64,000 nucleotides of DNA from Bacteroidales bacterium (GTDB lineage: Bacteria; Bacteroidota; Bacteroidia; Bacteroidales; P3): the NCBI GenBank assembly GCA_017451385.1, contig JAFSPS010000051.1, positions 1-64,000 of the forward strand, written 5' to 3'. A program made the position numbers and the translations under genes. The notes beneath the pieces were generated by a model that worked only from the letters and a program-made list of their open reading frames with translations, was not told where the DNA came from and made no database searches. Positions 1-64,000 of the stretch are shown here, piece by piece; position 1 is the stretch's first letter; each line of letters starts with the position of its first letter.

Positions 1-94
1 ACTTCATGTGAATTGCATGAATGGATGTTCCTTCTTTGATCATTTGCATGTACTTCAGACATTCTGCATAACCATGCTTCTTTCTCTTTTGCAT
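1..94 (-). CDS. Transposase OrfA-like N-terminus (partial)
   Basis: An ATG at 94-92 opens a frame of 31 codons that continues past the left edge. The product starts MQKRKKHGYAECLKYMQ and is basic, followed by a stretch compatible with the first helices of the helix-turn-helix domain of IS3-family OrfA proteins. Its position 40 bp inside the inverted repeat matches the usual layout of these elements. Only the N-terminus is visible, so it could also be another small DNA-binding protein; the flanking IS-type end makes transposase the best reading. Confidence 0.5.
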   Translation of the reverse strand, partial: MQKRKKHGYAECLKYMQMIKEGTSIHAIHMK

Positions 95-134
95 AATAAA
101 CCCCGAAAGTTTTTTGTCTAACTTTCGGGGTTCA
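1..134 (-). mobile_element. IS3-family insertion sequence, 5' end only
   Basis: The terminal inverted repeat reads, on the minus strand from 134 inward, TGAACCCCGAAAGTTAGACA, which has the look of IS3-family (IS150 group) ends. Just inside it CCCCGAAAGTT (101-111) and AACTTTCGGGG (120-130) form a perfect 11-bp hairpin ahead of the transposase start. The element runs off the left edge, so the other end, the target duplication and orfB cannot be seen. The family assignment rests on recognising the end sequence and the first codons, not on a search. Confidence 0.65.
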
Positions 135-217
135 CTTCAAAAGCGCGCCTTTTTTTTGTTGTCATTTATAGGATATTGATAAGCAACGTCCCTACGGTGG
201 AGGTGTCTTGCTGATGC

Positions 218-249
218 TATTTCAGGCAGGCGCGGTAGCGGTGTATGGT
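218..249 (-). pseudogene. 32-bp copy of the pdxJ 3' end
   Basis: Bases 218-249 are identical to 5863-5894, the last codons of pdxJ. Read on the minus strand they give [10 protein letters not shown] followed by a stop, here TAG instead of the TAA of the real gene. Sequence on both sides is unrelated to pdxJ. This is a scrap left by a rearrangement or a short templated insertion and not a functional gene. It lies 84 bp from the IS end. Confidence 0.8.
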
Positions 250-403
250 GAACGTTGAATAGCGTGATGACAAATGGAAAATGGTAGCTATCTATAACAA
301 TTTGCCTTGAATGGACTAAAACACATATTCGGCATCTACTACGTTTGCGAACTTGTGAAATATATGCTGTAAAATAATGATTTTTCTGTGTTGAAACTCG
401 TTC

Positions 404-512
404 TTTTTGTTTGAAAAATCAGCGAAAATGAGGAAAAATCTTGTTTTTCGCTGATTTTTCAAAAGCATACAAACAAATCCCTGCCCTCGATTGAAGGCAG
501 GGATTGTTGTAG
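404..512. repeat. Direct repeat A: double-hairpin terminator module
   Basis: This stretch is nearly identical to 2076-2190; the two copies bracket the ATPase gene. It contains a perfect 19-bp inverted repeat (410-428 with 445-463, core GAAAAATCAGCGAAAA) followed by a second hairpin, AATCCCTGCC (476-485) with GGCAGGGATT (496-505). Copies A and B differ mainly by one T and by the loop of the second hairpin. Confidence 0.85.
474..505 (-). terminator. Terminator of the DUF234-type ATPase gene
   Basis: A 10-bp GC-rich stem (476-485 with 496-505, 10-nt loop) lies about 50 bp past the ATPase stop codon. On the minus strand it is followed by a T-rich run and then by the long AT-rich hairpin of repeat A. 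Good hairpin, moderate T tract. Confidence 0.6.
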
Positions 513-552
513 TGTTGGCACATCCGTGTGGATTGCTGGTAAAAAGGATGAT

Positions 553-2016
553 TCAACGTCCCATAAACAGGTCATCCAATGTGATTGATTGATTAACGAT
601 ACTGGCATGTTCGCCCTTTGCTAACCCCATGCTCGTAACCATAACCAGTTGGATGCTATGTGTCTTGTGGTGCATCTTGCTTGCAGCAAAGGCTTCTATT
701 TTATTGAGTAAATTCTCTTCATCGTTTTTCGTTATGGCATATTTTGTGCCAGTGAATTTCATTTCACACAAATAGTCTGTTCTATCTGCTTTGCTTTCCA
801 ATAGTAAGTCTATCTGGGCACCCCTTCCGTCAGGACTTTTTCCCTTCCAGCAATAATTACTGTCGATGGACGCTATACGCAGCGCATCCTGAATACGAGG
901 CAGATGCTCTATACAAAGTAGTTCAAATGTATCTCCTGCCCATGTATAGAATGGGGGAGTTCCATGAATGGAGTTCCATACACCTTTTTTTGGTTGCTCG
1001 CCCTGTATGAAACGCAAATAGAATAAAGAGAAGAAATCAACCAGTTGATAGATAGTCTCCACACGTTCTTTACCATAGCGCGGATAAGTCCTGATGATAT
1101 CAGATTCAATAAGATTTTCAAGCAATTTGGTTAGGGTGCCTCCTGTTTTGACATCAATTGCTACACCAATCTCTTTCTGGGTCATTCCGTAGAATTGGCT
1201 TCCCAAGGTTTTTACTATATCTACGTAGCGTTCCTTGCTGGCATAAAGCCCTGCATAAACATCGATAAACTCTTGGTGTATTCTCTCGTCAGCAAAGAAA
1301 ATGCGGTCAATGTTTTCTGTAATTGTTTGATTGTTGCGTAGCTTGTCGAGATAGAACGGCACGCCACCCAATGCCATGTAGCAGATACACATCTCGTATT
1401 GGGACAGACGGAATCCGTTGCGTCTGTAATATTTCTGACATTCAGCCAGTGTGAATGGAGCCAGTTTTATTGTCTCGGTAAGCCTTCCGTGCAGTCCTCC
1501 GTAATCACGAATGACATTGTCAAGCATCCAGCTCGTTGCCGAGCCGCACACTACCAGCACTATATTTCTTTGGCTGTCTGCCCATGAGTTCCAAAAATAG
1601 CCGAGTTCCGCAAGCATTTCAGACGATTGTGGACCCGCAAGCCATGGCAGTTCGTCTATGAGAATAACCTTTCTACGAGAACGTATGCCTTCAAGTAGTT
1701 TTCGTAGAAGTAGGAAGGCTTCACGCCAACAGGATGGCTTTTCTGCTGTAGCGGCATCAAGACCAGACAAGAGTAAAGAGTCATAAAAGTGGTCCAACTG
1801 CAACTTACGGTACGAATCGTAATTCTTATCCCCGTCCTTCACGTATGTGCCGACAGCAGAAAAGACAATCTTGCTGCTATACACTTCGCTGACCAGATAT
1901 GACTTGCCTATGCGCCTGCGGCCATAGATGGCAACAAACTCTGACTTCTTCGATTTGTACAATCGTTCAAGTATCGCGATTTCAGATTCTCTGCCAATAA
2001 TATTAGGGTACTTCAT
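553..2016 (-). CDS. DUF234-type AAA ATPase with C-terminal nuclease-like domain
   Basis: 487 aa. The ATP-binding domain has a P-loop GRRRIGKS at residues 32-39 and Walker B VILIDE at 117-122, as in the archaeal/bacterial ATPase_2 family. The C-terminal part carries an ID-x-LL ... CEMKF pattern typical of the DUF234 domain, which belongs to the PD-(D/E)xK nuclease fold. No physiological role is established for the family; members are usually lone accessory genes. The start at 2016 (MKYPNIIGRE) is preferred over an upstream in-frame ATG because it begins at the conserved N-terminus and sits 25 nt after a -7 box. The gene looks more AT-rich than its neighbours and is enclosed by two copies of one terminator module, which suggests acquisition. 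Not a typical transporter or regulator ATPase. Confidence 0.85.
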   Translation of the reverse strand: MKYPNIIGRESEIAILERLYKSKKSEFVAIYGRRRIGKSYLVSEVYSSKIVFSAVGTYVKDGDKNYDSYRKLQLDHFYDSLLLSGLDAATAEKPSCWREAFLLLRKLLEGIRSRRKVILIDELPWLAGPQSSEMLAELGYFWNSWADSQRNIVLVVCGSATSWMLDNVIRDYGGLHGRLTETIKLAPFTLAECQKYYRRNGFRLSQYEMCICYMALGGVPFYLDKLRNNQTITENIDRIFFADERIHQEFIDVYAGLYASKERYVDIVKTLGSQFYGMTQKEIGVAIDVKTGGTLTKLLENLIESDIIRTYPRYGKERVETIYQLVDFFSLFYLRFIQGEQPKKGVWNSIHGTPPFYTWAGDTFELLCIEHLPRIQDALRIASIDSNYCWKGKSPDGRGAQIDLLLESKADRTDYLCEMKFTGTKYAITKNDEENLLNKIEAFAASKMHHKTHSIQLVMVTSMGLAKGEHASIVNQSITLDDLFMGR

Positions 2017-2041
2017 TTTTTTTCTATTTCTTTTTATGCTG

Positions 2042-2049
2042 CAAAAGTA
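2042..2049 (-). promoter_or_regulatory. Promoter -7 box of the ATPase gene
   Basis: TACTTTTG on the minus strand matches the Bacteroidota -7 consensus TAnnTTTG and lies 25 nt before the chosen start. No clear -33 TTTG is seen at the expected spacing. Confidence 0.5.
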
Positions 2050-2075
2050 CAACAATTATGCTGAAATTCGATATT

Positions 2076-2190
2076 TTTTTGTTTGAAAAATCAGCGAAAA
2101 TGAGGAAAAATTCTTGTTTTTCGCTGATTTTTCAAAAGCATACAAACAAATCCCTGCCCTCGTTGTCGGTGAAGGCAGGGATTTGTTGTA
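2076..2190. repeat. Direct repeat B: double-hairpin terminator module
   Basis: Second copy of the module at 404-512. The 19-bp inverted repeat is at 2082-2100 and 2118-2136 with a 17-nt loop. The GC-rich hairpin is CAAATCCCTGCC (2147-2158) with GGCAGGGATTTG (2174-2185), two base pairs longer than in copy A. It lies directly downstream of the T9SS protein gene, so this is probably the ancestral copy. Confidence 0.85.
2147..2185 (-). terminator. Terminator of the first T9SS cargo gene
   Basis: A perfect 12-bp stem (2147-2158 with 2174-2185) lies 48 bp past the stop of the T9SS gene. On the minus strand it is followed by a T-rich stretch and the second, AT-rich hairpin. Confidence 0.65.
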
Positions 2191-2232
2191 TGAATACTCG
2201 ATAGTGTACGTAGTGAATTGACAAATATCAAA

Positions 2233-5200
2233 TCACTGTTTGGCGAAGCGGCGTGCTGCTATCACCTTGCCGCTATCGTCCGTTACCTGCAGCATGTAGA
2301 TGCCGGCAGGGAGGGAGAGGACGTTGATGACGCTCTGCTGGGCGGGCTGCTCCATCATTGTCTGTCCGAGCATGGAGACGATGCGCACGCTGTGGGCTTC
2401 GGCAAGGGCTGAGCAGTCGAGGTTTATCAGCGTGGTGGCGGGGTTAGGATAGAGTGCGAGAGTGGCGGTGGCTATGTCCGCAATGCCTTCTGGGTCGGGC
2501 TCCTCGCCAGGGTCTGTGGCGGTGAGGGTGCCGTTGTTGGCGATATACCATGTGATGCCGTTGTCCAGCTGAGATACACTAATGTGTGAGCGATAGCGTC
2601 CGCCGTTGCCCATCACGGGCAGTCCTTCTCTGTAGTTACTGTTGCACTCGATTGCTCCAAGCTCATAGTTAACATTGACTTTGACAGGCACTATGGTACA
2701 CACCTTGTCGGCAGCGGGCTTCTCGTCGAAACTCACTGTAGCCATGTCGGAGAGCAGCACATAGTCGGTGCGTTCCATGCTGAAGCGAGGGCCGAAGGTG
2801 ATGTCCACATTGCTGGAAACAAAGATATTGCCGAGCATGCGTGTGCCTATATTGCCCGAAAGGGGGAACCCATTCCCGATGCTGTTACTGCCTATAAGGC
2901 CGCCGTCGATATATAGTTTGCATGGCTTGTTTTTGGATGCTATCTCGATAGCCGAAAGCATGCCGATGTTGTTTGTGATGGTGTCGTCAATGAGCTGAAA
3001 GTCGGTAGATATGTCCTCCGAAGATAATAGAGATGAATTTGCAATTACAGTGCCGTTATTATTAAAAAAACTACTGTTGGATATTTTCATCTTATTCAAG
3101 GAATAACACAATGGTGCGGCGCCAGTATTATTGCTTTTGAAGCTACAGTGTCGTATGTCTGCGTTTGTTGCCACGAAGCCGAATGTTTTGGTATGGATTT
3201 GTTCCACTGTGGTGTAGTTCATCTTCAGCATGTCGGCATTGGGAAGTATGAAGTTCAGATTTTCGCCGCCGTGCAGGGTGATGCGGTAGGTGCCGTCCTC
3301 GTCGCCGATGAAGAGTATGTTATTATTATTATCGAAGCCACGATGGTTGTCGAGCAGGATGGTGACATCGCTTTGGTAGGGTTTCAGTACGGCATAATCG
3401 CCGAGACCGTCGAAATCCTCGGTGATGGTGATGTCGCTCATCAGGTTGTAGCGTCCTATGCCATGCGAGGTAGCTATGGCTTTGTGGAGTGTCAGCATGG
3501 GTGTCTGCGGGGTGCGTCCGTCGTTGTCGTCGCTGCCCGTGGCGGAGATATAATAATCGTTTAGGGTAGGCTCGCCCTCGATGACGCTCAGCGTGAAGCT
3601 GACGGGCTGAGTGTAGTCGCTGGCGTCGATGCCACATAACACATAGCAGACATCGCCTGTGCCGAAAAATAATTCGGACTCAAGCGCACAATCCAATGTG
3701 GGGTTGCCTCCTCTGAGGGCAAGGTAGCCGATATGCTCGTTGTCAGAGTTAAAAGCGATGGTGTAGAATTTGCCTTCTTCGGTCTGGAAGCTGTAGCCTA
3801 CCACAAATGAGCTGTCGAAATTGCCTGAAGCCTGGGTGCGGCAGTTGTTGTCGATAGTTCCGCTAACGGTGGTGCCGTCGGGGGAGAAAGTGGTGAAAGC
3901 GACGTCTATGGGTGTGCTCATGGAGAGTACTGCCATTCCCGAAGGTTCTACGCTGAGGGTATAGCTGCCCGAGGGCTCTGTGGAGGCTACAACGAAGACA
4001 AACTCATCGTCCATGTCATAATCGTCGTAGTTGAAGACGAACGGCATACCGGTGCGTTCAAAAGTGCGGAGAAGCCGTAGCGGACTGTTCTCTTTATAGA
4101 CGAAGATGTATTTCACCGACTCGTCGCCCTCCAGCTTGACGCGGACGCTGGTCGTAGTGTTGGTATTGATTTTGTAGGGGTGGAGGAAGAGGCCTTCCAG
4201 CTCGTTGTCTTTGCATTGCAGAGAATTGATGTCGAACTGTCCCTGCACGCTGTTGGCATGGTCTATATTGAGGTTGTCGAAGTTGTCGCGCGACACATCG
4301 TTAATCAGCTGCAGTGGCAGTACCAGCTTGGGCGACACCGTAATCTGGCCGTGACCGCTGAGGCCTACGAAGAGGTAGTATTTTTCGCCGCTTTTTAATT
4401 CTTTGGTAAGGGTGCCAACGAGGCAGTCGTTGTCGGGCGAAAGTTGCAGGTCGTCGCCCGTGATGTAATCGTTGAAAGCTAAGATTTCTAAATCGGTATT
4501 AAAGATTTCGGCAATGAAGTCGCCACTGTGGTTGTAGGCGAGAGGAACCTTAATCTTTATAGATACTTGTTGCTGCTCACCCTCCTCGCCGTGAACGGGA
4601 GCCAGGCCTATCACAGAAGCGAAGTAGCCGTTGTACCTGCCGCGAGCCTCTAACGTAGGGTCAATCAGCATATAGGGGCCGAAAGGTGCTTCGTCAACGT
4701 TTGTCTGTATATCTGTCTCGGTCTGTCCGTCGCCTACGGTGTGGAATGTAATATCGGAAGGCATTTCCATCCATTGGAAAACTTTTGTGGTGATGCCTGT
4801 GTAGAGTGTAATGAGGCGGTAGTCGCCAGCGCCGTCATCACCGTCTTCTTCGCCGACTTTGTAGTAGGAGGTGACAAGGATGTAGTAGTCGCCGGCTTCC
4901 AGCTCTCTCTCAATGACACTATGATATTCATATTCGTCATCGGAGCTTTTGTCGTCGTTGTGAGCCACCTCGTTCAGGTCGCTGTCAAAGAGGAAGAGAT
5001 AGGTGTCGAAGGTGCCACTTAGGGCAACGATATAGGTCCCTGTTTGGTTTATGCTCACTTTGTACAGTGTGCCATAGCAGCCCTCTCGGGTGTCGCTCAG
5101 TACGGCACTTTGGGGACCGAGGGTGCCTGTGGCGGCCTCCATTTCAGATAGCACGATAGGCCGCAACGAGCGCATACTCACTCCATCGGCTCTGGCAGAC

Positions 5201-5247
5201 AACGCCAGAGAGGCCATGATGATTAAAACTAATAAGATTTTTTTCAT
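2233..5247 (-). CDS. Large secreted T9SS type A cargo protein with PPC-like and beta-helix regions
   Basis: 1004 aa. Residues 1-20 form a Sec signal peptide ending SARA. Residues about 50-150, 205-300, 330-430 and 450-555 look like repeated pre-peptidase C-terminal (PPC)-like beta domains, with aspartate-rich loops and motifs such as LFLFDSDL. From about 564 (ISATGSDDNDG) the sequence resembles the DUF1565/right-handed beta-helix type, up to about 880. The last 75 residues are a type A sorting domain (LYPNPATTLINLD, ending GKVIAARRFAKQ), so the protein should cross the outer membrane by T9SS and be anchored or released at the surface. No catalytic residues are recognisable; adhesion or glycan binding is possible but is inference. 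The gene has its own promoter region and a terminator. Confidence 0.85.
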   Translation of the reverse strand: MKKILLVLIIMASLALSARADGVSMRSLRPIVLSEMEAATGTLGPQSAVLSDTREGCYGTLYKVSINQTGTYIVALSGTFDTYLFLFDSDLNEVAHNDDKSSDDEYEYHSVIERELEAGDYYILVTSYYKVGEEDGDDGAGDYRLITLYTGITTKVFQWMEMPSDITFHTVGDGQTETDIQTNVDEAPFGPYMLIDPTLEARGRYNGYFASVIGLAPVHGEEGEQQQVSIKIKVPLAYNHSGDFIAEIFNTDLEILAFNDYITGDDLQLSPDNDCLVGTLTKELKSGEKYYLFVGLSGHGQITVSPKLVLPLQLINDVSRDNFDNLNIDHANSVQGQFDINSLQCKDNELEGLFLHPYKINTNTTTSVRVKLEGDESVKYIFVYKENSPLRLLRTFERTGMPFVFNYDDYDMDDEFVFVVASTEPSGSYTLSVEPSGMAVLSMSTPIDVAFTTFSPDGTTVSGTIDNNCRTQASGNFDSSFVVGYSFQTEEGKFYTIAFNSDNEHIGYLALRGGNPTLDCALESELFFGTGDVCYVLCGIDASDYTQPVSFTLSVIEGEPTLNDYYISATGSDDNDGRTPQTPMLTLHKAIATSHGIGRYNLMSDITITEDFDGLGDYAVLKPYQSDVTILLDNHRGFDNNNNILFIGDEDGTYRITLHGGENLNFILPNADMLKMNYTTVEQIHTKTFGFVATNADIRHCSFKSNNTGAAPLCYSLNKMKISNSSFFNNNGTVIANSSLLSSEDISTDFQLIDDTITNNIGMLSAIEIASKNKPCKLYIDGGLIGSNSIGNGFPLSGNIGTRMLGNIFVSSNVDITFGPRFSMERTDYVLLSDMATVSFDEKPAADKVCTIVPVKVNVNYELGAIECNSNYREGLPVMGNGGRYRSHISVSQLDNGITWYIANNGTLTATDPGEEPDPEGIADIATATLALYPNPATTLINLDCSALAEAHSVRIVSMLGQTMMEQPAQQSVINVLSLPAGIYMLQVTDDSGKVIAARRFAKQ

Positions 5248-5512
5248 GAGTTTTTATTGTTTAGTTATTTATTGTTTTTGCGTTGTTGAGGACAGGCGGC
5301 ATCTATCCCTGTGCTGAAATCGACTAATGTCGATACTCCGCAGGGGTATATGCGTGACGCAATGCTGTTCGCACGGCGAAGAGCAGTGGGGTAGGGACGG
5401 CACCAGCACGCCCCCCTCTACGACAACTATTTCTTGCGTAGATTGATTGGGGGAGGATAATCAGTGAATTATGTCGGATGCGTAACATCTGCCATCACCA
5501 TTTGTTATGATG
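5248..5512 (-). promoter_or_regulatory. Long, possibly structured leader of the T9SS gene
   Basis: No gene is seen here. Nested inverted repeats are present: TTGCGT (5278-5283) with ACGCAA (5357-5362), CCCTG (5307-5311) with CAGGG (5341-5345), and CGAC-TAAT-GTCG (5321-5332). They could form a three-level stem in the 5' leader. No known riboswitch core is recognised. Confidence 0.3.
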
Positions 5513-5540
5513 CAAATATATAAAAAAGAATCAAACCAAA
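5513..5540 (-). promoter_or_regulatory. Candidate promoter of the first T9SS cargo gene
   Basis: On the minus strand TATATTTG (5520-5513) fits the -7 consensus, with TTTG at 5540-5537 and a TTG at 5543-5541 as -33 candidates (spacers 16 and 20). It would give a leader of about 255 nt. Confidence 0.4.
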
Positions 5541-5547
5541 CAACGAA

Positions 5548-5720
5548 CGTTTTTTTTCGACCACGAGCGGCGAAGTTCTTTTCGAATACGAAAGGGACGA
5601 ACGGGTGCGAACGGGATTATGGGTATTGCTTGTCGTTTTTCTTTTCGACCACGAAATAAGCGAAGTAAACGAAAGTGATTGTGGGGATTTTTTTTCGAAT
5701 ACGAAAGGGAGGGACGAAAA
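5548..5720. repeat. CGACCACGAAAGGAACGAA-family repeat, block 1
   Basis: Degenerate copies of CGACCACGAA / CGAATACGAAAGGGACGAA units separated by T runs. It is the same family and orientation as the block at 8711-9140 and is related to the units at 53290-53620. No plausible coding content. Confidence 0.7.
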
Positions 5721-5727
5721 GATTATA

Positions 5728-5840
5728 GGAGACTTCTATAAATTACTCCGTAGGAGTTATATGGCAATAGAAACTATATGATTTTTCAGGTCTTTCAACC
5801 TCGTAGCGGGTGCATATAAATCTAATTTATAGAAGTCTCC
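5728..5840. repeat. 113-bp MITE-like palindromic element, copy 1
   Basis: The ends are a perfect 18-bp terminal inverted repeat: GGAGACTTCTATAAATTA at 5728-5745 and its complement at 5823-5840. The interior includes ACTCCGTAGGAGT, itself palindromic. A diverged copy in the opposite orientation lies at 56825-56934. It sits 22 bp past the pdxJ stop and could end that transcript. No open frame. Confidence 0.8.
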
Positions 5841-5861
5841 TGATGTAATGAGGGTTCAGCT

Positions 5862-6575
5862 TTATTTCAGGCAGGCGCGGTAGCGGTGTATGGTCTCCTC
5901 GATGCCGAGGTAGAGGGCGTCGCTAATCAGGGCGTGTCCGATAGACACCTCGTCGAGGAACGGTATCTGCTGGTGGAAGAAGGTGAGGTTGTCGAGGTTG
6001 AGGTCGTGGCCGGCGTTGAGGCCGAGGCCACAGTCGCGTGCCACGCGTGCCGCCTCTACGAAGGGGGCTATGGCGCGCTGGCGGTCGGCAGCATAGCCGG
6101 AGGCGTAGCTCTCGGTGTAGAGCTCCACACGGTCGGTGCCGGTGGTGGCGGCATGCTCTACCATCGTGGGGATGGCATCGACGAAGATGGAGACGCGTAT
6201 GCCGCACTCCTTGAAGCGTGCTACGATGTCGCGCAGGTAGGACTGGTGGCGCACGGTGTCCCATCCGGCATTGCTCGTCAGCACGTCTTCAGCATCGGGC
6301 ACGAGGGTTACCTGTGCGGGACGTATGGCGCAGACGAGGTCGGCGAATTTGTCAATGGGGTTGCCTTCGATGTTGAACTCCTCGGTGAGTACGGGCTTAA
6401 GGTCGCGCACATCCTGATAGCGTATATGGCGCTCGTCGGGACGCGGATGGACGGTGATGCCATGGGCACCGAAACGCTCGCAGTCGAGAGCGAATTTTAC
6501 GACATCGGGCATATTGCCGCCACGGGCATTGCGTATGGTGGCGACCTTATTGATGTTTACACTTAGCTTGGTCAT
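5862..6575 (-). CDS. pdxJ: Pyridoxine 5'-phosphate synthase
   Basis: 237 aa, the usual PdxJ length. It condenses 1-deoxy-D-xylulose 5-phosphate with 3-amino-1-hydroxyacetone 1-phosphate to form pyridoxine 5'-phosphate, the last ring-forming step of the DXP-dependent vitamin B6 route in the cytoplasm. Visible family signatures are [17 protein letters not shown] at the N-terminus, [20 protein letters not shown], and ELYTESYA near the active site. The start at 6575 (MTKLSVNIN) is used; the open frame extends 44 codons upstream only because the adjacent GTGAATAGT microsatellite has no stop. The last ten codons are duplicated at 218-249. No other B6 gene is near. Confidence 0.97.
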
Positions 6576-6599
6576 TATTGTTTTTTGTTTTTTGTGTGA

Positions 6600-6705
6600 A
6601 TAGTTCTTGTAGTGAATAGTGAATTGTGAATAGTGGATTGTGAATAGTGAATAGTGAATGGTGAATAGTGAATTGTGAATAGTGGTTTGTGAATAGTGAA
6701 TTGAC
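6600..6705. repeat. GTGAATAGTGAATT microsatellite
   Basis: Short imperfect tandem copies of GTGAATAGT / GTGAATTGT units directly upstream of pdxJ. It keeps an artificial open frame upstream of the true pdxJ start. Confidence 0.85.
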
Positions 6706-6733
6706 AAATGAGGCTCTCGGTAACATTTATTCC

Positions 6734-7165
6734 CTTAAAATCTTAATCTCATGACATCTAACATCTCTTAAAATCTTAACCTCATGACATCAAACTTTTC
6801 TTAAAATCTTAACCTCGTGACATCTAACTTTTCTTAAAATCTTAACCTCATGACATCTAACATCTCTTATAATCTTACTCTCTTGACATCTATCTTTTCT
6901 TAAAATCTTAACCTCATGACATCTAACTTTTCTTAAAATCTTAACCACATGACATCTAACTTTTCTTAAAATCTTAATCTCATGACATCTAACATCTCTT
7001 AAAGTCTTAACCTCTTGACCTCTAACTTTTCTTAAAATCTTAACCTCATGACATCTAACATCTCTTAAAGTCTTAATCTCATGACATCTAACTTTTCTTA
7101 AAATCTTAATCTCATGACATCTAACATCTCTTAAAGTCTTAACCTCTTGACATCTAAAACTCTTA
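6734..7165. repeat. 33-bp tandem repeat array, about 13 units
   Basis: Units begin every 33 bp from 6734 (next 6767) with the form CTTAAAATCTTAACCTCATG followed by ACATCTAACWTYT. The units differ at a few positions and partly alternate between TAACATCT and TAACTTTT endings. There are no spacers, so it is not a CRISPR. It fills the gap between the metK stop and the pdxJ leader. Both strands carry stops in the repeats, so it is non-coding. Confidence 0.9.
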
Positions 7166-7178
7166 AACCTCTTACCAT

Positions 7179-8495
7179 CTACTTCGCTATCCCAAACTCT
7201 TTCTTTATCTTATCTACATAGTCGAGTCGCTCCCATGCGAAGAACGTTACCATCTTTTTCTCCGTTTTGCCGTTGACGGTAGTCTCTACTTCTTCGTTGA
7301 CGGGGGTGCGTCCGAAATGGCCGTAGGCTGCGGTGCGGGCGAAGATGGGGTTCTTGAGCCCGAAACGCTGCACGATGGCGAAAGGACGCAGGTCGAACAG
7401 TTTCAGTATGCGACGTGCTATCTCGCCGTCGCTGAGTGCTACACGTGACGTGCCATAGGTGTTCACATAGAGCCCTACGGGTTGTGCCACGCCGATGGCG
7501 TAGGCCACCTGCACCAGCACTTCGTCGCAGAGGCCTGCCGCCACCATGTTCTTGGCTATATGGCGCGCGGCATAGGCTCCGGAGCGGTCCACTTTCGAGG
7601 AGTCCTTGCCGGAGAAGGCACCGCCGCCGTGGGCTCCGCGTCCGCCGTAGGTATCTACTATGATTTTGCGTCCCGTCAGCCCCGTGTCGCCATGAGGGCC
7701 TCCGATGACGAATTTGCCTGTGGGGTTGACGAAGAGTTTGTAGCCTTGGGGGTTGCGCTCGGCATCGTAGAGGCCGGCATCGAAGAGCCGCTGGTTCTCG
7801 GCGGAGAGCGAGGCGATGAGGCGTGGAAGCAGTATGTCGAGGACATCCTGTCGGATGGTCGCCAGCATCTGTGCGTCGGCATCGTCCTGCGTCAGCCTGT
7901 CGGAAGGGAGGATGAACTCGTCATGCTGCGTGGAGAGCACTATGGTGTCTATGCGCTGCGGATGTCCCTCGTCGGAGTACTCTATCGTGAATTGGCTTTT
8001 GGCGTCAGGACGCAGGTAGGTCATCAGCTTGCCTTCGTGGCGTATGTCGTCGAGGCGCATGAGCATGATGTGCGAAAGCACGATGGGCAGCGGCATATAG
8101 TCCTCTGTCTCGCGGCAAGCATAGCCGAACATCAGTCCTTGGTCGCCAGCCCCTTGCTCGTCGTCGTTCTGCCGCTCCACGCCGCGGTTGATGTCGGCAC
8201 TCTGTTCGTGTATCATGGACATCACGCCGCAGGACTCGGCTTCAAATTTGTACTCGCCTTTGGTGTAGCCTATGGCCTTGATGACGTCGCGGGCGGTCTT
8301 CTGCAAATCGACATAGGCTTCGCTCTTCACTTCGCCCGAGAGGATGACGGACCCCGTGGTGACGAGTGTCTCACAGGCTACTTTCGACTCGGGGTCCTGA
8401 CGGAGGAACTCGTCGAGGATGGCGTCGCTAATCTGGTCTGCAATTTTGTCGGGATGGCCTTTGGAGACCGATTCCGAGGTGAAAAAATAACTCAT
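7179..8495 (-). CDS. metK: S-adenosylmethionine synthase
   Basis: 438 aa. It makes S-adenosylmethionine from methionine and ATP, releasing phosphate and diphosphate. The N-terminus [17 protein letters not shown] (residues 5-21) contains the catalytic His and nucleotide-binding residues; [17 protein letters not shown] near residue 290 is the second MetK signature. The start at 8495 ([10 protein letters not shown]) fits the family. A strong -7/-33 promoter lies about 165 nt upstream, leaving a leader in which I recognise no SAM riboswitch. Monocistronic: the pdxJ side is filled by a tandem repeat. Confidence 0.98.
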
Positions 8496-8660
8496 TTCTT
8501 TTTAGTTTTGAATGTTTACTTTGAGGAATGCGCAGGACACTCGCACGCCTCGGTTGGCATTAAAACGCAAAGATTTGAATACTGATTGTTGGGAAAAACA
8601 ATGTTTTAGCATTTTTTCTCGTGGTTGCAATCATAACAAATCTGTCCACATTTGCGACGG

Positions 8661-8690
8661 CAAAGATACGCTTTTTCTTGGAACGACAAA
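8661..8690 (-). promoter_or_regulatory. metK promoter
   Basis: On the minus strand -33 TTTG (8690-8687), an 18-nt spacer and -7 TATCTTTG (8668-8661). This is one of the best promoter matches in the window. Confidence 0.65.
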
Positions 8691-8710
8691 AAATATCTTT
8701 TATTTGTTTA

Positions 8711-9140
8711 CGACCACGAAAGGAACGAAGAGGGTACGAACGTTTTTTTGAATACTTTTTTTTACGACCACGAAAGGAACGAAGGGTGGACGAACGTTTT
8801 TTTACGACCACGAAAGAAACGACGGGTGGAACGAAAGGCCTTTTGAATTCGAATTTTTTTCGAATACGAAAGGAACGAAGTGGGACGAACTTTTTTTTAC
8901 GACCACGAAAGGAACGAAGGGTGGAACGAAAGGCTTTTTGAATACGAAATTTTTCCGAATACGAAAGGAACGAAGTGGGACGAACTTTTATTTACGACCA
9001 CGAAAGGAACGAAGAGGGTACGAAGGGCTTTTGAATACGTTTTTTACGACCACGAAAGGAACGAAAGGGACGAACGTTTTTTTGAATACGTTTTTTTACG
9101 ACTACGAAGGGAACGAAAGGGGGACGAAAGGTTTTGGAAT
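8711..9140. repeat. CGACCACGAAAGGAACGAA-family repeat, block 2
   Basis: About nine units of a 19-mer, CGACCACGAAAGGAACGAA or CGAATACGAAAGGAACGAA, at starts 8711, 8765, 8805, 8861, 8900, 8956, 8995, 9047 and 9099. They are separated by T runs and GAATACG linkers with irregular spacing (about 40-55 bp). Several frames stay open across it, but the peptides are repeat artefacts. All units point the same way. Confidence 0.85.
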
Positions 9141-9225
9141 GATTGGAGCGAATGGAGGGTGAATGATGGGCGAGGGATGGTCTAATGGAGGGCGGGGGAT
9201 GGTCTAATGGTGAGAGGGCAAAAAG

Positions 9226-9258
9226 AAAGCCTTATCATTTGGGGGAGGATAAGGCTTT
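9226..9258 (-). terminator. Terminator of the radical-SAM-associated lipoprotein gene
   Basis: An 11-bp stem AAAGCCTTATC (9226-9236) with GATAAGGCTTT (9248-9258), followed on the minus strand by CTTTTT. It lies 24 bp past the stop codon. Confidence 0.75.
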
Positions 9259-9281
9259 TAATCTTTTGGGACTTTGAAAGG

Positions 9282-9956
9282 CTATCGGCGCACCTTGGGT
9301 TTCAGTGTCACGCGTTTCTCTACTGCGTCATGGCGCCAGCCGTGTCCGTAACTCTTGCGGTCGGACTCGTCGAAGTAGATGTTCACTACCTCGTTGATAT
9401 AGTTGCCGTGCGACGGTCCGTCGATGTCGCGGATGAAGAGTCGCATGTAGGGCGCCTCATAGTCCTGCGCCATGACCTTGAAACGGCCATCGACGGCGGT
9501 GGTGTCGGAGGCAGCCTCCACATATTCGCGGATGCTCTCATCGCTGAGGTTAAGGTTCTCCGGCGTGGCATCGACGGTGTTGTTGAGAATGATGACTTGT
9601 ATTCCCTGTACGGGTTTGCCGTTCTCGCCTATCACACGTCCTCGCACCACATAGTTGATGATGGCAAGGTCCAGCGTGTCGGCAGGGGCGGCATTGTCAA
9701 ATTGCTCTTCAGCGATAAGCGGGTTGCTGATGTTGCTTTGCTGTCTCTCTTCGTTGGCTTGTTGCTGATGTTTTTTTGAGCGTCTGCCAGTTTCTTCCTC
9801 CTCCATGCGTGCTGCCGCCTCGTCGCTCTCGGCTTTGGCACGCGCCTCTTCCTCGCTCATCACCAGACCATATTTGTTCTGTGCCTCACGGCTGGAGAGA
9901 CATCCCGACAGGAGGACTACGAAGAATAGGAGGGCTGTGGTAATTATCTTGTGCAT
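9282..9956 (-). CDS. Radical SAM-associated putative lipoprotein
   Basis: 224 aa. The signal peptide ends in a lipobox LLSG-C19, so the protein should be a lipoprotein. Residues about 35-85 are a charged Glu/Gln-rich linker. The C-terminal half (VRGRVIGENGKPVQGIQVII, then DGRF) resembles a CarboxypepD_reg-like beta sandwich. Bacteroidota carry lipoproteins of this general type beside radical SAM genes, and a COG0731-type radical SAM gene lies just upstream here. Two terminators separate them, so they are neighbours but not obviously one transcript. The start at 9956 (MHKIIT) gives a proper signal peptide; the open frame extends 25 codons further. Function unknown. Confidence 0.75.
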   Translation of the reverse strand: MHKIITTALLFFVVLLSGCLSSREAQNKYGLVMSEEEARAKAESDEAAARMEEEETGRRSKKHQQQANEERQQSNISNPLIAEEQFDNAAPADTLDLAIINYVVRGRVIGENGKPVQGIQVIILNNTVDATPENLNLSDESIREYVEAASDTTAVDGRFKVMAQDYEAPYMRLFIRDIDGPSHGNYINEVVNIYFDESDRKSYGHGWRHDAVEKRVTLKPKVRR

Positions 9957-10069
9957 ATTGCTTATGTGTTGCGTTATATATGGCGTATCTATTCTAAAAC
10001 TTAAAAAAACAAAAAATATTGTGATGCACACAATATATTATCTCACATGTTGTATGCTTCCACCCAAAA

Positions 10070-10107
10070 AACGGAAGGCGGGGCGATAGGATACTCTGCC
10101 TTCCGTT
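10070..10107 (-). terminator. Second terminator after the COG0731 radical SAM gene
   Basis: A 10-bp stem AACGGAAGGC (10070-10079) with GCCTTCCGTT (10098-10107) and TTTTTT next on the minus strand. It follows another terminator, making a tandem pair that insulates the lipoprotein gene. Confidence 0.7.
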
Positions 10108-10130
10108 AGTGAGATGTGGTAGAATGTCGT

Positions 10131-10170
10131 AAAAAAAAGTGAAACGTCATTTGATTGACATTTCACTTTT
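10131..10170 (-). terminator. First terminator after the COG0731 radical SAM gene
   Basis: A stem AAAAGTGAAA (10135-10144) with TTTCACTTTT (10161-10170) runs on the minus strand into eight Ts. It is 10 bp past the stop codon. Confidence 0.8.
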
Positions 10171-10179
10171 GATGTTTTT

Positions 10180-10935
10180 TCATCCTTTTATCTGGATTTT
10201 GAAGCCTTCGTCGATGAGCGGCTGGACCATCTGGCGCATCTGCTCTTCGGTGTATTTCTGCAGTCCTTCCTCTGGGGTGGGACGGTCGATGGTATATACC
10301 ATCACCTCGCGAGGACGCAGGCGGCGCACTATCTCCATCCATCCGTTCAGCACCTCGGGGGCGGCAGAGTCGAAGTCCTTGCTGCGCAGCATCATGGTCT
10401 GCAATACGAAGTCGCCTTTGAACTGCATCAGAGCATCAACAACACGGGCGATGTCATAGCCTGCCGCGGGATGGTTTATCTTGGCAATCAGCTCGTTGGT
10501 GGGTGCGTCAATTTTCATGATGGGGTTGTCCACCTTGGTGAGGGCATGGAATATTTCGGGTATATGGGCACGCGTAGCGTTGCTGAGCACCGACACTTTG
10601 GCTTGCGGGTAGTACTTGTCTCGCAGGGCGAGGGTGTCGTCGATGATTTGAGGAAAATCGGGGTTGAGCGTCCCTTCGCCATCGCCGCTGAAGGTGATAG
10701 AGTCTATTGGCGTGCCATTGGCTTGACACTCTATGAGTTTATCCTCTAAGGCTTTGCGCACTTCGGCGGCATTGGGCAGGTAGTGGTCGTCGCGTCCGTC
10801 GCGGTTCCATCCACATTCGCAGTAGATGCAGTCGAAATTGCAGAATTTGCCTTTGGTGGGCAGCAGATTCATCCCCAGCGAATTGCCCAGTCGGCGCGAA
10901 TGGATGGGGCCGAAAACAGTATCTTCTCTTAGCAT
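10180..10935 (-). CDS. Radical SAM protein, COG0731 type
   Basis: 251 aa. The cluster motif is C32-x3-C36-x2-C39 (FCNFDCIYC), with an extra Cys at 41. GDGEGTLNP near residue 107 and the overall length fit the COG0731 group, named after wyosine-synthesis-like radical SAM proteins; the bacterial members are uncharacterised and should not be taken as tRNA-wyosine enzymes. It begins MLREDTVFGPIHSRRLG, the usual N-terminus. A lipoprotein of the radical-SAM-associated type lies downstream. Substrate unknown. Confidence 0.85.
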   Translation of the reverse strand: MLREDTVFGPIHSRRLGNSLGMNLLPTKGKFCNFDCIYCECGWNRDGRDDHYLPNAAEVRKALEDKLIECQANGTPIDSITFSGDGEGTLNPDFPQIIDDTLALRDKYYPQAKVSVLSNATRAHIPEIFHALTKVDNPIMKIDAPTNELIAKINHPAAGYDIARVVDALMQFKGDFVLQTMMLRSKDFDSAAPEVLNGWMEIVRRLRPREVMVYTIDRPTPEEGLQKYTEEQMRQMVQPLIDEGFKIQIKG

Positions 10936-11039
10936 GTCTTTCTTGTTGTTGTATTGCTGATATGATATAAACGTTTGGCGTGCTGATAAATTATAAAAGA
11001 GGGGCTAAATTTTGCTTGTCGTGATTGTTCTAATAAGAG

Positions 11040-11047
11040 TATCTTTG
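11040..11047 (+). promoter_or_regulatory. Promoter -7 box of the VanZ-like gene
   Basis: TATCTTTG ends only 4 nt before the ATG at 11052, with a TTG at 11016-11018 as a possible -33. A start site 5-8 nt past the box would give a leaderless or nearly leaderless mRNA. Confidence 0.6.
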
Positions 11048-11051
11048 CACC

Positions 11052-11432
11052 ATGAATTTAGCGAATAAGAAAAAACAAAGGATAGCGGCGGCGTTATACT
11101 TCATTGGTTTAGCCGTAGCGATGTGGATGCCTTTGGGCGGAATACATCTGAACAAGATGGTCTTTGGCTTCCGCCTTGACCATTTGCTGCACCTTGCGAT
11201 ATATGTGCCGTGTGCGTTGGCATGGTCGGTGTTGCTGCCAGGGCGTCGATGGCTATGGCTGGTGCTGACGCTGTTGGTAGGTGCTGGTCTTGAGGCTACG
11301 CAGTATGTGTTGCCTTATCGCGGCTTCGACCTTACGGATATGGTGGCTAACGCTACGGGGGCTTTGCTTGGATGGATTGCCCTCTTTGCCTATGCCAGAA
11401 AGCTACGGCATAAGGACAATGGGAGTTATTAA
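11052..11432 (+). CDS. VanZ-like family membrane protein
   Basis: 126 aa with four predicted membrane segments, roughly residues 10-28, 45-63, 66-84 and 97-115. Motifs typical of the VanZ-like family are visible: D43-HLLHLAIY after the first loop, EATQYVLPYRGFDLTDM, and NATGALLGW. VanZ gives low-level teicoplanin resistance in some Gram-positives, but most relatives have no known role. The -7 box directly abuts the start. A gap of 133 bp separates it from the next gene, so it may be transcribed alone. Confidence 0.8.
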   Translation: MNLANKKKQRIAAALYFIGLAVAMWMPLGGIHLNKMVFGFRLDHLLHLAIYVPCALAWSVLLPGRRWLWLVLTLLVGAGLEATQYVLPYRGFDLTDMVANATGALLGWIALFAYARKLRHKDNGSY

Positions 11433-11565
11433 CTCATATTGTTTGAAAAGTATGGTGTTGTAAGGTCGGGTATATTGAGGTAAAAATGTAATTTTACAAA
11501 AGTTATACACTGTTTGTGGTGTTTGTTATCGTATTTATACACAGTAAAATAAAATAAAAAACGAG

Positions 11566-12645
11566 ATGCAGTCTATGCCAAAGGCTAACACGACCTTCGA
11601 GAAGGTCAATTCGCTCCTAAACCAGATAGAGTATATCCTCACCAATGAGGATGCCATGCCTGCTATAGAGGCAGATATTGTCAAAGGACATTTGCGTGAT
11701 ATTTATGAGTTTTTTGTCCTCTCCGCTATCCAGCATCCGCAGGTAGATGCTGCCAGTACTACGGCTCAGGAGCCTATGCCGATGCCATGTTTTGTGTCGG
11801 ATGAAGGAGAACAGGATGCTCATGAAGAAGTGGTAGCGAAAGAAACGACGGAAGAGGTGGTGGCTGCTGCTGCGGTGGAGACGACGGTAGTGGCTGCTGC
11901 GGTGGATACGACAAACCCGATGCGTCCTGAGAATGGAAAGGAAGAGATTGAGGCGGCAGAGGCTAAAACACTGCAGGCAGCTGACGATGAGACAAATAGC
12001 GATGAGAGCGCAAAAGAGGCAGAGCCCGTGGCGCACCATACGGAGCAAGAGGAGACGTCGGCAAAGGCTGAGAATGAAAAAGATGAGAGCCTTTTCGCTC
12101 CGCCAGAGGCCGACGAGCCAAAGGTGGAGAGTCTGCCGCCAGTTATGGACAAGATAGAGCATAACCCCTTCGGTAGCTTGTTTGATATGGACGAGGAGGC
12201 GGAGCCTGCTGAAGTGCGGACATCGCCTGCCGCGAAGCCTGAAGAGCCGAAAGAGGAGGTGGCGACGCCTGCTGCAACGACGCCGAAGGAAGAAAAACCA
12301 TCGTTGCGTGACTTGCTGCGTAAGACGGAGGACAATGCCCCCAAGACGATAGGCGAGAAGCTGGTAGGAGCAGAGTCGGTGGCAGAACAGCTGGCAACAC
12401 GCGTGAGGCATAGCAAGGTGAGCGACCTGCGCACCGTAATCAATATCAACGACAAATTCAGCTTCATGTCGGAGCTGTTTCACGGCAACATGAAGGCATA
12501 CAACGATTTCATCCTTCGTCTCAATGCCATTAGTGACAGACAGGAGGCTCTGGAGCACGTCCGCATGATAGCGCAAGAAAATCAGTGGAACAACGAGTCG
12601 GTGACGGTGCAGACGTTCTATTCAATCTTTGACAGAAAGTTTTGA
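11566..12645 (+). CDS. Acidic Ala/Glu-rich hypothetical protein upstream of gmk
   Basis: 359 aa. The N-terminal 60 residues are helical (FEKVNSLLNQIEYIL). Residues about 75-265 are low complexity, rich in Ala, Glu, Thr and Pro with no predicted fold. The C-terminal 85 residues (from KTIGEKLVG) form a compact conserved-looking domain with ININDKFSFMSELFHGN and QENQWNN. No signal peptide or membrane segment, so probably cytoplasmic. I do not recognise a characterised family, though proteins with this layout occur in Bacteroidales. It precedes gmk by 50 nt and may share its transcript. A second ATG at 11575 is an alternative start. Confidence 0.7.
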   Translation: MQSMPKANTTFEKVNSLLNQIEYILTNEDAMPAIEADIVKGHLRDIYEFFVLSAIQHPQVDAASTTAQEPMPMPCFVSDEGEQDAHEEVVAKETTEEVVAAAAVETTVVAAAVDTTNPMRPENGKEEIEAAEAKTLQAADDETNSDESAKEAEPVAHHTEQEETSAKAENEKDESLFAPPEADEPKVESLPPVMDKIEHNPFGSLFDMDEEAEPAEVRTSPAAKPEEPKEEVATPAATTPKEEKPSLRDLLRKTEDNAPKTIGEKLVGAESVAEQLATRVRHSKVSDLRTVININDKFSFMSELFHGNMKAYNDFILRLNAISDRQEALEHVRMIAQENQWNNESVTVQTFYSIFDRKF

Positions 12646-12695
12646 AAGATACTCTATGGGACTAAATGGTAATTGGCAACAAACGGTCTAACAAG

Positions 12696-13262
12696 ATGAA
12701 AACAGGCAAGGCAATATTGTTCTCGGCCCCTTCGGGATGCGGCAAGACAACAATCATCAAACGACTGATGCAGCATTTTGACTGCTTTGATTTCTCCATC
12801 TCAGCCACCTCACGTCGTCCGCGCGCAGGGGAGACACATGGAGAGGACTACTATTTCATGACGAATGAGGAGTTTGCCCAGCATGTGGCTGCTGATGATT
12901 TTCTGGAATGGGAGGAGGTGTACGAGGGCACGCGCTATGGCACGTTGAAGTCTGAGCCTGAACGTATTTGGGATAATGGCAAGGTGATAGTGTTTGACGT
13001 GGATGTCAATGGCGGCAAGAACCTGAAGCGTTATTTTGGCGATGCAGCCCTTTCCATCTTCGTGATGCCGCCCAGCGTCGAGGTGCTTGAGCAGCGTCTG
13101 CGCAGTCGTGGCACCGACAGCGAGGAGTCCATCGCGCGTCGTCTTGAACGTAGTGAGCGCGAGTTGCAGGAGAGTGGTAATTTTGATGTTACCATAGTAA
13201 ATGACGACCTTGATGCTGCCGTTGCGGAGGCACGCCGTGTTATTGAGCAGTTCCTTGGATAA
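12696..13262 (+). CDS. gmk: Guanylate kinase
   Basis: 188 aa. It phosphorylates GMP to GDP with ATP in the cytoplasm. The P-loop APSGCGKTT is at residues 11-19, followed by SATSRRPRAGETHGEDYYF, the GMP-binding segment, and EWEEVYEGTRYGT, the usual guanylate kinase signature. The start at 12696 (MKTGKAILFSAP) is chosen over an ATG ten codons upstream because it matches the family N-terminus. mreC follows after 21 nt. Confidence 0.97.
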   Translation: MKTGKAILFSAPSGCGKTTIIKRLMQHFDCFDFSISATSRRPRAGETHGEDYYFMTNEEFAQHVAADDFLEWEEVYEGTRYGTLKSEPERIWDNGKVIVFDVDVNGGKNLKRYFGDAALSIFVMPPSVEVLEQRLRSRGTDSEESIARRLERSERELQESGNFDVTIVNDDLDAAVAEARRVIEQFLG

Positions 13263-13283
13263 TATACCAGCAACAGACGTCAG

Positions 13284-14108
13284 ATGAAAAGGCTATTGGA
13301 GATATTACGACGGAACGATTATGTGATTGTTTTTTTGTTGCTTATAGCTATTTCTGTGCTGATGATAACGCAACAGACCTACTATCAGCAGTCGCGTATT
13401 GTCAGTTGGGGTAATGTCTTGGCAGGCAATGTCTTCAAGATAACGTCAGGAGTTACTCAATACTTCGGCTTGCGACATGAAAATAAGGTTTTGGCGGAGG
13501 AGAATGCCATGTTGCGCCGGCATATAGCCGAATCATATATCAGTTATGACAATGCCGTCTTTCAGTGTAACGACACGATATACAAGCAGAATTATAGCTA
13601 TATCACCGCTACGGTGATAAAATCGTCGTGGGACAATCCTGCCAACTATATAATGATAAACAAGGGCAGCAGGCATGGCGTTGCGCCAGATATGGCTGTC
13701 ATCTCGCCACAGGGCATTGTGGGCGTGGTTGCTAATGTGAGTAAGAACTTCGCCACGGTGATGACGGTGCTTCATCCCGACAGTCGCAACAGCGTGAAGG
13801 TGATGCGTACAGGCATCAACGGAACTCTCTCGTGGGAGGGAGGCAACTACCGCTATGCCACAGTCAATGACATCCCCACCACACACAGGCTGTCGAAAGG
13901 CGACACCATCATCACCTCGGGACAGGACCCGGCGTTCCCCAAGGGCATCATGGCAGGTTTTGTCGAAGAGGCTAAGCCTATACCGGGAAGTGGTTTTTAT
14001 ACTATAAGTATGCGTCTCTCGACAGAGTTCAATCATCTGCAGAACGTGTATGTTATACATAACAAGTTCGCCATCGAGCAGGACAGCCTCATGGCTGCTA
14101 CGCAATGA
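13284..14108 (+). CDS. mreC: Rod shape-determining protein MreC
   Basis: 274 aa. A single inner-membrane anchor (about residues 12-30) is followed by a short coiled coil (about 60-85, LRHENKVLAEENAMLRRH) and the paired beta-barrel periplasmic domain with GSRHGVAPDMAVISPQGIVGVV. MreC links the MreB cytoskeleton to the peptidoglycan elongation machinery. mreD overlaps it by ATGA, indicating translational coupling. mreB is not next to it, unlike the common mreBCD order. Confidence 0.95.
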   Translation: MKRLLEILRRNDYVIVFLLLIAISVLMITQQTYYQQSRIVSWGNVLAGNVFKITSGVTQYFGLRHENKVLAEENAMLRRHIAESYISYDNAVFQCNDTIYKQNYSYITATVIKSSWDNPANYIMINKGSRHGVAPDMAVISPQGIVGVVANVSKNFATVMTVLHPDSRNSVKVMRTGINGTLSWEGGNYRYATVNDIPTTHRLSKGDTIITSGQDPAFPKGIMAGFVEEAKPIPGSGFYTISMRLSTEFNHLQNVYVIHNKFAIEQDSLMAATQ

Positions 14109-14692
14109 GGCATGGCTGTGAAGCCTATTACGACAGAGAGAAAACAAAATATGGCATAAAAAAACACAATATCAGGGTGAAAAACATCGTATTTCAAAAT
14201 ATAGTGCGCTTTGTCGTGCTATTCCTCTTTCAGATGATAGTGCTCAACAACATTACGTTGAGCAGCCTGATAGTGCCTAATATATGTGTCCTTTTCATCC
14301 TGATGCTGCCGACCAATATGAGTCGCATCCCGTTGCTTCTGGTCTCTTTTGCTACGGGTTTGTTGCTGGATATAACTACTAATATGCTGGGTTTCCAGAC
14401 CTTTGCTTTTACCATGTTGGGCATGGCGCGGCTGCTTATAGGCGACCGCATCCTGTTGCGCAATGAGCCTATAGTTATAGCACGTCCAAGTATTCATGCA
14501 CCCAATTTCCAACTCTTTTCCATTTATTCGCTGATACTCCTGTTGGTGTTCTATATATCCTACATCCTTGTTGAGTCATTCTCTTTTCACAATATATGGC
14601 ATCTACTGTTCTCCATACTCCTGAATGTCTTGATAACATGGATAATCATCATTTTATATCAGGCCTTTTTTGTTCGCGAAGAGCAGCAATAA
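14105..14692 (+). CDS. mreD: Rod shape-determining protein MreD
   Basis: 195 aa inner-membrane protein with about five hydrophobic segments between residues 33 and 190. Features shared with MreD are the LFLFQMIVLNNI first segment and LLVSFATGLLLDITTNMLGFQTFAF. The ATGA overlap with mreC and its place behind it support the call. A later start (14174, MVLFLF region) is unlikely since no ATG is well placed. In many Bacteroidota mrdA and rodA follow; here porZ does. Confidence 0.9.
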   Translation: MRHGCEAYYDREKTKYGIKKHNIRVKNIVFQNIVRFVVLFLFQMIVLNNITLSSLIVPNICVLFILMLPTNMSRIPLLLVSFATGLLLDITTNMLGFQTFAFTMLGMARLLIGDRILLRNEPIVIARPSIHAPNFQLFSIYSLILLLVFYISYILVESFSFHNIWHLLFSILLNVLITWIIIILYQAFFVREEQQ

Positions 14693-17001
14693 GGTCGTCA
14701 TTGCCCCTGACACCTCTCGTCGTCCTGCTGCTTCTGCTGTCGCACTGTGCAGCCGCACAAGTCGCCATAGGCGAATGGCGTGACCATTTCTCGTATGAGA
14801 ATGCCAAGCGTGTGGATTTTGGCAATGGACGCGTTTATGCCGCCTATAATAACGCTGTGGGATACTACGACATTGACGAGGATGCCGTGTGGAGGATGAG
14901 CAAGTGCAACAAAAAACTGTCTGACGTGGGTGTCAGCACCATAGCCTATGACAGCACTACACGCAGCCTCGTTGTCGCATACGGCAACGCCAATATAGAC
15001 ATTGTTCAGGACGACAGACTCTATAATGTAGGCGATTTGAAACGTAGCACCATGGCAGGCAACAAGCAGATATACGACATTGCATTCTATAAGAAGCATG
15101 CCTATCTGGCCACAGGGGCGGGGTTGGTGATAGTCGATTTGGTGCGTCACGAGATAGAGACAAGTTGCCAGATAACGACGGATGAGGTATCTTCTGCCGT
15201 CTATGCCGTAGCGATAGACGGCAGCACCATATATGCTGCTACTGCCGATGGTCTCTATACCATAGACCGCGACAACCGTTTCCCCAATATCTCCGACCGC
15301 TGGCAACGCGATGTCAGCTCGCTCCTCGCGGGACGCGCTATCCGACAGTTGCAACTCAACGGTGACGCCTTGCTGGCACTGGTGCAAGAGGAGGGTTCGA
15401 CCTACTCGTTGTTTAGGCGCAGCAGTGGCGGCGACTACATCCCTGTGGCAGGTGGTGAAATCATCTCGGTGCGATGCCGCTACGGATATACAGCCGTGAC
15501 CTATTATGACCATGTGGATGTCTATGATGCATCGTACGAGCTTGCCTATAGCCGCGACAAGTTCACATGGGGTGATATGCAACTTAATGATGCCGTATGT
15601 GATAAGGGTGGCGCGTTGTGGGTTGGCCACACATGGGCAGGCCTCGTCAAGTTTGACAGCAAGGGACGCGACAAGACCTATAATCCCGAAGGGTTGAGTT
15701 CGGACAATGTGTATAGCATTACGGCGTTCAACGACAAGACATACATCTGTCCGGGAGGGAAAACAACGACAAACACAAATCTCGGAATACAGAACTCTAT
15801 CTGCTACTACGATAAAAATGGGTGGCATAACATTGACAATCGTTCGGGGCGAAAGATATATGATTATCTGCAAGTGGCAGTCAATCCCACTAATCCAAGC
15901 CAGATGGCGGCAGCATCTTGGGGCAATGGCATCGCGTTGATAGAAGACGATGTCGTTACGGCCCTGTATGATGATAGCAACAGCAATGGAGCCATCGTGG
16001 CGCTGACTATGGAAGGCTGGCATCATGTGCGTACGGCTGCTGTGGCATTTGACAGAGAAGGCACGTTGTGGGCTACCAATTCGCTGGCAGTCAACGCACT
16101 TGTTGAGCGACGCAGTGATGGTTCATGGCATTCCTACGAGACGCAGTCGATGGTGGGCGACAACGAGGTGGACAAGCTTGTATGCGATAGCGTTACGGGC
16201 TATAAATGGTTCTGCGGACGAAGCAATCGCATCTTTGTTCATGACGGCAGAAGTCGCAAGGCATACGTCAATGCCAACAATGGCAGTCGCTTGGAGACAG
16301 GACGTATAAACTGCATGACACAGGACCGTAGTGGCGACATCTGGATAGGCACGGACAAAGGCATTAAAATAATCTTTGACGGGCATAGGGCTTTCGCCAA
16401 TGGTGGCAACGGAGAGCTGTCGCCGGTCAATTGCTCCAATATAGTAATCAGCAATGGTGAATTTGTGGAGTATCTGATGGCCTATGAGGAGGTAACCTGC
16501 ATAGCTGTGGATGGGGCCAATCGCAAGTGGGTAGGCACTGCCACGGGTGGCGTTTACCTGCTTTCGGCTACGGGGTTAGAGGAGTTGCAGCATTTCACGG
16601 CAGATAACAGTCCGTTGCCGTCCAACAAGATAGTCTATATCTGCGTGCAGCCACGCTCCGGCGAGGTCTTTATAGGCACCGACTATGGCATCGTAGGCTA
16701 CCGGTCAACCTCCACCTACGGCACAACGCTTACATCGGGCAACGCCTATGCTTTCCCCAATCCTGTGCGACCCGACTATGAGGGACCTATAGCTGTCAAG
16801 AACCTTACCAACAATGCTTTGATTCATATCACCGATGCTGCAGGGCATGTGGTCTTCACCACTACTGCCGATGGTGGTCAGGCCATCTGGAATGGGCGTA
16901 CCAACAGCGGAGAGCGTGTGGCTGGCGGCGTCTATTATGTCTTCGCGTCCGACAGCGAAGGGGGCAACCGGTCGGTGGCAAAAATACTCGTGATAAGATA
17001 G
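14638..17001 (+). CDS. porZ: T9SS-associated PorZ-like beta-propeller protein
   Basis: 787 aa from the chosen start. A signal peptide with a long hydrophobic core ends at SHCAAAQ; the mature part begins IGEWRDHFSY, typical of PorZ. The body is two beta-propellers with repeated two-component-regulator-propeller motifs such as GDIWIGTDKGI and RKWVGTATGGVYLL. The C-terminal 90 residues (AFPNPVRPDYEGPI ... AKILVIR) form a sorting-domain-like beta module. In Porphyromonas gingivalis PorZ works at the surface with PorU, delivering anionic LPS for cargo anchoring. The gene begins inside the end of mreD; ATG at 14596 or TTG at 14701 are alternative starts. recO follows after 2 nt. Confidence 0.8.
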   Translation: MDNHHFISGLFCSRRAAIRSSLPLTPLVVLLLLLSHCAAAQVAIGEWRDHFSYENAKRVDFGNGRVYAAYNNAVGYYDIDEDAVWRMSKCNKKLSDVGVSTIAYDSTTRSLVVAYGNANIDIVQDDRLYNVGDLKRSTMAGNKQIYDIAFYKKHAYLATGAGLVIVDLVRHEIETSCQITTDEVSSAVYAVAIDGSTIYAATADGLYTIDRDNRFPNISDRWQRDVSSLLAGRAIRQLQLNGDALLALVQEEGSTYSLFRRSSGGDYIPVAGGEIISVRCRYGYTAVTYYDHVDVYDASYELAYSRDKFTWGDMQLNDAVCDKGGALWVGHTWAGLVKFDSKGRDKTYNPEGLSSDNVYSITAFNDKTYICPGGKTTTNTNLGIQNSICYYDKNGWHNIDNRSGRKIYDYLQVAVNPTNPSQMAAASWGNGIALIEDDVVTALYDDSNSNGAIVALTMEGWHHVRTAAVAFDREGTLWATNSLAVNALVERRSDGSWHSYETQSMVGDNEVDKLVCDSVTGYKWFCGRSNRIFVHDGRSRKAYVNANNGSRLETGRINCMTQDRSGDIWIGTDKGIKIIFDGHRAFANGGNGELSPVNCSNIVISNGEFVEYLMAYEEVTCIAVDGANRKWVGTATGGVYLLSATGLEELQHFTADNSPLPSNKIVYICVQPRSGEVFIGTDYGIVGYRSTSTYGTTLTSGNAYAFPNPVRPDYEGPIAVKNLTNNALIHITDAAGHVVFTTTADGGQAIWNGRTNSGERVAGGVYYVFASDSEGGNRSVAKILVIR

Positions 17002-17003
17002 CC

Positions 17004-17717
17004 ATGACGCAGCAGACCACAGGACTTGTGCTTCATACCACGCTGTATGGTGAGACCTCGGTGATAGCACGTATTTTCACAAGGCAGCTTGGTGTGCGCT
17101 CTTATATAGTGAAAGGCGTGCGAACGCCCAAAGGACGCACCAAGCAAAACCTGTTGCAGCCGCTGTCGTACCTTGACATGGTGGTATATACTAAGCCGCG
17201 TGACATCAACTTTATCAAAGAGATGCGTCCTGCGCAGCAGTGGCGCACACTCGACACGCAACCCGAAAAGACCGCCATCCGTTTTTTTGCCAGCGAGGCA
17301 TTGTATAAAAGTCTGCGTGCCGACGACCCTACACCTGAGCTGTTTGATTACGTTGTACATTCTATGGAGCAGTTGGACAACGAGCAGCAGGCGGTGGCCT
17401 CCTATCCGTTGACATTCTTGATAGGGCTGTCGAGACAACTGGGCATAGAGCCGCTTGACAACTATAGCACTTCAACGCCCTACTTTAATCTTTCCGAGGG
17501 CTGTTTCCAATCGGCGCCAGCGGCTGCTTCGCAGCTCTCAGCCTATCAGTCGCAGCTACTCCACGCCTATCTCGACAACAGCGAAGGGCAGGATGTTAGG
17601 GCTCCTCGCGAGCAGCGTCTCGAACTTCTTGCGTCGCTCATCAGCTACTATCAGATACATCTGTCGGATTTCAAGAACTTCAAATCGCACGAGGTGCTTC
17701 ACAATGTTCTCGACTGA
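17004..17717 (+). CDS. recO: DNA repair protein RecO
   Basis: 237 aa. RecO loads RecA on SSB-coated DNA together with RecR. The N-terminal OB fold is visible (TTGLVLHTTLYGETSVIARIF), then KGVRTPKGR and the helical domain with SEALYKSL. Bacteroidota RecO usually lack the full zinc-finger cysteine set, and here only one Cys (SEGCFQ) is present. It follows the PorZ-like gene by 2 nt, so the two are probably co-transcribed. Confidence 0.92.
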   Translation: MTQQTTGLVLHTTLYGETSVIARIFTRQLGVRSYIVKGVRTPKGRTKQNLLQPLSYLDMVVYTKPRDINFIKEMRPAQQWRTLDTQPEKTAIRFFASEALYKSLRADDPTPELFDYVVHSMEQLDNEQQAVASYPLTFLIGLSRQLGIEPLDNYSTSTPYFNLSEGCFQSAPAAASQLSAYQSQLLHAYLDNSEGQDVRAPREQRLELLASLISYYQIHLSDFKNFKSHEVLHNVLD

Positions 17718-17771
17718 AGAGGAAGCGCTTTTGCGGTAATGTTTCTCTGTTGCAGTAGGGGTGTGGGGGCC

Positions 17772-18941
17772 TTATAGGCGTATGCCTGTGGTGAACTCTA
17801 TGAGAGCGGCATGAGAGAAATGATGCGCCTTGCAGTCGATGGCGACAAACACATTGGCCAAACGAGGGAAGACATATTTGATGCCTGCGCGCTGGTAGGT
17901 GGCACCTTCCTGTTCGTGGAGGCCTATGTGGCGATAAACATAGATGCCGTAGCTGCCGAATAGTGTGAAGTTGCCATAGTGGAACTGTTACATGAGGCAG
18001 ATGCCGTAGCTTCTCTTTTTGTAGCCAGGGCCATTATCAACGGCTTCGTCACCATAAAGCACACGCTCCACATGCTCTATGCGGCTCAGGAATCCCTTGG
18101 TGTCGTAGAAAACATCGAAGCCGATGCCGGTGGACATGTGTGGAAGGTAGCGCAGATTGATGTTGGCTCCCGCAGTGTAGCTTGCCCACGGATGTGTGGT
18201 GTTATAGACCATCCACTCTTGTCTGCAGCGGTGCATGCCGCCGCCGTAATATATCTCCCCAAACAGGGAGGGCTTAGTGCGCTCGTAGTTGGCGAAATGT
18301 TCTTTCTGGGGCTTAGAGGAGAAGTCGTAGCGCATGCCTAACTCCAAAACCATGCTGTTGAGTCCGTTGTTTGGGTAGGCTAACCGTCCTGTGGAGTAGT
18401 GAGCAAAGGCAGCAGAGGCGTTTAGCTCGAGATGCTCGTTGAGACGATATTTGCCCTTGGCACCCAATCGGATGTAGATGAGCAGTGGAGAGCTGAAATT
18501 CAAGTTCAACGGGTTGTCGTTGGGATTATAGACGCTTGTGTTGAATCCTAAGCCTATGCCAAGGTCGTAGCCCAGAAAGAAATGCGAGGTGCGCAACAGG
18601 TCACGTTCGAAAAAGCCGTATGTCGATACAATATTGTCGAGGGTTGATTTTCCGCTGTAAGGCACTATGCCGAGGCCGCTATAGGTGACGGCTAAGCCAA
18701 TCACAGGATAACCGAAAGCACGGGCATAGATGTTGCTGTCCTCCGGTTGCGTATTGTAGCCGATGCGCCATCCTGCCTCGGGGAACATATACGACTCCAT
18801 CATTTCGTTGCGTGTATCGAAAGTGTTGAGTATGTATCCGTTGCTTAGATTGAATTGCACGTTATAGCGTTTCTGTCCGAGTGCTATCTGGCACAATGAC
18901 AGCAAAAAAAATAACATCACTATACTTTTGCCGTGCTTCAT
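17772..18941 (-). pseudogene. PagL-type acyloxyacyl hydrolase (lipid A deacylase), interrupted by one stop
   Basis: The full frame is 390 codons. A TAA at 17990-17988 stops it after 317 residues (GICLM-stop), yet the same frame continues without a shift for 71 more codons, QFHYGNFTLFGSYGIYVYRH to FTTGIRL, and then ends in TAA. That tail has the beta-barrel end of the family and the KAHHFSHA segment carrying the His/Ser catalytic pair expected in PagL-like enzymes, so the truncated product should be inactive. CAA to TAA is the simplest explanation. The intact protein would have a signal peptide (1-22) and sit in the outer membrane, removing an acyl chain from lipid A. A sequencing error or stop suppression cannot be excluded. 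Confidence 0.8.
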
Positions 18942-19190
18942 TCTCTCCGTAGGTTGTGTTTTACAGTGTCGGATAATGGCAGATTGTCTCTCTCGTAGGT
19001 AGTAGTTCGCTTGTGCAAATCCTTTTCATGAAGTGTAGGCAATGAGCAATACGGCTGATTTATGGTGCGTTCAGTGTTCCTTGTTTTTTTTATCTGTTTG
19101 CAAAGATACTCTTTTTTTAGGTTAAAGATGCTTGTATCTTTCCTATGGTTGTTGAAACCGCTATGAATGAATATATAAGTAATTAGTCAG
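18942..19190. other. Intergenic leader, nothing else recognised
   Basis: 249 bp between the deacylase start and the 140-bp repeat. Besides the -7 box at 19101-19108 I see no gene, hairpin terminator or tRNA. Confidence 0.5.
19101..19108 (-). promoter_or_regulatory. -7 box upstream of the lipid A deacylase pseudogene
   Basis: TATCTTTG on the minus strand, 160 nt before the start codon. No convincing -33 at proper spacing. Confidence 0.45.
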
Positions 19191-19332
19191 AAATAAACTA
19201 CATAAACGGCGGTTTCATGCATTTTGCCCTTTCAGGGCATGAAGACTTGGCAACATATCCCCAAGGCGATGCCTTGGGCTATATGCTTTGTGGCCTTTCA
19301 GACCGTTTGCTATAGGTGAGCTTTTTTACACG
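19191..19332. repeat. 140-bp dispersed repeat, copy 1
   Basis: It aligns along its whole length with 22719-22858 in the same orientation, with long identical blocks such as CAGGGCATGAAGACTTGGCA. It contains small palindromes (CCCAAGGCGATGCCTTGGG, and CCTTTCAGG-type blocks). Short frames through it are artefacts. Repeats with this CCTTTCAGG / CCAAGG look are frequent between genes in Bacteroidota. Confidence 0.85.
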
Positions 19333-19444
19333 ATTACTCACTATCAATATATTTTATATTATAAATACTAAATTTACTCACTTACTTATGACTTGAAATG
19401 TCGGAATGTTTAATGGTTCCTGTGAGCCGATGGTGGAACACTGC

Positions 19445-20308
19445 TTACAAATGCAAGAAAATGTCGTCAAGGTTTTCAGAGAATGCAAGGTATCTGCTGA
19501 CATCCTTGGTCAGCATCTGCGGATAGTCGCGGTTGAATCGGACAAGGGTTGTTGTGGGGAAGTGGGCAGACATCTGCTCAAAGGGGATACGTATGATGGT
19601 GGGAGTGTTGAAGCCTACGCCAAATTCTAAGAGAAGGAGTTTCCGGTTGGCTGCGGAGCGTACAAAGTCATTGTAGCGTTGTGCTTGACGGTGCCAATGG
19701 CTATCTTCGACGAAAGTGTCGTCGCAACGCAGGTTGACGGCGACAGTCTGTCCGTCGGGTGTATGAGGGATAAGTTCCGTGGGGATGCGGCAATCATTGA
19801 TGACGGGCAACACTTGCTCTACCCAATGCTTGTTGTGATACAGTTGCTTGGGCTGTCCCGACGAGGGTTGGAAGAAGCCGTAGTCACCCTGCGTAGCAAA
19901 AATTCGCTGGGTGTCGAAGCCAGCTTTTTCGAACTGTCCATCGACATTGGTCGTGATGACGAAGTGCTCTTTGTGTGCTACCAGATGCAGCAGACGTCGG
20001 TAGAGAGGCAGAGCCCCTGTACGGTAGCGGCAGAACCAGATGTGCTTAGCCCAATAAGCCCACCGTTCTTCTGCCGTTTTGAAGGAATAGAATGACGAGG
20101 TGTAGAGGTCGGTGAAACCGTAGCGCTCAATCCATTGGCAGAACTCTCGGCGGAAGTCGTCGCCGGCATAGTCGAGCCCTGCTGCAGACGATAGTCCGGA
20201 GCCTGCACCCAACAAGATGCAATCAGCATCAGATATTAGATTTTTCAATTCAGCAAGCCGGTTGGAGTAATTGCTTGTAGATATCGCGGTCTTTATCGAG
20301 GAAGACAT
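19445..20308 (-). CDS. Class M sirtuin (SirTM), protein ADP-ribosyltransferase-type
   Basis: 287 aa. The NAD-binding motif GAGSGLSSAAG is at residues 34-44 and TTNVDG (the sirtuin TQNxD equivalent) at 119-124. Where ordinary sirtuin deacylases have the catalytic His, this protein has Gln140 (FATQGD), the substitution known for class M sirtuins, which ADP-ribosylate proteins. There is no Cys4 zinc finger at the usual place. It overlaps the 3' end of the zinc macrodomain gene by 59 bp, a pairing known for SirTM loci of Staphylococcus and Streptococcus. The partner genes found there, a GcvH-like carrier and a lipoate ligase, are not in this window, so the modified protein is unknown. Confidence 0.85.
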   Translation of the reverse strand: MSSSIKTAISTSNYSNRLAELKNLISDADCILLGAGSGLSSAAGLDYAGDDFRREFCQWIERYGFTDLYTSSFYSFKTAEERWAYWAKHIWFCRYRTGALPLYRRLLHLVAHKEHFVITTNVDGQFEKAGFDTQRIFATQGDYGFFQPSSGQPKQLYHNKHWVEQVLPVINDCRIPTELIPHTPDGQTVAVNLRCDDTFVEDSHWHRQAQRYNDFVRSAANRKLLLLEFGVGFNTPTIIRIPFEQMSAHFPTTTLVRFNRDYPQMLTKDVSRYLAFSENLDDIFLHL

Positions 20309-21002
20309 TGAATATAATTGTTTTAAGTGAATGTTTGTTGTAATTGTTGACTGCCTCTACCGCTATTTCGGCAGCCCTCTGGCTCGGGAAGTGGAAGACA
20401 CCAGTAGAGATGCAACAGAAAGCGATGCTTACCAAGCCGTTTTGTTCAGCGAGGTCGAGGCATGATGTGTAGCAATGCGATAGTTGTTCCTCCTGTTCGG
20501 GGGTAGGCATGCCGCTGTGGATGATGGGACCAACGGTATGGATTACGTGTTTAGCTGGCAGATTGTAGCCTTTTGTGATGATGGCATCGCCCGTGAGCAA
20601 AAGCCTTCCCTGCATGAGGTCGTGGCACTCCTTGCGCAGTTGAATGCCAGCGGCGGAGTGTATGCAGTTGTCGATGCAGTTGTGGAGGGGTTGCCAGCAA
20701 CCCAGAGCTTGTGCGTTGGCTGCATTGACGATGGCATCTACTTTCAGGCGGGTTATATCACCTTGCCAGATGGACAGCCCTTCGTCGTGGGGCTCGACAA
20801 CCCCCTTTTCTTCGCATTGCATACGGAGCTCGGCATCCTGAGCTGCCAAGAAGTCATGGCTGATAGCTTTTGGTTGCCAGATATTCATCAGGGCACGCAT
20901 AAGGCGTTGACGACCTTCAAGCGTAGAAGAAATCTGATGGCTGACGCATAGGTCAGCCATCAGATAACGGATGATAGTATCAAGATTATCAAGTCTATTC
21001 AT
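20250..21002 (-). CDS. Zinc-dependent macrodomain protein-ADP-ribose hydrolase
   Basis: 250 aa. The macrodomain core has VDAIVNAAN at residues 88-96 and STGVFHFP at 199-206. Between them GCWQPLHNCIDNCIH (101-115) supplies the C-x4-H-x-C pattern (C102, H107, C109) that binds the catalytic zinc in the Zn-Macro subclass, together with the helical N-terminal extension (1-70) typical of it. These enzymes remove the ADP-ribose put on by the linked SirTM. The start is 5 nt past the MBL lipoprotein stop, and the 3' end overlaps the sirtuin gene. So the two act as writer and eraser of one modification. Confidence 0.92.
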   Translation of the reverse strand: MNRLDNLDTIIRYLMADLCVSHQISSTLEGRQRLMRALMNIWQPKAISHDFLAAQDAELRMQCEEKGVVEPHDEGLSIWQGDITRLKVDAIVNAANAQALGCWQPLHNCIDNCIHSAAGIQLRKECHDLMQGRLLLTGDAIITKGYNLPAKHVIHTVGPIIHSGMPTPEQEEQLSHCYTSCLDLAEQNGLVSIAFCCISTGVFHFPSQRAAEIAVEAVNNYNKHSLKTIIFNVFLDKDRDIYKQLLQPAC

Positions 21003-21007
21003 CTCGC

Positions 21008-21883
21008 TTATTTTTGATACAAAGCTTGAGCCAGTGCATTGACATCGCCAGCCAGACCGGGGTAGGCAGACTGCAAAGCCTCGGCAAAAGAAGCGGCGTC
21101 CTTGTGAGAGGAAACCAGTTCCTTCACTTTTTGCAGATAGGCAATCTTGAACTCCACCTGTTCTTTCTGTGCCAATCCGCCATGGCCACCAATGAAATAC
21201 TTGGCACCAGAAGAAAGAGCCTTTTGCGCTTCGAGTAGCTCAGCCTCGACAGCCGCTCTGCTACCCACCTGAAGGGGGCTCACATGCGATTCGGAGGGAG
21301 TCCAATGGGTGTAGTACACTTGGCTACCAATAATAATTGATGCGCCGGGGAAATCGCTCGTAGCACCATGCTCGAAACGGAAGTCGATGCCATTCCATCT
21401 TTGTGTCTGTCCAAAAGGAACCTCCGAGGCTTTTTGTGTGGGTAAATCGACCATCGTCTCGCCGAATTGCTCTGCGAACTGCTTCATCATGCCGCTATAT
21501 ACAGGACCTTCGATAAAGGCAGGCATGCCTTCGGGCATCGTCAACGGCAATTTGTCGCTGCCACCCAAGTGATAGTCGGTAATATCAATCTCAACGGGTT
21601 TGCCTAATTGATTGATATAATCGGTAAACTCGGCAGCATTGACCTTGAAGAGCGGGTATTCCATCACGATAAGGGTGTCCTGCCCTTCGATGATGTAGCT
21701 TGCATCAGCCATCACATCGTTGGAGTTATAGACATGTAGTCTGAAGCCATCCATGTCGTAGGTGGAGAAAGCACCCGTCAGAGTAGCATCCGCTTCATCG
21801 GCATTGTTGGTTTGCTGTTGAGCGTTGTTGTTACAGCTCATCATAAGTGCTGCAACCATCATTGCAAAAAATACTTTTTTCAT
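21008..21883 (-). CDS. MBL-fold-like lipoprotein, zinc motif degenerate
   Basis: 291 aa. The signal peptide ends in a lipobox ALMMS-C17. The remainder resembles a metallo-beta-lactamase fold: ADASYIIEGQDTLIVMEYP for the first strands, ITDYHLGGSDK where HxHxDH would be, HWTPSESHVSP, and FIGGHGG. The usual metal ligands are mostly missing, so hydrolase activity is doubtful. It is the first gene of the operon with the zinc macrodomain (5-nt gap) and the class M sirtuin, and has a good promoter. A link between an envelope lipoprotein and cytoplasmic ADP-ribosylation is not known to me. Confidence 0.65.
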   Translation of the reverse strand: MKKVFFAMMVAALMMSCNNNAQQQTNNADEADATLTGAFSTYDMDGFRLHVYNSNDVMADASYIIEGQDTLIVMEYPLFKVNAAEFTDYINQLGKPVEIDITDYHLGGSDKLPLTMPEGMPAFIEGPVYSGMMKQFAEQFGETMVDLPTQKASEVPFGQTQRWNGIDFRFEHGATSDFPGASIIIGSQVYYTHWTPSESHVSPLQVGSRAAVEAELLEAQKALSSGAKYFIGGHGGLAQKEQVEFKIAYLQKVKELVSSHKDAASFAEALQSAYPGLAGDVNALAQALYQK

Positions 21884-22001
21884 TTTTTTTTATTTTTATG
21901 TTGAATAATTGGAAGATATTGATGCGAGACAGGGATTGGAGGGTAGTCATCGGGTGGTATTATTTCAAGGACGTTGGTGTTGTATTCTTTTTTTGACGAT
22001 G

Positions 22002-22032
22002 CAAAGGTAGTTGAATAAAACTATCCGTACAA
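22002..22032 (-). promoter_or_regulatory. Promoter of the MBL lipoprotein-macrodomain-sirtuin operon
   Basis: On the minus strand a TTG at 22032-22030, a 20-nt spacer and -7 TACCTTTG at 22009-22002. Leader about 110 nt. Confidence 0.55.
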
Positions 22033-22153
22033 GAAGGCACAAGAAGGTGCCAGAGTAACCAAAATGTAGGAAATGCGGTGAATCCATATCAGTCAAAAAA
22101 AGACTTTAACATATATTAACATAGTATAAAAGTGTAACAAGGTAACTTTTTGC

Positions 22154-22161
22154 TACTTTTG
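22154..22161 (+). promoter_or_regulatory. Candidate -7 box for the HxlR regulator gene
   Basis: TACTTTTG lies 157 nt before the HxlR start in the divergent region with the sirtuin operon promoter. No good -33 seen. Confidence 0.35.
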
Positions 22162-22318
22162 TGACAAAAATAAGAATGTGGCGTGGTGAAATGATGTCAG
22201 TACTTAGAGAAAAAAAGAAATGGTAAATTTTTTTGAATTGTCGATATTCAGCCATGTAAGGTGTAGAAAAAACAAACGAAAACACACTTACGAAGTAAAA
22301 CGAAAACAATGACAGCTT

Positions 22319-22663
22319 ATGATAGATAAGAAATCAGAATATCTGACGTGTCCCATTAGGCATGTTATCAGTCGTTTCGGCGACAAATGGTCGATGCTCG
22401 TATTATATTCGCTACACACGAGCGAAAACGGCATATTGCGATTTAATGAATTGCGACGGCTTATGACTGATTGTTCGCAGAAGATGCTCTCGGCGACGCT
22501 TAAGCATTTGGAGCAGAGTCACCTCGTCCATCGCGAAGTATATCCTGAAGTTCCACCCCGCGTGGAGTATTCGTTAACAGAGACGGGGAAGTCGTTGATA
22601 CCTGCCATCAGCATACTCATAGACTGGGGCAAGGAGCACTTTGACGAGGTTGTGGAGAAGTAG
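22319..22663 (+). CDS. HxlR-family winged helix-turn-helix regulator
   Basis: 114 aa. The family signature CPIRHVISRFGDKWSMLVLYSL is at residues 11-32, then FNELRRLMTDCSQKMLSATLKHLE as the recognition helix-turn-helix and the wing REVYPEVPPRVEYSLTETG. HxlR proteins are small DNA-binding regulators that often respond to electrophiles or redox change through the N-terminal cysteine, and C11 is present. It is divergent from the MBL lipoprotein-macrodomain-sirtuin operon, so control of that operon is a reasonable inference. It lies inside the segment bounded by the 140-bp direct repeats. Confidence 0.92.
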   Translation: MIDKKSEYLTCPIRHVISRFGDKWSMLVLYSLHTSENGILRFNELRRLMTDCSQKMLSATLKHLEQSHLVHREVYPEVPPRVEYSLTETGKSLIPAISILIDWGKEHFDEVVEK

Positions 22664-22718
22664 AGATGGCTTGCTGCGAATAGAGACTATCTCGCTATCG
22701 CATATAGGCAAGTGGCAA

Positions 22719-22858
22719 AAAATAAGCTACATAAACGGAGGGCTCATGCTTTTGTCCTTTCAGGGCATGAAGACTTGGCAACATATCCCCAAGGCGATGA
22801 CTTGGGCTATATGCGTTGTTGCCTTTCAGGCCGTTCATAATAAGTAAGCTATTTTATA
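22719..22858. repeat. 140-bp dispersed repeat, copy 2
   Basis: Direct copy of 19191-19332, differing at scattered positions only. Both copies bound the segment with the sirtuin operon and HxlR gene. The frame that could encode MKTWQHIPKAMTW lies entirely in the repeat and is not a gene. Confidence 0.85.
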
Positions 22859-22961
22859 CATAACACCATAAAACATGCATATGCTCAGCTGATAGAGCGG
22901 ATAGGATGCTGTGTTGTGCGGACAGAGAGAAAGAAAAAAGAGTAGTATGGACTTTTTTTTG

Positions 22962-22969
22962 TAATTTTG
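22962..22969 (+). promoter_or_regulatory. hutU -7 box
   Basis: TAATTTTG, 41 nt before the hutU start. The -33 position has no TTTG. Confidence 0.45.
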
Positions 22970-23010
22970 CCTGCCATTCATGATATACATCTCACAAATC
23001 ACAATATAAC

Positions 23011-25011
23011 ATGACCCTTGAAGAATTTCAGAACGAATTGAGACAAGGCATCCCCAATCCCTTGCCATCCCCCCAACCCTATGACCCTACGGTAAATCAC
23101 GCCCCTAAGCGTAAAGACATCCTCACAAAGGCGGAAAAAGAGCTTGCCATACGCAATGCCTTGCGCTACTTTGACCCTAAGGACCACGCTATGTTGGCTC
23201 CAGAATTTGCCGAAGAGTTGCACCGCTATGGTCGCATCTATATGTATCGTCTGCGTCCTACCTACAAGATGTATGCACGCCCGATAGAACAGTATCCGGC
23301 TCGTTCGCGTCAGGCTGCAGCCATCATGCTGATGATACAGAACAACCTCGACCCGGCTGTAGCACAGCATCCGCATGAGCTCATAACCTATGGTGGCAAT
23401 GGCGCAGTGTTCCAGAATTGGGCGCAGTACCGCCTTGTGATGAAATATCTCAGCGAGATGACCGACGAACAGACGCTCGTTATGTATAGCGGTCATCCGA
23501 TGGGGCTCTACCCGTCGCACAAGGATGCTCCGCGTGTCGTGGTCACCAACGGTATGATGATACCCAACTATAGCAAGCCCGACGACTGGGAGCGTTACAA
23601 TGCTCTCGGTGTGACACAGTACGGCCAGATGACAGCAGGTAGCTATATGTATATAGGTCCGCAGGGCATAGTGCATGGCACTACCATCACGGTGCTCAAT
23701 GCGGCACGCAAATTGGGCGGTGGCACGGCAGGCAAGCTGTTCATCACGGCAGGTCTGGGCGGCATGAGTGGTGCACAGCCCAAGGCTGGAAATATAGCCG
23801 GCGTGGTCTCTATCACTGCCGAGATAAACCCTGCTGCCACTCAGAAGCGCTACGAGCAGGGATGGGTGGACGAGGTGCATGCCGACCTCGACGAGCTGTT
23901 TGCCGCCGTAGGCAAGGCGCGTGCCGCCAAGCAGGCTCGCTCGTTTGCCTATCAGGGCAATGTGGTGGACCTCTGGGAGTACTGTGCCGAGCATGGCATA
24001 CAGGTGGACCTTGGTAGCGACCAGACCTCGCTCCACAATCCGTGGGCTGGCGGCTACTACCCCGTAGGACAGTCGTTTGAAGCATCGAAGAGCATGATGG
24101 CTGAGCAGCCTGAATTGTTCCGTGAACGCGTGCAGGAGAGTCTGCGCCGCCATGTGGCTGCCGTCAATAAGCTCACCGCTCGCGGCATGTACTTCTTCGA
24201 CTATGGCAACGCCTTCCTCTTGGAGAGCAGCCGTGCCGGTGCCGACATCTGGAACGACGACCATACGGCGTTCCGCTACCCCTCGTATGTTCAAGACATC
24301 ATGGGCCCCATGTGTTTTGACTATGGTTTCGGACCTTTCCGTTGGGTGTGTACCAGCGGGCGCGCTGACGACCTCGACAAGAGCGACCACATTGCTATGG
24401 AGGTGCTTGACGAGATTGCAGCGCACTCTCCTGCCGAGATACAGCAGCAGATGCGCGACAACATACAGTGGATTCGCGGGGCTAAGGAGAACCACCTCGT
24501 CGTGGGCTCGCAGGCCCGCATCCTGTATGCCGACTGCGAAGGACGTACTAAGATTGCCGCCCGCTTCAATGAGGCTATCCGCCGTGGCGAAATCAGTGCG
24601 CCGATAGTTCTCGGTCGCGACCACCACGATGTCAGCGGTACCGACAGCCCCTTCCGCGAGACAAGCAATATCTATGACGGGAGCAACCGTTGTGCCGATA
24701 TGGCGGTACAGAACGTAATAGGCGACAGTTTCCGCGGCGCCACATGGGTGTCTATCCACAATGGTGGCGGCGTAGGCTGGGGTGAGGTTGTGAATGGCGG
24801 TTTCGGCATGGTGCTTGATGGCAGTGACGACTGCGACCGTCGTCTGCGCATGATGCTCTTCTGGGATGTCAACAACGGCATAAGCCGTCGCAGCTGGGCA
24901 CGCAACGAGGGCGCTATGTTTGCCATACGCCGTGCTATGGAGCAAAATCATGACCTCAAAGTCACGATGCCGAACCTTGTAGATGACAAAGTCCTCGAAG
25001 GTCTCTTTTAG
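23011..25011 (+). CDS. hutU: Urocanate hydratase, long form
   Basis: 666 aa, about 100 longer than the Pseudomonas type, as is normal for Bacteroidota. It adds water to urocanate to give 4-imidazolone-5-propionate in histidine breakdown, using a tightly bound NAD as electrophile. Visible landmarks are ITYGGNGAVFQNWAQYRL, MYSGHPMGLYPSH, GGMSGAQPKAGNIAG, GSDQTSLHNPWAGGYYP and IHNGGGVGWGE. The usual partners hutH, hutI and ftcD are not in the window, so it stands alone with its own promoter and terminator. The start at 23011 (MTLEEFQNEL) is the only sensible one. Confidence 0.97.
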   Translation: MTLEEFQNELRQGIPNPLPSPQPYDPTVNHAPKRKDILTKAEKELAIRNALRYFDPKDHAMLAPEFAEELHRYGRIYMYRLRPTYKMYARPIEQYPARSRQAAAIMLMIQNNLDPAVAQHPHELITYGGNGAVFQNWAQYRLVMKYLSEMTDEQTLVMYSGHPMGLYPSHKDAPRVVVTNGMMIPNYSKPDDWERYNALGVTQYGQMTAGSYMYIGPQGIVHGTTITVLNAARKLGGGTAGKLFITAGLGGMSGAQPKAGNIAGVVSITAEINPAATQKRYEQGWVDEVHADLDELFAAVGKARAAKQARSFAYQGNVVDLWEYCAEHGIQVDLGSDQTSLHNPWAGGYYPVGQSFEASKSMMAEQPELFRERVQESLRRHVAAVNKLTARGMYFFDYGNAFLLESSRAGADIWNDDHTAFRYPSYVQDIMGPMCFDYGFGPFRWVCTSGRADDLDKSDHIAMEVLDEIAAHSPAEIQQQMRDNIQWIRGAKENHLVVGSQARILYADCEGRTKIAARFNEAIRRGEISAPIVLGRDHHDVSGTDSPFRETSNIYDGSNRCADMAVQNVIGDSFRGATWVSIHNGGGVGWGEVVNGGFGMVLDGSDDCDRRLRMMLFWDVNNGISRRSWARNEGAMFAIRRAMEQNHDLKVTMPNLVDDKVLEGLF

Positions 25012-25033
25012 GAATATACGAATGAAAAAGAAC

Positions 25034-25072
25034 AAGATGGGGCTGTCTGCTGATTGGTGGCCCCATCTTTTT
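25034..25072 (+). terminator. hutU terminator
   Basis: A 10-bp stem AAGATGGGGC (25034-25043) with GCCCCATCTT (25060-25069) continues into a run of five Ts. It starts 23 bp past the hutU stop and ends before the next gene. Confidence 0.85.
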
Positions 25073-25093
25073 GAGATGTGATGAGAGAGAAAA

Positions 25094-26164
25094 ATGGAGC
25101 CAATGCAAAAGCCTTTTGTCGTTGCTGGTCCTTGTAGTGCCGAGAGTTGCAGCCAGTTGGAGCGGTCGGCATCTGACGTGATGTCAATTCCCCATGTGGT
25201 TATGATACGTTGTGGTGTCTGGAAGCCGCGCACACGTCCGGGTGGTTTTGAGGGCATGGGGGAGGCGGCTCTTGCATGGATTGCCGAAATCAAGCAGCGA
25301 CACCCCGACTGGCGTTTCTGCTGCGAGGTGGCGCGTCCTCGACATGTGGAGCTGGCGATGAGTTATGGCATTGATGCCGTATGGATAGGTGCGCGCACCA
25401 CCGCCGACCCGTTCTCTGTCGGCGAGGTGGCACAAGCCCTCAAAGGATGTGGCATCCCTGTGTTGGTGAAGAATGCGCCTATGCCCGATGTTGCGCCGTG
25501 GATTGGCGCAATAGAGCGTTTCGAGGCTGCCGGCGTAGCATCCGTCATGGCGGTACACCGTGGTTTCGCCACCTATCGCGATAGTGGTTTGCGCAACAGT
25601 CCGCTATGGGACATACCTATCGAGTTGCGTCGTCTGCGTGGCGACTTGCCCATCCTATGCGACCCGTCGCATATAGCAGGCCACAGTGATAAGGTCGGAC
25701 ATATAGCAACGATGGCGATGGCGATGGGTTTTGACGGTTTGATGGTTGAGGTGCACGACAATCCGAGCGAGGCCCTTACCGATGCCGAGCAGCAGCTATC
25801 GCCGTCGCAGTTTGCATCGCTCATGGAGATGCTGCGTATGCCTCACGACGACGAGGCTGTCGCCGAGCAGCGCCTTGCCGATTTGCGTCTGGCTATTGAT
25901 GGTGTTGATGAGCAGCTGCTGCTGTTGCTTCACCAGCGTATGCAGCTGAGCAAGAGTATAGCGGCTGTGAAACGTTGTTATGATTTGCCGGTGTTGCAGA
26001 GCCGCCGATGGAACGCCCTGTTGTCCGACAGGCTTGCCCGTGCCGAACGGCTGGGGCTCAGCCAGCAGTTTGTCAAAGAGATTTTGGAGAAGATACACTC
26101 CGAGAGTATTCGTGTGCAGATTGACGATGGGGGGAAGCGCGATGAGGACGCTAATCAACCTTGA
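25094..26164 (+). CDS. 3-deoxy-7-phosphoheptulonate synthase / chorismate mutase fusion
   Basis: 356 aa bifunctional enzyme of aromatic amino acid synthesis. The N-terminal DAHP synthase of the KDO8P-like (I-beta) group has GPCSAES at residues 12-18, RPGGFEGMG, KNAPMPD and CDPSHIAGHSDK; it joins phosphoenolpyruvate and erythrose 4-phosphate. From about residue 262 an AroQ-type chorismate mutase follows (LRLAIDGVDEQLLLLLHQRMQLSKSIAAVK), converting chorismate to prephenate. The fused mutase often acts as the feedback sensor in Bacteroidota. The 3' end overlaps the converging PepSY-like gene by 14 bp. aroK starts at the far end of the window, not here. Confidence 0.95.
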   Translation: MEPMQKPFVVAGPCSAESCSQLERSASDVMSIPHVVMIRCGVWKPRTRPGGFEGMGEAALAWIAEIKQRHPDWRFCCEVARPRHVELAMSYGIDAVWIGARTTADPFSVGEVAQALKGCGIPVLVKNAPMPDVAPWIGAIERFEAAGVASVMAVHRGFATYRDSGLRNSPLWDIPIELRRLRGDLPILCDPSHIAGHSDKVGHIATMAMAMGFDGLMVEVHDNPSEALTDAEQQLSPSQFASLMEMLRMPHDDEAVAEQRLADLRLAIDGVDEQLLLLLHQRMQLSKSIAAVKRCYDLPVLQSRRWNALLSDRLARAERLGLSQQFVKEILEKIHSESIRVQIDDGGKRDEDANQP

Positions 26165-26573
26165 TGAGTTGGTTCTTCTTGTTGAACGAGAGTGTTACAC
26201 CCGTTGTCATTTCAAGCTGATAGCCATCCTTGCTACGCGATATGCGTGTGACTACCTGCTTCTCAAAGCGCCGTTTGATATATACCCGTATCGGCATGGG
26301 TATCACCGATTCTGGTATGCCCTCCATGCAGGTAACGTTGACCCACTCTCCTTTCTTGTCGAGTTCGATGACGCTGTTGTCGTTCATCATCACCTCGTAG
26401 CCGTTGCTGTAGCGTTCTACGGCTATTGGCATGGCGTAGAAGAATGCTTTGTGGATAAAATCTTGCGACTTCTGAGGCAAGTCGTAAGGGTCAATTGGCT
26501 CAGCCTTAAGGCTACCGCATACGGCAAAGAGTACGAGTAGCAATGTGTAGGTGTAAAGGGCTCTGGCTTTCAT
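26151..26573 (-). CDS. PepSY-like (DUF2874) periplasmic protein
   Basis: 140 aa. A signal peptide (about 1-23, ending SLKA) is followed by two beta-alpha-beta PepSY-like repeats: IAVERYSNGYEVMMNDNSVIEL and VVTRISRSKDGYQLEM. Proteins of this family (PF11396) are exported and small, with unknown ligands. The start at 26573 (MKARALYTYT) gives the signal peptide; the frame stays open 45 codons more upstream. It follows pyrC by 37 nt and probably shares its mRNA. Confidence 0.8.
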   Translation of the reverse strand: MKARALYTYTLLLVLFAVCGSLKAEPIDPYDLPQKSQDFIHKAFFYAMPIAVERYSNGYEVMMNDNSVIELDKKGEWVNVTCMEGIPESVIPMPIRVYIKRRFEKQVVTRISRSKDGYQLEMTTGVTLSFNKKNQLIKVD

Positions 26574-26610
26574 CGTGCAGGGGATGGTTGGTGTATTGTT
26601 TGTTTTATTA

Positions 26611-27936
26611 CTATCTCTCGTATTCGAGAGGCATGGCTTTTTTGCCTGTTCCGTCGAATAGGTTTCCATTGATGAATGTTGCTCTGATGCGTGAGTGTAG
26701 CGTAGCACCTTCTATGGGGCTCCATTTGCATTTGTAGAGCAGGCTTTCGTTCGTCACTGTTTCGCTCTCGTCGGGGGCGACAATCACGATGTCGGCATAG
26801 TAGCCGTTGCGTAGAAAACCGCGCTTGTGAAGGCCGAAAATAGTCGCTGGGTTGTGGCACATCTTCTCTGCGATGAACGCAAAATGGGCGTCTCGGTTGG
26901 TGGGGAAGAGTGGCAGTGTGTCGTCAATCACCATTTGAAGGGAGTGCTGGATAGATGGTATGCCGCTGGGTGCAGAGAAGTAGGGCTTTTGTTTCGACTG
27001 CAGAGTGTGAGGCGCATGGTCGGTGGCTATGCTGTCTATACGGCCATCGAAGAGTGCTTGCAGCAGTGCCTGCCGTGTCTCCTCATCCTTTATGGCAGGG
27101 TTGCATTTTATCAGGTTGCCCAGACGTGTATAGTCGTTGCTGCTGAAGTGCAGGTGGTTGGGGCTCACTTCGGCGGTGATATGCTTGTCGGCGGTGGCAT
27201 GGCTGCTGAGCAGTGCCGTCTCCTCGGCGGTGGTGATATGTGCCACGTGGAAACGGGTGCCGTAGCGAAGTGCACGTTCTATGGCTTTCTTTGTGCTGGC
27301 GAGGCATGCCTCTTTGCTGCGTATCTGCGGGTGTAGTGCTGCGGTCTCCCCAGCGGTGCCTTCATTGCGAGGGCGTAGTGCTGCGGTGTTGGATTGAATG
27401 ATAGACTCTTCCTCGCAGTGTGCCACGATAATCTTGCGTGCCTGCCGGAAGAGGGTGTCGAGTCGTTCCTCGTCATTGACCAGCATGTTGCCTGTGCTGC
27501 TGCCGAGGAATAGTTTTATGGCAGCATAGCGTGTTGGTTCAACGGCAAGCAGTTGCTCTATGTTGTCGTTGGTGGCGCCGAGCATGAAGCCGTAGTTCAC
27601 GCAGCAGTGGTCGCGCGCCATTTGTTCTTTCTCTTCGAGCGTGGCGAGGGATGTGGTCTGCGGTAGGGTGTTGGGCATATCAATGATAGATGTTACCCCC
27701 CCTCGAGCAGCCGCGAGGCTCTCGCTCTGCATATCTGCCTTGTCGGTAAGTCCGGGCTCGCGGAAATGGACATGAGTGTCTATGACACCCGGCATCACAT
27801 AGCATCCCGAAGCATCGATTATTGTTGCGTTATTGTTGTCAAGATGTTCTACAAGAAGGCCGTTGCTAATGCACACTTCGCGTGTTTCTACACGTCCTTC
27901 GTTAACAACGTGTCCATTGATTATCCGATAGTCCAT
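26611..27936 (-). CDS. pyrC: Dihydroorotase
   Basis: 441 aa. It cyclises N-carbamoyl-aspartate to dihydroorotate in pyrimidine synthesis. Metal ligands are visible: HVHFREPG at residues 55-62, the lysine to be carboxylated in AAIKLFLGS (K141), VAHCEEE, HVAHITT, and ATDHAPHT with the catalytic Asp. The ATG at 27936 is preferred; one codon earlier a GTG also keeps the frame. It starts 17 nt after the WG-repeat gene, so the order is WG-repeat protein, pyrC, PepSY-like protein in one transcript. No other pyr gene is near. Confidence 0.96.
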   Translation of the reverse strand: MDYRIINGHVVNEGRVETREVCISNGLLVEHLDNNNATIIDASGCYVMPGVIDTHVHFREPGLTDKADMQSESLAAARGGVTSIIDMPNTLPQTTSLATLEEKEQMARDHCCVNYGFMLGATNDNIEQLLAVEPTRYAAIKLFLGSSTGNMLVNDEERLDTLFRQARKIIVAHCEEESIIQSNTAALRPRNEGTAGETAALHPQIRSKEACLASTKKAIERALRYGTRFHVAHITTAEETALLSSHATADKHITAEVSPNHLHFSSNDYTRLGNLIKCNPAIKDEETRQALLQALFDGRIDSIATDHAPHTLQSKQKPYFSAPSGIPSIQHSLQMVIDDTLPLFPTNRDAHFAFIAEKMCHNPATIFGLHKRGFLRNGYYADIVIVAPDESETVTNESLLYKCKWSPIEGATLHSRIRATFINGNLFDGTGKKAMPLEYER

Positions 27937-27953
27937 CACGTTGGATATGGTTG

Positions 27954-29306
27954 TTAGAACTTAGGTCTGCCCGCCCAGCGGCGTCCTTGTTCGTAGGCAT
28001 CGGCGGAGGTATTATAGATATAAGGCACTACGAAGCGACCGGTGTGGTCCATGCAGCCCCATTTGCCTTCGCGTTTGGCGGGAGCGAAGCGGTCATGGCC
28101 GCTGCCGCCAAATTGAAGAGCGCCTTCGAGGGTGGGACGTATGGCCCATTGGCCTTTGTAGTTCACATAGCCCCACTGACGAGTGATAGTGTCCATCACG
28201 GGGAACAGCCATTCGCCAGCTTTGGCGTGCTGGTCCCATTCGCTGCCCGCAGCCCATGCGTTTTCAGACAGAGGGAATACGGGTTGAGAGATGAGGTATC
28301 CGTCGTTGTCGATAGCTGCCCAGAAACGGCCTACTTTCACGGTGGCAAAGTCGCCCGTGTCGTTGGCGAAATGCGTGGCACCCTGATAGACGGGCTGTAT
28401 CACCCATTCGCCCTCGTAGTTCACCCACCCCCATGTTTTGAGGTCGGGGTTGTCCATAGGCAGACGCCAGTCGCTGATGCGGCGGCCATGCTCCATCTGC
28501 GACAGTGCGGCGGCAGCCTCTTCGCACGTAGAGAATACGAACTTGCTGATGATGTTGCCGTTGCGGTCGATGTTGCCCCACCTGCCGTCAATTTTTGCCT
28601 GCGTGTAGGCGTGGAAGTTGTCTTTGCCGAAGTGTCCTATGTTCTCGTAGGTGGCTGGCAGCATCCAGCGGCCTAAATAGTTGACAACTCCATATTGGCC
28701 TGTCTTGGCGTTGGAGGCTGGCATGCGCCATGTCTCGTAGTTGAGTCCCGAAATCCATTGCAAGCCTGCCGCTTCGGCATCTTCGCGGCTGTCGAATACA
28801 TTGTTGATTATCAGTATTCCTTTGGCATCAATGCAGCCCCAGCGTTCGTCCGTCTTGATGGCGGCGAAGGATAGCGGCTCTTCGCCGAGGAAGAAACCAG
28901 CGTCTTGGTATTCGGCAGGGAACTTCCATTCGCCGTAGTAGTTGACATAGCCCCAGCGGTGTGTCGTGGGGTTGAGGGCAGGGTAGAGCCATTTGCCCGG
29001 TTCGCCGGCGCCCTGCCACTGGCTGCCAGCCAGCTCGGCTTCTTCCTGTGAGGGGAAGATGTTGCGCACCACCATGTTGCCGCGGTCGTCGATGCAACCC
29101 CATGAGCCATCATATTTCACAACGGAATAGAGGCGTTTCTCGCCGTGGAACGGCGTGGCACGTTGGAAACGGGGTTCGATGCACCATCCGCCTTTGCTGT
29201 TTTTGAACCCGAAGAGACGACTCTCGCGGTCTTCGGCGAGGGTTTGTGCCGACAGACTGATTACCGTTGTGGCAAGTATTGATAATAGGATAAAGTATCT
29301 CCGCAT
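27954..29306 (-). CDS. WG-repeat-containing exported protein
   Basis: 450 aa. A signal peptide (1-20, ending SLSA) precedes about four tandem units of roughly 100 residues, each with paired WG motifs: SWGCIDDRGN, RWGYVNYYGEW, RWGCIDAKGI, RWGNIDRNGN, TWGWVNYEGEW, QWGYVNYKGQW, KWGCMDHTGR. WG (KWG_Leptospira type) repeats form beta-rich modules of unknown ligand. It heads the operon with pyrC. The product is likely periplasmic or surface exposed. Confidence 0.85.
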   Translation of the reverse strand: MRRYFILLSILATTVISLSAQTLAEDRESRLFGFKNSKGGWCIEPRFQRATPFHGEKRLYSVVKYDGSWGCIDDRGNMVVRNIFPSQEEAELAGSQWQGAGEPGKWLYPALNPTTHRWGYVNYYGEWKFPAEYQDAGFFLGEEPLSFAAIKTDERWGCIDAKGILIINNVFDSREDAEAAGLQWISGLNYETWRMPASNAKTGQYGVVNYLGRWMLPATYENIGHFGKDNFHAYTQAKIDGRWGNIDRNGNIISKFVFSTCEEAAAALSQMEHGRRISDWRLPMDNPDLKTWGWVNYEGEWVIQPVYQGATHFANDTGDFATVKVGRFWAAIDNDGYLISQPVFPLSENAWAAGSEWDQHAKAGEWLFPVMDTITRQWGYVNYKGQWAIRPTLEGALQFGGSGHDRFAPAKREGKWGCMDHTGRFVVPYIYNTSADAYEQGRRWAGRPKF

Positions 29307-29336
29307 GTTACACTGTTTTTGTCATGTATAATTTTG

Positions 29337-29344
29337 CAAAAGTA
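29337..29344 (-). promoter_or_regulatory. -7 box of the WG-repeat/pyrC operon
   Basis: TACTTTTG on the minus strand, 30 nt before the WG-repeat start codon. Confidence 0.5.
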
Positions 29345-29725
29345 CATTTTTTTTTCTTAAATGAGGTGCTAATTCTATAATTGTCCGCAAAGATGCTTTG
29401 TTCGTGAGAGCAAACAAAGATTTCTTGTAAGGCTAAAAAACAGATGCCGGCAGTCTGTCGCATGGTATTTGTCGTCCGCAAACACAATGTTGTGAAAGAG
29501 CTTTATCAGACACGGCTATCATTCACTGAATCCCTCTTCGTTATGCTACGTCTATCACAATATGTTTTTTGCCGTATGAAAATGAGATGTTTTTTTAATG
29601 CCGTATATGTCAAAAAAATAATATAAATTTGCATCTTTCTTGTTTTGGGCTGTCCAGAGCAAAGAATGTGGTAATGAATGTTTAACAAAATATAAGGCGT
29701 AGGACGCTATTGCTAATTTAGAGAT
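29345..29725. other. Divergent intergenic region before yidC
   Basis: 381 bp without a gene. It holds the yidC -7 box TAAATTTG at 29624-29631 with a leader of about 85 nt. Three short overlapping frames here are AT-rich and non-coding in appearance. Confidence 0.5.
29624..29631 (+). promoter_or_regulatory. yidC -7 box
   Basis: TAAATTTG, 94 nt before the yidC start. No clear -33. Confidence 0.4.
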
Positions 29726-31720
29726 ATGAATAAGCAATCAATCATCGGACTGATACTGATTTTTGGCATCTTTGTTGGATATATGTGGTGGATTTCTCCT
29801 TCGGAGGAGGAACGAGCCGAGATGAAGCGCAAGCATGATTCTGCCGTGGCAGCCTATATGGACTCTGTGGAGAATGTCAAGCGGATGGCAGAGCTGAAGC
29901 GAGAGGCGGATTCGTTGGCTATGGCGGGCGACAGCACGGCTATCAACGATATGGCGAAGCGTCAGCGTGTCAATCTTGGCGCCTTCGGCTATGCCTTTGG
30001 CGAAGACAGTTCTTCTACTGTTGTCAGCAACAGTAAGATGATGGTGAGACTCTGCAACCGTGGTGGCCGCATCGACGAGGTGGTGTTGAACGACTACACT
30101 ACGCACGACAGCATGCCGCTGCAACTCATCACGCCGTCACGCGACAACATGAGCCTGCTTTTTGCTACCGAGGACAATATTACCATAGAGACAAAAAATC
30201 TTTCGTTTGTCTCGTCGTTAGTGGGCGATGAGGCTGTGGTGGAGAAGGTGCGTGCCGGACAGCCTTTGGCAGAGGGTGACACGCTCTCGGTCAGCATGCG
30301 CGCTTATGTGGGCGACAGCACTGGCGTCAGCGACAACCGCTACCTCGAATACCTCTATACTTTCTATGGTGATAGTTATGAGGTCGGGTTTGACATCAAC
30401 TTCCGTAACCTTGATGGTGTGGTGCGTCATTTTGATAATCTTGATTTCACATGGCACAATGCTCTCAACCGTCAGGAGAAGGTGGACCAAGGCAGCAAAA
30501 ACAGCCGCAACCCCAACAAGGATATGGAGCGCAACAACTCCAGCATATACTACAAGCCAGCAAAGGATGGTGTGGATAATCTTCGTATTGGGCGTGATGA
30601 CAACGAGAGCATAAAAACGAAAGTGGAGTGGGTGGCGTTCAAGCAGCAGTTCTTCTGTGCTATACTGGCATGCGACAGCTTGTTTGAGAATGCCGACCTC
30701 GGCGTGGTTACGAATAGTGCCGAAGGGCGCGCCAACTATTTGTGCGATATGAATGGCGTTATTGGCGTTGCCTATAATGGTGGCAACAGCACAATCCCGA
30801 TGCACTTTTATTTTGGTCCCACGAAATATCGCGACCTGCGTGCCATGCACAACCACTACGAAAGGATGCTTCCATTGGGATGGGGCTTCTTCCTGACGCA
30901 GTGGATTAGCCGTTATGCCATCATACCTGTGTTCAACTTCCTTGAGCAGTTTAATTGGAACTACGGCATCATCATCATCATACTCACCATCTTGCTTCGT
31001 TTGGTGCTTTTCCCGCTGACGTTCAAGTCCTATCAGGGCAGTGCGATAATGCAGATACTGCGTCCGGAGATGGAGGTGATCAACAAGAAATATCCCAATC
31101 CGGACCAAGCCATGCAGAAACAGCAGGAGATGAGCCGTTTGCAGAAACGTGCCGGCTATAGTCCTATGGCGGGATGCCTGCCTTTGCTGCTGCAGCTGCC
31201 AATCATTTGGGCTATGTTCCGTTTCTACCCGGCATCCATAGAGTTGCGTCAGCAGCCGTTCTTGTGGTGCAATGACTTGTCAACCTACGATTCTATCCTT
31301 GATTTAGGCTTCAATATTCCGCTCTATGGCGACCATGTGTCGCTCTTCTGCCTGCTGATGTTCGGCGTGCAGTTCTTCTACACATGGTACACTATGCGCA
31401 TCAACGGCAGCACGATGAATATGCCGGGCATGAAGTTCATGATGTATTTCATGCCGTTTATGATGTTGTTCTTGTTCAATAGCCAGTCGGCGGCACTCAA
31501 CCTCTATTACTTCATGTCGCTGAGCATCACGATGCTGCAGATGATATTGATTCGCAAGTTCACCAGCGAGAAAAAGGTGCGTGCCCGTATGGCAGCCTAC
31601 GACATCAAGAGCAAGGATAAGCCGCAGAAGAAAAGCAAGTTCCAAGCGCGCATGGAGGCTATGATGAAAGAGGCACAGCGCCAGCAGGAGTTGCAACAGA
31701 AACAGCAGAAGAGAAAATAA
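29726..31720 (+). CDS. yidC: Membrane protein insertase YidC
   Basis: 664 aa. It helps insert and fold inner-membrane proteins, alone or with SecYEG. Residues 6-24 are the first membrane segment, followed by the large periplasmic domain (about 60-385), then five helices from WGFFLTQWISRYAI with the conserved NYGIIIIILTILLRLVLFPLTFKS region. In that region the functional Arg of the hydrophilic groove is visible (LLRLV). The tail is basic (KKSKFQARMEAMMKEA...KQQKRK), as in ribosome-binding YidC forms. The start at 29726 is preceded by AGAGAT. A strong terminator follows. Confidence 0.97.
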   Translation: MNKQSIIGLILIFGIFVGYMWWISPSEEERAEMKRKHDSAVAAYMDSVENVKRMAELKREADSLAMAGDSTAINDMAKRQRVNLGAFGYAFGEDSSSTVVSNSKMMVRLCNRGGRIDEVVLNDYTTHDSMPLQLITPSRDNMSLLFATEDNITIETKNLSFVSSLVGDEAVVEKVRAGQPLAEGDTLSVSMRAYVGDSTGVSDNRYLEYLYTFYGDSYEVGFDINFRNLDGVVRHFDNLDFTWHNALNRQEKVDQGSKNSRNPNKDMERNNSSIYYKPAKDGVDNLRIGRDDNESIKTKVEWVAFKQQFFCAILACDSLFENADLGVVTNSAEGRANYLCDMNGVIGVAYNGGNSTIPMHFYFGPTKYRDLRAMHNHYERMLPLGWGFFLTQWISRYAIIPVFNFLEQFNWNYGIIIIILTILLRLVLFPLTFKSYQGSAIMQILRPEMEVINKKYPNPDQAMQKQQEMSRLQKRAGYSPMAGCLPLLLQLPIIWAMFRFYPASIELRQQPFLWCNDLSTYDSILDLGFNIPLYGDHVSLFCLLMFGVQFFYTWYTMRINGSTMNMPGMKFMMYFMPFMMLFLFNSQSAALNLYYFMSLSITMLQMILIRKFTSEKKVRARMAAYDIKSKDKPQKKSKFQARMEAMMKEAQRQQELQQKQQKRK

Positions 31721-31724
31721 TCGG

Positions 31725-31779
31725 CGTGGCATTTGTCGGACGAGGACGAACCGAAAGACGGCAAATGCCATGTTTTTTT
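31725..31779 (+). terminator. yidC terminator
   Basis: A 14-bp stem with two G-U pairs, CGTGGCATTTGTCG (31725-31738) with CGGCAAATGCCATG (31759-31772), followed by seven Ts. Confidence 0.85.
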
Positions 31780-31851
31780 ATTAGATAAAAAATTGATTTA
31801 CTGAGAAACAAATTACACTTTTAATAACCTTCAAAAAACCTTTAAAACATC

Positions 31852-33231
31852 ATGTTAGTTTTTATTGTTGCAGCATTCATTGTGGGCTATGCCTGCATTG
31901 CTCTGGAACATCCGTTAAAAATAAACAAAACCGCCTCGGCTCTCCTTCTGGGTGTTGTGCTGTGGACTATCTATGCCCTGTCGCAGTCCTACTTCGGTGC
32001 CGCCATGTCCACTGAGGAGTGGCGCACAGCCCTCTCGGGAAGTCTTGTCCACCACCTTGGCTCCACGGCAGAAATCGTTTTCTTTCTGCTGGGTGCTATG
32101 ACTATCGTGACTCTTGTTGATGAATATGAGGGTTTCCGCATCATCACGCAGCTCATCACTACGCGCAACAAGCGCAAACTGCTGTGGATTCTCTCTTTCA
32201 TCACTTTCTTCTTCTCGGCAGTCCTTGACAACATGACTACCGCAATCGTCATGTGTGCCCTGCTGCGCAAGCTCATCACTGACCAGAAAGAGCGTTGGCT
32301 CTTCGCCGGTATGGTCATCCTTGCCGCCAACGCTGGCGGTGCATGGAGCCCCATCGGAGATGTCACCACCATCATGCTCTGGATTGGTGGTCAAGTCACT
32401 ACGGTGAACATCATGGTCAAGACCTTCTTTGCCTCACTGGCTTGCATGGTGGTGCCTGTGGCTATTTGTGGCGCTATGTTGAAAGGCGAGCTCGGCGAGC
32501 CAGACAAAAACATACATTACAGTGGTGTGAAGATTGAACCCAAGTGGCGCAACCTCATTTTCTTTGTTGGCATTGGCGCACTTGTCTTTGTCCCCGTTTT
32601 CAAGACCATCACCCATCTGCCTCCCTATCTTGGCATGCTCTTTGGCGTTGCCGTGCTGTGGGTGCTCACGGAGATTATCAGCCGCAAATACTCGACAGAG
32701 GACAGCGGCGTGCTGCCTACTGCCAGCAAGACCCTCGAACATATAGATACACCGTCGGTGCTCTTTTTCCTCGGCATCCTGATGGCTGTGGCATGTCTAG
32801 AGACTTGCGGCATACTCGGCATGCTTGCCGATGGCCTCAACACTTCGTTCATGGGCATCAAGGCTGGCGACGAGCCTATCGGCTTCTTTATCATTGACCT
32901 CATTATCGGTGTTCTTTCGTCAATCATCGACAACGTGCCGCTCGTGGCTGCCGCCATGGGTATGTACCCCTTGGGCGATGGCGCTATGTTCGCCACGAAC
33001 CATCCTTTCTGGGAGTTCCTCGCCTACTGTGCCGGCACGGGTGGTAGCCTGCTCATCATCGGTTCTGCAGCTGGCGTAGCCGTCATGGGTATGGAGAAGA
33101 TAGACTTCATCTGGTATCTTAAGAAAATCTCATGGCTGGCGCTGGCTGGCTACATTGCAGGAGCCATCGTGTTCATCTTGATGGATGTAACGTTGTTTGA
33201 ACAGATAGCATGGTTAAGAGACTTGGCTTAA
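31852..33231 (+). CDS. nhaD: Na+/H+ antiporter, NhaD type
   Basis: 459 aa inner-membrane protein with about 12 hydrophobic segments. It belongs to the ion transporter superfamily and exchanges Na+ or Li+ for protons. Recognisable parts are HHLGSTAEIVFFLLGAM, the helical-break motif SAVLDNMTTAIVMCALL and its second copy SSIIDNVPLVAAAMGM (internal inverted pseudo-symmetry), ANAGGAWSPIGDVTTIMLW and GTGGSLLIIGSAAGVAVMG. The stop shares a base with the next start (TAATG), indicating translational coupling to the envelope gene that follows. Confidence 0.93.
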   Translation: MLVFIVAAFIVGYACIALEHPLKINKTASALLLGVVLWTIYALSQSYFGAAMSTEEWRTALSGSLVHHLGSTAEIVFFLLGAMTIVTLVDEYEGFRIITQLITTRNKRKLLWILSFITFFFSAVLDNMTTAIVMCALLRKLITDQKERWLFAGMVILAANAGGAWSPIGDVTTIMLWIGGQVTTVNIMVKTFFASLACMVVPVAICGAMLKGELGEPDKNIHYSGVKIEPKWRNLIFFVGIGALVFVPVFKTITHLPPYLGMLFGVAVLWVLTEIISRKYSTEDSGVLPTASKTLEHIDTPSVLFFLGILMAVACLETCGILGMLADGLNTSFMGIKAGDEPIGFFIIDLIIGVLSSIIDNVPLVAAAMGMYPLGDGAMFATNHPFWEFLAYCAGTGGSLLIIGSAAGVAVMGMEKIDFIWYLKKISWLALAGYIAGAIVFILMDVTLFEQIAWLRDLA

Positions 33232-34508
33232 TGCTTAGTGACTGGTGGCAGCTTCGGTCATGGCGGCGTAAGATTTATGACATCGTCCTTTATGGCTTCG
33301 CCCTCACGGGCGTAGCCATAATTGGCGTATGGCTACTCTACCAAACAGGCATTACCAACAACAGTGGTGCGGTGGACAAGAACTACCGCTACCTTATGTC
33401 TGTCGAGGAGATGCAGTCGCTCAAAGGCAAGCAGGTGTCGGACACTGTCCTGTCAGAAATGTGGGCGGAGCAGTACGCCAAACTTATTGCCTTCAGCCGT
33501 TATTATCCGGCCAATGCGCGCCTCATCATGCAGGCGGCTCAGCGGAGCAATGACCCTATGCTGGTTGACAAGATGATTGCCGCAGCGGAGCTTTACGTCG
33601 ATGAGGGTAGCGGCTATCGCCGTCTCTCTGGCGAGCTAATATCGCGGATGAAGAATACGCGCCAGCAGCAGGGCGGTCTCGTGGTGCCGTGGATGAATAC
33701 CGTGGAATGGGAGGCGTTGCGGGCCTCGTTGGAGCATGATAAGTCGATGATTGCTGAGGCAGGGCGTCTGACCGGCGTAGAGCCACGAATGATAGCCTCA
33801 TGTCTTGTCGGCGAGCAGATACGACTGTTCAACACCAAGCGCGAACAGATAAAACGCTACCTCGGACCTATGAAGGCCCTGTCTGTGCAGTCTCAGTTCT
33901 CGTATGGTGTTAATGGTATCAAACTCTCCACGGCCATGCAGGTGGAGGAGCATCTGCGCGACACCTCGTCGGTCTTTTATATGGGACCAGCCTACGAGCA
34001 TCTGCTTGATTTTGAGACCGACGACCATGTCAACGAGCGCTATAATCGCCTTGTCGATTACGGCAACCACCTCTATTCGTACATCTACACTGCCTGCATC
34101 CTTCGGCAGACGATGCTGCAATGGCGCAGGGCAGGCTACGACATCAGCGAACGCCCTGACATCCTTTTCACGCTATTCAATGTAGGCTTCTCGCAGTCCG
34201 AACCAAAGGCTAATCCGCAGTGCGGAGGTAGTCGTATAACGGTCAATGATATTACTTATACGTTTGGTGCAATCGGCTTCGACTTCTATTACAGTGGCGA
34301 GCTCATCGAGGCTTTCCCTTTTTGGCCTCATCGTTTCGATGAGCGTCGAGATGCTATTACCGCAGAGGATGTAGAACGGCTGCAGGATGGCGTGAGCGAC
34401 TGCAAGCGTCCACCGCGTCAGCTTCCCGACAGTTCCAACAGCACGCCCGCACCGGACAATTCGACAACTATGATGGCACCATCTCCTGAGATACCTGTCA
34501 TCGAATGA
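33231..34508 (+). CDS. Membrane-anchored protein with possible lysozyme-like (SLT/DUF1402-like) domain
   Basis: 425 aa. One membrane segment (about residues 17-36) with a basic cytoplasmic side, the rest periplasmic. Residues about 185-300 recall the lytic-transglycosylase fold: PRMIASCLVGEQIRLF with a candidate catalytic Glu near 195, then SVQSQFSYGVNGIKLSTA in the place of the usual glycine/serine motif. A late segment with NPQCGGSRITVND suggests a second small domain, and the end is a Pro/Ser/Thr tail. The fold is my inference and the family name uncertain. The start at 33231 overlaps the nhaD stop (TAATG); a GTG/ATG at 33210 is less likely. A Wzz-like gene follows. Confidence 0.6.
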   Translation: MLSDWWQLRSWRRKIYDIVLYGFALTGVAIIGVWLLYQTGITNNSGAVDKNYRYLMSVEEMQSLKGKQVSDTVLSEMWAEQYAKLIAFSRYYPANARLIMQAAQRSNDPMLVDKMIAAAELYVDEGSGYRRLSGELISRMKNTRQQQGGLVVPWMNTVEWEALRASLEHDKSMIAEAGRLTGVEPRMIASCLVGEQIRLFNTKREQIKRYLGPMKALSVQSQFSYGVNGIKLSTAMQVEEHLRDTSSVFYMGPAYEHLLDFETDDHVNERYNRLVDYGNHLYSYIYTACILRQTMLQWRRAGYDISERPDILFTLFNVGFSQSEPKANPQCGGSRITVNDITYTFGAIGFDFYYSGELIEAFPFWPHRFDERRDAITAEDVERLQDGVSDCKRPPRQLPDSSNSTPAPDNSTTMMAPSPEIPVIE

Positions 34509-34567
34509 AATAAAGACTAATGAAATAATCGGCATCAATCTTTTTCGTGCCGTCAAACAATAACACA

Positions 34568-35449
34568 ATGCAAGAAAATAACAGTTTCGGCAACGGCTAC
34601 GACTTCTCACAGTCGATTGCTTTTTTCAAACGTTGGGGCAGGCTCCTCGTCATCGTCTTTATTATTGCTTTGGCTTTGTCGGTGGGAGTGTCGTTCATGG
34701 TGACGCCGCGTTATCTGTCCACGGCGGTGATTTTCCCAACCAATTCTAACCGTATTTCAAAGGCTATTATGGACTACCACTATAGTCTTGACTTCATGGA
34801 TTATGGTACGGAGCGCGACTGTGAGTATGCGATACAAATCCTCTCGTCGCATGCCATGCAGGAGGCGGTGTGCAAACATTTCGACCTGATGACGCACTAT
34901 GGCATCAGTACCGATGACCCGCACAAGCTATATAAACTCGATGAGATGTACACGGGGTATATCTCGGTAAAGCGTACGGAATATCTTGGCGTCAAGATTT
35001 CGGTGCTTGATGTGGACCCGCTGTGGGCAGCCAATATAGCCAACTATATGGCAGAATATTATGACACGTTGTGTCATCAGCTGCATCACGACCGTGCCAC
35101 CGATGCCTATGCCATCATGACGGAGGTGTGCAACGATGTGCAGAACGAGATGTTCCAAATAGAGGATTCGATGCGTGTGCATCCAGGGCACGAGATGAGT
35201 GCCAAAGAACTTATCTCAGACAAGAGCAAACGCCTTGCCGACCTGCAAGTGCGAGCCTCGCAGACCAAGATTGATATGCAGAACTCGGTGAGCTACAAGT
35301 TTTGGCTTGACAAGGCTATGCCGGCAGACAAGAAGGCCTACCCGAAACGTATTATCATAGCGTTGCTGGGTTCTTTCGGTGCTCTGTTTTTCAGCATCTT
35401 GGTGTTGCTTGTCGTCGAGTGGCGTCGCCGTGCTAAAGAGGCGAAATGA
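34568..35449 (+). CDS. Wzz-like polysaccharide chain-length/co-polymerase protein
   Basis: 293 aa with two membrane segments, about 22-44 and 262-283, enclosing a periplasmic helical domain, the layout of Wzz/Wzc-type co-polymerases. Signature-like parts are VTPRYLSTAVIFPTNSN after the first segment and PADKKAYPKRIIIALLGSF before the second. There is no C-terminal tyrosine kinase domain. It likely sets chain length of a surface polysaccharide together with the O-antigen ligase-like protein encoded next, whose ATG overlaps its stop (ATGA). The start at 34568 (MQENNSFGNG) is preferred to an ATG seven codons upstream. Confidence 0.8.
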   Translation: MQENNSFGNGYDFSQSIAFFKRWGRLLVIVFIIALALSVGVSFMVTPRYLSTAVIFPTNSNRISKAIMDYHYSLDFMDYGTERDCEYAIQILSSHAMQEAVCKHFDLMTHYGISTDDPHKLYKLDEMYTGYISVKRTEYLGVKISVLDVDPLWAANIANYMAEYYDTLCHQLHHDRATDAYAIMTEVCNDVQNEMFQIEDSMRVHPGHEMSAKELISDKSKRLADLQVRASQTKIDMQNSVSYKFWLDKAMPADKKAYPKRIIIALLGSFGALFFSILVLLVVEWRRRAKEAK

Positions 35450-36939
35450 ATGTAGGGCGGCATAATAACGACATGCGACAGCACTCGCGTCGTGAGTTGT
35501 GGTGCGTAGTGTTGCTTACGGCACTATTTGTCGGCGGCAACTTGTTTGCGCTGATCAAGGACAACTACATCATCTCTGTTGTTCCTCTCCTTGTGTTGTG
35601 CGTCGTGCTATGTGTTGTCCGTTTGGAGTATATGTTTCTCGGCATGGCGTTGCTCACGCCTTTTGCTGTTAATGTAAGCCTCTTTCCTCAGATGCAGCTG
35701 TCGCTGCCCGTAGAGCCTATGATGATACTCTTTTCGGCAGTGTTTCTTTTCCGTATTGCCCTTACGGGAGCCTACGACTTTCGCATCCTACGTCATCCCG
35801 TGAGTGTGATGCTCCTGTTGTCACTGCTGTGGATGCTTGTGACGTCTGTTTTGTCACAAATTCCTGAGGTGTCGTTCAAGTATCTTGTCTCTCGTCTGTG
35901 GTTTGTCATCCCATTCTTTTTTGCTGCCGTAGCGCTCTTCCGCAACACCAAGAACATCAAAAAGTTCTACTGGTGCTATGTTGTGGGCCTTGTCGTGATA
36001 ATACTCATTGCTACGACCAAGACTGCCAGCAGTTTTACTGACCTCAAGACCTTGCAGACTCTTCATCATGTCATGTCGCCATTCTACAATGACCATACCG
36101 CCTACGGTTGCGCCATAGCCTTGATGCTGCCTATGGCCTTCTATATGCTCTTTGACGCTCAAGAGCGTCGTCAGAAGGCATGGCTCAAATGGTGCGCTGC
36201 TTTTTTGCTTCTCGTGGGGCTATACCTCTCTTTCTGTCGTGCGGCGTGGCTCAGCGTGGTGGCGGCGGCGGGCATGTATGTCCTCATACGCATGGGGATG
36301 AAACTGAAATGGATGGCGCTTATTGCCGCACTTGCTGTCGGCGTGTTCTTTGCCTATCAGGGCGACATCCTCTATAAGCTTGGTAAGAACCATCAGGACT
36401 CGTCCTACGAGGTGGGCGACCAGATAAAGTCCATGACCAATATCGCTACAGATGCCAGCAACCTTGAACGTCTCAACCGCTGGGCGTCGGCGTTCCGTAT
36501 GTGGGCAGACCATCCCGTCAATGGTACGGGTCCGGGCACCTACCAGTTTGTTTATGCAGGCTATCAGCGCAGCTACCAGTTAAGCGTCATCAGCACCAAT
36601 GCTGGCGACAATGGCAACGCCCACAGCGAGTACATAGGTCCGCTGTGCGAACAGGGCGTAGTAGGAGTGGCTCTTGTTGTGATACTTTTCAGCGTCACTT
36701 TTGTTACGGGCATACGCGTCTATCGTACGGCACGCAATCCGCATGTTGCCAACATGGCGTTGGCTCTTGCACTGAGTCTTCTGACCTATTATGTGCATGG
36801 CTTCTTCAATAACTTTCTTGATACCGACAAGCTTTCGGTGCCTTTCTGGGCTATGACGGCGGCCATCGTTGCCTTGGACCTCTATGCCACGAAGGAGGAA
36901 CCTGAGGAGCAAAAAAAACAGTTAAACGATGGCGTTTAA
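35446..36939 (+). CDS. O-antigen ligase/polymerase-like membrane protein (Wzy_C family)
   Basis: 497 aa, about 12 membrane segments. The region with FCRAAWLSVVAAAGMYVL and the large periplasmic loop after it (about residues 310-395, containing RLNRWASAFRMWADHPVNGTGPG and NAHSEYIG) match the Wzy_C/O-antigen ligase family. Such proteins polymerise or ligate lipid-linked glycan units on the periplasmic side. It overlaps the Wzz-like gene by ATGA. No glycosyltransferases are next to it, so the rest of the pathway must be elsewhere. The stop codon lies inside the terminator stem. Confidence 0.85.
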   Translation: MNVGRHNNDMRQHSRRELWCVVLLTALFVGGNLFALIKDNYIISVVPLLVLCVVLCVVRLEYMFLGMALLTPFAVNVSLFPQMQLSLPVEPMMILFSAVFLFRIALTGAYDFRILRHPVSVMLLLSLLWMLVTSVLSQIPEVSFKYLVSRLWFVIPFFFAAVALFRNTKNIKKFYWCYVVGLVVIILIATTKTASSFTDLKTLQTLHHVMSPFYNDHTAYGCAIALMLPMAFYMLFDAQERRQKAWLKWCAAFLLLVGLYLSFCRAAWLSVVAAAGMYVLIRMGMKLKWMALIAALAVGVFFAYQGDILYKLGKNHQDSSYEVGDQIKSMTNIATDASNLERLNRWASAFRMWADHPVNGTGPGTYQFVYAGYQRSYQLSVISTNAGDNGNAHSEYIGPLCEQGVVGVALVVILFSVTFVTGIRVYRTARNPHVANMALALALSLLTYYVHGFFNNFLDTDKLSVPFWAMTAAIVALDLYATKEEPEEQKKQLNDGV

Positions 36940-36944
36940 CTGTT
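36911..36944. terminator. Bidirectional terminator
   Basis: A perfect 12-bp stem AACAGTTAAACG (36917-36928) with CGTTTAACTGTT (36933-36944) and a 4-nt loop. On the minus strand it runs into eight Ts, serving the OmpA gene; on the plus strand the T run is weaker and serves the O-antigen ligase-like gene. Confidence 0.8.
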
Positions 36945-36968
36945 TCTCTACAGGTTGTTCTGTTTGAC

Positions 36969-37967
36969 TTATTTCTCCAAGATTTCCAGCACCTCGGATA
37001 GTTTTGGAGTGAGGATAATCTCGGTGCGACGGTTTTGAGCTTTGCCCTCTTTGGTCTCGTTGGTGGCGCGAGGCATGAAGGGGCCGTGTCCGCCAGCCAT
37101 GATGCGTATGGGGTCAATCTTTGGACCATACTGCAGGATGAGCTTCACTATTGATGTGGCGCGCATCACGCTGAGGTCCCAGTTGTCTTTGACGGCGGTA
37201 GAACCGTTGAAAGCATCATTGTCGGTATGCCCTTCCACAACAATGTTGAGGTCGGGGTTTTCTTCCAGCACTTTGGCGAGTTTCTGTATGGCTTTCACGC
37301 CATCGTTGGAGACCGTCCAACTTGCCGAGGGGAACATCAGCTTGCTCTCCATAGAGACATAGACCTTGCCGTTTCTCGACTCAATCTGTAGTCCTTTGTC
37401 GGCAAAGCCTACCAGAGCCTCGGTTACAGACGAGCGTATCTGCTCAATCTCGCGTTCTTTGTCGGCAAGGGCTTTCTCTTTGGCTGCCAACGCTTCGCGA
37501 GCCTCTTCTTCGGCCTTCTGCAGTTCGGCTTGGCGTGCCATAAGTTTTGCCTCTTTTTCTTTGAATGCCTGCTCTTTGTTGTTCAGCTCCTGCGTGCGTT
37601 CCAGTAGGAGGTCGTTGGAGCGCATCAAGTCGCGGTTTTTGCCGCTAATGGCCTGTTGCTGGTTTTCCATCATGGTGTCGTAGCGGTATTTGGCGGCTTC
37701 CAGCTGTGAGCGGAGTTCGTCGATAGTTTGGTCGCCGCTCTGTTTGGCGTTGGTAAGCTCACCCAGCGACATGGTGAGTGCTTGGTTTTGGCGGATGAGG
37801 TCGGCGTTCTCGTCTTTCATCTGCGTCAGTTCTTGCTGTGTGGTGAGTAGCTCTTTCTGATAGCGTCGGCTGCTGGACTCCAAGGCTTCATATTTGCCCA
37901 GCGAGACACATGAGCCCAGCAGTGCCGTAGAGGCGAGAGCAAGGAAAAGCAAGTGTTTCTGTTTCAT
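36969..37967 (-). CDS. OmpA-family lipoprotein with coiled coil
   Basis: 332 aa. The lipobox LLGS-C20 marks a lipoprotein. Residues about 30-190 form a long coiled coil (heptads of Glu, Leu, Lys, Arg). The C-terminal OmpA domain (about 200-330) contains the peptidoglycan-binding pattern VVEGHTDNDAF and DLSVMRATSIVKLI and ends with QNRRTEIILTP. It should tether the outer membrane to peptidoglycan. Own promoter and terminator; divergent from the ClC gene. Confidence 0.92.
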   Translation of the reverse strand: MKQKHLLFLALASTALLGSCVSLGKYEALESSSRRYQKELLTTQQELTQMKDENADLIRQNQALTMSLGELTNAKQSGDQTIDELRSQLEAAKYRYDTMMENQQQAISGKNRDLMRSNDLLLERTQELNNKEQAFKEKEAKLMARQAELQKAEEEAREALAAKEKALADKEREIEQIRSSVTEALVGFADKGLQIESRNGKVYVSMESKLMFPSASWTVSNDGVKAIQKLAKVLEENPDLNIVVEGHTDNDAFNGSTAVKDNWDLSVMRATSIVKLILQYGPKIDPIRIMAGGHGPFMPRATNETKEGKAQNRRTEIILTPKLSEVLEILEK

Positions 37968-38005
37968 AATATGTAGATTTTTTTTACTTTTATTTGTTGT
38001 GGATG

Positions 38006-38013
38006 CAAAGTTA
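38006..38013 (-). promoter_or_regulatory. -7 box of the OmpA-family lipoprotein gene
   Basis: TAACTTTG on the minus strand, 38 nt before the start codon. Confidence 0.5.
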
Positions 38014-38130
38014 AAAAAGCAAGGTGATATGGTGCGTAATGTTTTGATTTATAATATTGTTATTGCGGAGTGGTTTGCTTTTGGAAAGGTTGCAATTATT
38101 TTAATAATAACGCATGAATACTTTTTTTCG

Positions 38131-38138
38131 TACCTTTG
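38131..38138 (+). promoter_or_regulatory. -7 box of the ClC gene
   Basis: TACCTTTG, 19 nt before the ATG at 38158. It decides the start: the frame is open far upstream (to 37894), but that part would lie before the promoter. Confidence 0.6.
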
Positions 38139-38157
38139 CGATTTCATATTCCACACA

Positions 38158-39948
38158 ATGGCATCAAGATTGAGTTATAAGAAGTTTCATGTTTGGCGTT
38201 TGCAGCATGTATCTACTACGGTTACTCTCAATGTGGTAAGTGTTGTCGTGGGATTATTGGCAGGCCTTGCCGCCGTTGTGCTCAAGAACTTGGTGTTTTA
38301 TACCAATAAAATGCTTTTTCAGTTTAGTATTCCCACTTTCGTTGGTGGCAACCTTCTGATGTTGCTCTATCCTACTGTGGGTATAGCTTTGACGGTGCTT
38401 TTTGTAAGGCGAGTTATCCGAGGCAACATAGGTCATGGCATCCCTGGCGTGCTACTTGCTATATCGCGCAAGAAAGGCATACTGCCGCGGAGTGATATGT
38501 TCAGTTCTATGGTGGCGTCAACGCTCACTGTAGCATTTGGAGGCAGCGTGGGATTGGAAGCCCCCATAGCATCTACGGGCAGTGCCATAGGCTCAAATGT
38601 GGCACGCTGGCTCCACTTGCAGCCGCGGCACATAAAGATGATGCTTGGATGTGGTGCTGCGGGAGCCATTGCTGGCATCTTCAAGGCTCCATTGGCGGGC
38701 ATCCTCTTCGTTGTTGAGGTGCTGCTCTTTGACCTCACCAGTGCTACGGCTATTCCTCTGTTGCTCTCAGCCATATCGGCCTCTACGGTGGCGTTCTTCC
38801 TCATGGGTCCCGATGTGCAGTTTGCATTCAATGTGAAGGAGAGTTTCCATCTCAGTCAGATACCTTTTTATGCTGTTCTCGGCGTTTTCTGCGGCTTGAT
38901 GTCGGTCTATTTCCTCCGCACCACAGACCGCGTAGAGGCGTGGTTTTCGCGCCGGAGCAGTCCTGCCGTACGCCTCATTGTTGGAGGCATAATCCTCGGC
39001 GTGATGATATTCCTCTTCCCGCCGCTTTTCGGTGAAGGCTACGGCTCGCTGTCGGCCCTGCTGGATGGCTCTGGCGAGACGTTGTTCATGTATAGTATCT
39101 TCCAGTCGTTGTCCTCCAATGCGTGGGCTGTCCTCGCCATGCTCTTTGTGCTCATCCTCCTAAAAGCTGTGGCCACAGCAACGACCATAGGCAGTGGTGG
39201 CGTGGGTGGCACCTTCGGTCCTTCGCTTATCGTTGGCGGCCTCTGTGGCTACTTCTTTGCCATGCTGTCCAATGCAGTTGGTTTGCCGGAGCAGTCCACA
39301 GCCAATTTTGCCCTTGTTGGCATGGCAGGCGTGATGACGGGCGTCATGCATGCGCCTCTGATGGCTACCTTCCTCATTGCCGAGATAACGGGCGGCTATG
39401 CCCTGATGCCGCCGCTGCTCGTCACCGTAGTGATGAGCTATATCACCGTCAATCCCTTCGAGAAGCATTCCATCTATGCTCGCAAGCTGGCGGAACACGG
39501 TGACCTGCTGACGCACGACAAAGACCAGTCGGCGTGGCAGCTGATGGACATGAGCAAGCTGATAGAGACTAATTTCGCCGTGGTGCGACAAGGGCAGCTG
39601 CTGCGCGACCTCGTCAACGCCATCAAAGACTCCAAGCGCAATGTTTTCCCAGTTCTTGACGACGATGACCATTTCGTCGGTGTCATCCACCTTGACGAGG
39701 TGCGTACTGTCATGTTTCAGCCAGAGAAGTATGATGTTTATAAAGTTGAGGAGCTGATGACTCCTATCTCAGATGGCGACATAGTGCGCGATAGCGACAC
39801 GTTGCGCGACGTGGTTGCCAAGTTCCGTTCCGGCGACCGCTATAATCTCATAGTCCTCGATGCCAACGACCGTTACCGCGGTTGTCTCTCGCGCGCCAAC
39901 ACTTTCTCTGCCTACCGCCGCTTCATCAGCGAATCGTCTGAAGAATAG
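38158..39948 (+). CDS. ClC-family chloride channel/transporter with CBS domains
   Basis: 596 aa. The ClC membrane core (about residues 20-440) shows the anion-binding motifs in slightly altered form: GHGIPG (usual GSGIP), GGSVGLEAPI (usual GREGP, gating Glu kept) and GSGGVGGTFGPSL (usual GxFxP). Two CBS domains follow (about 460-590: MSKLIETNFAVVRQGQ and ELMTPISDGDIVRD), which often bind adenine nucleotides and gate the channel. Whether it is a channel or a Cl-/H+ exchanger cannot be told from sequence alone. The start at 38158 (MASRLSYKK) fits the promoter. It stands alone. Confidence 0.93.
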   Translation: MASRLSYKKFHVWRLQHVSTTVTLNVVSVVVGLLAGLAAVVLKNLVFYTNKMLFQFSIPTFVGGNLLMLLYPTVGIALTVLFVRRVIRGNIGHGIPGVLLAISRKKGILPRSDMFSSMVASTLTVAFGGSVGLEAPIASTGSAIGSNVARWLHLQPRHIKMMLGCGAAGAIAGIFKAPLAGILFVVEVLLFDLTSATAIPLLLSAISASTVAFFLMGPDVQFAFNVKESFHLSQIPFYAVLGVFCGLMSVYFLRTTDRVEAWFSRRSSPAVRLIVGGIILGVMIFLFPPLFGEGYGSLSALLDGSGETLFMYSIFQSLSSNAWAVLAMLFVLILLKAVATATTIGSGGVGGTFGPSLIVGGLCGYFFAMLSNAVGLPEQSTANFALVGMAGVMTGVMHAPLMATFLIAEITGGYALMPPLLVTVVMSYITVNPFEKHSIYARKLAEHGDLLTHDKDQSAWQLMDMSKLIETNFAVVRQGQLLRDLVNAIKDSKRNVFPVLDDDDHFVGVIHLDEVRTVMFQPEKYDVYKVEELMTPISDGDIVRDSDTLRDVVAKFRSGDRYNLIVLDANDRYRGCLSRANTFSAYRRFISESSEE

Positions 39949-39982
39949 TTCCACCATCCTTGAATGTTTTGTTGAAATACAC

Positions 39983-39990
39983 TATTTTTG
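39983..39990 (+). promoter_or_regulatory. Candidate promoter ahead of the orphan leader and TonB receptor
   Basis: TATTTTTG with a TTG at 39960-39962 (20-nt spacer). It could drive both the 112-codon orphan frame and the receptor gene, giving a leader of nearly 490 nt for the latter. Confidence 0.4.
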
Positions 39991-40073
39991 CCGCATCTTT
40001 AACGATGGGGACGTTTTGTTGTCACGTATTGCAAGCCCGAAAGATAGCGATGTTTCTAACGTTGATGTGAAGA

Positions 40074-40412
40074 ATGAATAGACGATGCTATATAAAGAAA
40101 GAGACCTTTCGCTTCCGGCGTTTTTGCCGTAGGGCTTATGCCGCTTTTTGCTCCTTGCATCGGGAGGTGACCATTGGTCATGTTGCATCGTATATTACCG
40201 ACCGTCAGCTTAGGAAGTCTGCATGTGCCGATTCGATGTTGAGTCCTTTGTCGTCTCATGACGACATGCCGGAGTGCTGTGAGGTGGATTGGGAAGAGCC
40301 GCTCGCCCCTGTCATTTTATCTATTAGCAGCTTCGTTGGACTATCCTTGGAGACCCATCGGTGCGGGTGCTCTAATTTCTTTTTTATTCTTTGTCATTTA
40401 TTCGGTTCGTGA
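40074..40412 (+). pseudogene. Orphan copy of the TonB receptor signal-peptide extension
   Basis: A 112-codon frame. Residues 11-52 match residues 11-52 of the TonB receptor encoded next at 35 of 42 positions (FRFRRFC, AYAAF, SLHREVTIG, RKSACA), and the match ends abruptly there. After that the sequence (SMLSPLSSHDDM...) has no hydrophobic signal core or barrel. It may be the remnant of a duplicated receptor gene whose body was lost, or a short peptide with a role of its own. A hairpin CGTGAGTT/AGCTCACG (40408-40430) lies at its end. Confidence 0.5.
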
Positions 40413-40430
40413 GTTCGGAGAGAGCTCACG
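40408..40430 (+). terminator. Hairpin between the orphan leader and TonB receptor gene
   Basis: An 8-bp stem with one G-U pair, CGTGAGTT with AGCTCACG, 7-nt loop, followed by TATTTTG. Weak T tract; could act as terminator or attenuator. Confidence 0.4.
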
Positions 40431-40481
40431 TATTTTGTCATGTGAAAAATCTAAGCACTTATCCATATAAATTACAAAACA

Positions 40482-42530
40482 ATGAAAAAAACAATCTTAA
40501 AAAAAGAGGCGTCTTTTCGCTTCCGGCGTTTCTGCCGTAAGGCTTATGCTGCCTTTCGTTCGTTGCACCGCGAGGTGACGATAGGGCGTGTAGAGTCGTA
40601 CATTGCCGACCGGCAGATGAGGAAGTCTGCTTGTGCTGTGGCTTTATGTCTGCCATTGTTTATGGCTGGAGCTGCTATGGCGCAGAGCGATGACGACTTT
40701 GAAGGGCTCACGTTACCAGTGGTGACTATCACTGCGTCGGGCGATACGTCAACCTCGTCCGAAGGGGCATCGGCTGTTATAACTCGAAGTGTTATCAGTC
40801 ATCTGACTGCTACCACTGTGGGCGAACTCATTGAATCCCTGCCAGGGGTGGAGCTGCGCTCGCGCGGCAGTGGCGATGTGCATGGCGACATCACAATGTG
40901 TGGCGGCACGTTCGACCAGATGGTGGTGTTGCTGAACGGCATCCCTGTCAGCGACCCGCAGACGGGGCATTACAACCTCGACATTCCTATCGACCTCTCG
41001 CAGGTGGAACGTATCGAGTTGCTCGGTGCTGGCGCGTTGGTGCGCTATGGCGTGTCGGCATTCTGCGGTGGTATCAATATTGTCACGGGGCAGAGGGTTG
41101 CCAACAGCCAGCGTGTGGCGTTATCCGCTGGTAGCTATGGTACAGCAAATGTCGCAGCTTCTGTCGATAGGAAATGGGGAAGCTGGCATCTGGCTGCTGC
41201 AGGTGCGTACAACCGTAGTGACGGCTATCGCCGCAATACCGACTATAGCAACGGCAGCGCACTGTTGCAGGCACAGCGTAATGATGCAGCAGGCGCATGG
41301 CAGATGCAGCTCGGTGCCCAGACTAAGAACTACGGCAGCAACGCTTTCTACAGTCTTAAATATCCCGACCAATATGACGCAACACGTACTCTCAGTGCCG
41401 CTATCCAGCGTCGTCAGCAGATTGGCGTATGGCAGGGCGATATAGCAGCCTATACTCGTTTGCATCGTGACCGTTTCGAGCTCTTCCGCACTGGCTATGT
41501 AGAAGCACCCGCATGGTATGGTGGACACAACCATCACCTCTCTTCGTCGTCAGGTCTGCGTCTGCGTCTCTCGTGTCCGTGGCTATGGGGGCGTAGCACT
41601 TTCGGCGTCGAGTATCATCGTGATGACATTGTCAGCAATGTCCTTGGCGATAGCCTTTCGCATGCTATTAGAGTGCCTTTTGAGTCAGGCGATAACTACT
41701 ATACTGTAGGCAAGGCTCGTCATCGTGTAAGTCTTTTTGCCGACCATAGCGTGGCATTATCGCAGTGGGATTTGGCTGCCTCGGCAATTCTGCATACTAA
41801 TAGTATGTCGGGTTTTGGCTATGGCTATGCGCTGTCGGCACGGTGGCATACTACTGATTTCTTCTCGCTTGCTGCTTCATTTGCTCGCTCCGACCGTCAG
41901 CCCACTTTCACCGACCTCTACTACCATTCCGCCACGCAGGTAAGTGACCCTACGTTGCGTAGCGAGGTGAGTCACACCGCCGACCTGTCGGCGAGATTAG
42001 AGCGCGGAGCATGGCGTGCCGATGCCGACATTTATGTGCGGCGTGGCTCGAACATTATAGACTGGGTGCGTCAGCCTGACGAGTCGGTGTGGTATAGCGT
42101 CAATCATGCTCAGGTTAATGCTTTAGGTGGCGATGCGTCGCTGGTCTATACTGCCGAAGGCTTCCTCCGTCGTGCCGAGGCTGCCTATTCGTTCTGCACC
42201 ATGCAGCAGCGTGCCGACGACTATGTGTCGCAGTATGCTCTCGACTATCTTCGTCATAAAGTGGCTATGCGTCTTTCGTTCTGCCCTGTAGGCAATTTGC
42301 TGTTCAAACTGTCGGCAGCCTATCAGCAGCGTACCGGGCATTACAGCGACCTGTCGGGCAATCTATGTGATTACGAGCCGGTGGTGCTGGTTGATGCTGC
42401 GGTGAGCTACCGACTTGGCCATTTTACGCTCTCTGCCGATGCTCACAATCTGCTTAACCGTGAGTATTACGACTATGGTGGTATTCCACAGCCGCGCACC
42501 ACGTTCATGGTGGGCGTTACTTATGAGTAG
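40482..42530 (+). CDS. TonB-dependent outer-membrane receptor with extended signal peptide
   Basis: 682 aa. A 68-residue N-terminal region combines a basic extension (FRRFCRKAYAAF, SLHREVTIG, residues 12-35) with a Sec signal core ending GAAMAQ. The plug domain follows (TTVGELIESLPGVELRSRGSGDVHGDITMCGGTFDQM in part), and the 22-strand barrel ends in a C-terminal VGVTYE. The closest well-known shape is BtuB/FepA-like, without a carboxypeptidase-like N-domain and without a SusD partner, so a small ligand such as cobalamin, heme or a siderophore is likelier than a glycan. The ligand cannot be told. Start at 40482 (MKKTILKKEA). Confidence 0.88.
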   Translation: MKKTILKKEASFRFRRFCRKAYAAFRSLHREVTIGRVESYIADRQMRKSACAVALCLPLFMAGAAMAQSDDDFEGLTLPVVTITASGDTSTSSEGASAVITRSVISHLTATTVGELIESLPGVELRSRGSGDVHGDITMCGGTFDQMVVLLNGIPVSDPQTGHYNLDIPIDLSQVERIELLGAGALVRYGVSAFCGGINIVTGQRVANSQRVALSAGSYGTANVAASVDRKWGSWHLAAAGAYNRSDGYRRNTDYSNGSALLQAQRNDAAGAWQMQLGAQTKNYGSNAFYSLKYPDQYDATRTLSAAIQRRQQIGVWQGDIAAYTRLHRDRFELFRTGYVEAPAWYGGHNHHLSSSSGLRLRLSCPWLWGRSTFGVEYHRDDIVSNVLGDSLSHAIRVPFESGDNYYTVGKARHRVSLFADHSVALSQWDLAASAILHTNSMSGFGYGYALSARWHTTDFFSLAASFARSDRQPTFTDLYYHSATQVSDPTLRSEVSHTADLSARLERGAWRADADIYVRRGSNIIDWVRQPDESVWYSVNHAQVNALGGDASLVYTAEGFLRRAEAAYSFCTMQQRADDYVSQYALDYLRHKVAMRLSFCPVGNLLFKLSAAYQQRTGHYSDLSGNLCDYEPVVLVDAAVSYRLGHFTLSADAHNLLNREYYDYGGIPQPRTTFMVGVTYE

Positions 42531-42622
42531 CGGCTTCCGATAGGCTCTGTTTTGAGTTGTCGTCTGTTTGTCGTTTAATTGTTATATAAACTTTGGATAA
42601 GTGCTTTATGACGAGCAGATGA

Positions 42623-42674
42623 AAAAAAAACGATGCAGGGGACTTTATCAAAAGTCCCCTGCATCGTTTTTTTT
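42623..42674. terminator. Strong bidirectional terminator
   Basis: A perfect 24-bp inverted repeat (42623-42646 with 42651-42674, 4-nt loop) with the core CGATGCAGGGGACTTT and flanking A and T runs on both sides. It ends the TonB receptor transcript and the converging lipoprotein transcript. Confidence 0.92.
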
Positions 42675-42746
42675 GTTTTGTATGAAAGTGTGCGTGTTTT
42701 GTTATTATTTCACGCCGCTTGAATCTTCATTCAAAGAGATTATGTT

Positions 42747-43808
42747 TTATCTGTTCTGCACCAGACGGACGGAACGGCCGCCGTCGCGGTTGTTGCTGCT
42801 GTTGGCGTCGAGCACCTCGAAGGAGAACAGGAGCTCATAGGCGAGGTTGCCGTTGGCGGGAGCGAAGTCGCTATGGGTTGTTGACCAGTAGTTGCCCACG
42901 GTTCCGGGGCTGACGATGCGACGAGCATTGTTGCGGTTGGCTATCTCGCGGCGGCCTGCTGCTGGCAGGAACACGCATCCGGCATCCTCCATCTTCTTCC
43001 AGTCGTCGGCAGTGATAGTCTGGTTGTAGTTAGCTCCTGCCGAATTGATGCGTGAGAGGGCGGGGACGCCTTCTGGATGGCTGTAGCTGTCGGGGAAAAT
43101 GATGAGGCCGCTAACATCAACGGTGATAGTGTCGTAGGTCACATTGAGTTTGGCCTTGGCATAGCGTGCATTTTCGGTGCCTTGCAGCGTAGAAGCGCTA
43201 CGCTGTGTGAGCAGATATACCCATTCGTCTTTTGTCAGCGTGCGCCAGTTGTTGGCGATGTTGCCACCATTGGTGATGGCGTTGAATACGCCCCAGTCGT
43301 ATTGGGCGCTGGTGCCTACGAGGTCGGCATCGGTCATATTGGTCGAAGGGCCAAAGCCGTAGAAATTGTAGGTACCGTTGACGGTCTCGTCATATTTGCC
43401 ACAGTCGTCGGGCAGATAGTGTTTGTTGTAGCTGTCGGCTTCATTGTGGTAGCCGCTGGTGCCCCACCCGAAGAGGTCGAACCACAGACCCAGGGTGTCG
43501 TTGCCAATGGTCTTGTTGGCATCTCCCACATAGTCATACTGGTTTTCAGCAAAACGGAACAAGCCTGTGGATGGTTGATACTGTAAGTTGCCTTTGGAGA
43601 AGGCTACTTTCTGCGTCTCGCTCACGGAGAAAATGCCTGACAGGGCTCCTACGGTAGATGTGGAGGTCGTGTCGCCACCGCCACCCCCATTGCCGCCGCC
43701 ATTATCGATTTTGTCGGTGTCTTTATCGCCACAAGCGAAGAACAGTGTGGGGATAGCGCAAAGGGTCAGTATGCGCCCGATGTGTCTGAAGATTTTGCTT
43801 GTATTCAT
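42747..43808 (-). CDS. FISUMP/SUMF1-like lipoprotein
   Basis: 353 aa. The lipobox FFA-C26 and a Gly-rich linker (about 36-46) precede a domain starting ALSGIFSVSETQKVAFSKGNLQYQPST, a hallmark of a lipoprotein family that is common in Bacteroidales. It has FGWGTSGYHNEADSY, NNWRTLTKDEWVYLL, FLPAAGRREI, YWSTTHSD and the final RSVRLVQ. This is a formylglycine-generating-enzyme/C-type-lectin-like fold without evident catalytic cysteines, so binding is likelier than catalysis. Ligand unknown. Confidence 0.8.
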   Translation of the reverse strand: MNTSKIFRHIGRILTLCAIPTLFFACGDKDTDKIDNGGGNGGGGGDTTSTSTVGALSGIFSVSETQKVAFSKGNLQYQPSTGLFRFAENQYDYVGDANKTIGNDTLGLWFDLFGWGTSGYHNEADSYNKHYLPDDCGKYDETVNGTYNFYGFGPSTNMTDADLVGTSAQYDWGVFNAITNGGNIANNWRTLTKDEWVYLLTQRSASTLQGTENARYAKAKLNVTYDTITVDVSGLIIFPDSYSHPEGVPALSRINSAGANYNQTITADDWKKMEDAGCVFLPAAGRREIANRNNARRIVSPGTVGNYWSTTHSDFAPANGNLAYELLFSFEVLDANSSNNRDGGRSVRLVQNR

Positions 43809-43906
43809 TGTTTATATCCCTTTTGAGTGTCGGGAACAACTTTGGATTTATTTAATTCGCAATTATGTCTTGTTGTCTTTTCTGGAGAAATTATAAAACA
43901 ACTCTG

Positions 43907-43914
43907 CAAAGATA
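43907..43914 (-). promoter_or_regulatory. -7 box of the FISUMP-like lipoprotein gene
   Basis: TATCTTTG on the minus strand, 98 nt before the start. Confidence 0.5.
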
Positions 43915-43979
43915 CGCAATTTTTTTGTTGTAATTGTAAATAAAATAGAAAACACGATGATTGTATTTCATTGATAGCA

Positions 43980-44011
43980 GTAAAGGCATCAGGATTACCC
44001 GATGCCTTTAC
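43980..44011 (-). terminator. Terminator of the second T9SS cargo gene
   Basis: An 11-bp stem GTAAAGGCATC (43980-43990) with GATGCCTTTAC (44001-44011), 42 bp past the stop. T tract is short. Confidence 0.6.
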
Positions 44012-44053
44012 ATTGACAAAAGCGTGAAAATAATATTATTAGTATGTAGAGAT

Positions 44054-47000
44054 TTATTGAACTATCAGTTTGTCAACCTTATAGCAGTTGTCACCTATGA
44101 TGCGGACAAAGTATGTCCCTTTAGCAAAGGATGAGAGATTGATAATTGTTTTGTCGTCATTAGACAAAATGCCTTCACATAGCGGGCGACCGCTAACATC
44201 AAGTATAGTGTAAGAAAATTGACCTAAGACTCCTGTTACTAATAAGGTAACATTTTCTTTTGCTGGGTTAGGTGTTAGCTGGACAGAAATATTCTTGTCA
44301 GTATAAGCAATAGAGAGTGGCTGAGGTTCATCGTTTGTGTCCTCTTTGAAGAACACATCCAATTGACGGTCTTCGTAAACGTTTTGAATAGTAATGCCTA
44401 CAGCGGTGTCGTTGCCTTCGTCATAATTTACGGTCACGTTAAATGCCTCGTCCAGCATTTCGTTATATCCCAAGTTGAGCGACCATACATACTGATTATC
44501 AACAGAGATAGAGTCAATATGGTTATTGGTTATGCTTTTTGCGATATAATTTATTGATATGCCCTCGATTACTGAGTCTTCACTTCCACAAACATCCGTT
44601 CCGTCAAATCTAAATACTTTGCCATTAGGCTGTGTCGTTTGGTCGTAGTGACAGTTGATGTTGACGTTATGGTATATCTGTTCGGGTTGTTCAGGCGTAA
44701 TGCTTTTTTCCTTGAAAAATACTTTGATAATATGATTTGCCTGAATGTTCGTGAGAGTTATTGTAAGCAGCGTGTCTTCTTGTGTGTTGAAGTGAATGTT
44801 AGTTAATTCCGGATTTTTCCCTTGACGAGAAGACCATGCATATTGGTCGTTTACTGCAATGGAATCAACACGGTTACCCTCGAAAGCTTCGGCAATTATT
44901 GTCGTTGACCTGTATTCTGATTGTTCGAAAGATGTTCCGCATAACATATCTCCGTTGTCACGCATGACTACGCCTAATTGAGTTGATGCCCCGTTGTGGT
45001 CGCACAGAGTAGCAATAGTGTATGATTGGGGTTGGGTACCATCAGAGAATGAGGCGTATAATGTATGAGACTCGCTGACATTATTAAAAGTGATGTGAGC
45101 GATTGTGATTTGTTCGTAATCACCGTTTACCCATCTCTCCTCATCTTCTGTTTCTATGGTTGCACCGATTCTTTGAAGAGCGTTTTCGTTTGCCCCAGTT
45201 AAGTAATTCCATACAATTTCGCCATCAATTTCAATGGATGTTATGAATGAATCGTCGGGTATTACGCTGTATGAGATTGTTGAACCACGGTTTACCATGT
45301 CGGTAGTGTTGCAGAGTTCGTTGCCTCGAGCATCTCGTATTGTTCCGAGAGAGGAACTCATATCGCCATAGCCGCAGGAGATATCGATGGCATATTGCTC
45401 GCGTTCTACTTTTGGCCCTACGACTAAGTGTATCATGGGGTAATAGCCATAATACTGGCTTGCCCAAACGCTCAATTCAGTATTATGGTCATATACACGG
45501 ACATCGTATGGGTTGTCGCAGTGTGTGGTATGGTGTGGCGCAGATGCTGCAACGGCAAAGTTTCCGTTGTCGATAAGTTTGTAGCCCACCCGATAAGACA
45601 TGTATGCTTCAAGAGCTGGCTGTTCAGGAAACTCGACAAAAATGGGTTCATACTGATTACGGGTGAGCGCATTGTTGTTCAGATAGTTTGCATTAAATAT
45701 GTGGTAGGGATTGTTCTCATCGTCAGGGTCTCCGCTGTTTATGTCGACTATTCCTGCCCCTGTTTCTATGTTTACGATATGGACTTGGTTTGGCTCACCA
45801 GGCACACAACTGTCGATTTTTAGGGTTGGCAGGATGCGAGCTGTGCCGTTGCGTAGCTCTGTGCTGGTGGCTGGGACATATTCAACACCGCGTATAACCC
45901 AAGGTTGTCCGTTGGCATCTTTGGGGACATTTTCTCCCAGTGTATATCTAACACTTACCTCATATCCGTCATAATTATAGTTTGGGCTATTCTCTGTGAT
46001 AAAACTGTTGTCGTTTTCTGTCATTAGTCCGTATGTATATGCACTGTTGGCAACGACAATACCGTCGTCATGCCCCCATACGTAAGCATTTTCATAGTAG
46101 TCGCCGGCATTGTTTACGTGATAGCGAAGCGTATCATATTGTACCGTAACCATGTCATCAACGGGGTCGCCATTTGTTGGATTTGCGGTTATGCGAGCGT
46201 AAACGTAGTAATCACCTGATGCATCGTTCTTCAAGTGGTTAGTGTTTCCGTTAATGGCGTGTTGTACAGAAGCTCTCATACAGTACCAGCCATAGATGGA
46301 GTCGTTGGCATAGAGGCCTTCAGAGTCAATCCATGTTGTTTTGGTTGCGCCACTACTCAGCTCACCGTTGTTGCTTGCGCTGACAAGTTCGCCGTCTTGT
46401 CCAATTTTGTTGTTATAAATGTATGCTTTGATATTCTCTTGATTTTTGGAGCCTGAGTTGACGATTCTGGAGTGCCAGAAGAGTGGCAGGTTCATGCCTT
46501 TGGGCATAAGTTGATAGAACCCTTCGGTATAGTAGTCATATTTAGGTGTGATACGGTTCTCGCTGCCGGCGATGACGCGGAAGTCGTCAATCATCCATGC
46601 ATAGCCGTAGCCAGCATAGAAGGATGGCACGTTGCTGTACCAACGGAGGCGGAGGCGAATTTTACCATCATTACTTTCATTGGCTTGATAAGCAGCACGA
46701 TTAGGCATGGTGTATCGTATCTTTCCTTTAAGCGTACCATTGATGGGACAGTCAATATTGGTGACATTGATTTCTACTGCTGTCCATGATTCGCCATTAT
46801 CTAAGCTGTAGTCCACGAAGCACTTGTCGTAGAATTTCATGTACCACTGATAGAACTCGACATCGAAAACTGGGGCACCCTGCAGATTGAATTGCTTGAA
46901 TGTGATGTAAGCGTTAAAGGCCGCACCTCCTATGGTCTGTTGTTCAAATATGTCCATCATCATCCATCCGTTGTCGGATGAGCAATACATGGGATTCATA

Positions 47001-47425
47001 TAGTCATTAATGAAGTCTTGAACAGATGCATATCTGTATATTTGACGATGACGGCCTAAAAAGGAAGGATAATAGTTTACTAATGATGATACTGTCCATG
47101 TATTATTGATTTGTGCCCATGTTCCGTATGACCCTTGTTGTCTATGTGCATCGGTTATGCTTACATATTGTCCGTCTATAATTTCAGCTTCGGCACTAAC
47201 ACGACCAGTAGAGAATACTCCGTTTTCACGTTCGTTATTCGAGAATTCGCAACGGAATAGCTCATCTCCTTCTGCTTTAGTGAAAATTGATGCATTGTAG
47301 CCAACATTATTATCGTTCGACGATATGTCCCAAATGGCATTCTGATTTGACTCGGCATTCTGGTGTTGTGCAAAAGATAAGAGATTGCACAACGCCAGAG
47401 TTAAACATAATAGCGTTTTTTTCAT
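44054..47425 (-). CDS. Large T9SS type A cargo protein with three tandem C-terminal repeats
   Basis: 1123 aa. Signal peptide 1-19 (ending SFA). Residues about 100-330 form a jelly-roll-like region (GYGYAWMIDDFRVIAG) of the type found in secreted peptidases and adhesins of this phylum. Residues about 675-1030 hold three related units of roughly 105 residues, each with a Cys-bearing start (ISCGYGD, TLCDHNG, INCHYDQ), a DSI-x-V-x-x-QY-x-W-like block and a terminal VFFKE/ASFSD. The C-terminal 75 residues are a sorting domain (LTPNPAKENVTLLV ... VDKLIVQ). It looks more AT-rich than its neighbours. No enzyme motif is seen. Confidence 0.82.
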   Translation of the reverse strand: MKKTLLCLTLALCNLLSFAQHQNAESNQNAIWDISSNDNNVGYNASIFTKAEGDELFRCEFSNNERENGVFSTGRVSAEAEIIDGQYVSITDAHRQQGSYGTWAQINNTWTVSSLVNYYPSFLGRHRQIYRYASVQDFINDYMNPMYCSSDNGWMMMDIFEQQTIGGAAFNAYITFKQFNLQGAPVFDVEFYQWYMKFYDKCFVDYSLDNGESWTAVEINVTNIDCPINGTLKGKIRYTMPNRAAYQANESNDGKIRLRLRWYSNVPSFYAGYGYAWMIDDFRVIAGSENRITPKYDYYTEGFYQLMPKGMNLPLFWHSRIVNSGSKNQENIKAYIYNNKIGQDGELVSASNNGELSSGATKTTWIDSEGLYANDSIYGWYCMRASVQHAINGNTNHLKNDASGDYYVYARITANPTNGDPVDDMVTVQYDTLRYHVNNAGDYYENAYVWGHDDGIVVANSAYTYGLMTENDNSFITENSPNYNYDGYEVSVRYTLGENVPKDANGQPWVIRGVEYVPATSTELRNGTARILPTLKIDSCVPGEPNQVHIVNIETGAGIVDINSGDPDDENNPYHIFNANYLNNNALTRNQYEPIFVEFPEQPALEAYMSYRVGYKLIDNGNFAVAASAPHHTTHCDNPYDVRVYDHNTELSVWASQYYGYYPMIHLVVGPKVEREQYAIDISCGYGDMSSSLGTIRDARGNELCNTTDMVNRGSTISYSVIPDDSFITSIEIDGEIVWNYLTGANENALQRIGATIETEDEERWVNGDYEQITIAHITFNNVSESHTLYASFSDGTQPQSYTIATLCDHNGASTQLGVVMRDNGDMLCGTSFEQSEYRSTTIIAEAFEGNRVDSIAVNDQYAWSSRQGKNPELTNIHFNTQEDTLLTITLTNIQANHIIKVFFKEKSITPEQPEQIYHNVNINCHYDQTTQPNGKVFRFDGTDVCGSEDSVIEGISINYIAKSITNNHIDSISVDNQYVWSLNLGYNEMLDEAFNVTVNYDEGNDTAVGITIQNVYEDRQLDVFFKEDTNDEPQPLSIAYTDKNISVQLTPNPAKENVTLLVTGVLGQFSYTILDVSGRPLCEGILSNDDKTIINLSSFAKGTYFVRIIGDNCYKVDKLIVQ

Positions 47426-47507
47426 AACATATTTTTTTGAGTAATAATATCACTTGTTCCTAATGAGAATACACACAAGAAAAGCGTGGAACCTATATGT
47501 CTTCATC

Positions 47508-47634
47508 GGAATCTTTGAGGTCTTAGACTACCTTTCTTACCCAATTACAACAAGTAAAGCCCACGCTAAAACGTCGGGCGGCGTTGCTCTTCTGGGTAAG
47601 AGTTTTTTGAAAGTGTCTAAGTTTCAAAGATTCC
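47508..47634. repeat. 127-bp imperfect inverted repeat, structured element of unknown identity
   Basis: Outer arms GGAATCTTTGA (47508-47518) with TCAAAGATTCC (47624-47634), then CTTAGAC (47522-47528) with GTCTAAG (47615-47621), then TCTTACCCA (47535-47543) with TGGGTAAGA (47593-47601): 27 nested pairs. GCGTGG near 47484 can also pair with CCACGC at 47561-47566, crossing the main stem. It lies upstream of the second T9SS gene. A MITE-like remnant or a structured RNA are both possible. A frame of 92 codons across it is not a gene. Confidence 0.65.
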
Positions 47635-47739
47635 AGATTAGTGCGACATCGCTATCTCTATTCTATGGTATGTATTTGTATCTAATTAGTATGTTTCATC
47701 GGCAGTCAGGTTCGTTAATACTCTTTTTTTAATCTAAAA

Positions 47740-47771
47740 ATGAAGAGGGGCATTTTAGGCACCCTCTTCAT
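47740..47771 (-). terminator. pepD terminator
   Basis: A 10-bp stem ATGAAGAGGG (47740-47749) with CCCTCTTCAT (47762-47771) and TTTTT next on the minus strand, 9 bp past the pepD stop. Confidence 0.85.
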
Positions 47772-47779
47772 AGGTTAAG

Positions 47780-49231
47780 TTACTTCATAGGGATGGCTTC
47801 GAGGGTGGCTACGAGGTAGTCGTAGAACTTCTTGACGCTGGGGATGTTGGCGCGCTCGTCGGGGCTGTGGGGGTAGTTGAGCGTCGGGCCGAAGGAAATC
47901 ATCTCCATGTCGGGATAGACGCCGCCGAGGAGGCCACATTCGAGTCCGGCGTGGATGGCCATCACCTTGGGCTCTACGCCGTAGAGTTTCTCGTAGGTTT
48001 CTTTCATGGTCTTCAGCAGGCCGCTTTCCATGTTGGGTTTCCATCCGGGGTAGGCACCAGTGAGTTCGCATTTGCCGCCAGCCATCTCGGCGAGGCATAC
48101 CAGACGCTCGGCGAGGAGCTCTTTGGCGGTATCTACGCTGCTGCGCAGCAGGCCTTTGACGATGAAGTTGCTACCGTCGGTCACCATGTTGGCGAGGTTG
48201 AGCGAGGTCTCTACGAGGCCAGGCATGGCGTCGCTCATGCGTTGTACGCCGTTGGGGGCTACCATGGCGAGGTTGATGATTTTCTGTGTGTCGGCATCGC
48301 TGATGACCTTTTCAGGCATTGCCACCTCTTCGTATTTCATGAAGAAGTCGGGTTCGACAGCGGAGAGCTCATGTTTGACCCAAGCGGCTACTTTCTCAAA
48401 CTCTTCGGTGATGCATTTGGCATGCTCTTTGGGCATGGTGAATACAGCCACTGCGTCGCGTGGTATGGCGTTGCGCAGTCCGCCACCGTCAACACTGACG
48501 AGGCGTATGCCGCACTCTGCCACCCAGCGCAGATGGCGGAAGAGAATCTTGTTGGCATTCTCGCGGCCGGTGTTGATTTCCATGCCGCTGTGGCCGCCCT
48601 GCAGGCCTCCGATGGTTAGCTTCATGGCGCAGTGGCCAGCGGGAGCGGCCTCGGTGGTGTAGGGGATAGTAAGGGTGGCATCGATGCCGCCGGCGCAGCC
48701 CACATAGAGCTCACCTTCGGTCTCGCTGTCGAGGTTGAGCAGGTATTCGCCTTTCAGCATACCGCCTTTCAGTCCGAAAGCACCCGTCATGCCGGTCTCT
48801 TCATCGGTGGTGAAGAGTGCCTCGATGGGGCCGTGTTTCAGCGTCTTGGATTCAAGTACCGCCATAGCGGCAGCTACGCCAAGACCGTCGTCGGCGCCGA
48901 GGGTGGTGTCGCAGGCATAGACCCACTCGCCCTTGATTTGCGTCTCGATGGGGTCTTTGGTGAAGTCGTGCACTTTGCCGGCACGGGCTTGAGGCACCAT
49001 GTCCATGTGAGCCTGAAGGACTACGCCTTTGCGGTTCTCCATGCCCGGGGTGGCGGGTTTGCTCATAATGACGTTGCCAGTCTCGTCAACGGTGCAGGCT
49101 ATGCCACGCTCGGCAGCCCATTTCACGAGGAAATCGCGTACTATTTCTTCATGTTTGGAAGGACGTGGGCAACGGGTCAGCAGGTAGAAATTCTCCCATA
49201 CTGCTTTGGGTTCAAGGTCTCTGATAGTCAT
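47780..49231 (-). CDS. pepD: Aminoacyl-histidine dipeptidase (beta-Ala-His dipeptidase), M20 family
   Basis: 483 aa. A cytosolic di-zinc peptidase that cleaves dipeptides, classically Xaa-His. M20 signatures: VVLQAHMDMVPQ with the first metal His and Asp, TLGADDGLGVAAAMA with the bridging Asp, LFTTDEETGMTGA with the general-base Glu, NLDSETEGELYVGCAGG, and the distal His in the SFGPTLNYPHSPDE segment. Length and order match PepD. The start at 49231 (MTIRDLEPKAVW) is standard. A weak -7 box (TATCTTCG, 49275-49282) precedes it. Confidence 0.95.
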   Translation of the reverse strand: MTIRDLEPKAVWENFYLLTRCPRPSKHEEIVRDFLVKWAAERGIACTVDETGNVIMSKPATPGMENRKGVVLQAHMDMVPQARAGKVHDFTKDPIETQIKGEWVYACDTTLGADDGLGVAAAMAVLESKTLKHGPIEALFTTDEETGMTGAFGLKGGMLKGEYLLNLDSETEGELYVGCAGGIDATLTIPYTTEAAPAGHCAMKLTIGGLQGGHSGMEINTGRENANKILFRHLRWVAECGIRLVSVDGGGLRNAIPRDAVAVFTMPKEHAKCITEEFEKVAAWVKHELSAVEPDFFMKYEEVAMPEKVISDADTQKIINLAMVAPNGVQRMSDAMPGLVETSLNLANMVTDGSNFIVKGLLRSSVDTAKELLAERLVCLAEMAGGKCELTGAYPGWKPNMESGLLKTMKETYEKLYGVEPKVMAIHAGLECGLLGGVYPDMEMISFGPTLNYPHSPDERANIPSVKKFYDYLVATLEAIPMK

Positions 49232-49295
49232 AATGTTAATATTATATTGTGTGATTTTGTTTTTTCTCTCTGTCTGCGAAGATACGTGATTATTT

Positions 49296-49937
49296 TTATT
49301 TCTGCAAATTTTTAGTTTTGTTGTTGTATTCGCAGGTTTCTATCATCTCTAAGAGGATGGAGAAGAACTGGTCGAGGCGGTCCGCCACTTGTCGTACGCG
49401 CTGCGAGGGGCTATTGCCTTCAATGGTCCAACGCGACGAGGTGGGCGTCTGACGGTTGGCGAAGTTGTAGTATTGCAGGTCTATGATGTTGTCGGAGAGT
49501 GTCTGCCAACGGGCATCAATCTCCTGTTTGAGGCGGTCGAAGGGGGGAGCGGTGGAGGGAGTGCTGGTCAGTTGGGAGTATAGGTGTTTTTGTTGCTGGT
49601 AGCAGTCCATGCCTTGGATGAAGAGCACCATGTTGTTCCACTGCAGGGCCGATGCAAGGTCTTGAGGCATACGGATGTAGGGTGCAGTGTCTATGAGGTT
49701 GTAGGTGCGGTTGAAGGATTCGTCTATGTAGGTGTATATTGGCAGTGGCGGCACCTCGTTGGCATCGGCTGCAAAATCGGCGAAGGTGTCGGAGTAGTCG
49801 TTGCGTGCCAGCAGCAGGTCGGCACACTGGTTGAGCATGGATGCCATCTGATAGCCCTGCAGGTTGGTCTGAAAGGTCATCACGGCGCAGCGGTCGTAGG
49901 AGCGAGGCTCGTCAAATTCCAGAATCAGGTCATCCAT
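49296..49937 (-). CDS. Hypothetical protein coupled to a PflX-like radical SAM gene
   Basis: 213 aa, no signal peptide or membrane segment, mostly helical, with clusters such as DRCAVMTFQTNLQGYQMASMLNQCADLLLARNDY and VRQVADRLDQFFSILLEMIE. I recognise no domain. The start at 49937 (MDDLILEFDE) overlaps the radical SAM stop by 8 bp, so translation is probably coupled; the frame is open 34 codons further inside that gene. The tight link suggests a role with the radical SAM enzyme. Confidence 0.65.
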   Translation of the reverse strand: MDDLILEFDEPRSYDRCAVMTFQTNLQGYQMASMLNQCADLLLARNDYSDTFADFAADANEVPPLPIYTYIDESFNRTYNLIDTAPYIRMPQDLASALQWNNMVLFIQGMDCYQQQKHLYSQLTSTPSTAPPFDRLKQEIDARWQTLSDNIIDLQYYNFANRQTPTSSRWTIEGNSPSQRVRQVADRLDQFFSILLEMIETCEYNNKTKNLQK

Positions 49938-50859
49938 TGTCTTGCTGTTGAAAAGAGTCCTGCTGTGTGAAGTCGGGGCGATAGGACTCGTTGGCCGACA
50001 GTTCTTGCACCCATCCGCGATAGAATCCCAAAACCTCATAGTGTTCTACTACCTGCTGGTATTCGTCGGCAGTGATGGTACGCTGTAGTGCAGGTGGCAG
50101 CGTGGCGCCCTCGGGAGGGAAATACTGCGCCATGAGCGAAATGTGTATGCCGAGCGACAGGTTGTCAGCAATCCAGTCGAGTACGCGACGGCTGTTGTCC
50201 ACCTCGCCAGGCAGCACGAGATGGCGGATGATGATGCCACGGAACGCCATGCCATGCTCGTCGCAGAGTAGAGATTTGCCTTTCTGGCGGCACATCTCGC
50301 GTAGGGCAGCTGCGGCACGTTCAGGGTAGTCGGCAGCGTTGGAGTAGGCCTTGGCAAGGCGCGAGTCCATATATTTGAAGTCGGGCAGGTAGATGTCAAT
50401 GTACGGCTCGATGGTGCGTAAGGCCTCGACATCGTCGTAGCCATTGCTGTTGTACACAACCGTAGGTGTGAATCCGTCGGCGTGGAGACGCTCTACGATG
50501 GTGGGGATGCTGTCGATATAATGCGTGGGGCTGACGAGGCCGAGAATATTCTCACTCTCTGGCAGCAGTTGCTCAATGCGTGCCACCACCTCGTTGAGAG
50601 AGTGATAGAATATCTTGCCCTTGTCCACCGTGGCACGGCTGATGTCGAGGTTCTGGCAGTAGATGCACTGCAGGTTACAGTGGGCAAAAAAGACGTTGCA
50701 AGCGCCCTTAGTGCCGCTGATGGGAGGCTCCTCGCCGCCATGGATGCAGATAGATGCCACCTCGGGCGTGATACCGCTGTGGCAGAAGCCTAAAGTGCTG
50801 ACGCGGTCGGCATGGCAGTGCCGCGGACAGCGAGGGCAGATATTGTCGTGCTTTTGCAT
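49930..50859 (-). CDS. Radical SAM protein, PflX-like (COG1313)
   Basis: 309 aa. The cluster motif is C61-x3-C65-x2-C68 (HCNLQCIYCQN). The N-terminus carries four more cysteines (C8, C11, C15, C26: ICPRCPRHC and GFC), as in proteins annotated PflX or pyruvate formate-lyase activase-like. Substrate unknown; some members lie beside AMMECR1 or Memo genes, which are not here. The -7 box TAACTTTG ends 7 nt before the start codon, so the transcript may lack a leader. The next gene overlaps by 8 bp. Confidence 0.85.
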   Translation of the reverse strand: MQKHDNICPRCPRHCHADRVSTLGFCHSGITPEVASICIHGGEEPPISGTKGACNVFFAHCNLQCIYCQNLDISRATVDKGKIFYHSLNEVVARIEQLLPESENILGLVSPTHYIDSIPTIVERLHADGFTPTVVYNSNGYDDVEALRTIEPYIDIYLPDFKYMDSRLAKAYSNAADYPERAAAALREMCRQKGKSLLCDEHGMAFRGIIIRHLVLPGEVDNSRRVLDWIADNLSLGIHISLMAQYFPPEGATLPPALQRTITADEYQQVVEHYEVLGFYRGWVQELSANESYRPDFTQQDSFQQQDNG

Positions 50860-50866
50860 CAGTCTG

Positions 50867-50874
50867 CAAAGTTA
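50867..50874 (-). promoter_or_regulatory. -7 box of the PflX-like gene
   Basis: TAACTTTG on the minus strand, only 7 nt before the ATG at 50859; points to a leaderless or nearly leaderless mRNA. Confidence 0.5.
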
Positions 50875-51293
50875 CACCAAAAAAATGGAATAGGCAGACA
50901 ACATAGTGCGACTGAAGAATAAATGATTTATAAATATGTTGATAGATATTGTGTTAATCGTCAATTTCTTTGCACGTTGTTTTTTTGTCTCGGAAGCGAA
51001 AACCTTGTCTATTGCTGAATTTATTGGATTTTAAGTAATGTCTTATTGTTTTATTAAGACTTGCTTACCTGCTTTTGGCTGTCGCCTTATCGAAAAACAT
51101 TTGTATCTTTGCATTTTGCAGTATTGCTGTTAGAGATTAGCGATTTTTGATTGTATATAGGAGTAAAGTGTTGTAAGTTGGGTGTGGTAAAATGGTTTTA
51201 ATAACGAATAGATATGGTGCTATTATAAGGAATAAGTCTTTTTTTGACTAATAAAGTTTACATAAACAATAGTTAAATACAATCTTTCTGTTT
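50875..51293. other. Divergent intergenic region before the PgpH-like gene
   Basis: 419 bp, AT-rich, no gene seen. It holds the -7 box TATCTTTG at 51104-51111 on the plus strand and then an AT-rich leader of about 175 nt in which no riboswitch (including ydaO-type) is recognised. Confidence 0.5.
51104..51111 (+). promoter_or_regulatory. -7 box of the PgpH-like gene
   Basis: TATCTTTG; TTTG at 51074-51077 is 26 nt upstream, longer than usual. Confidence 0.45.
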
Positions 51294-53282
51294 ATGAAGA
51301 ATTTTTTTGCTGCTGCTATACGAAAGCTTCCTCAGCTTAATAGGGTGCTGCTGGTTGTGGCTACTATTGTGGTTATCATGCTGATGTTTCCGCATCGGCA
51401 GCATGGCACGCATTATGACTACTCGGTAGGCAGCTTCTGGAAGGCTAACGACCTTTATGCTCCGTACGAGTTTCAGGTGGTCAAGGATGAGGGCGAACTG
51501 AATAGGGAAATGGTCCTCGCTAAGTCGCAGAGCATTCTATATTATACCTATGACAGCACAGCCTATGCTACGGCTCTTGCGCGCCTGTCGGCAATGCGAC
51601 GCACGGTAGGACAGACACGCTATCAGGCAATGCAGAAGACTGTGGATGGCATCTATAAGAAAGGATATATAGAGATTTCGCCCGACTATCCCAACATTGA
51701 GACGCATACCATTGTTATCCTGAGTGGTAACGTAGGGTCGGAACATGCATCGTCCGAATTTGTCAATGAGCGAGATATTAGCGATAGCCTGCTGGTGGAC
51801 AGCGTCTTGGTGCCCAATATACGCCTTGATGTTGACCGCACGCGGATGGAGCTCGACTCCCGTCTGTCGCAGATGCAGTATTCGGCGCAGACGGTAGGTA
51901 TGGGCGAGCTCATCATTGCCAAGGGCGAGTATGTGACGGACGAGAAAGGCCGAGTCATCGCATCGCTTGAGGCAGAGAACGACCGTCGTTTTGTGCGCCA
52001 ATTCAACCCCATAGCACATTATATGGGGCGTTTCATGTTGATAGCCATTGCTTTTCTCGCCCTCTTCATGTTCTTGAAGGTCAGCCACCATGAGATATAT
52101 TACAATCTTCATAGTACTATAATTGTTCTTACGACTATCATCATCATGGCAGCCATGATGGCTTTTGTCGTCAACTTCCATCCGGCATGGACGCTCATGG
52201 TGCCGCTCTGTATCGGCGCTATCCTGATGCACATCATCTTCGATATGCGTGCCGCGTTATACATACATATTACGACGATAATTATCCTTGGCCACATGGT
52301 GCCCGACAGTTTTGAGTTCACCTTTTATCAGCTTACGGCGGGCATGATGTCTATCGTTACAGTGCGTGAGTTTGAACATCGTAGCCAGTTCTTCATTGCC
52401 TGTCTTGTTGTGTTCCTATCGCTCGCGTTGGTCTATACGAGCGGCATACTGTGGCAGGACACCAACCTGAGCAATCTGCGTCCCGACCGCTTCCTGCAGT
52501 TCTTCCTCAACGCACTGCTTACTCTCATGGCGTATCCGCTTATCTACTTGTACGAGAAAGTGTTTCGCATCACTACCAACTTGACGCTTATGGAGATAGC
52601 CAATACCAATACGCCGGCGTTGCGAGAGCTCTCGCGCAAGGCCCCGGGCACATTCCAGCATGCCATGCAGGTGGCAAATATCAGCGAGGACCTTGTCAAC
52701 GAGATAGGCGGCAATGCGTTGCTCGCCAAGGTCGGAGGGCTCTATCACGACATAGGCAAAGTTAAGGACCCTATCTATTTTACTGAAAATCAAAATTCAG
52801 GATATAATCCGCATGGCGAGCTGCCGTATATTGATAGTGCACGCATCATCACCAGCCATGTGCGTGACGGCATAGAACTGGCGCATAAGTACCATCTGCC
52901 ATCGGAGGTTGCCGACTTCATCCGTACGCATCATGGCACCACGCATACGGGCTATTTCTATGCTAAATATCAGGAGGAGCATAAGGGAGAGCCTATAGAT
53001 GATACACCGTTCCGCTATCCGGGTCCGCGTCCCTACTCGCGAGAGACAGCAGTGGTGATGATTGTTGACTCGGTGGAGGCGGCCTGCCGCAGCCTTAAAG
53101 AGCCTACCAAGGAGTCTATAGGCAAGCTGGTGGATAGCATAGTGGATGGCAAGATAGCTGAAGACCAGATGAGCCAGTGCCCTCTGACTTTCAACGATAT
53201 TGCCGCTATACGGCAGATGTTGAAAGCCAAGATGCTGAGTATTTACCATGTGCGTATCTCTTATCCCGTGGTGAAGGCATAG
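51294..53282 (+). CDS. 7TMR-HD membrane phosphohydrolase, PgpH-like
   Basis: 662 aa. N-terminal membrane anchor (about 18-36), an extracytoplasmic 7TMR-HDED-type domain (about 40-240), seven membrane helices (about 245-430) and a cytoplasmic HD domain. The HD motif is GGLYHDIGKVKDP (H485-D486), with HAMQVANISE before and HHGTTHTGYFY and SVEAACRSLKEPT after it. This is the layout of PgpH, which hydrolyses cyclic di-AMP to pApA in Listeria; the same activity here is an inference from family membership. No diadenylate cyclase gene is in the window. Confidence 0.9.
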   Translation: MKNFFAAAIRKLPQLNRVLLVVATIVVIMLMFPHRQHGTHYDYSVGSFWKANDLYAPYEFQVVKDEGELNREMVLAKSQSILYYTYDSTAYATALARLSAMRRTVGQTRYQAMQKTVDGIYKKGYIEISPDYPNIETHTIVILSGNVGSEHASSEFVNERDISDSLLVDSVLVPNIRLDVDRTRMELDSRLSQMQYSAQTVGMGELIIAKGEYVTDEKGRVIASLEAENDRRFVRQFNPIAHYMGRFMLIAIAFLALFMFLKVSHHEIYYNLHSTIIVLTTIIIMAAMMAFVVNFHPAWTLMVPLCIGAILMHIIFDMRAALYIHITTIIILGHMVPDSFEFTFYQLTAGMMSIVTVREFEHRSQFFIACLVVFLSLALVYTSGILWQDTNLSNLRPDRFLQFFLNALLTLMAYPLIYLYEKVFRITTNLTLMEIANTNTPALRELSRKAPGTFQHAMQVANISEDLVNEIGGNALLAKVGGLYHDIGKVKDPIYFTENQNSGYNPHGELPYIDSARIITSHVRDGIELAHKYHLPSEVADFIRTHHGTTHTGYFYAKYQEEHKGEPIDDTPFRYPGPRPYSRETAVVMIVDSVEAACRSLKEPTKESIGKLVDSIVDGKIAEDQMSQCPLTFNDIAAIRQMLKAKMLSIYHVRISYPVVKA

Positions 53283-53289
53283 CTGTTGT

Positions 53290-53620
53290 GACCACGAAAG
53301 TGGACGAAGACTGCAATTATACGAAGTTAAACGAAATTTTAAGGCCACGACGGTTCGAGGCTAATGGATGTTTTTTTTTACGACCACGAAATATACGAAG
53401 TTAAACGAAATTTTTAAGGCCACGACGGTTCGAGGCTAATGGATGTTTTTTTTTCGACCACGAAATATACGAAGTTAAACGAAATTTTAAGGCCACGACG
53501 GTTCGAGGCTAATGGATGTTTTTTTCCCCGACCACGAAATATACGAAGTTAACGAAATCTGTTTTGGCCACGAAGAGACAAGGGTAACAAACGTTTTTGA
53601 CCACGAGGGGGACGGGACAT
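53290..53620. repeat. 74-bp tandem repeat with CGACCACGAA units (block 3)
   Basis: Near-identical units start at 53381, 53455 and 53529 (period 74), with a shorter relative at 53290 and a decaying end to about 53620. Each has CGACCACGAAATATACGAAG, then TTAAACGAAA, then GGCCACGACGGTTCGAGGCT and a T run. It belongs to the same family and orientation as 5548-5720 and 8711-9140. It lies between the PgpH-like stop and the lpxK stop. Non-coding. Confidence 0.85.
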
Positions 53621-53718
53621 TAGATGGTGGCCTTGATGCTGGAATGTTGTTTCAGGCTGTAAGAGGAGATGTATGTCAAGAGGATGACGACCGTTGATGC
53701 CCTCATGGGGCATGATGG

Positions 53719-54819
53719 CTAAGGCCTTTTCGCTTGTCCGTTCGTAAGTAGGGAATGAAGCGATACGTTCTCTTTGACAATAGCAGTGATAGCGTCGTCA
53801 AAAGACTGCGACGAGGTCTTGTGGAATGCGACATTGATGCCGATGGAATAGACGGGTATCTCGTTGAGGAGCGCGAAGTGCGGGTTGTCTCTTAATCGTG
53901 CCATATCCTTGTCGGTAGTGACGATAGCGTTGTTTCCTTCGGGCATTTTGCTGAAAGCCGTTGCAATTTGCTTAATGTCGCTTTTGCTAAATTCGTGGTG
54001 GTCGGCAAAGCCTATATGCTGTACCGTGCTGTTTTTTTTGAGATGTTCTATGAGAGGCTTCGCATCAGCTATGCCGGTGAAACAAAGTATGTTGTCGAAT
54101 TTGGATGGATTGCTGCGTGCGGCGGTGTTGGCAGGGGCATAGGCGCTATAGGTCATGTAAGAGAAAAAGACTTTCTGGTAGGTGCGAGCCTTTATGGCGT
54201 CCGTCATGTTGTGGATGGTAATCGGGTCAACATCTTCGGGAGTTTTCGTGACGATGATGATGTTGGCGCGATGTTTGCCGAGGCGGCTTTCGCGTAGGTT
54301 GCCGAACGGGCATATTAGGTCGTTGTAGAAAGGATGGTGGAAGTCGGTTAGCATTATGGTGATGGTGGGGACGATGAAACGGTGCTGCATAACATCGTCA
54401 AGGACCACTACTTGAATGTTTTTGCGGTCTTGTTGCATACGTTCTATGCCGCGCAGTCGATTTTTGCATACTGCCACGGTAGCCTCGGGGAATTTGTTTG
54501 CCACCATGGCGGCCTCGTCGCCGAGGAGCTGTGCGGAGTGGCTTCCATCGTCAATCTGATAGCCTTTGCTTTTGCGACGATAGCCACGGCTGAGCATGGC
54601 TGTGGTGTAGGAGCGTGAAAGATGGCGTATCAGATGCTCCACGTGAGGGGTCTTGCCCGTGCCTCCAAAGCTAAGATTTCCAATTCCAATGGTTGTTACT
54701 GCTGGGGTCTGCTGTGGAAGGATGCCGATATCGAACAAAAGATTTCGAATCCCTACAACTATGCTGTACCACATAGTAAGTGGAAAGAGCAGATAGGCAA
54801 GAATGGCACGTGCTTTCAT
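53719..54819 (-). CDS. lpxK: Tetraacyldisaccharide 4'-kinase
   Basis: 366 aa. It phosphorylates the 4' position of the lipid A disaccharide precursor at the inner membrane. An N-terminal membrane helix (about 5-25) is followed by the P-loop GIGNLSFGGTGKTP (45-58), SRGYRRKSKGYQ, the switch GDEAAMVANKFP, and VVVLDDVMQHR with the Walker B Asp. FTGIADAKPLIEHL and FADHHEFSKSDI are further LpxK blocks. Some positions that are usually DDGFQH read DDVMQH. Its own promoter has both boxes. Other lpx genes are not near. Confidence 0.95.
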   Translation of the reverse strand: MKARAILAYLLFPLTMWYSIVVGIRNLLFDIGILPQQTPAVTTIGIGNLSFGGTGKTPHVEHLIRHLSRSYTTAMLSRGYRRKSKGYQIDDGSHSAQLLGDEAAMVANKFPEATVAVCKNRLRGIERMQQDRKNIQVVVLDDVMQHRFIVPTITIMLTDFHHPFYNDLICPFGNLRESRLGKHRANIIIVTKTPEDVDPITIHNMTDAIKARTYQKVFFSYMTYSAYAPANTAARSNPSKFDNILCFTGIADAKPLIEHLKKNSTVQHIGFADHHEFSKSDIKQIATAFSKMPEGNNAIVTTDKDMARLRDNPHFALLNEIPVYSIGINVAFHKTSSQSFDDAITAIVKENVSLHSLLTNGQAKRP

Positions 54820-54854
54820 CGGTGTGTTCCTCTATTGGGATTAATTAAGTTTTG

Positions 54855-54886
54855 CAAAAATACTGATAATGTTTCTAATATACAAA
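54855..54886 (-). promoter_or_regulatory. lpxK promoter
   Basis: On the minus strand -33 TTTG (54886-54883), 20-nt spacer, -7 TATTTTTG (54862-54855), 35 nt before the start. Confidence 0.6.
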
Positions 54887-54893
54887 TAAAAAA

Positions 54894-54918
54894 AAGTGCC
54901 GCACTGTCGGCGGCACTT
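54894..54918 (-). terminator. Terminator of the FprA-rubrerythrin operon
   Basis: A 9-bp stem AAGTGCCGC (54894-54902) with GCGGCACTT (54910-54918), followed on the minus strand by a run of Ts. It lies 96 bp past the rubrerythrin stop. A smaller hairpin CGAGGGTA/TACCCTCG sits at 54960-54984. Confidence 0.8.
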
Positions 54919-55014
54919 CAAAAAATGTGTTGATACGCTTTTCTGCTAATCATAGGAGGCGAGGGTATTTCGTTCTTACCCTCGTGTGGGGAAGTTTTTT
55001 TTGATACGTCTCTT

Positions 55015-55557
55015 CTATTTTTCGAAATAGCGTTTGTAGAGTCCAGCAAAAGCTTTGCCGTGGCGAGCCTCGTCGCGGGCCATCTCGTGGACGGTGTCGT
55101 GGATGGCATCAAGGTCGAGGGCTTTGGCGCGTTTTGCGAGGTTTGTCTTGCCGGCTGTGGCGCCATTCTCGGCATCAATGCGCATCTTGAGGTTTTTGGC
55201 TGTGCTATCTGTCAGCACTTCGCCCAGCAGCTCGGCGAATTTGGCTGCATGTTCTGCCTCTTCGAGGGCTGCTTTCTCGAAATAGAGACCAACTTCGGGA
55301 TAGCCTTCGCGGTGGGCGGCGCGCGACATGGCGAGATACATACCCACTTCTCTACATTCAGCGTTGAAGTCCATGCGCAGGTCCTCGATGATGTCTTCGG
55401 GGGCACCCTTGGCCACACCGATGACGTGTTCGGCAGCCCACGTCATGTTGTCCTCTGTGGCCTCCTGCATGGGTTTGCCGCAGATGGGGCATTTCTCGGG
55501 CATTTCGTCGCCTTCATAGACGTATCCGCATACGGGACAGATGAATTTACGTTTCAT
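55015..55557 (-). CDS. Reverse rubrerythrin
   Basis: 180 aa. The rubredoxin-like domain is at the N-terminus (C7-x2-C10 ... C23-x2-C26), the reverse of ordinary rubrerythrin. The ferritin-like diiron domain follows with ECREVGMY, EEAEHAAKF and DEARHGKAF as the Glu/His ligands. Such proteins reduce hydrogen peroxide (and oxygen) with electrons from NADH via a reductase, protecting anaerobes. It lies 40 nt behind the FprA gene, so both oxygen-defence enzymes are likely in one mRNA. Confidence 0.95.
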   Translation of the reverse strand: MKRKFICPVCGYVYEGDEMPEKCPICGKPMQEATEDNMTWAAEHVIGVAKGAPEDIIEDLRMDFNAECREVGMYLAMSRAAHREGYPEVGLYFEKAALEEAEHAAKFAELLGEVLTDSTAKNLKMRIDAENGATAGKTNLAKRAKALDLDAIHDTVHEMARDEARHGKAFAGLYKRYFEK

Positions 55558-55597
55558 GTTTTTGGTTTTTTATGGTTAATGGTTGTTGAGTTCAATG

Positions 55598-56800
55598 TTA
55601 TTTAAGGCTTTCGACAATGCTGTCGGCAAGTATTTCGAGAACAGGCATTTGCTCTTCCTTCATTGCCGATTTCAGCGTCAGGGTCTCGTTGAGTACGGTC
55701 ATATTCTTCATCTCGTCGATGATGGAGCGCATGAGTTTTCCACTAACGGGAGCCCATGTGCCGTTCTCGATGATGGCTATGGTGCGGTTTTGCAGGTTGT
55801 GAGCTTTGAGGTCAAGCAGCAGGTTCTCCATGGGGGTGAAAATGCCGTTGTTGTAGGTGGAGGAGGCGAGCACGATGTGGCTGCATCTGAATGCTTCGCT
55901 TACGAGGTAGCTTACATCGGTCTGGCTGACGTCATACATGGCAATGTCTCTCACTCCGCGGTCGGCGAGTAGGGCGGCAAGTTTCTCGGTTGCTGCTGCG
56001 GTGTGTCCGTAGATGCTGCCATAGGCCAAGAGTACGCTGCGCTCTTCGGGTTCGTAGCGGCTCCAGAGGTCATATTTGTTGATGAAGTACGCCAAATCCT
56101 TGCGCCAGATAGGGCCATGAAGGGGGCATATCATCTGGATGTCGAGAGTGGCGGCTTTTTTTAGCACAGCCTGCACCTGCATGCCATATTTGCCTACGAT
56201 GTTGACCAGATAGCGGCGTGCGTCGTCAAGCCAGTCGCGGTCGAAATCCACCTCGTCCGCGTAGATATTGCCGTTGAGGGCACCGAAGGTGCCAAAGGCA
56301 TCGGCAGAGAAGAGCGTATGGTCTGTGGTGTCGTAGGTCACCATGGCTTCGGGCCAATGTACCATAGGAGCCATGACAAATGTCAGAGTGTGGCGTCCTG
56401 TGGCAAGGGTGTCGCCTTCTTTGACCGTAAGCAGACGGCTGTCAAGGTCTATGGTAAAGAACTGGCGTATCATGGTGGCTGCCTTGGCGTTGGTGACAAT
56501 GGTCAACTCCGGATGACGCAGCAGGAGGTCTTCAATCAATGCGCAATGGTCGGGCTCCATGTGGTTGACGACGAGGTAGTCCAAACGGCGGCCGCCAAGT
56601 GCTGCCTCCAGATTGGCAAAGAACTGTTGTGCCACAGAGGCGTCTGCGGTGTCGAGGAGTACGCTCTTCTTGTCTAAAAGCAAATAGCTGTTGTAGGACA
56701 CGCCGCGAGGCACAGGATAAACATTCTCGAAAAGAGCCAGACGTCGGTCGCTGGCACCGATATAGAATAGGTCGTCGTTGATTTTGCGATAGTTGTGCAT
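55598..56800 (-). CDS. FprA-type A flavodiiron protein
   Basis: 400 aa. The N-terminal metallo-beta-lactamase-like domain carries the diiron ligands: H80-x-E82-x-D84-H85 (NHMEPDH), a further His near residue 150 (MVHWPEAM), Asp in SADAFGTFG and CPLHGPIW. The C-terminal flavodoxin domain (about 257-395) binds FMN (LLAYGSIYGHTAAATEKLA). Flavodiiron proteins reduce O2 to water or NO to N2O in the cytoplasm of anaerobes. It is the first gene of the pair with reverse rubrerythrin. Confidence 0.95.
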   Translation of the reverse strand: MHNYRKINDDLFYIGASDRRLALFENVYPVPRGVSYNSYLLLDKKSVLLDTADASVAQQFFANLEAALGGRRLDYLVVNHMEPDHCALIEDLLLRHPELTIVTNAKAATMIRQFFTIDLDSRLLTVKEGDTLATGRHTLTFVMAPMVHWPEAMVTYDTTDHTLFSADAFGTFGALNGNIYADEVDFDRDWLDDARRYLVNIVGKYGMQVQAVLKKAATLDIQMICPLHGPIWRKDLAYFINKYDLWSRYEPEERSVLLAYGSIYGHTAAATEKLAALLADRGVRDIAMYDVSQTDVSYLVSEAFRCSHIVLASSTYNNGIFTPMENLLLDLKAHNLQNRTIAIIENGTWAPVSGKLMRSIIDEMKNMTVLNETLTLKSAMKEEQMPVLEILADSIVESLK

Positions 56801-56824
56801 GGAGTTATTGTTGTTTTAGATATG

Positions 56825-56934
56825 GTGACTTTTATAAATTAGATTTATATGCAATCTCTACGATGTGGATGGGTTTGAAAATCAAATAGTTTCTGTTGAT
56901 GAGTGGCTCCTACAGAGTTATTTAAAGAAGTCAC
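56825..56934. repeat. MITE-like palindromic element, copy 2
   Basis: A diverged, inverted copy of 5728-5840. The ends are GTGACTTTTATAAATTA and, on the other side, the complement of GTGACTTCTTTAAATAA; the internal block GCATATAAATCTAATTTATA is shared with copy 1. It fills the gap between glmS and the FprA gene. Confidence 0.75.
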
Positions 56935-56959
56935 TTTTGTTTATCCGTCGCAACGAGTG

Positions 56960-58831
56960 CTATTCCACGGTGACGCTTTTGGCGAGATTGCGCGGCTGGT
57001 CCACGTCGCGCCCCTTGGTTATGGCGATATAGTAGGCGAGCATCTGCAGCGGGATGACAGCGAGCAGAGGGGCGTAGCTGTCGCGTGTGTCGGGAATTTC
57101 AATGCAGTAGTCGCTCATGTTCTTCACAATGGTGTCGCCCTCGGTGACGATGCTTATGATGCGACCTTTGCGTGATTTTATCTCCTGAATGTTGCTCACC
57201 ACTTTGTCATAGAGTCCGCGTTTAGGCGCAATGACTACTACTGGCATTTCCTCATCAATAAGTGCAATGGGGCCATGCTTCATCTCGGCGGCGGGGTAGC
57301 CTTCGGCATGTATGTAGCTTATCTCTTTCAGCTTCAATGCTCCTTCGAGGGCTACGGGATAGTTGTAGCCACGTCCGAGGTAGATGAAGTTCTTGCAGTA
57401 GGTGAAGGTGCGAGCAAATTGTTCGATGCCCTTAGAGTGTTCGAGGGTCCACTGCATCTTCTCGGGTATGAGCATCAGGTCGTCCACAAGCTGATGGAAC
57501 AGTTGCTCGTCGAGAGTCTGTCGTACTTTGGCTATGGCGAGGCCGAAGAGGATGAGTGTTGTCAGCTGTCCGGTGAAGGCTTTGGTGGAAGCCACACCGA
57601 TTTCAGGTCCCACATGGATGTAGGTGCCGCTGTCGGTGTTGCGTGGGATGGAGGAGCCGATGACGTTGCAGATGCCATAGACGAAGCATCCTTTCTCGCG
57701 AGCCAGTTGTATGGCGGCGAGAGTGTCGGCGGTCTCACCGCTCTGCGAGATAGCGATTACGATGTCCTGCTTGCTGATGACGGGGTTGCGATAGCGGAAC
57801 TCGGAGGCATATTCCACTTCAACGGGTATCTTAGTGGCTTCTTCGATGAAGTATTTGCCTATAAGTGCCGAATGCCACGAGGTGCCGCAGGCGCAGATGA
57901 TGATGCGTTTGGCGTTGAGGAAACGGTCGCGATGGTCGATGACGCCGCTGAGCAGTATGTCGTGGTTCTGCGGGTCTATGCGTCCTTTCATGCAGGTGCG
58001 TATGGCGTTGGGCTGCTCATAGATTTCTTTGAGCATGAAATGCTGGAAGCCGCCTTTCTCCAGCTCGTCGAGGCTCATCTGCAGTGTCTGCAGTTGTGGC
58101 GTTTGCTGTATTGAGTCGAGGTTGGTGATGGCGCATTTGCCGTTGCGGTTAAGGACGGCAATTTCTTCGTCTTTCAGATAGATTACTTGGTCGGTGTACT
58201 CGATGATGGGGGTGGCGTCAGAGCCTAAGAGGAACTCGGCATTGCCTTCGCCGGCGGTGCTGTTGCCTTTGCCCACGCCGATGATGAGGGGGCTGCCTTT
58301 ACGTGCGGCAATCAGCTGGTTAGGGTTGCGCTTGTCGAGGATGGCAATGGCATAGGCACCGACAACGTTTTTCAGAGCCAGATGCACCGCCGTGACGGTG
58401 TCGCACTGGTGTGTTATCTGCATATACTCTATGAGTTGCACCAGCACCTCGGTATCGGTCTCGCTGTGGAACGTCAGTCCGTTCTTCTCCAGCTCTGTGC
58501 GTAGCGGCTTGTAGTTCTCTATGATGCCGTTGTGTACGAGTGTCAGGTTGTGTGACTCGGAGTAGTGAGGGTGGGCGTTGGTGGCGTTCGGTTCGCCGTG
58601 TGTGGCCCAGCGGGTATGGGCGATGCCTATGGTGCCGCTGATGTCTTTGTCTGCCGTGTCGTGCTCCAGAGATGACACCTTGCCTTTTGCTTTATATACT
58701 ACGAGGTCTCCGTTGCTGGTGATGAGCGATATGCCGGCGCTATCGTAGCCTCGGTATTCCAATCTGTGGAGACCTTTTATGAGGATGGGGTAAGAGTCTT
58801 TCGTCCCAATGTATCCAACAATTCCGCACAT
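56960..58831 (-). CDS. glmS: Glutamine-fructose-6-phosphate aminotransferase (isomerizing)
   Basis: 623 aa. It makes glucosamine 6-phosphate from fructose 6-phosphate and glutamine, the first step to UDP-GlcNAc for peptidoglycan and LPS. The N-terminal glutaminase begins MCGIVGYIG, leaving Cys as catalytic nucleophile after Met removal, with RYRGYDSAGI-type, HTRWATHG and HNGIIENY blocks. Two SIS isomerase domains follow (about 290-440 and 465-610: ACGTSWHSALIGKY, AISQSGETADTL, GRGYNYPVALEGALKLKE, HGPIALI). It ends DVDQPRNLAKSVTVE as usual. No glmS ribozyme is seen in the short leader. Confidence 0.98.
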   Translation of the reverse strand: MCGIVGYIGTKDSYPILIKGLHRLEYRGYDSAGISLITSNGDLVVYKAKGKVSSLEHDTADKDISGTIGIAHTRWATHGEPNATNAHPHYSESHNLTLVHNGIIENYKPLRTELEKNGLTFHSETDTEVLVQLIEYMQITHQCDTVTAVHLALKNVVGAYAIAILDKRNPNQLIAARKGSPLIIGVGKGNSTAGEGNAEFLLGSDATPIIEYTDQVIYLKDEEIAVLNRNGKCAITNLDSIQQTPQLQTLQMSLDELEKGGFQHFMLKEIYEQPNAIRTCMKGRIDPQNHDILLSGVIDHRDRFLNAKRIIICACGTSWHSALIGKYFIEEATKIPVEVEYASEFRYRNPVISKQDIVIAISQSGETADTLAAIQLAREKGCFVYGICNVIGSSIPRNTDSGTYIHVGPEIGVASTKAFTGQLTTLILFGLAIAKVRQTLDEQLFHQLVDDLMLIPEKMQWTLEHSKGIEQFARTFTYCKNFIYLGRGYNYPVALEGALKLKEISYIHAEGYPAAEMKHGPIALIDEEMPVVVIAPKRGLYDKVVSNIQEIKSRKGRIISIVTEGDTIVKNMSDYCIEIPDTRDSYAPLLAVIPLQMLAYYIAITKGRDVDQPRNLAKSVTVE

Positions 58832-58864
58832 GATATTTTATTCTGTATATTATGGTTTAATTTG

Positions 58865-58872
58865 CAAAAGTA
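58865..58872 (-). promoter_or_regulatory. glmS -7 box
   Basis: TACTTTTG on the minus strand, 33 nt before the glmS start. Confidence 0.5.
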
Positions 58873-58957
58873 CGTTTTATTTTTCATATAACCCGAAAAA
58901 AACATTTTGAGGTGAATATCTGCCATCGTTTTTTGTAATAGTTTGGTAAAAAAGCAG

Positions 58958-58965
58958 TACCTTTG
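58958..58965 (+). promoter_or_regulatory. sufS promoter
   Basis: TACCTTTG, with TTTG at 58932-58935 as -33 (22-nt spacer). Leader of about 40 nt. Confidence 0.55.
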
Positions 58966-59012
58966 CCCTGTTTTTTTAATCTGTTGATAAAGGGAAAAAG
59001 ACTGTTTATTAT

Positions 59013-60203
59013 ATGTTGAGAGAGCAATTCCCCATACTGGAGACCCGCATTTACGGACGTCCGCTAATATATCTTGATAATGCCGCCACGACGCAGAAGC
59101 CGCTGGCGGTAATAGAGGCGTTGAGCGACTATTATAAGACGTTGAATAGCAATATACACCGTGGTGTGCACCATCTTGCGGCAGAAGCCACAGAGCTGCA
59201 TGAGCAGACACGAGGCAAGATACAGCGTTTCATTGGTGCGCGAAACAGTTGCGAGATTGTCTTCACACGCGGCACCACAGAGGCTGTGAACCTTGTGGCA
59301 TCGTCGTTTGCAAAACGTTTTTTTGATGGTGACGACGAGGTGATAGTCAGTGGCATGGAGCATCACTCTAACATTGTGCCCTGGCAGTTGACGGGGGCCA
59401 AATTGCGAGTGATACCTTTCAGCGATGAGGGAGTGCTCGACCTTGAGGCTTTGGAGTGTCTTTTCACGTCGAAGACGCGCATTGTGGCTGTGGCTCATGT
59501 ATCCAACAGCCTTGGCACCGTCAATCCTGTGCGCCAGATTGTAGAGATAGCCCACAGTCATGGTGTGCCGGTGCTGGTGGATGGGGCGCAGGCTGTGGCG
59601 CATACGGTTGTCGATGTGCAGCAGATGGGGTGTGATTTCTACTGTCTCTCAGGGCATAAGATGTATGCGCCGATGGGTATCGGCGTTCTCTATGGGCGTG
59701 AGGAGTTGCTGTCGGAGTTGCCGCCCTATCAGGGTGGTGGAGAGATGATAAAGGATGTCACCTTTGAGCATACCACATACAACGAGCTGCCGTTCCGTTT
59801 TGAGGCTGGCACGCCCTCGGTAGGCGACACCCTCGGTCTCTCGGCAGCCATAGACTTCATGCAGCAGGCGGGTATGGCGACTATTGCAGCCTATGAGGAC
59901 GACCTGCTGCGCTATGCCACACGGCGGCTTGGCGAGGTGGACGGTCTGCGTATCTATGGCACGGCGGCGCATAAGGCAGGCGTCATTTCGTTTCTGATAG
60001 GTGAGTCCCATCCGTACGATGTGGGCACACTGCTGGACAAGATGGGTATAGCCGTGCGTACGGGGCATCACTGTGCTCAGCCCGTCATGGACCGCTACGG
60101 CATCCCCGGCACGGTGCGAGCCTCCTTTGCTTTGTATAATACGCATGAGGAGATAGATGCCTTTGTGGAGGCTTTGAAGCGCATAGCCCCGATGCTGATG
60201 TAA
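59013..60203 (+). CDS. sufS: Cysteine desulfurase, SufS type
   Basis: 396 aa. A PLP enzyme that takes sulfur from cysteine as a persulfide for Fe-S cluster assembly. Group II (SufS/CsdA) features: YLDNAATTQKP at the start, GTTEAVNLVA, GMEHHSNIVPW, DGAQAVAH, the PLP lysine in SGHKMYAP (about 216) and the active-site Cys in RTGHHCAQP (about 354). sufBCD and sufE or sufU are not in the window, so this is a detached copy or the suf genes are split. recN follows after 64 nt. Confidence 0.95.
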   Translation: MLREQFPILETRIYGRPLIYLDNAATTQKPLAVIEALSDYYKTLNSNIHRGVHHLAAEATELHEQTRGKIQRFIGARNSCEIVFTRGTTEAVNLVASSFAKRFFDGDDEVIVSGMEHHSNIVPWQLTGAKLRVIPFSDEGVLDLEALECLFTSKTRIVAVAHVSNSLGTVNPVRQIVEIAHSHGVPVLVDGAQAVAHTVVDVQQMGCDFYCLSGHKMYAPMGIGVLYGREELLSELPPYQGGGEMIKDVTFEHTTYNELPFRFEAGTPSVGDTLGLSAAIDFMQQAGMATIAAYEDDLLRYATRRLGEVDGLRIYGTAAHKAGVISFLIGESHPYDVGTLLDKMGIAVRTGHHCAQPVMDRYGIPGTVRASFALYNTHEEIDAFVEALKRIAPMLM

Positions 60204-60267
60204 TGTTGGGCTTTTGAGCGTTGAGGAAATAGGCAAACAGTAGAATAAAACAACAAGGAAGAGAGAA

Positions 60268-61935
60268 ATGCTAAAGTCGCTACATATAGAGAATTATGCC
60301 TTGATACAGATGACGGATGTTGCTTTTGAGAGCGATTTTGTTGTCATCACGGGCGAGACGGGAGCCGGCAAGTCTATCATACTCGGCGCCCTTGGCTTGC
60401 TGCTTGGGCAACGAGCCGACTTGCAGGCGTTGGGCGATAAAGAGAAGAAATGCGTGGTCGAGGCGCTGTTCGACATCAGCGGGCTGGGCCTTCAGCATCT
60501 TTTTGAGGAGCAGGAGTTGGACTATGACGACCAGCTGTTGGTGCGGCGCGAATTGCTGCCGTCGGGCAAGTCGCGCGCTTTTGTCAACGACACGCCGGTG
60601 CAATTGCCAGTGCTCAAGACGCTTGGCGAGCATATCATAGACATCCATTCACAGCATCAGACCATCACGCTGACGGGTAGCACCTTTCAGACACAAATCC
60701 TTGACAACCTGAGTGGTGACGGCAAGCTGCTTGCCGACTATCAGCATAGCTACCGCGAATATGCGGCTTTGAAGCGTCAGCTGGAGCATCTGACTGAGCA
60801 GGAGGCACAGAGCCGCAAAGAGCAGGACTACCTGCGCTTTCTCTACGACGAGCTCTGCCAAGCTAAGCTTATCGACGGTGAGCAGGAGGAGCTCGAAGAG
60901 GAGGCTGGATTGCTTAACAATACCGAGAGCATCAAGCAGGCGTTTGAGGCGGTGGCCACGTTGTGCGATGGTGAGGACGACGGCGTGGTGGCGCGCCTTG
61001 TGGCTGCCAAGGGACAGCTGTCGCGCATAGCGTCGTATCAGAAAGACCTGCCGCAGCTGGAGGAACGGCTCAACTCGTCGCTTATCGAACTGCGTGACAT
61101 ACTGAGCGAGGTGTCATCAATAGACGACCGCCTTGTGTTCTCGCCAGAACGGCAGCAGATGGTAAATGAGCGCCTCGACATGATATATAGGTTAGAGAAG
61201 AAGCACAATGTGGAGACTGTCGGTGCGTTGCTGGTTCTGCAGGCAGAGTTTGGCGACAGGCTGGAGGGCATGGGGTCGCTCGCTGACCAGATACGCCAGA
61301 CAATGGAACAGGTGGATGCCGCCTACAAGGCAATGCAGCAACTCGGCGAGCAGCTCACCAAAGCACGAGCAAAGGCTGCCACGATGCTGGAGCAGCAGGT
61401 GGTGCCTACGCTGGCCCTGCTGGGCATGAAGGAAAGCCGCCTGTCGGTGGCTATCACCGCCGCCGCAGACTACAGTCTCACAGGGCATGACAACGTGACA
61501 TTCTTGTTCAATGCCAACCGTGGCGGCGAGCTGCGCGAACTCTCAAAGGTTGCATCAGGCGGCGAATTGTCGCGACTGATGCTGGCCATAAAGAGCATCA
61601 ACTGTGCCTCGCAGACCACGCCGATGCCAACAATCATTTTTGACGAGATAGATACCGGCGTGTCGGGCGATATCTCGATAGCCGTGGGCAACATGATGCG
61701 GCGCATGGCATCGACATCGCAGATTATAGCCATCACACATCTGCCTCAGATTGCGGCAAAGGCAAGTCAGCATTTCAAAGTGTCGAAAGCCGTGGACTCT
61801 TCGAGCGACCGCACGGTGTCGCAGATGCGTCGGCTGCAACACGAAGAGCGTATTGTGGAGATTGCCGTCATGCTGTCGTCCAACCCACCGACGGATGCCG
61901 CCTTGCAGACAGCGCGCGAGCTGATAGGAATGTAG
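60268..61935 (+). CDS. recN: DNA repair protein RecN
   Basis: 555 aa. An SMC-like ATPase acting early in double-strand break repair. P-loop GETGAGKS at residues 29-36; a central coiled coil interrupted by the helical hairpin (about 150-370); the ABC signature KVASGGELSRLMLAIK and Walker B TIIFDEIDTGVSGD near residue 460, and the H-loop ITHLPQIAAKA. The length matches the family. It may share a transcript with sufS. Confidence 0.97.
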   Translation: MLKSLHIENYALIQMTDVAFESDFVVITGETGAGKSIILGALGLLLGQRADLQALGDKEKKCVVEALFDISGLGLQHLFEEQELDYDDQLLVRRELLPSGKSRAFVNDTPVQLPVLKTLGEHIIDIHSQHQTITLTGSTFQTQILDNLSGDGKLLADYQHSYREYAALKRQLEHLTEQEAQSRKEQDYLRFLYDELCQAKLIDGEQEELEEEAGLLNNTESIKQAFEAVATLCDGEDDGVVARLVAAKGQLSRIASYQKDLPQLEERLNSSLIELRDILSEVSSIDDRLVFSPERQQMVNERLDMIYRLEKKHNVETVGALLVLQAEFGDRLEGMGSLADQIRQTMEQVDAAYKAMQQLGEQLTKARAKAATMLEQQVVPTLALLGMKESRLSVAITAAADYSLTGHDNVTFLFNANRGGELRELSKVASGGELSRLMLAIKSINCASQTTPMPTIIFDEIDTGVSGDISIAVGNMMRRMASTSQIIAITHLPQIAAKASQHFKVSKAVDSSSDRTVSQMRRLQHEERIVEIAVMLSSNPPTDAALQTARELIGM

Positions 61936-62026
61936 CCCGCTTGTGATGGTTGGATGCTGTTGGATGCCGAGGGTGTCATTCTTTTACATATTCATACATA
62001 GAGCGACCTTTGATGAGAAGAGAATC

Positions 62027-63745
62027 ATGAAGAGACTGCTGTTTATAGTTTTTTTTCTCGTTGTTACCAAATATGATGTGATGGCGCAGAGCTATCCGGT
62101 GCGCTATTTCCGTATGCCTATGGATATTACGCCGTCGCTGTCAGCCACCTTTGGCGAGGTGCGCGCCAACCACTACCACTCGGGGCTCGACATACGCACT
62201 GGCGGTGCCATAGGGCAGCCTGTCTATGCTGTTGCGGATGGCTACGTGTCGCGTATCAATATCTCGGCGTGGGGTGGTGGCAAGATAGTGTATATAGACC
62301 ACCCTAATGGCTATCGCTCGGTGTATATGCACCTTAACGATTTTTGTGGCGAGATAGGACAGTGGGTGCGCGACTATCAGTATCGCCATCAGTGTTACGC
62401 TTTCGATACTAATGTCGCCCCCGGACGGATAAAGGTGTATAAAGGTCAGATTATAGCGCACAGTGGCAATACGGGCTCGTCGGGAGGTCCCCATTTGCAC
62501 TTCGAGTTGCGTTATGCTAACAACGACCAGACCATCAATGCGCAGCTGTTCGGCCTCTATGTGCCCGACAATGTGGCGCCAACCATCAAGGGCATACGCA
62601 TTTATCCTGCCACGGCAGAGACGATGATTAACGGCAGCAATGCTCCGTTGGAGGTTCTACAGCCTGCCGTCAGGGCAAAGAAGGGCAGGAGGGGGCGTCC
62701 AGCCACAACGCTGTCGCCTACGGTGAGTGGCGATTTCTATCTGGGCATCTATGCTACAGACCATAGCGAGAGCTACAACGGCAACAACGGCGTGTATCGC
62801 ATAGAGTTGCGGATAGATGAGCAGTTGGTGTATAGATACACTGCCGAGACATTCCGCTTCGAAGACAGTCGTGCCGTCAATGGTATGGTTGACTATCCGC
62901 TATATATAGCCACGCGTCATCCCTATATCCTCACTCGCGTCTTGCCCTACTCGCCTCCTACAATGTCGCGTCCGGAACGTGGCGACGGGGTGTTCTACCT
63001 CAAGGGTGGCGCTAAGCATACGGTGCGCTATGACGTGTATGATGCTAACGGCAACCATACGGGCAAGTCGTTCACTATCAATACGCCTGCCACGCAGAAG
63101 GCTTCGACCTATAGGCCAGAGCGACGTGGCCAGCGGAAAGAGCAGATGCTCAGGGGCGGCGGCTATCAGGTGGTGGTACCTGTCGAGGCGTTATATACTG
63201 CCGATAGTGTGGTCTGTCGGATGGAAGACGGATGTCTGTCGGTGATGCCGTCATCGGAAGGGGATAGTCCAATGCCGCCTCATGTGCCTTACACGTTGCG
63301 TATGCCCCTTGCAGGGGTGTCGTCCTGTTCTGATGTACGGCAGATGCTGATAGTGAGGAAGAGTGGCAAGAAATGGGTGGCTGAGACGACACGCTTTGCC
63401 GATGGATGGGTGGAGGCTAAGCCGCGAAATTTTGGTGTTTTCACTTTGGCGGTAGATAGTGTGGCACCTACCATCCGCCCTCCTAAGTCATTAGTGGCGC
63501 GCCATGAGCACTATCTTACGTTCAAGATAGCTGACAACCTATCGGGTATAGACAGTTACCGTTGTATGCTCAACGGGCGATGGATATTGGCTGAATATGA
63601 CGGCAAGAGCTCATCGCTCATTGTCCAGCTGCCGCGTGCCGATGCGCCAGCTTCGGAGCCACAGTTGCTTAATGGTGGCAATGTGTTGAGCGTCAGTGTT
63701 TCGGATGCTTGCGGCAATACGACGATACGCGAATTCCGGTTGTGA
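62027..63745 (+). CDS. M23 (LytM) family peptidase, exported
   Basis: 572 aa. Signal peptide 1-20 (ending VMA). The LytM domain (about 38-185) has the zinc ligands H51 and D55 in HYHSGLDIR and the HLHFE motif near residue 158, so it should be an active peptidoglycan endopeptidase, or a factor activating amidases. The C-terminal 380 residues are beta-rich, with Ig-like pieces (SDACGNTTIREF). The start at 62027 (MKRLLFIVFF) is chosen over earlier in-frame ATGs because it gives the signal peptide. Confidence 0.9.
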   Translation: MKRLLFIVFFLVVTKYDVMAQSYPVRYFRMPMDITPSLSATFGEVRANHYHSGLDIRTGGAIGQPVYAVADGYVSRINISAWGGGKIVYIDHPNGYRSVYMHLNDFCGEIGQWVRDYQYRHQCYAFDTNVAPGRIKVYKGQIIAHSGNTGSSGGPHLHFELRYANNDQTINAQLFGLYVPDNVAPTIKGIRIYPATAETMINGSNAPLEVLQPAVRAKKGRRGRPATTLSPTVSGDFYLGIYATDHSESYNGNNGVYRIELRIDEQLVYRYTAETFRFEDSRAVNGMVDYPLYIATRHPYILTRVLPYSPPTMSRPERGDGVFYLKGGAKHTVRYDVYDANGNHTGKSFTINTPATQKASTYRPERRGQRKEQMLRGGGYQVVVPVEALYTADSVVCRMEDGCLSVMPSSEGDSPMPPHVPYTLRMPLAGVSSCSDVRQMLIVRKSGKKWVAETTRFADGWVEAKPRNFGVFTLAVDSVAPTIRPPKSLVARHEHYLTFKIADNLSGIDSYRCMLNGRWILAEYDGKSSSLIVQLPRADAPASEPQLLNGGNVLSVSVSDACGNTTIREFRL

Positions 63746-63825
63746 TGAAGATAAAATGGCTTGACGATGTGTATGGGCTAACCAAAGAATATGAGGTTAA
63801 GATGATTCGCTGCATCGAAAACTAA
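63745..63825 (+). CDS. Possible 26-residue peptide between the M23 peptidase and aroK
   Basis: An ATG overlapping the M23 stop (TGATG) opens a 26-codon frame, MKIKWLDDVYGLTKEYEVKM in its first twenty residues, ending TAA at 63825, 21 nt before aroK. The overlap would allow reinitiation, perhaps serving coupling to aroK. Nothing beyond position supports it. Confidence 0.25.
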   Translation: MKIKWLDDVYGLTKEYEVKMIRCIEN

Positions 63826-63846
63826 AATATAACGAGGTAAAAGAAT

Positions 63847-64000
63847 ATGCGTCTCTATCTGATAGGATATATGTATAGCGGCAAGACCACCGTGGGGCGG
63901 AGGCTTGCAGATGATATGGGGTATCGTTTTTACGACCTCGACCAGGCTATAGAGCAGCGGTTTCATACTACTGTGCCGTTGTTCTTCAAGAATTATGGCG
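63847..64000 (+). CDS. aroK: Shikimate kinase, N-terminus (partial)
   Basis: 51 codons are visible before the right edge. Starts MRLYLIGYMYSGKTTVGRRL; the P-loop is G7 to T14, with Tyr10 where most shikimate kinases have Gly. It continues FYDLDQAIEQRF, containing the shikimate-binding Asp of the DxD-type motif. It phosphorylates shikimate in the aromatic pathway. The fused DAHP synthase-chorismate mutase of the same pathway is 38 kb away, so the pathway is dispersed. Confidence 0.9.
   Translation, partial: MRLYLIGYMYSGKTTVGRRLADDMGYRFYDLDQAIEQRFHTTVPLFFKNYG

Follow-up and report, generated by a model that had tools for sequence, protein, structure and literature searches.

The window, the whole 64,000-nucleotide stretch of Bacteroidales DNA analysed here, carries a four-gene block in which a class M sirtuin (SirTM) and a zinc macrodomain appear to form the reversible ADP-ribosylation arm of a thiol- or electrophile-stress regulon controlled by an HxlR-family regulator, in an operon that was probably acquired horizontally. 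We hold this reading with moderate confidence; it draws on gene content, catalytic residues, linkage to HxlR in differing arrangements, promoter type and the loss of the zinc ribbon in the window's branch, all of which can be read from the sequence.

Gene content of the block

The initial annotation described an overlapping pair of genes for a SirTM with Gln140 and a zinc macrodomain, an operon starting with a lipoprotein that has a degenerate MBL metal site, and an HxlR gene facing these three. All four genes were found as described. Only the MBL and HxlR genes adjoin the SirTM/macrodomain pair, and genes for GcvH-L and LplA are absent from the block, as had likewise been stated. The features are as follows.

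19445..20308, minus strand: class M sirtuin (SirTM), predicted to ADP-ribosylate protein; N121, Q140 and R194 conserved, zinc-ribbon cysteines absent
20250..21002, minus strand: Zn-macrodomain, predicted ADP-ribosyl hydrolase; C102-x4-H107-x-C109; 59-bp overlap with SirTM
21008..21883, minus strand: MBL-fold (metallo-beta-lactamase-fold) lipoprotein; HxHxDH motif absent
22001..22035, minus strand: predicted promoter of the MBL-macrodomain-SirTM operon; TTCTTG as -33-like element, N20, TACCTTTG at -7
22036..22062, minus strand: operator-like conserved stretch (TTGGTTACTCTGGCACCTTCTTGTGCC) directly above the -33 element; predicted HxlR site
22319..22663, plus strand: divergent HxlR (MarR/DUF24) regulator; Cys11 aligned with HypR Cys14, extra Cys52
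19192..19335, plus strand: copy A of a dispersed repeat, outside the block
22721..22859, plus strand: copy B of the same repeat, outside the block

The SirTM has Q140-G141 in place of the catalytic HG dyad, which places it in class M, and Gln occupies this position in all 80 SirTM sequences aligned, as do all three catalytic residues (N121, Q140, R194) theirs. The linkage of this class to its macrodomain subclass is also seen: the genes overlap in the window, and a macrodomain lies within 3 kb of SirTM at 52 of the 58 loci of the genus. In the SirTM structure 5a3a the small domain has a four-Cys zinc ribbon, a feature that is not stated to be class-defining. This ribbon is present in nine of the 80 sequences, and no Cys pairs were detected in the window protein and 70 others of its branch. 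The branch has lost the ribbon and kept its three catalytic residues, which suggests that such a loss is possible for a SirTM. The macrodomain scores above the cut-off of NF003163 and has the C-x4-H-x-C motif in its catalytic loop, with C102, H107 and C109 invariant in 11 of 11 sequences; its best PDB match is MorMacro, which comes from a minimal SirTM/macrodomain pair. The predicted activity of SirTM is that of an ADP-ribosyltransferase, and together the two enzymes can probably attach ADP-ribose to a protein and remove it.

The lipoprotein has the MBL fold. Instead of the HxHxDH metal motif of active MBL hydrolases, all 22 aligned sequences have [DN]YHxG[GS], and H50, H105, D177, H193, H200 and H234 are invariant among them. 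A PDB sequence search with this protein gave no convincing relative; it differs from MBL-fold proteins such as chlorothalonil dehalogenase (6uxu), the alkylsulfatases and PqsE in lacking HxHxDH, in its export and in an identity of 9-14%. A search of 16000-26000 for RNA families gave two matches far below cut-offs, which we take as chance.

The HxlR regulator, its neighbours and the predicted promoter

The regulator is a clear member of the HxlR family (PF01638, 108 bits against 20.8). It shares with the MarR/DUF24 redox regulators HypR, YodB, CatR and QsrR the HxlR domain, a conserved N-terminal Cys and oxidoreductase-type neighbours. In the alignment with HypR, Cys11, found in 78 of 81 HxlR sequences and replaced by Val in two loci, stands at the place of the redox-sensing Cys14. 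The protein differs from HypR-type regulators in its linkage to ADP-ribosylation enzymes, in an extra Cys52, and in having Met at HypR position 49, the place of the second Cys of the two-Cys redox switch; a switch of exactly that type is lacking. HxlR proteins can sense aldehydes too.

We surveyed 120 genomes of the genus, calling genes with a codon-usage caller and HMM searches. SirTM was found in 63 genomes, seven of which (fragments or contig edges) were left out of the locus census. HxlR had been treated as incidental in the initial annotation; it accompanies SirTM as regularly as the macrodomain does, lying within 3 kb of SirTM at 53 of the 58 genus loci (two of them short fragments), although these counts are not independent, because the loci are related. 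It was not detected at the remaining five loci, two of which are cut short, and it stays near SirTM at all six loci that have no macrodomain within 3 kb. At 20 control loci of the genus, no member of these families was found. The linkage is weaker outside the window's branch, with HxlR within 3 kb at four of 12 order-level SirTM loci. Its placement relative to SirTM varies: among 80 sequences it is upstream on the same strand in 37, downstream on the same strand in 16 and divergent in 11, and for the other 16 no HxlR was found within 4 kb; these four states require at least 18 changes on a quick SirTM tree. Redox-type neighbours also recur at the 58 genus loci (cupin at 42, a PNPOx-like flavoprotein at 26, flavodoxin at seven), and an NAD(P)-binding NmrA-like protein is a neighbour at order-level loci.

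In most loci the operon is headed by one predicted promoter type, which also stands in front of MBL genes at loci that lack SirTM. The pattern [CT]TCTTG-N18-22-TANNTTTGC, written after inspection of the same loci that were then counted, matches 45 of 58 genus SirTM loci, 40 of 47 MBL loci and none of 20 controls; without its last C, it matches eight of 11 MBL loci that lack SirTM. At the order level it occurs in one of 12 loci. In the window the match at 22001..22035 is the only one, with 0.03 expected. Two earlier patterns, P1 and P4, were dropped because they lacked specificity or gave no match. The adjoining stretch at 22036..22062 is a candidate HxlR binding site by prediction, and the window departs from the half-site pattern seen in its genus.

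Proposed function and its alternatives

In the mechanism we propose, the HxlR-type thiol regulator would control the MBL lipoprotein and the SirTM/Zn-macrodomain pair from the divergent promoter. Oxidants or electrophiles may modify Cys11 and so switch the promoter on; SirTM would then use NAD+ to mono-ADP-ribosylate a cytosolic protein, and the Zn-macrodomain would take the mark off again. The MBL protein would not work with SirTM directly; outside the cytoplasm it would serve a parallel stress function under the same regulation.

SirTM could instead act as in the Firmicute switch, on a lipoylated GcvH whose gene lies in another part of the genome. According to the excerpts of PMC11490716, no SirTM substrate but GcvH-L is known, and GcvH is encoded in G000 (C43), on a contig other than that of the block, and matched in 100 of the genus's 120 genomes, 98 of them scoring above the cut-off. 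However, it is present in 55 of 63 genomes with SirTM and 45 of 57 without, and therefore does not track SirTM; it has no match in G081 and G099 (98% complete), both of which have SirTM, nor within 25 kb of any SirTM gene in the genus genomes searched. MorMacro, moreover, did not demodify GcvH-L in the same excerpts. We thus regard this switch as doubtful, and the SirTM target is probably not GcvH. HxlR, which as noted stays near SirTM even where no macrodomain is linked, is the only cytosolic protein of the window block besides the pair. A bolder proposal, which we consider unlikely, is that the branch without zinc ribbon, as post-translational arm of an HxlR redox regulon, acts on one of the regulon's own members. 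In the boldest version this would be HxlR, and ADP-ribosylation would then set or reset the regulator.

The initial annotation proposed checking whether MBL, macrodomain and SirTM co-occur. Within the genus the MBL gene does co-occur with SirTM. The MBL gene is found in 17 of 120 genus genomes (16 full length, partial in G073), after 13 more that matched its N-terminal part only (E 6e-9 to 9e-4) were dropped; all 17 have SirTM, 16 of them linked, and in the window the MBL gene is 5 bp from the macrodomain gene. These facts would favour the lipoprotein as functional partner or substrate of the pair, but its export signal separates it from cytosolic NAD+. Moreover, SirTM is present at only 27 of 47 MBL loci (20 loci on genome contigs are without it, nine of these too short downstream to judge) and in two of 11 strong MBL genomes at the order level, the other nine having no match in searches that scored up to six candidates per genome. 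Conversely, no MBL gene was found within 3 kb at 42 of the 58 genus SirTM loci, and a SnoaL-type lipoprotein replaces it at three loci (L053, L307, L313). The partnership of the MBL gene with SirTM is not obligate, and a direct functional link of the lipoprotein to the pair seems quite improbable. An anti-phage defence module of SIR2 and macrodomain would fit NAD-using enzymes and a patchy presence among genomes, yet none of the four proteins is matched by PADLOC, and the recurrence of a regulator and redox-type neighbours makes defence a very improbable role.

The block resembles the minimal, or independent, SirTM/Zn-Macro operon (Rack 2015, PMC4518038; Ariza 2024, PMC11490716), as far as described in the excerpts of these papers, in the adjacent Zn-macrodomain and QG-type SirTM genes, the same catalytic residues and the absence of GcvH-L and LplA. 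It differs in HxlR with its shared promoter type, in the cupin, PNPOx and MBL neighbours, in the lost SirTM zinc ribbon, and in the six of 58 genus loci where HxlR and SirTM persist without a macrodomain within 3 kb. The extended operon of Staphylococcaceae and Lactobacillales likewise has the Macro-SirTM core and a suggested oxidative-stress role, and its oxidoreductase-type neighbours have counterparts in the window's relatives; but no GcvH-L, LplA2, OYE or LLM gene was identified in the window block, which therefore lacks the GcvH-L and LplA2 beside the pair that mark that type. The targets of systems other than the GcvH-L type remain open in the excerpts of PMC11490716. Our reading would make this signalling system, of which little is understood, part of a set of redox-stress genes. 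With HxlR and the promoter type recurring, a specific class of inducers, a candidate site for HxlR binding and a small number of possible substrates can be named, so that the role of minimal SirTM pairs becomes directly testable in cultivable Bacteroidales.

Flanking repeats and origin of the block

The block does lie between two same-direction repeat copies of about 140 bp, as first noted. Recombination between them, proposed as the means of gain and loss, would also agree with the lack of block genes at the hutU-side loci of relatives (0/20). Nevertheless, the repeat is dispersed in the genome, with 14 matches and eight near-full-length copies, A and B being two of the eight; copy A matches two other copies (91 and 90%) distinctly better than it matches B (87%), and two more copies, at 88%, about as well as B. 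The repeat is absent from all loci of other genomes examined, Prevotella included, and from the hutU-side loci of relatives (0/20, in genomes of species other than the window's). Nucleotide homology with Prevotella is confined to 19475-22653, inside the repeats. Because the repeats are outside the homologous block and were not seen around it in the other genomes examined, they make no cassette signature, and a mobile cassette driven by them is very improbable.

The claim that the block travels as a unit fared better. Prevotella has the same four genes in identical order without the window's flank genes, and the relatives' hutU-side loci, as said, carry none of them; the block was probably acquired horizontally as a unit from related bacteria. 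In the MBL tree the window groups with Prevotella and not with its own genus (AU p 0.019 and 0.0005). A quick SirTM tree put the window, flagged as a long branch, in a 13-sequence Prevotella/Paludibacteraceae-type clade (SH-aLRT 96). A careful tree, built from 76 sequences after the four longest order-level ones of the 80 had been set aside, gave this grouping 61/93, and by SirTM alone a union of the window with 46 genus sequences was not rejected (p-AU 0.50), so we dropped the SirTM tree as a demonstration of transfer. The HxlR tree alone did not reject the window with its genus either (p 0.13). SirTM-like genes were also seen in 27 plasmid records, all below 60% identity (best 46%), where the ten host organisms among the matches listed are presumably not Bacteroidota, and in two phage records.

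HxlR regulators beside SirTM

The association of class M sirtuin (SirTM) genes with HxlR regulators is a pattern that the initial annotation overlooked. The features in question are the following:

19192-19335: repeat copy A, about 140 bp, flanking the block
19445-20308, minus strand: SirTM
20250-21002, minus strand: zinc macrodomain
21008-21883, minus strand: MBL-fold lipoprotein
22319-22663, plus strand: HxlR regulator, facing the other three genes
22721-22859: repeat copy B, about 140 bp, flanking the block

A census of the window's genus covered 58 SirTM loci, the window's own counted, from 56 of the 63 SirTM-matching genomes among 120. Within 3 kb of SirTM we found HxlR at 53 loci (including L327 and L354, which have short fragments only), the macrodomain at 52, a cupin at 42, a PNPOx-like flavoprotein at 26, MBL at 16 (two of them partial) and a flavodoxin at 7; where the sequence reaches 3 kb to either side (37 loci), the respective counts are 34, 34, 28, 18, 11 and 5. 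The same HMMs found none of these families at 20 control loci (182 kb) of the same genus. HxlR homologues are scarce: a search of 25 genomes gave 18 matches, spread over 15 of the genomes. The regulator may lie upstream, downstream, divergently, or not be found, with at least 18 changes among these states on a quick SirTM tree; therefore, the linkage has outlived rearrangement. It is weaker outside the window's SirTM branch. Among Bacteroidales beyond the genus, HxlR is within 3 kb of SirTM at 4 of 12 loci; in addition to these four, it lies at about 3 kb in L289 and farther in L296. Two of the gene orders are:

L297: divergent HxlR, NmrA-like, macrodomain, SirTM
L289: divergent HxlR, NmrA-like, MBL, PNPOx, macrodomain, SirTM

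Six loci (genomes G059, G125, G106, G108, G114 and G109) have HxlR and SirTM with no macrodomain gene within 3 kb, and three of these end early on one side. At these loci (L305, L310, L312, L318, L323 and L333), SirTM directly adjoins HxlR, a writer without a linked eraser. Zinc macrodomain genes without linked SirTM occur at L059 (8569-9297) and L060 (7904-8632); both adjoin a related small gene, which has a tRNA_SAD domain in the one tested.

Co-occurrence of the MBL lipoprotein with SirTM is complete within the genus, where all 17 MBL-bearing genomes of 120 (16 full length) have SirTM, linked in 16, and is less frequent at the order level, where 393 genomes gave 11 with strong MBL matches and 14 with strong SirTM matches (E up to about 1e-39), and only 2 with both. 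A scan of genome contigs gave 47 MBL loci, some of them the same records as the genus genomes, with SirTM at 27, SirTM and macrodomain at 24, and HxlR at 33; where 3.5 kb downstream was available, SirTM was present at 20 of 31. Because co-occurrence is partial, MBL is best described as a regulon partner, a frequent but not constant companion of SirTM. MBL relatives with 44-51% identity occur in Succinivibrionaceae, Alistipes and Desulfovibrio (L173, L175, L176), with no SirTM within the locus compared; their N-termini are signal-peptide-like and without a lipobox Cys.

Origin of the block and its flanking repeats

Window positions 17000-25000 were compared with eleven Prevotella/Paludibacteraceae-type loci. 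Nucleotide homology of 67-77% (short stretches to 84%) is confined to 19475-22653, that is, the operon, its promoter and HxlR, and none of five window flank genes is present in the eleven loci. The order of divergent HxlR, MBL, macrodomain and SirTM is identical in Prevotella UBA2809, UBA2754, SIG145 and Tb.RUG.396, with identities to the window of 81-86%, 74-77%, 73-80% and 65-72%, respectively; identities within the genus are lower, at 42-45% for HxlR (9 others), 63-65% for MBL (4) and 61-64% for SirTM (10). A careful MBL tree (41 rows) places the window within an 11-row set (support 100/99); in the quick tree, every other member of that set comes from outside the genus. The test rejects a grouping of the window with the genus rows (p-AU 0.019, or 0.0005 when two near relatives of the genus are left out). 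HxlR joins Prevotella-type rows (98), with p-AU 0.13 for the forced grouping. For SirTM, the trees are undecided, and this gene may have descended within the genus: placement has support of 96 in the quick and 61/93 in the careful tree, and grouping the window with 46 genus rows gives p-AU 0.50. Given these HxlR and SirTM values, the case for transfer rests on the MBL tree, the common gene order and the end points of homology, from which the block was probably acquired as a unit; at 73% nucleotide identity, such a transfer would be not recent, or its donor unsampled.

Of 20 hutU-side loci of relatives, none carries any block gene. The contents of the interval from recO to hutU vary: recO is visible in 12 of the 20, most of which have an ORF of 770-800 aa between the two genes (the two tested are subtilases), and G014 has nothing there. 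In the window, at 17717-23011, a PagL-like gene (17988-18941), with only weak homologues in relatives, and the block occupy the place of this ORF.

A cassette gained or lost through its flanking direct repeats is unlikely. Copies A and B are 87% identical, and the window's own genome has 14 matches, 8 of which are nearly complete and spread over seven contigs (besides the window, C2, C26, C30, C32, C38 and C54). Two copies elsewhere (91 and 90%) are clearly nearer to copy A than copy B is, and two more (88%) are about as near; the repeat was not found in the compared loci of other genomes, including those with the same block. The repeats are dispersed elements of this genome and probably border the block by chance. 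Their core is hairpin-like (CCCAAGGC-GAT-GCCTTGGG in copy A).

Predicted promoter, SirTM target and conserved residues

Between HxlR and MBL, the intergenic sequence of the window is conserved in Prevotella. A composite pattern, [CT]TCTTG-N18-22-TANNTTTGC, which we take to be a -33/-7 promoter after those of Bacteroidota (TAnnTTTG), matches 45 of the 58 SirTM loci of the genus, 40 of the 47 MBL loci, 1 of the 12 order-level loci and none of the 20 controls; shuffled sequence gave 0-1 matches. Since the pattern was composed after inspection of the same loci, the controls weigh more than the match rate. Of the 46 matches in the genus set, 43 precede a block gene by less than 250 bp (a cupin gene in 36, MBL in 6, SnoaL in 1), and the window has a single match, at 22001-22035 (0.03 expected). 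The same promoter type occurs at 8 of 11 MBL loci without SirTM. Above the pattern, 33 of the 41 upstream regions compared in the genus have inverted half-sites ACC-N2-5-GGTA (the background is 111 of 5000 control 66-mers and, for shuffles, 135 of 4100); the window's own upstream region has no fit to them. HxlR is predicted to bind in the HxlR-MBL promoter region.

Ariza 2024 (PMC11490716) gives GcvH-L as the sole SirTM substrate known, and in that study macrodomains of a minimal pair or of fusions do not remove its mark. A match to canonical GcvH is present in 55 of the 63 genus genomes that have SirTM and in 45 of the 57 that lack it; this distribution, together with that inactivity, favours a target other than GcvH. 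Roles in oxidative stress are proposed for SirTM systems in that paper and in Rack 2015 (PMC4518038); no word in either main text begins with 'bacteroid'. Among the matches listed from the open-licence PMC literature, we found no report of an HxlR-SirTM/macrodomain regulon, including for Bacteroidetes/Bacteroides.

SirTM catalytic residues are retained in all 80 rows. The four-Cys zinc ribbon, as in 5a3a, is present in 9, all order-level, and absent throughout the 71-row branch that includes the window (support 99 in the quick and 100/98 in the careful tree). In HxlR, Cys11 (78 of 81 sequences) aligns to HypR Cys14 (4a5m), described in PMC6943732 as a redox-sensing cysteine. Cys52, present in 69 of 81, is not general, and position 52 is Ile in the 7 MBL-only order loci, 4 of 6 order-level SirTM loci and 6 genus loci. 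L053 and L307 have Val at the sensor-Cys position and, in place of the MBL protein, encode a SnoaL lipoprotein whose signal peptide is similar.
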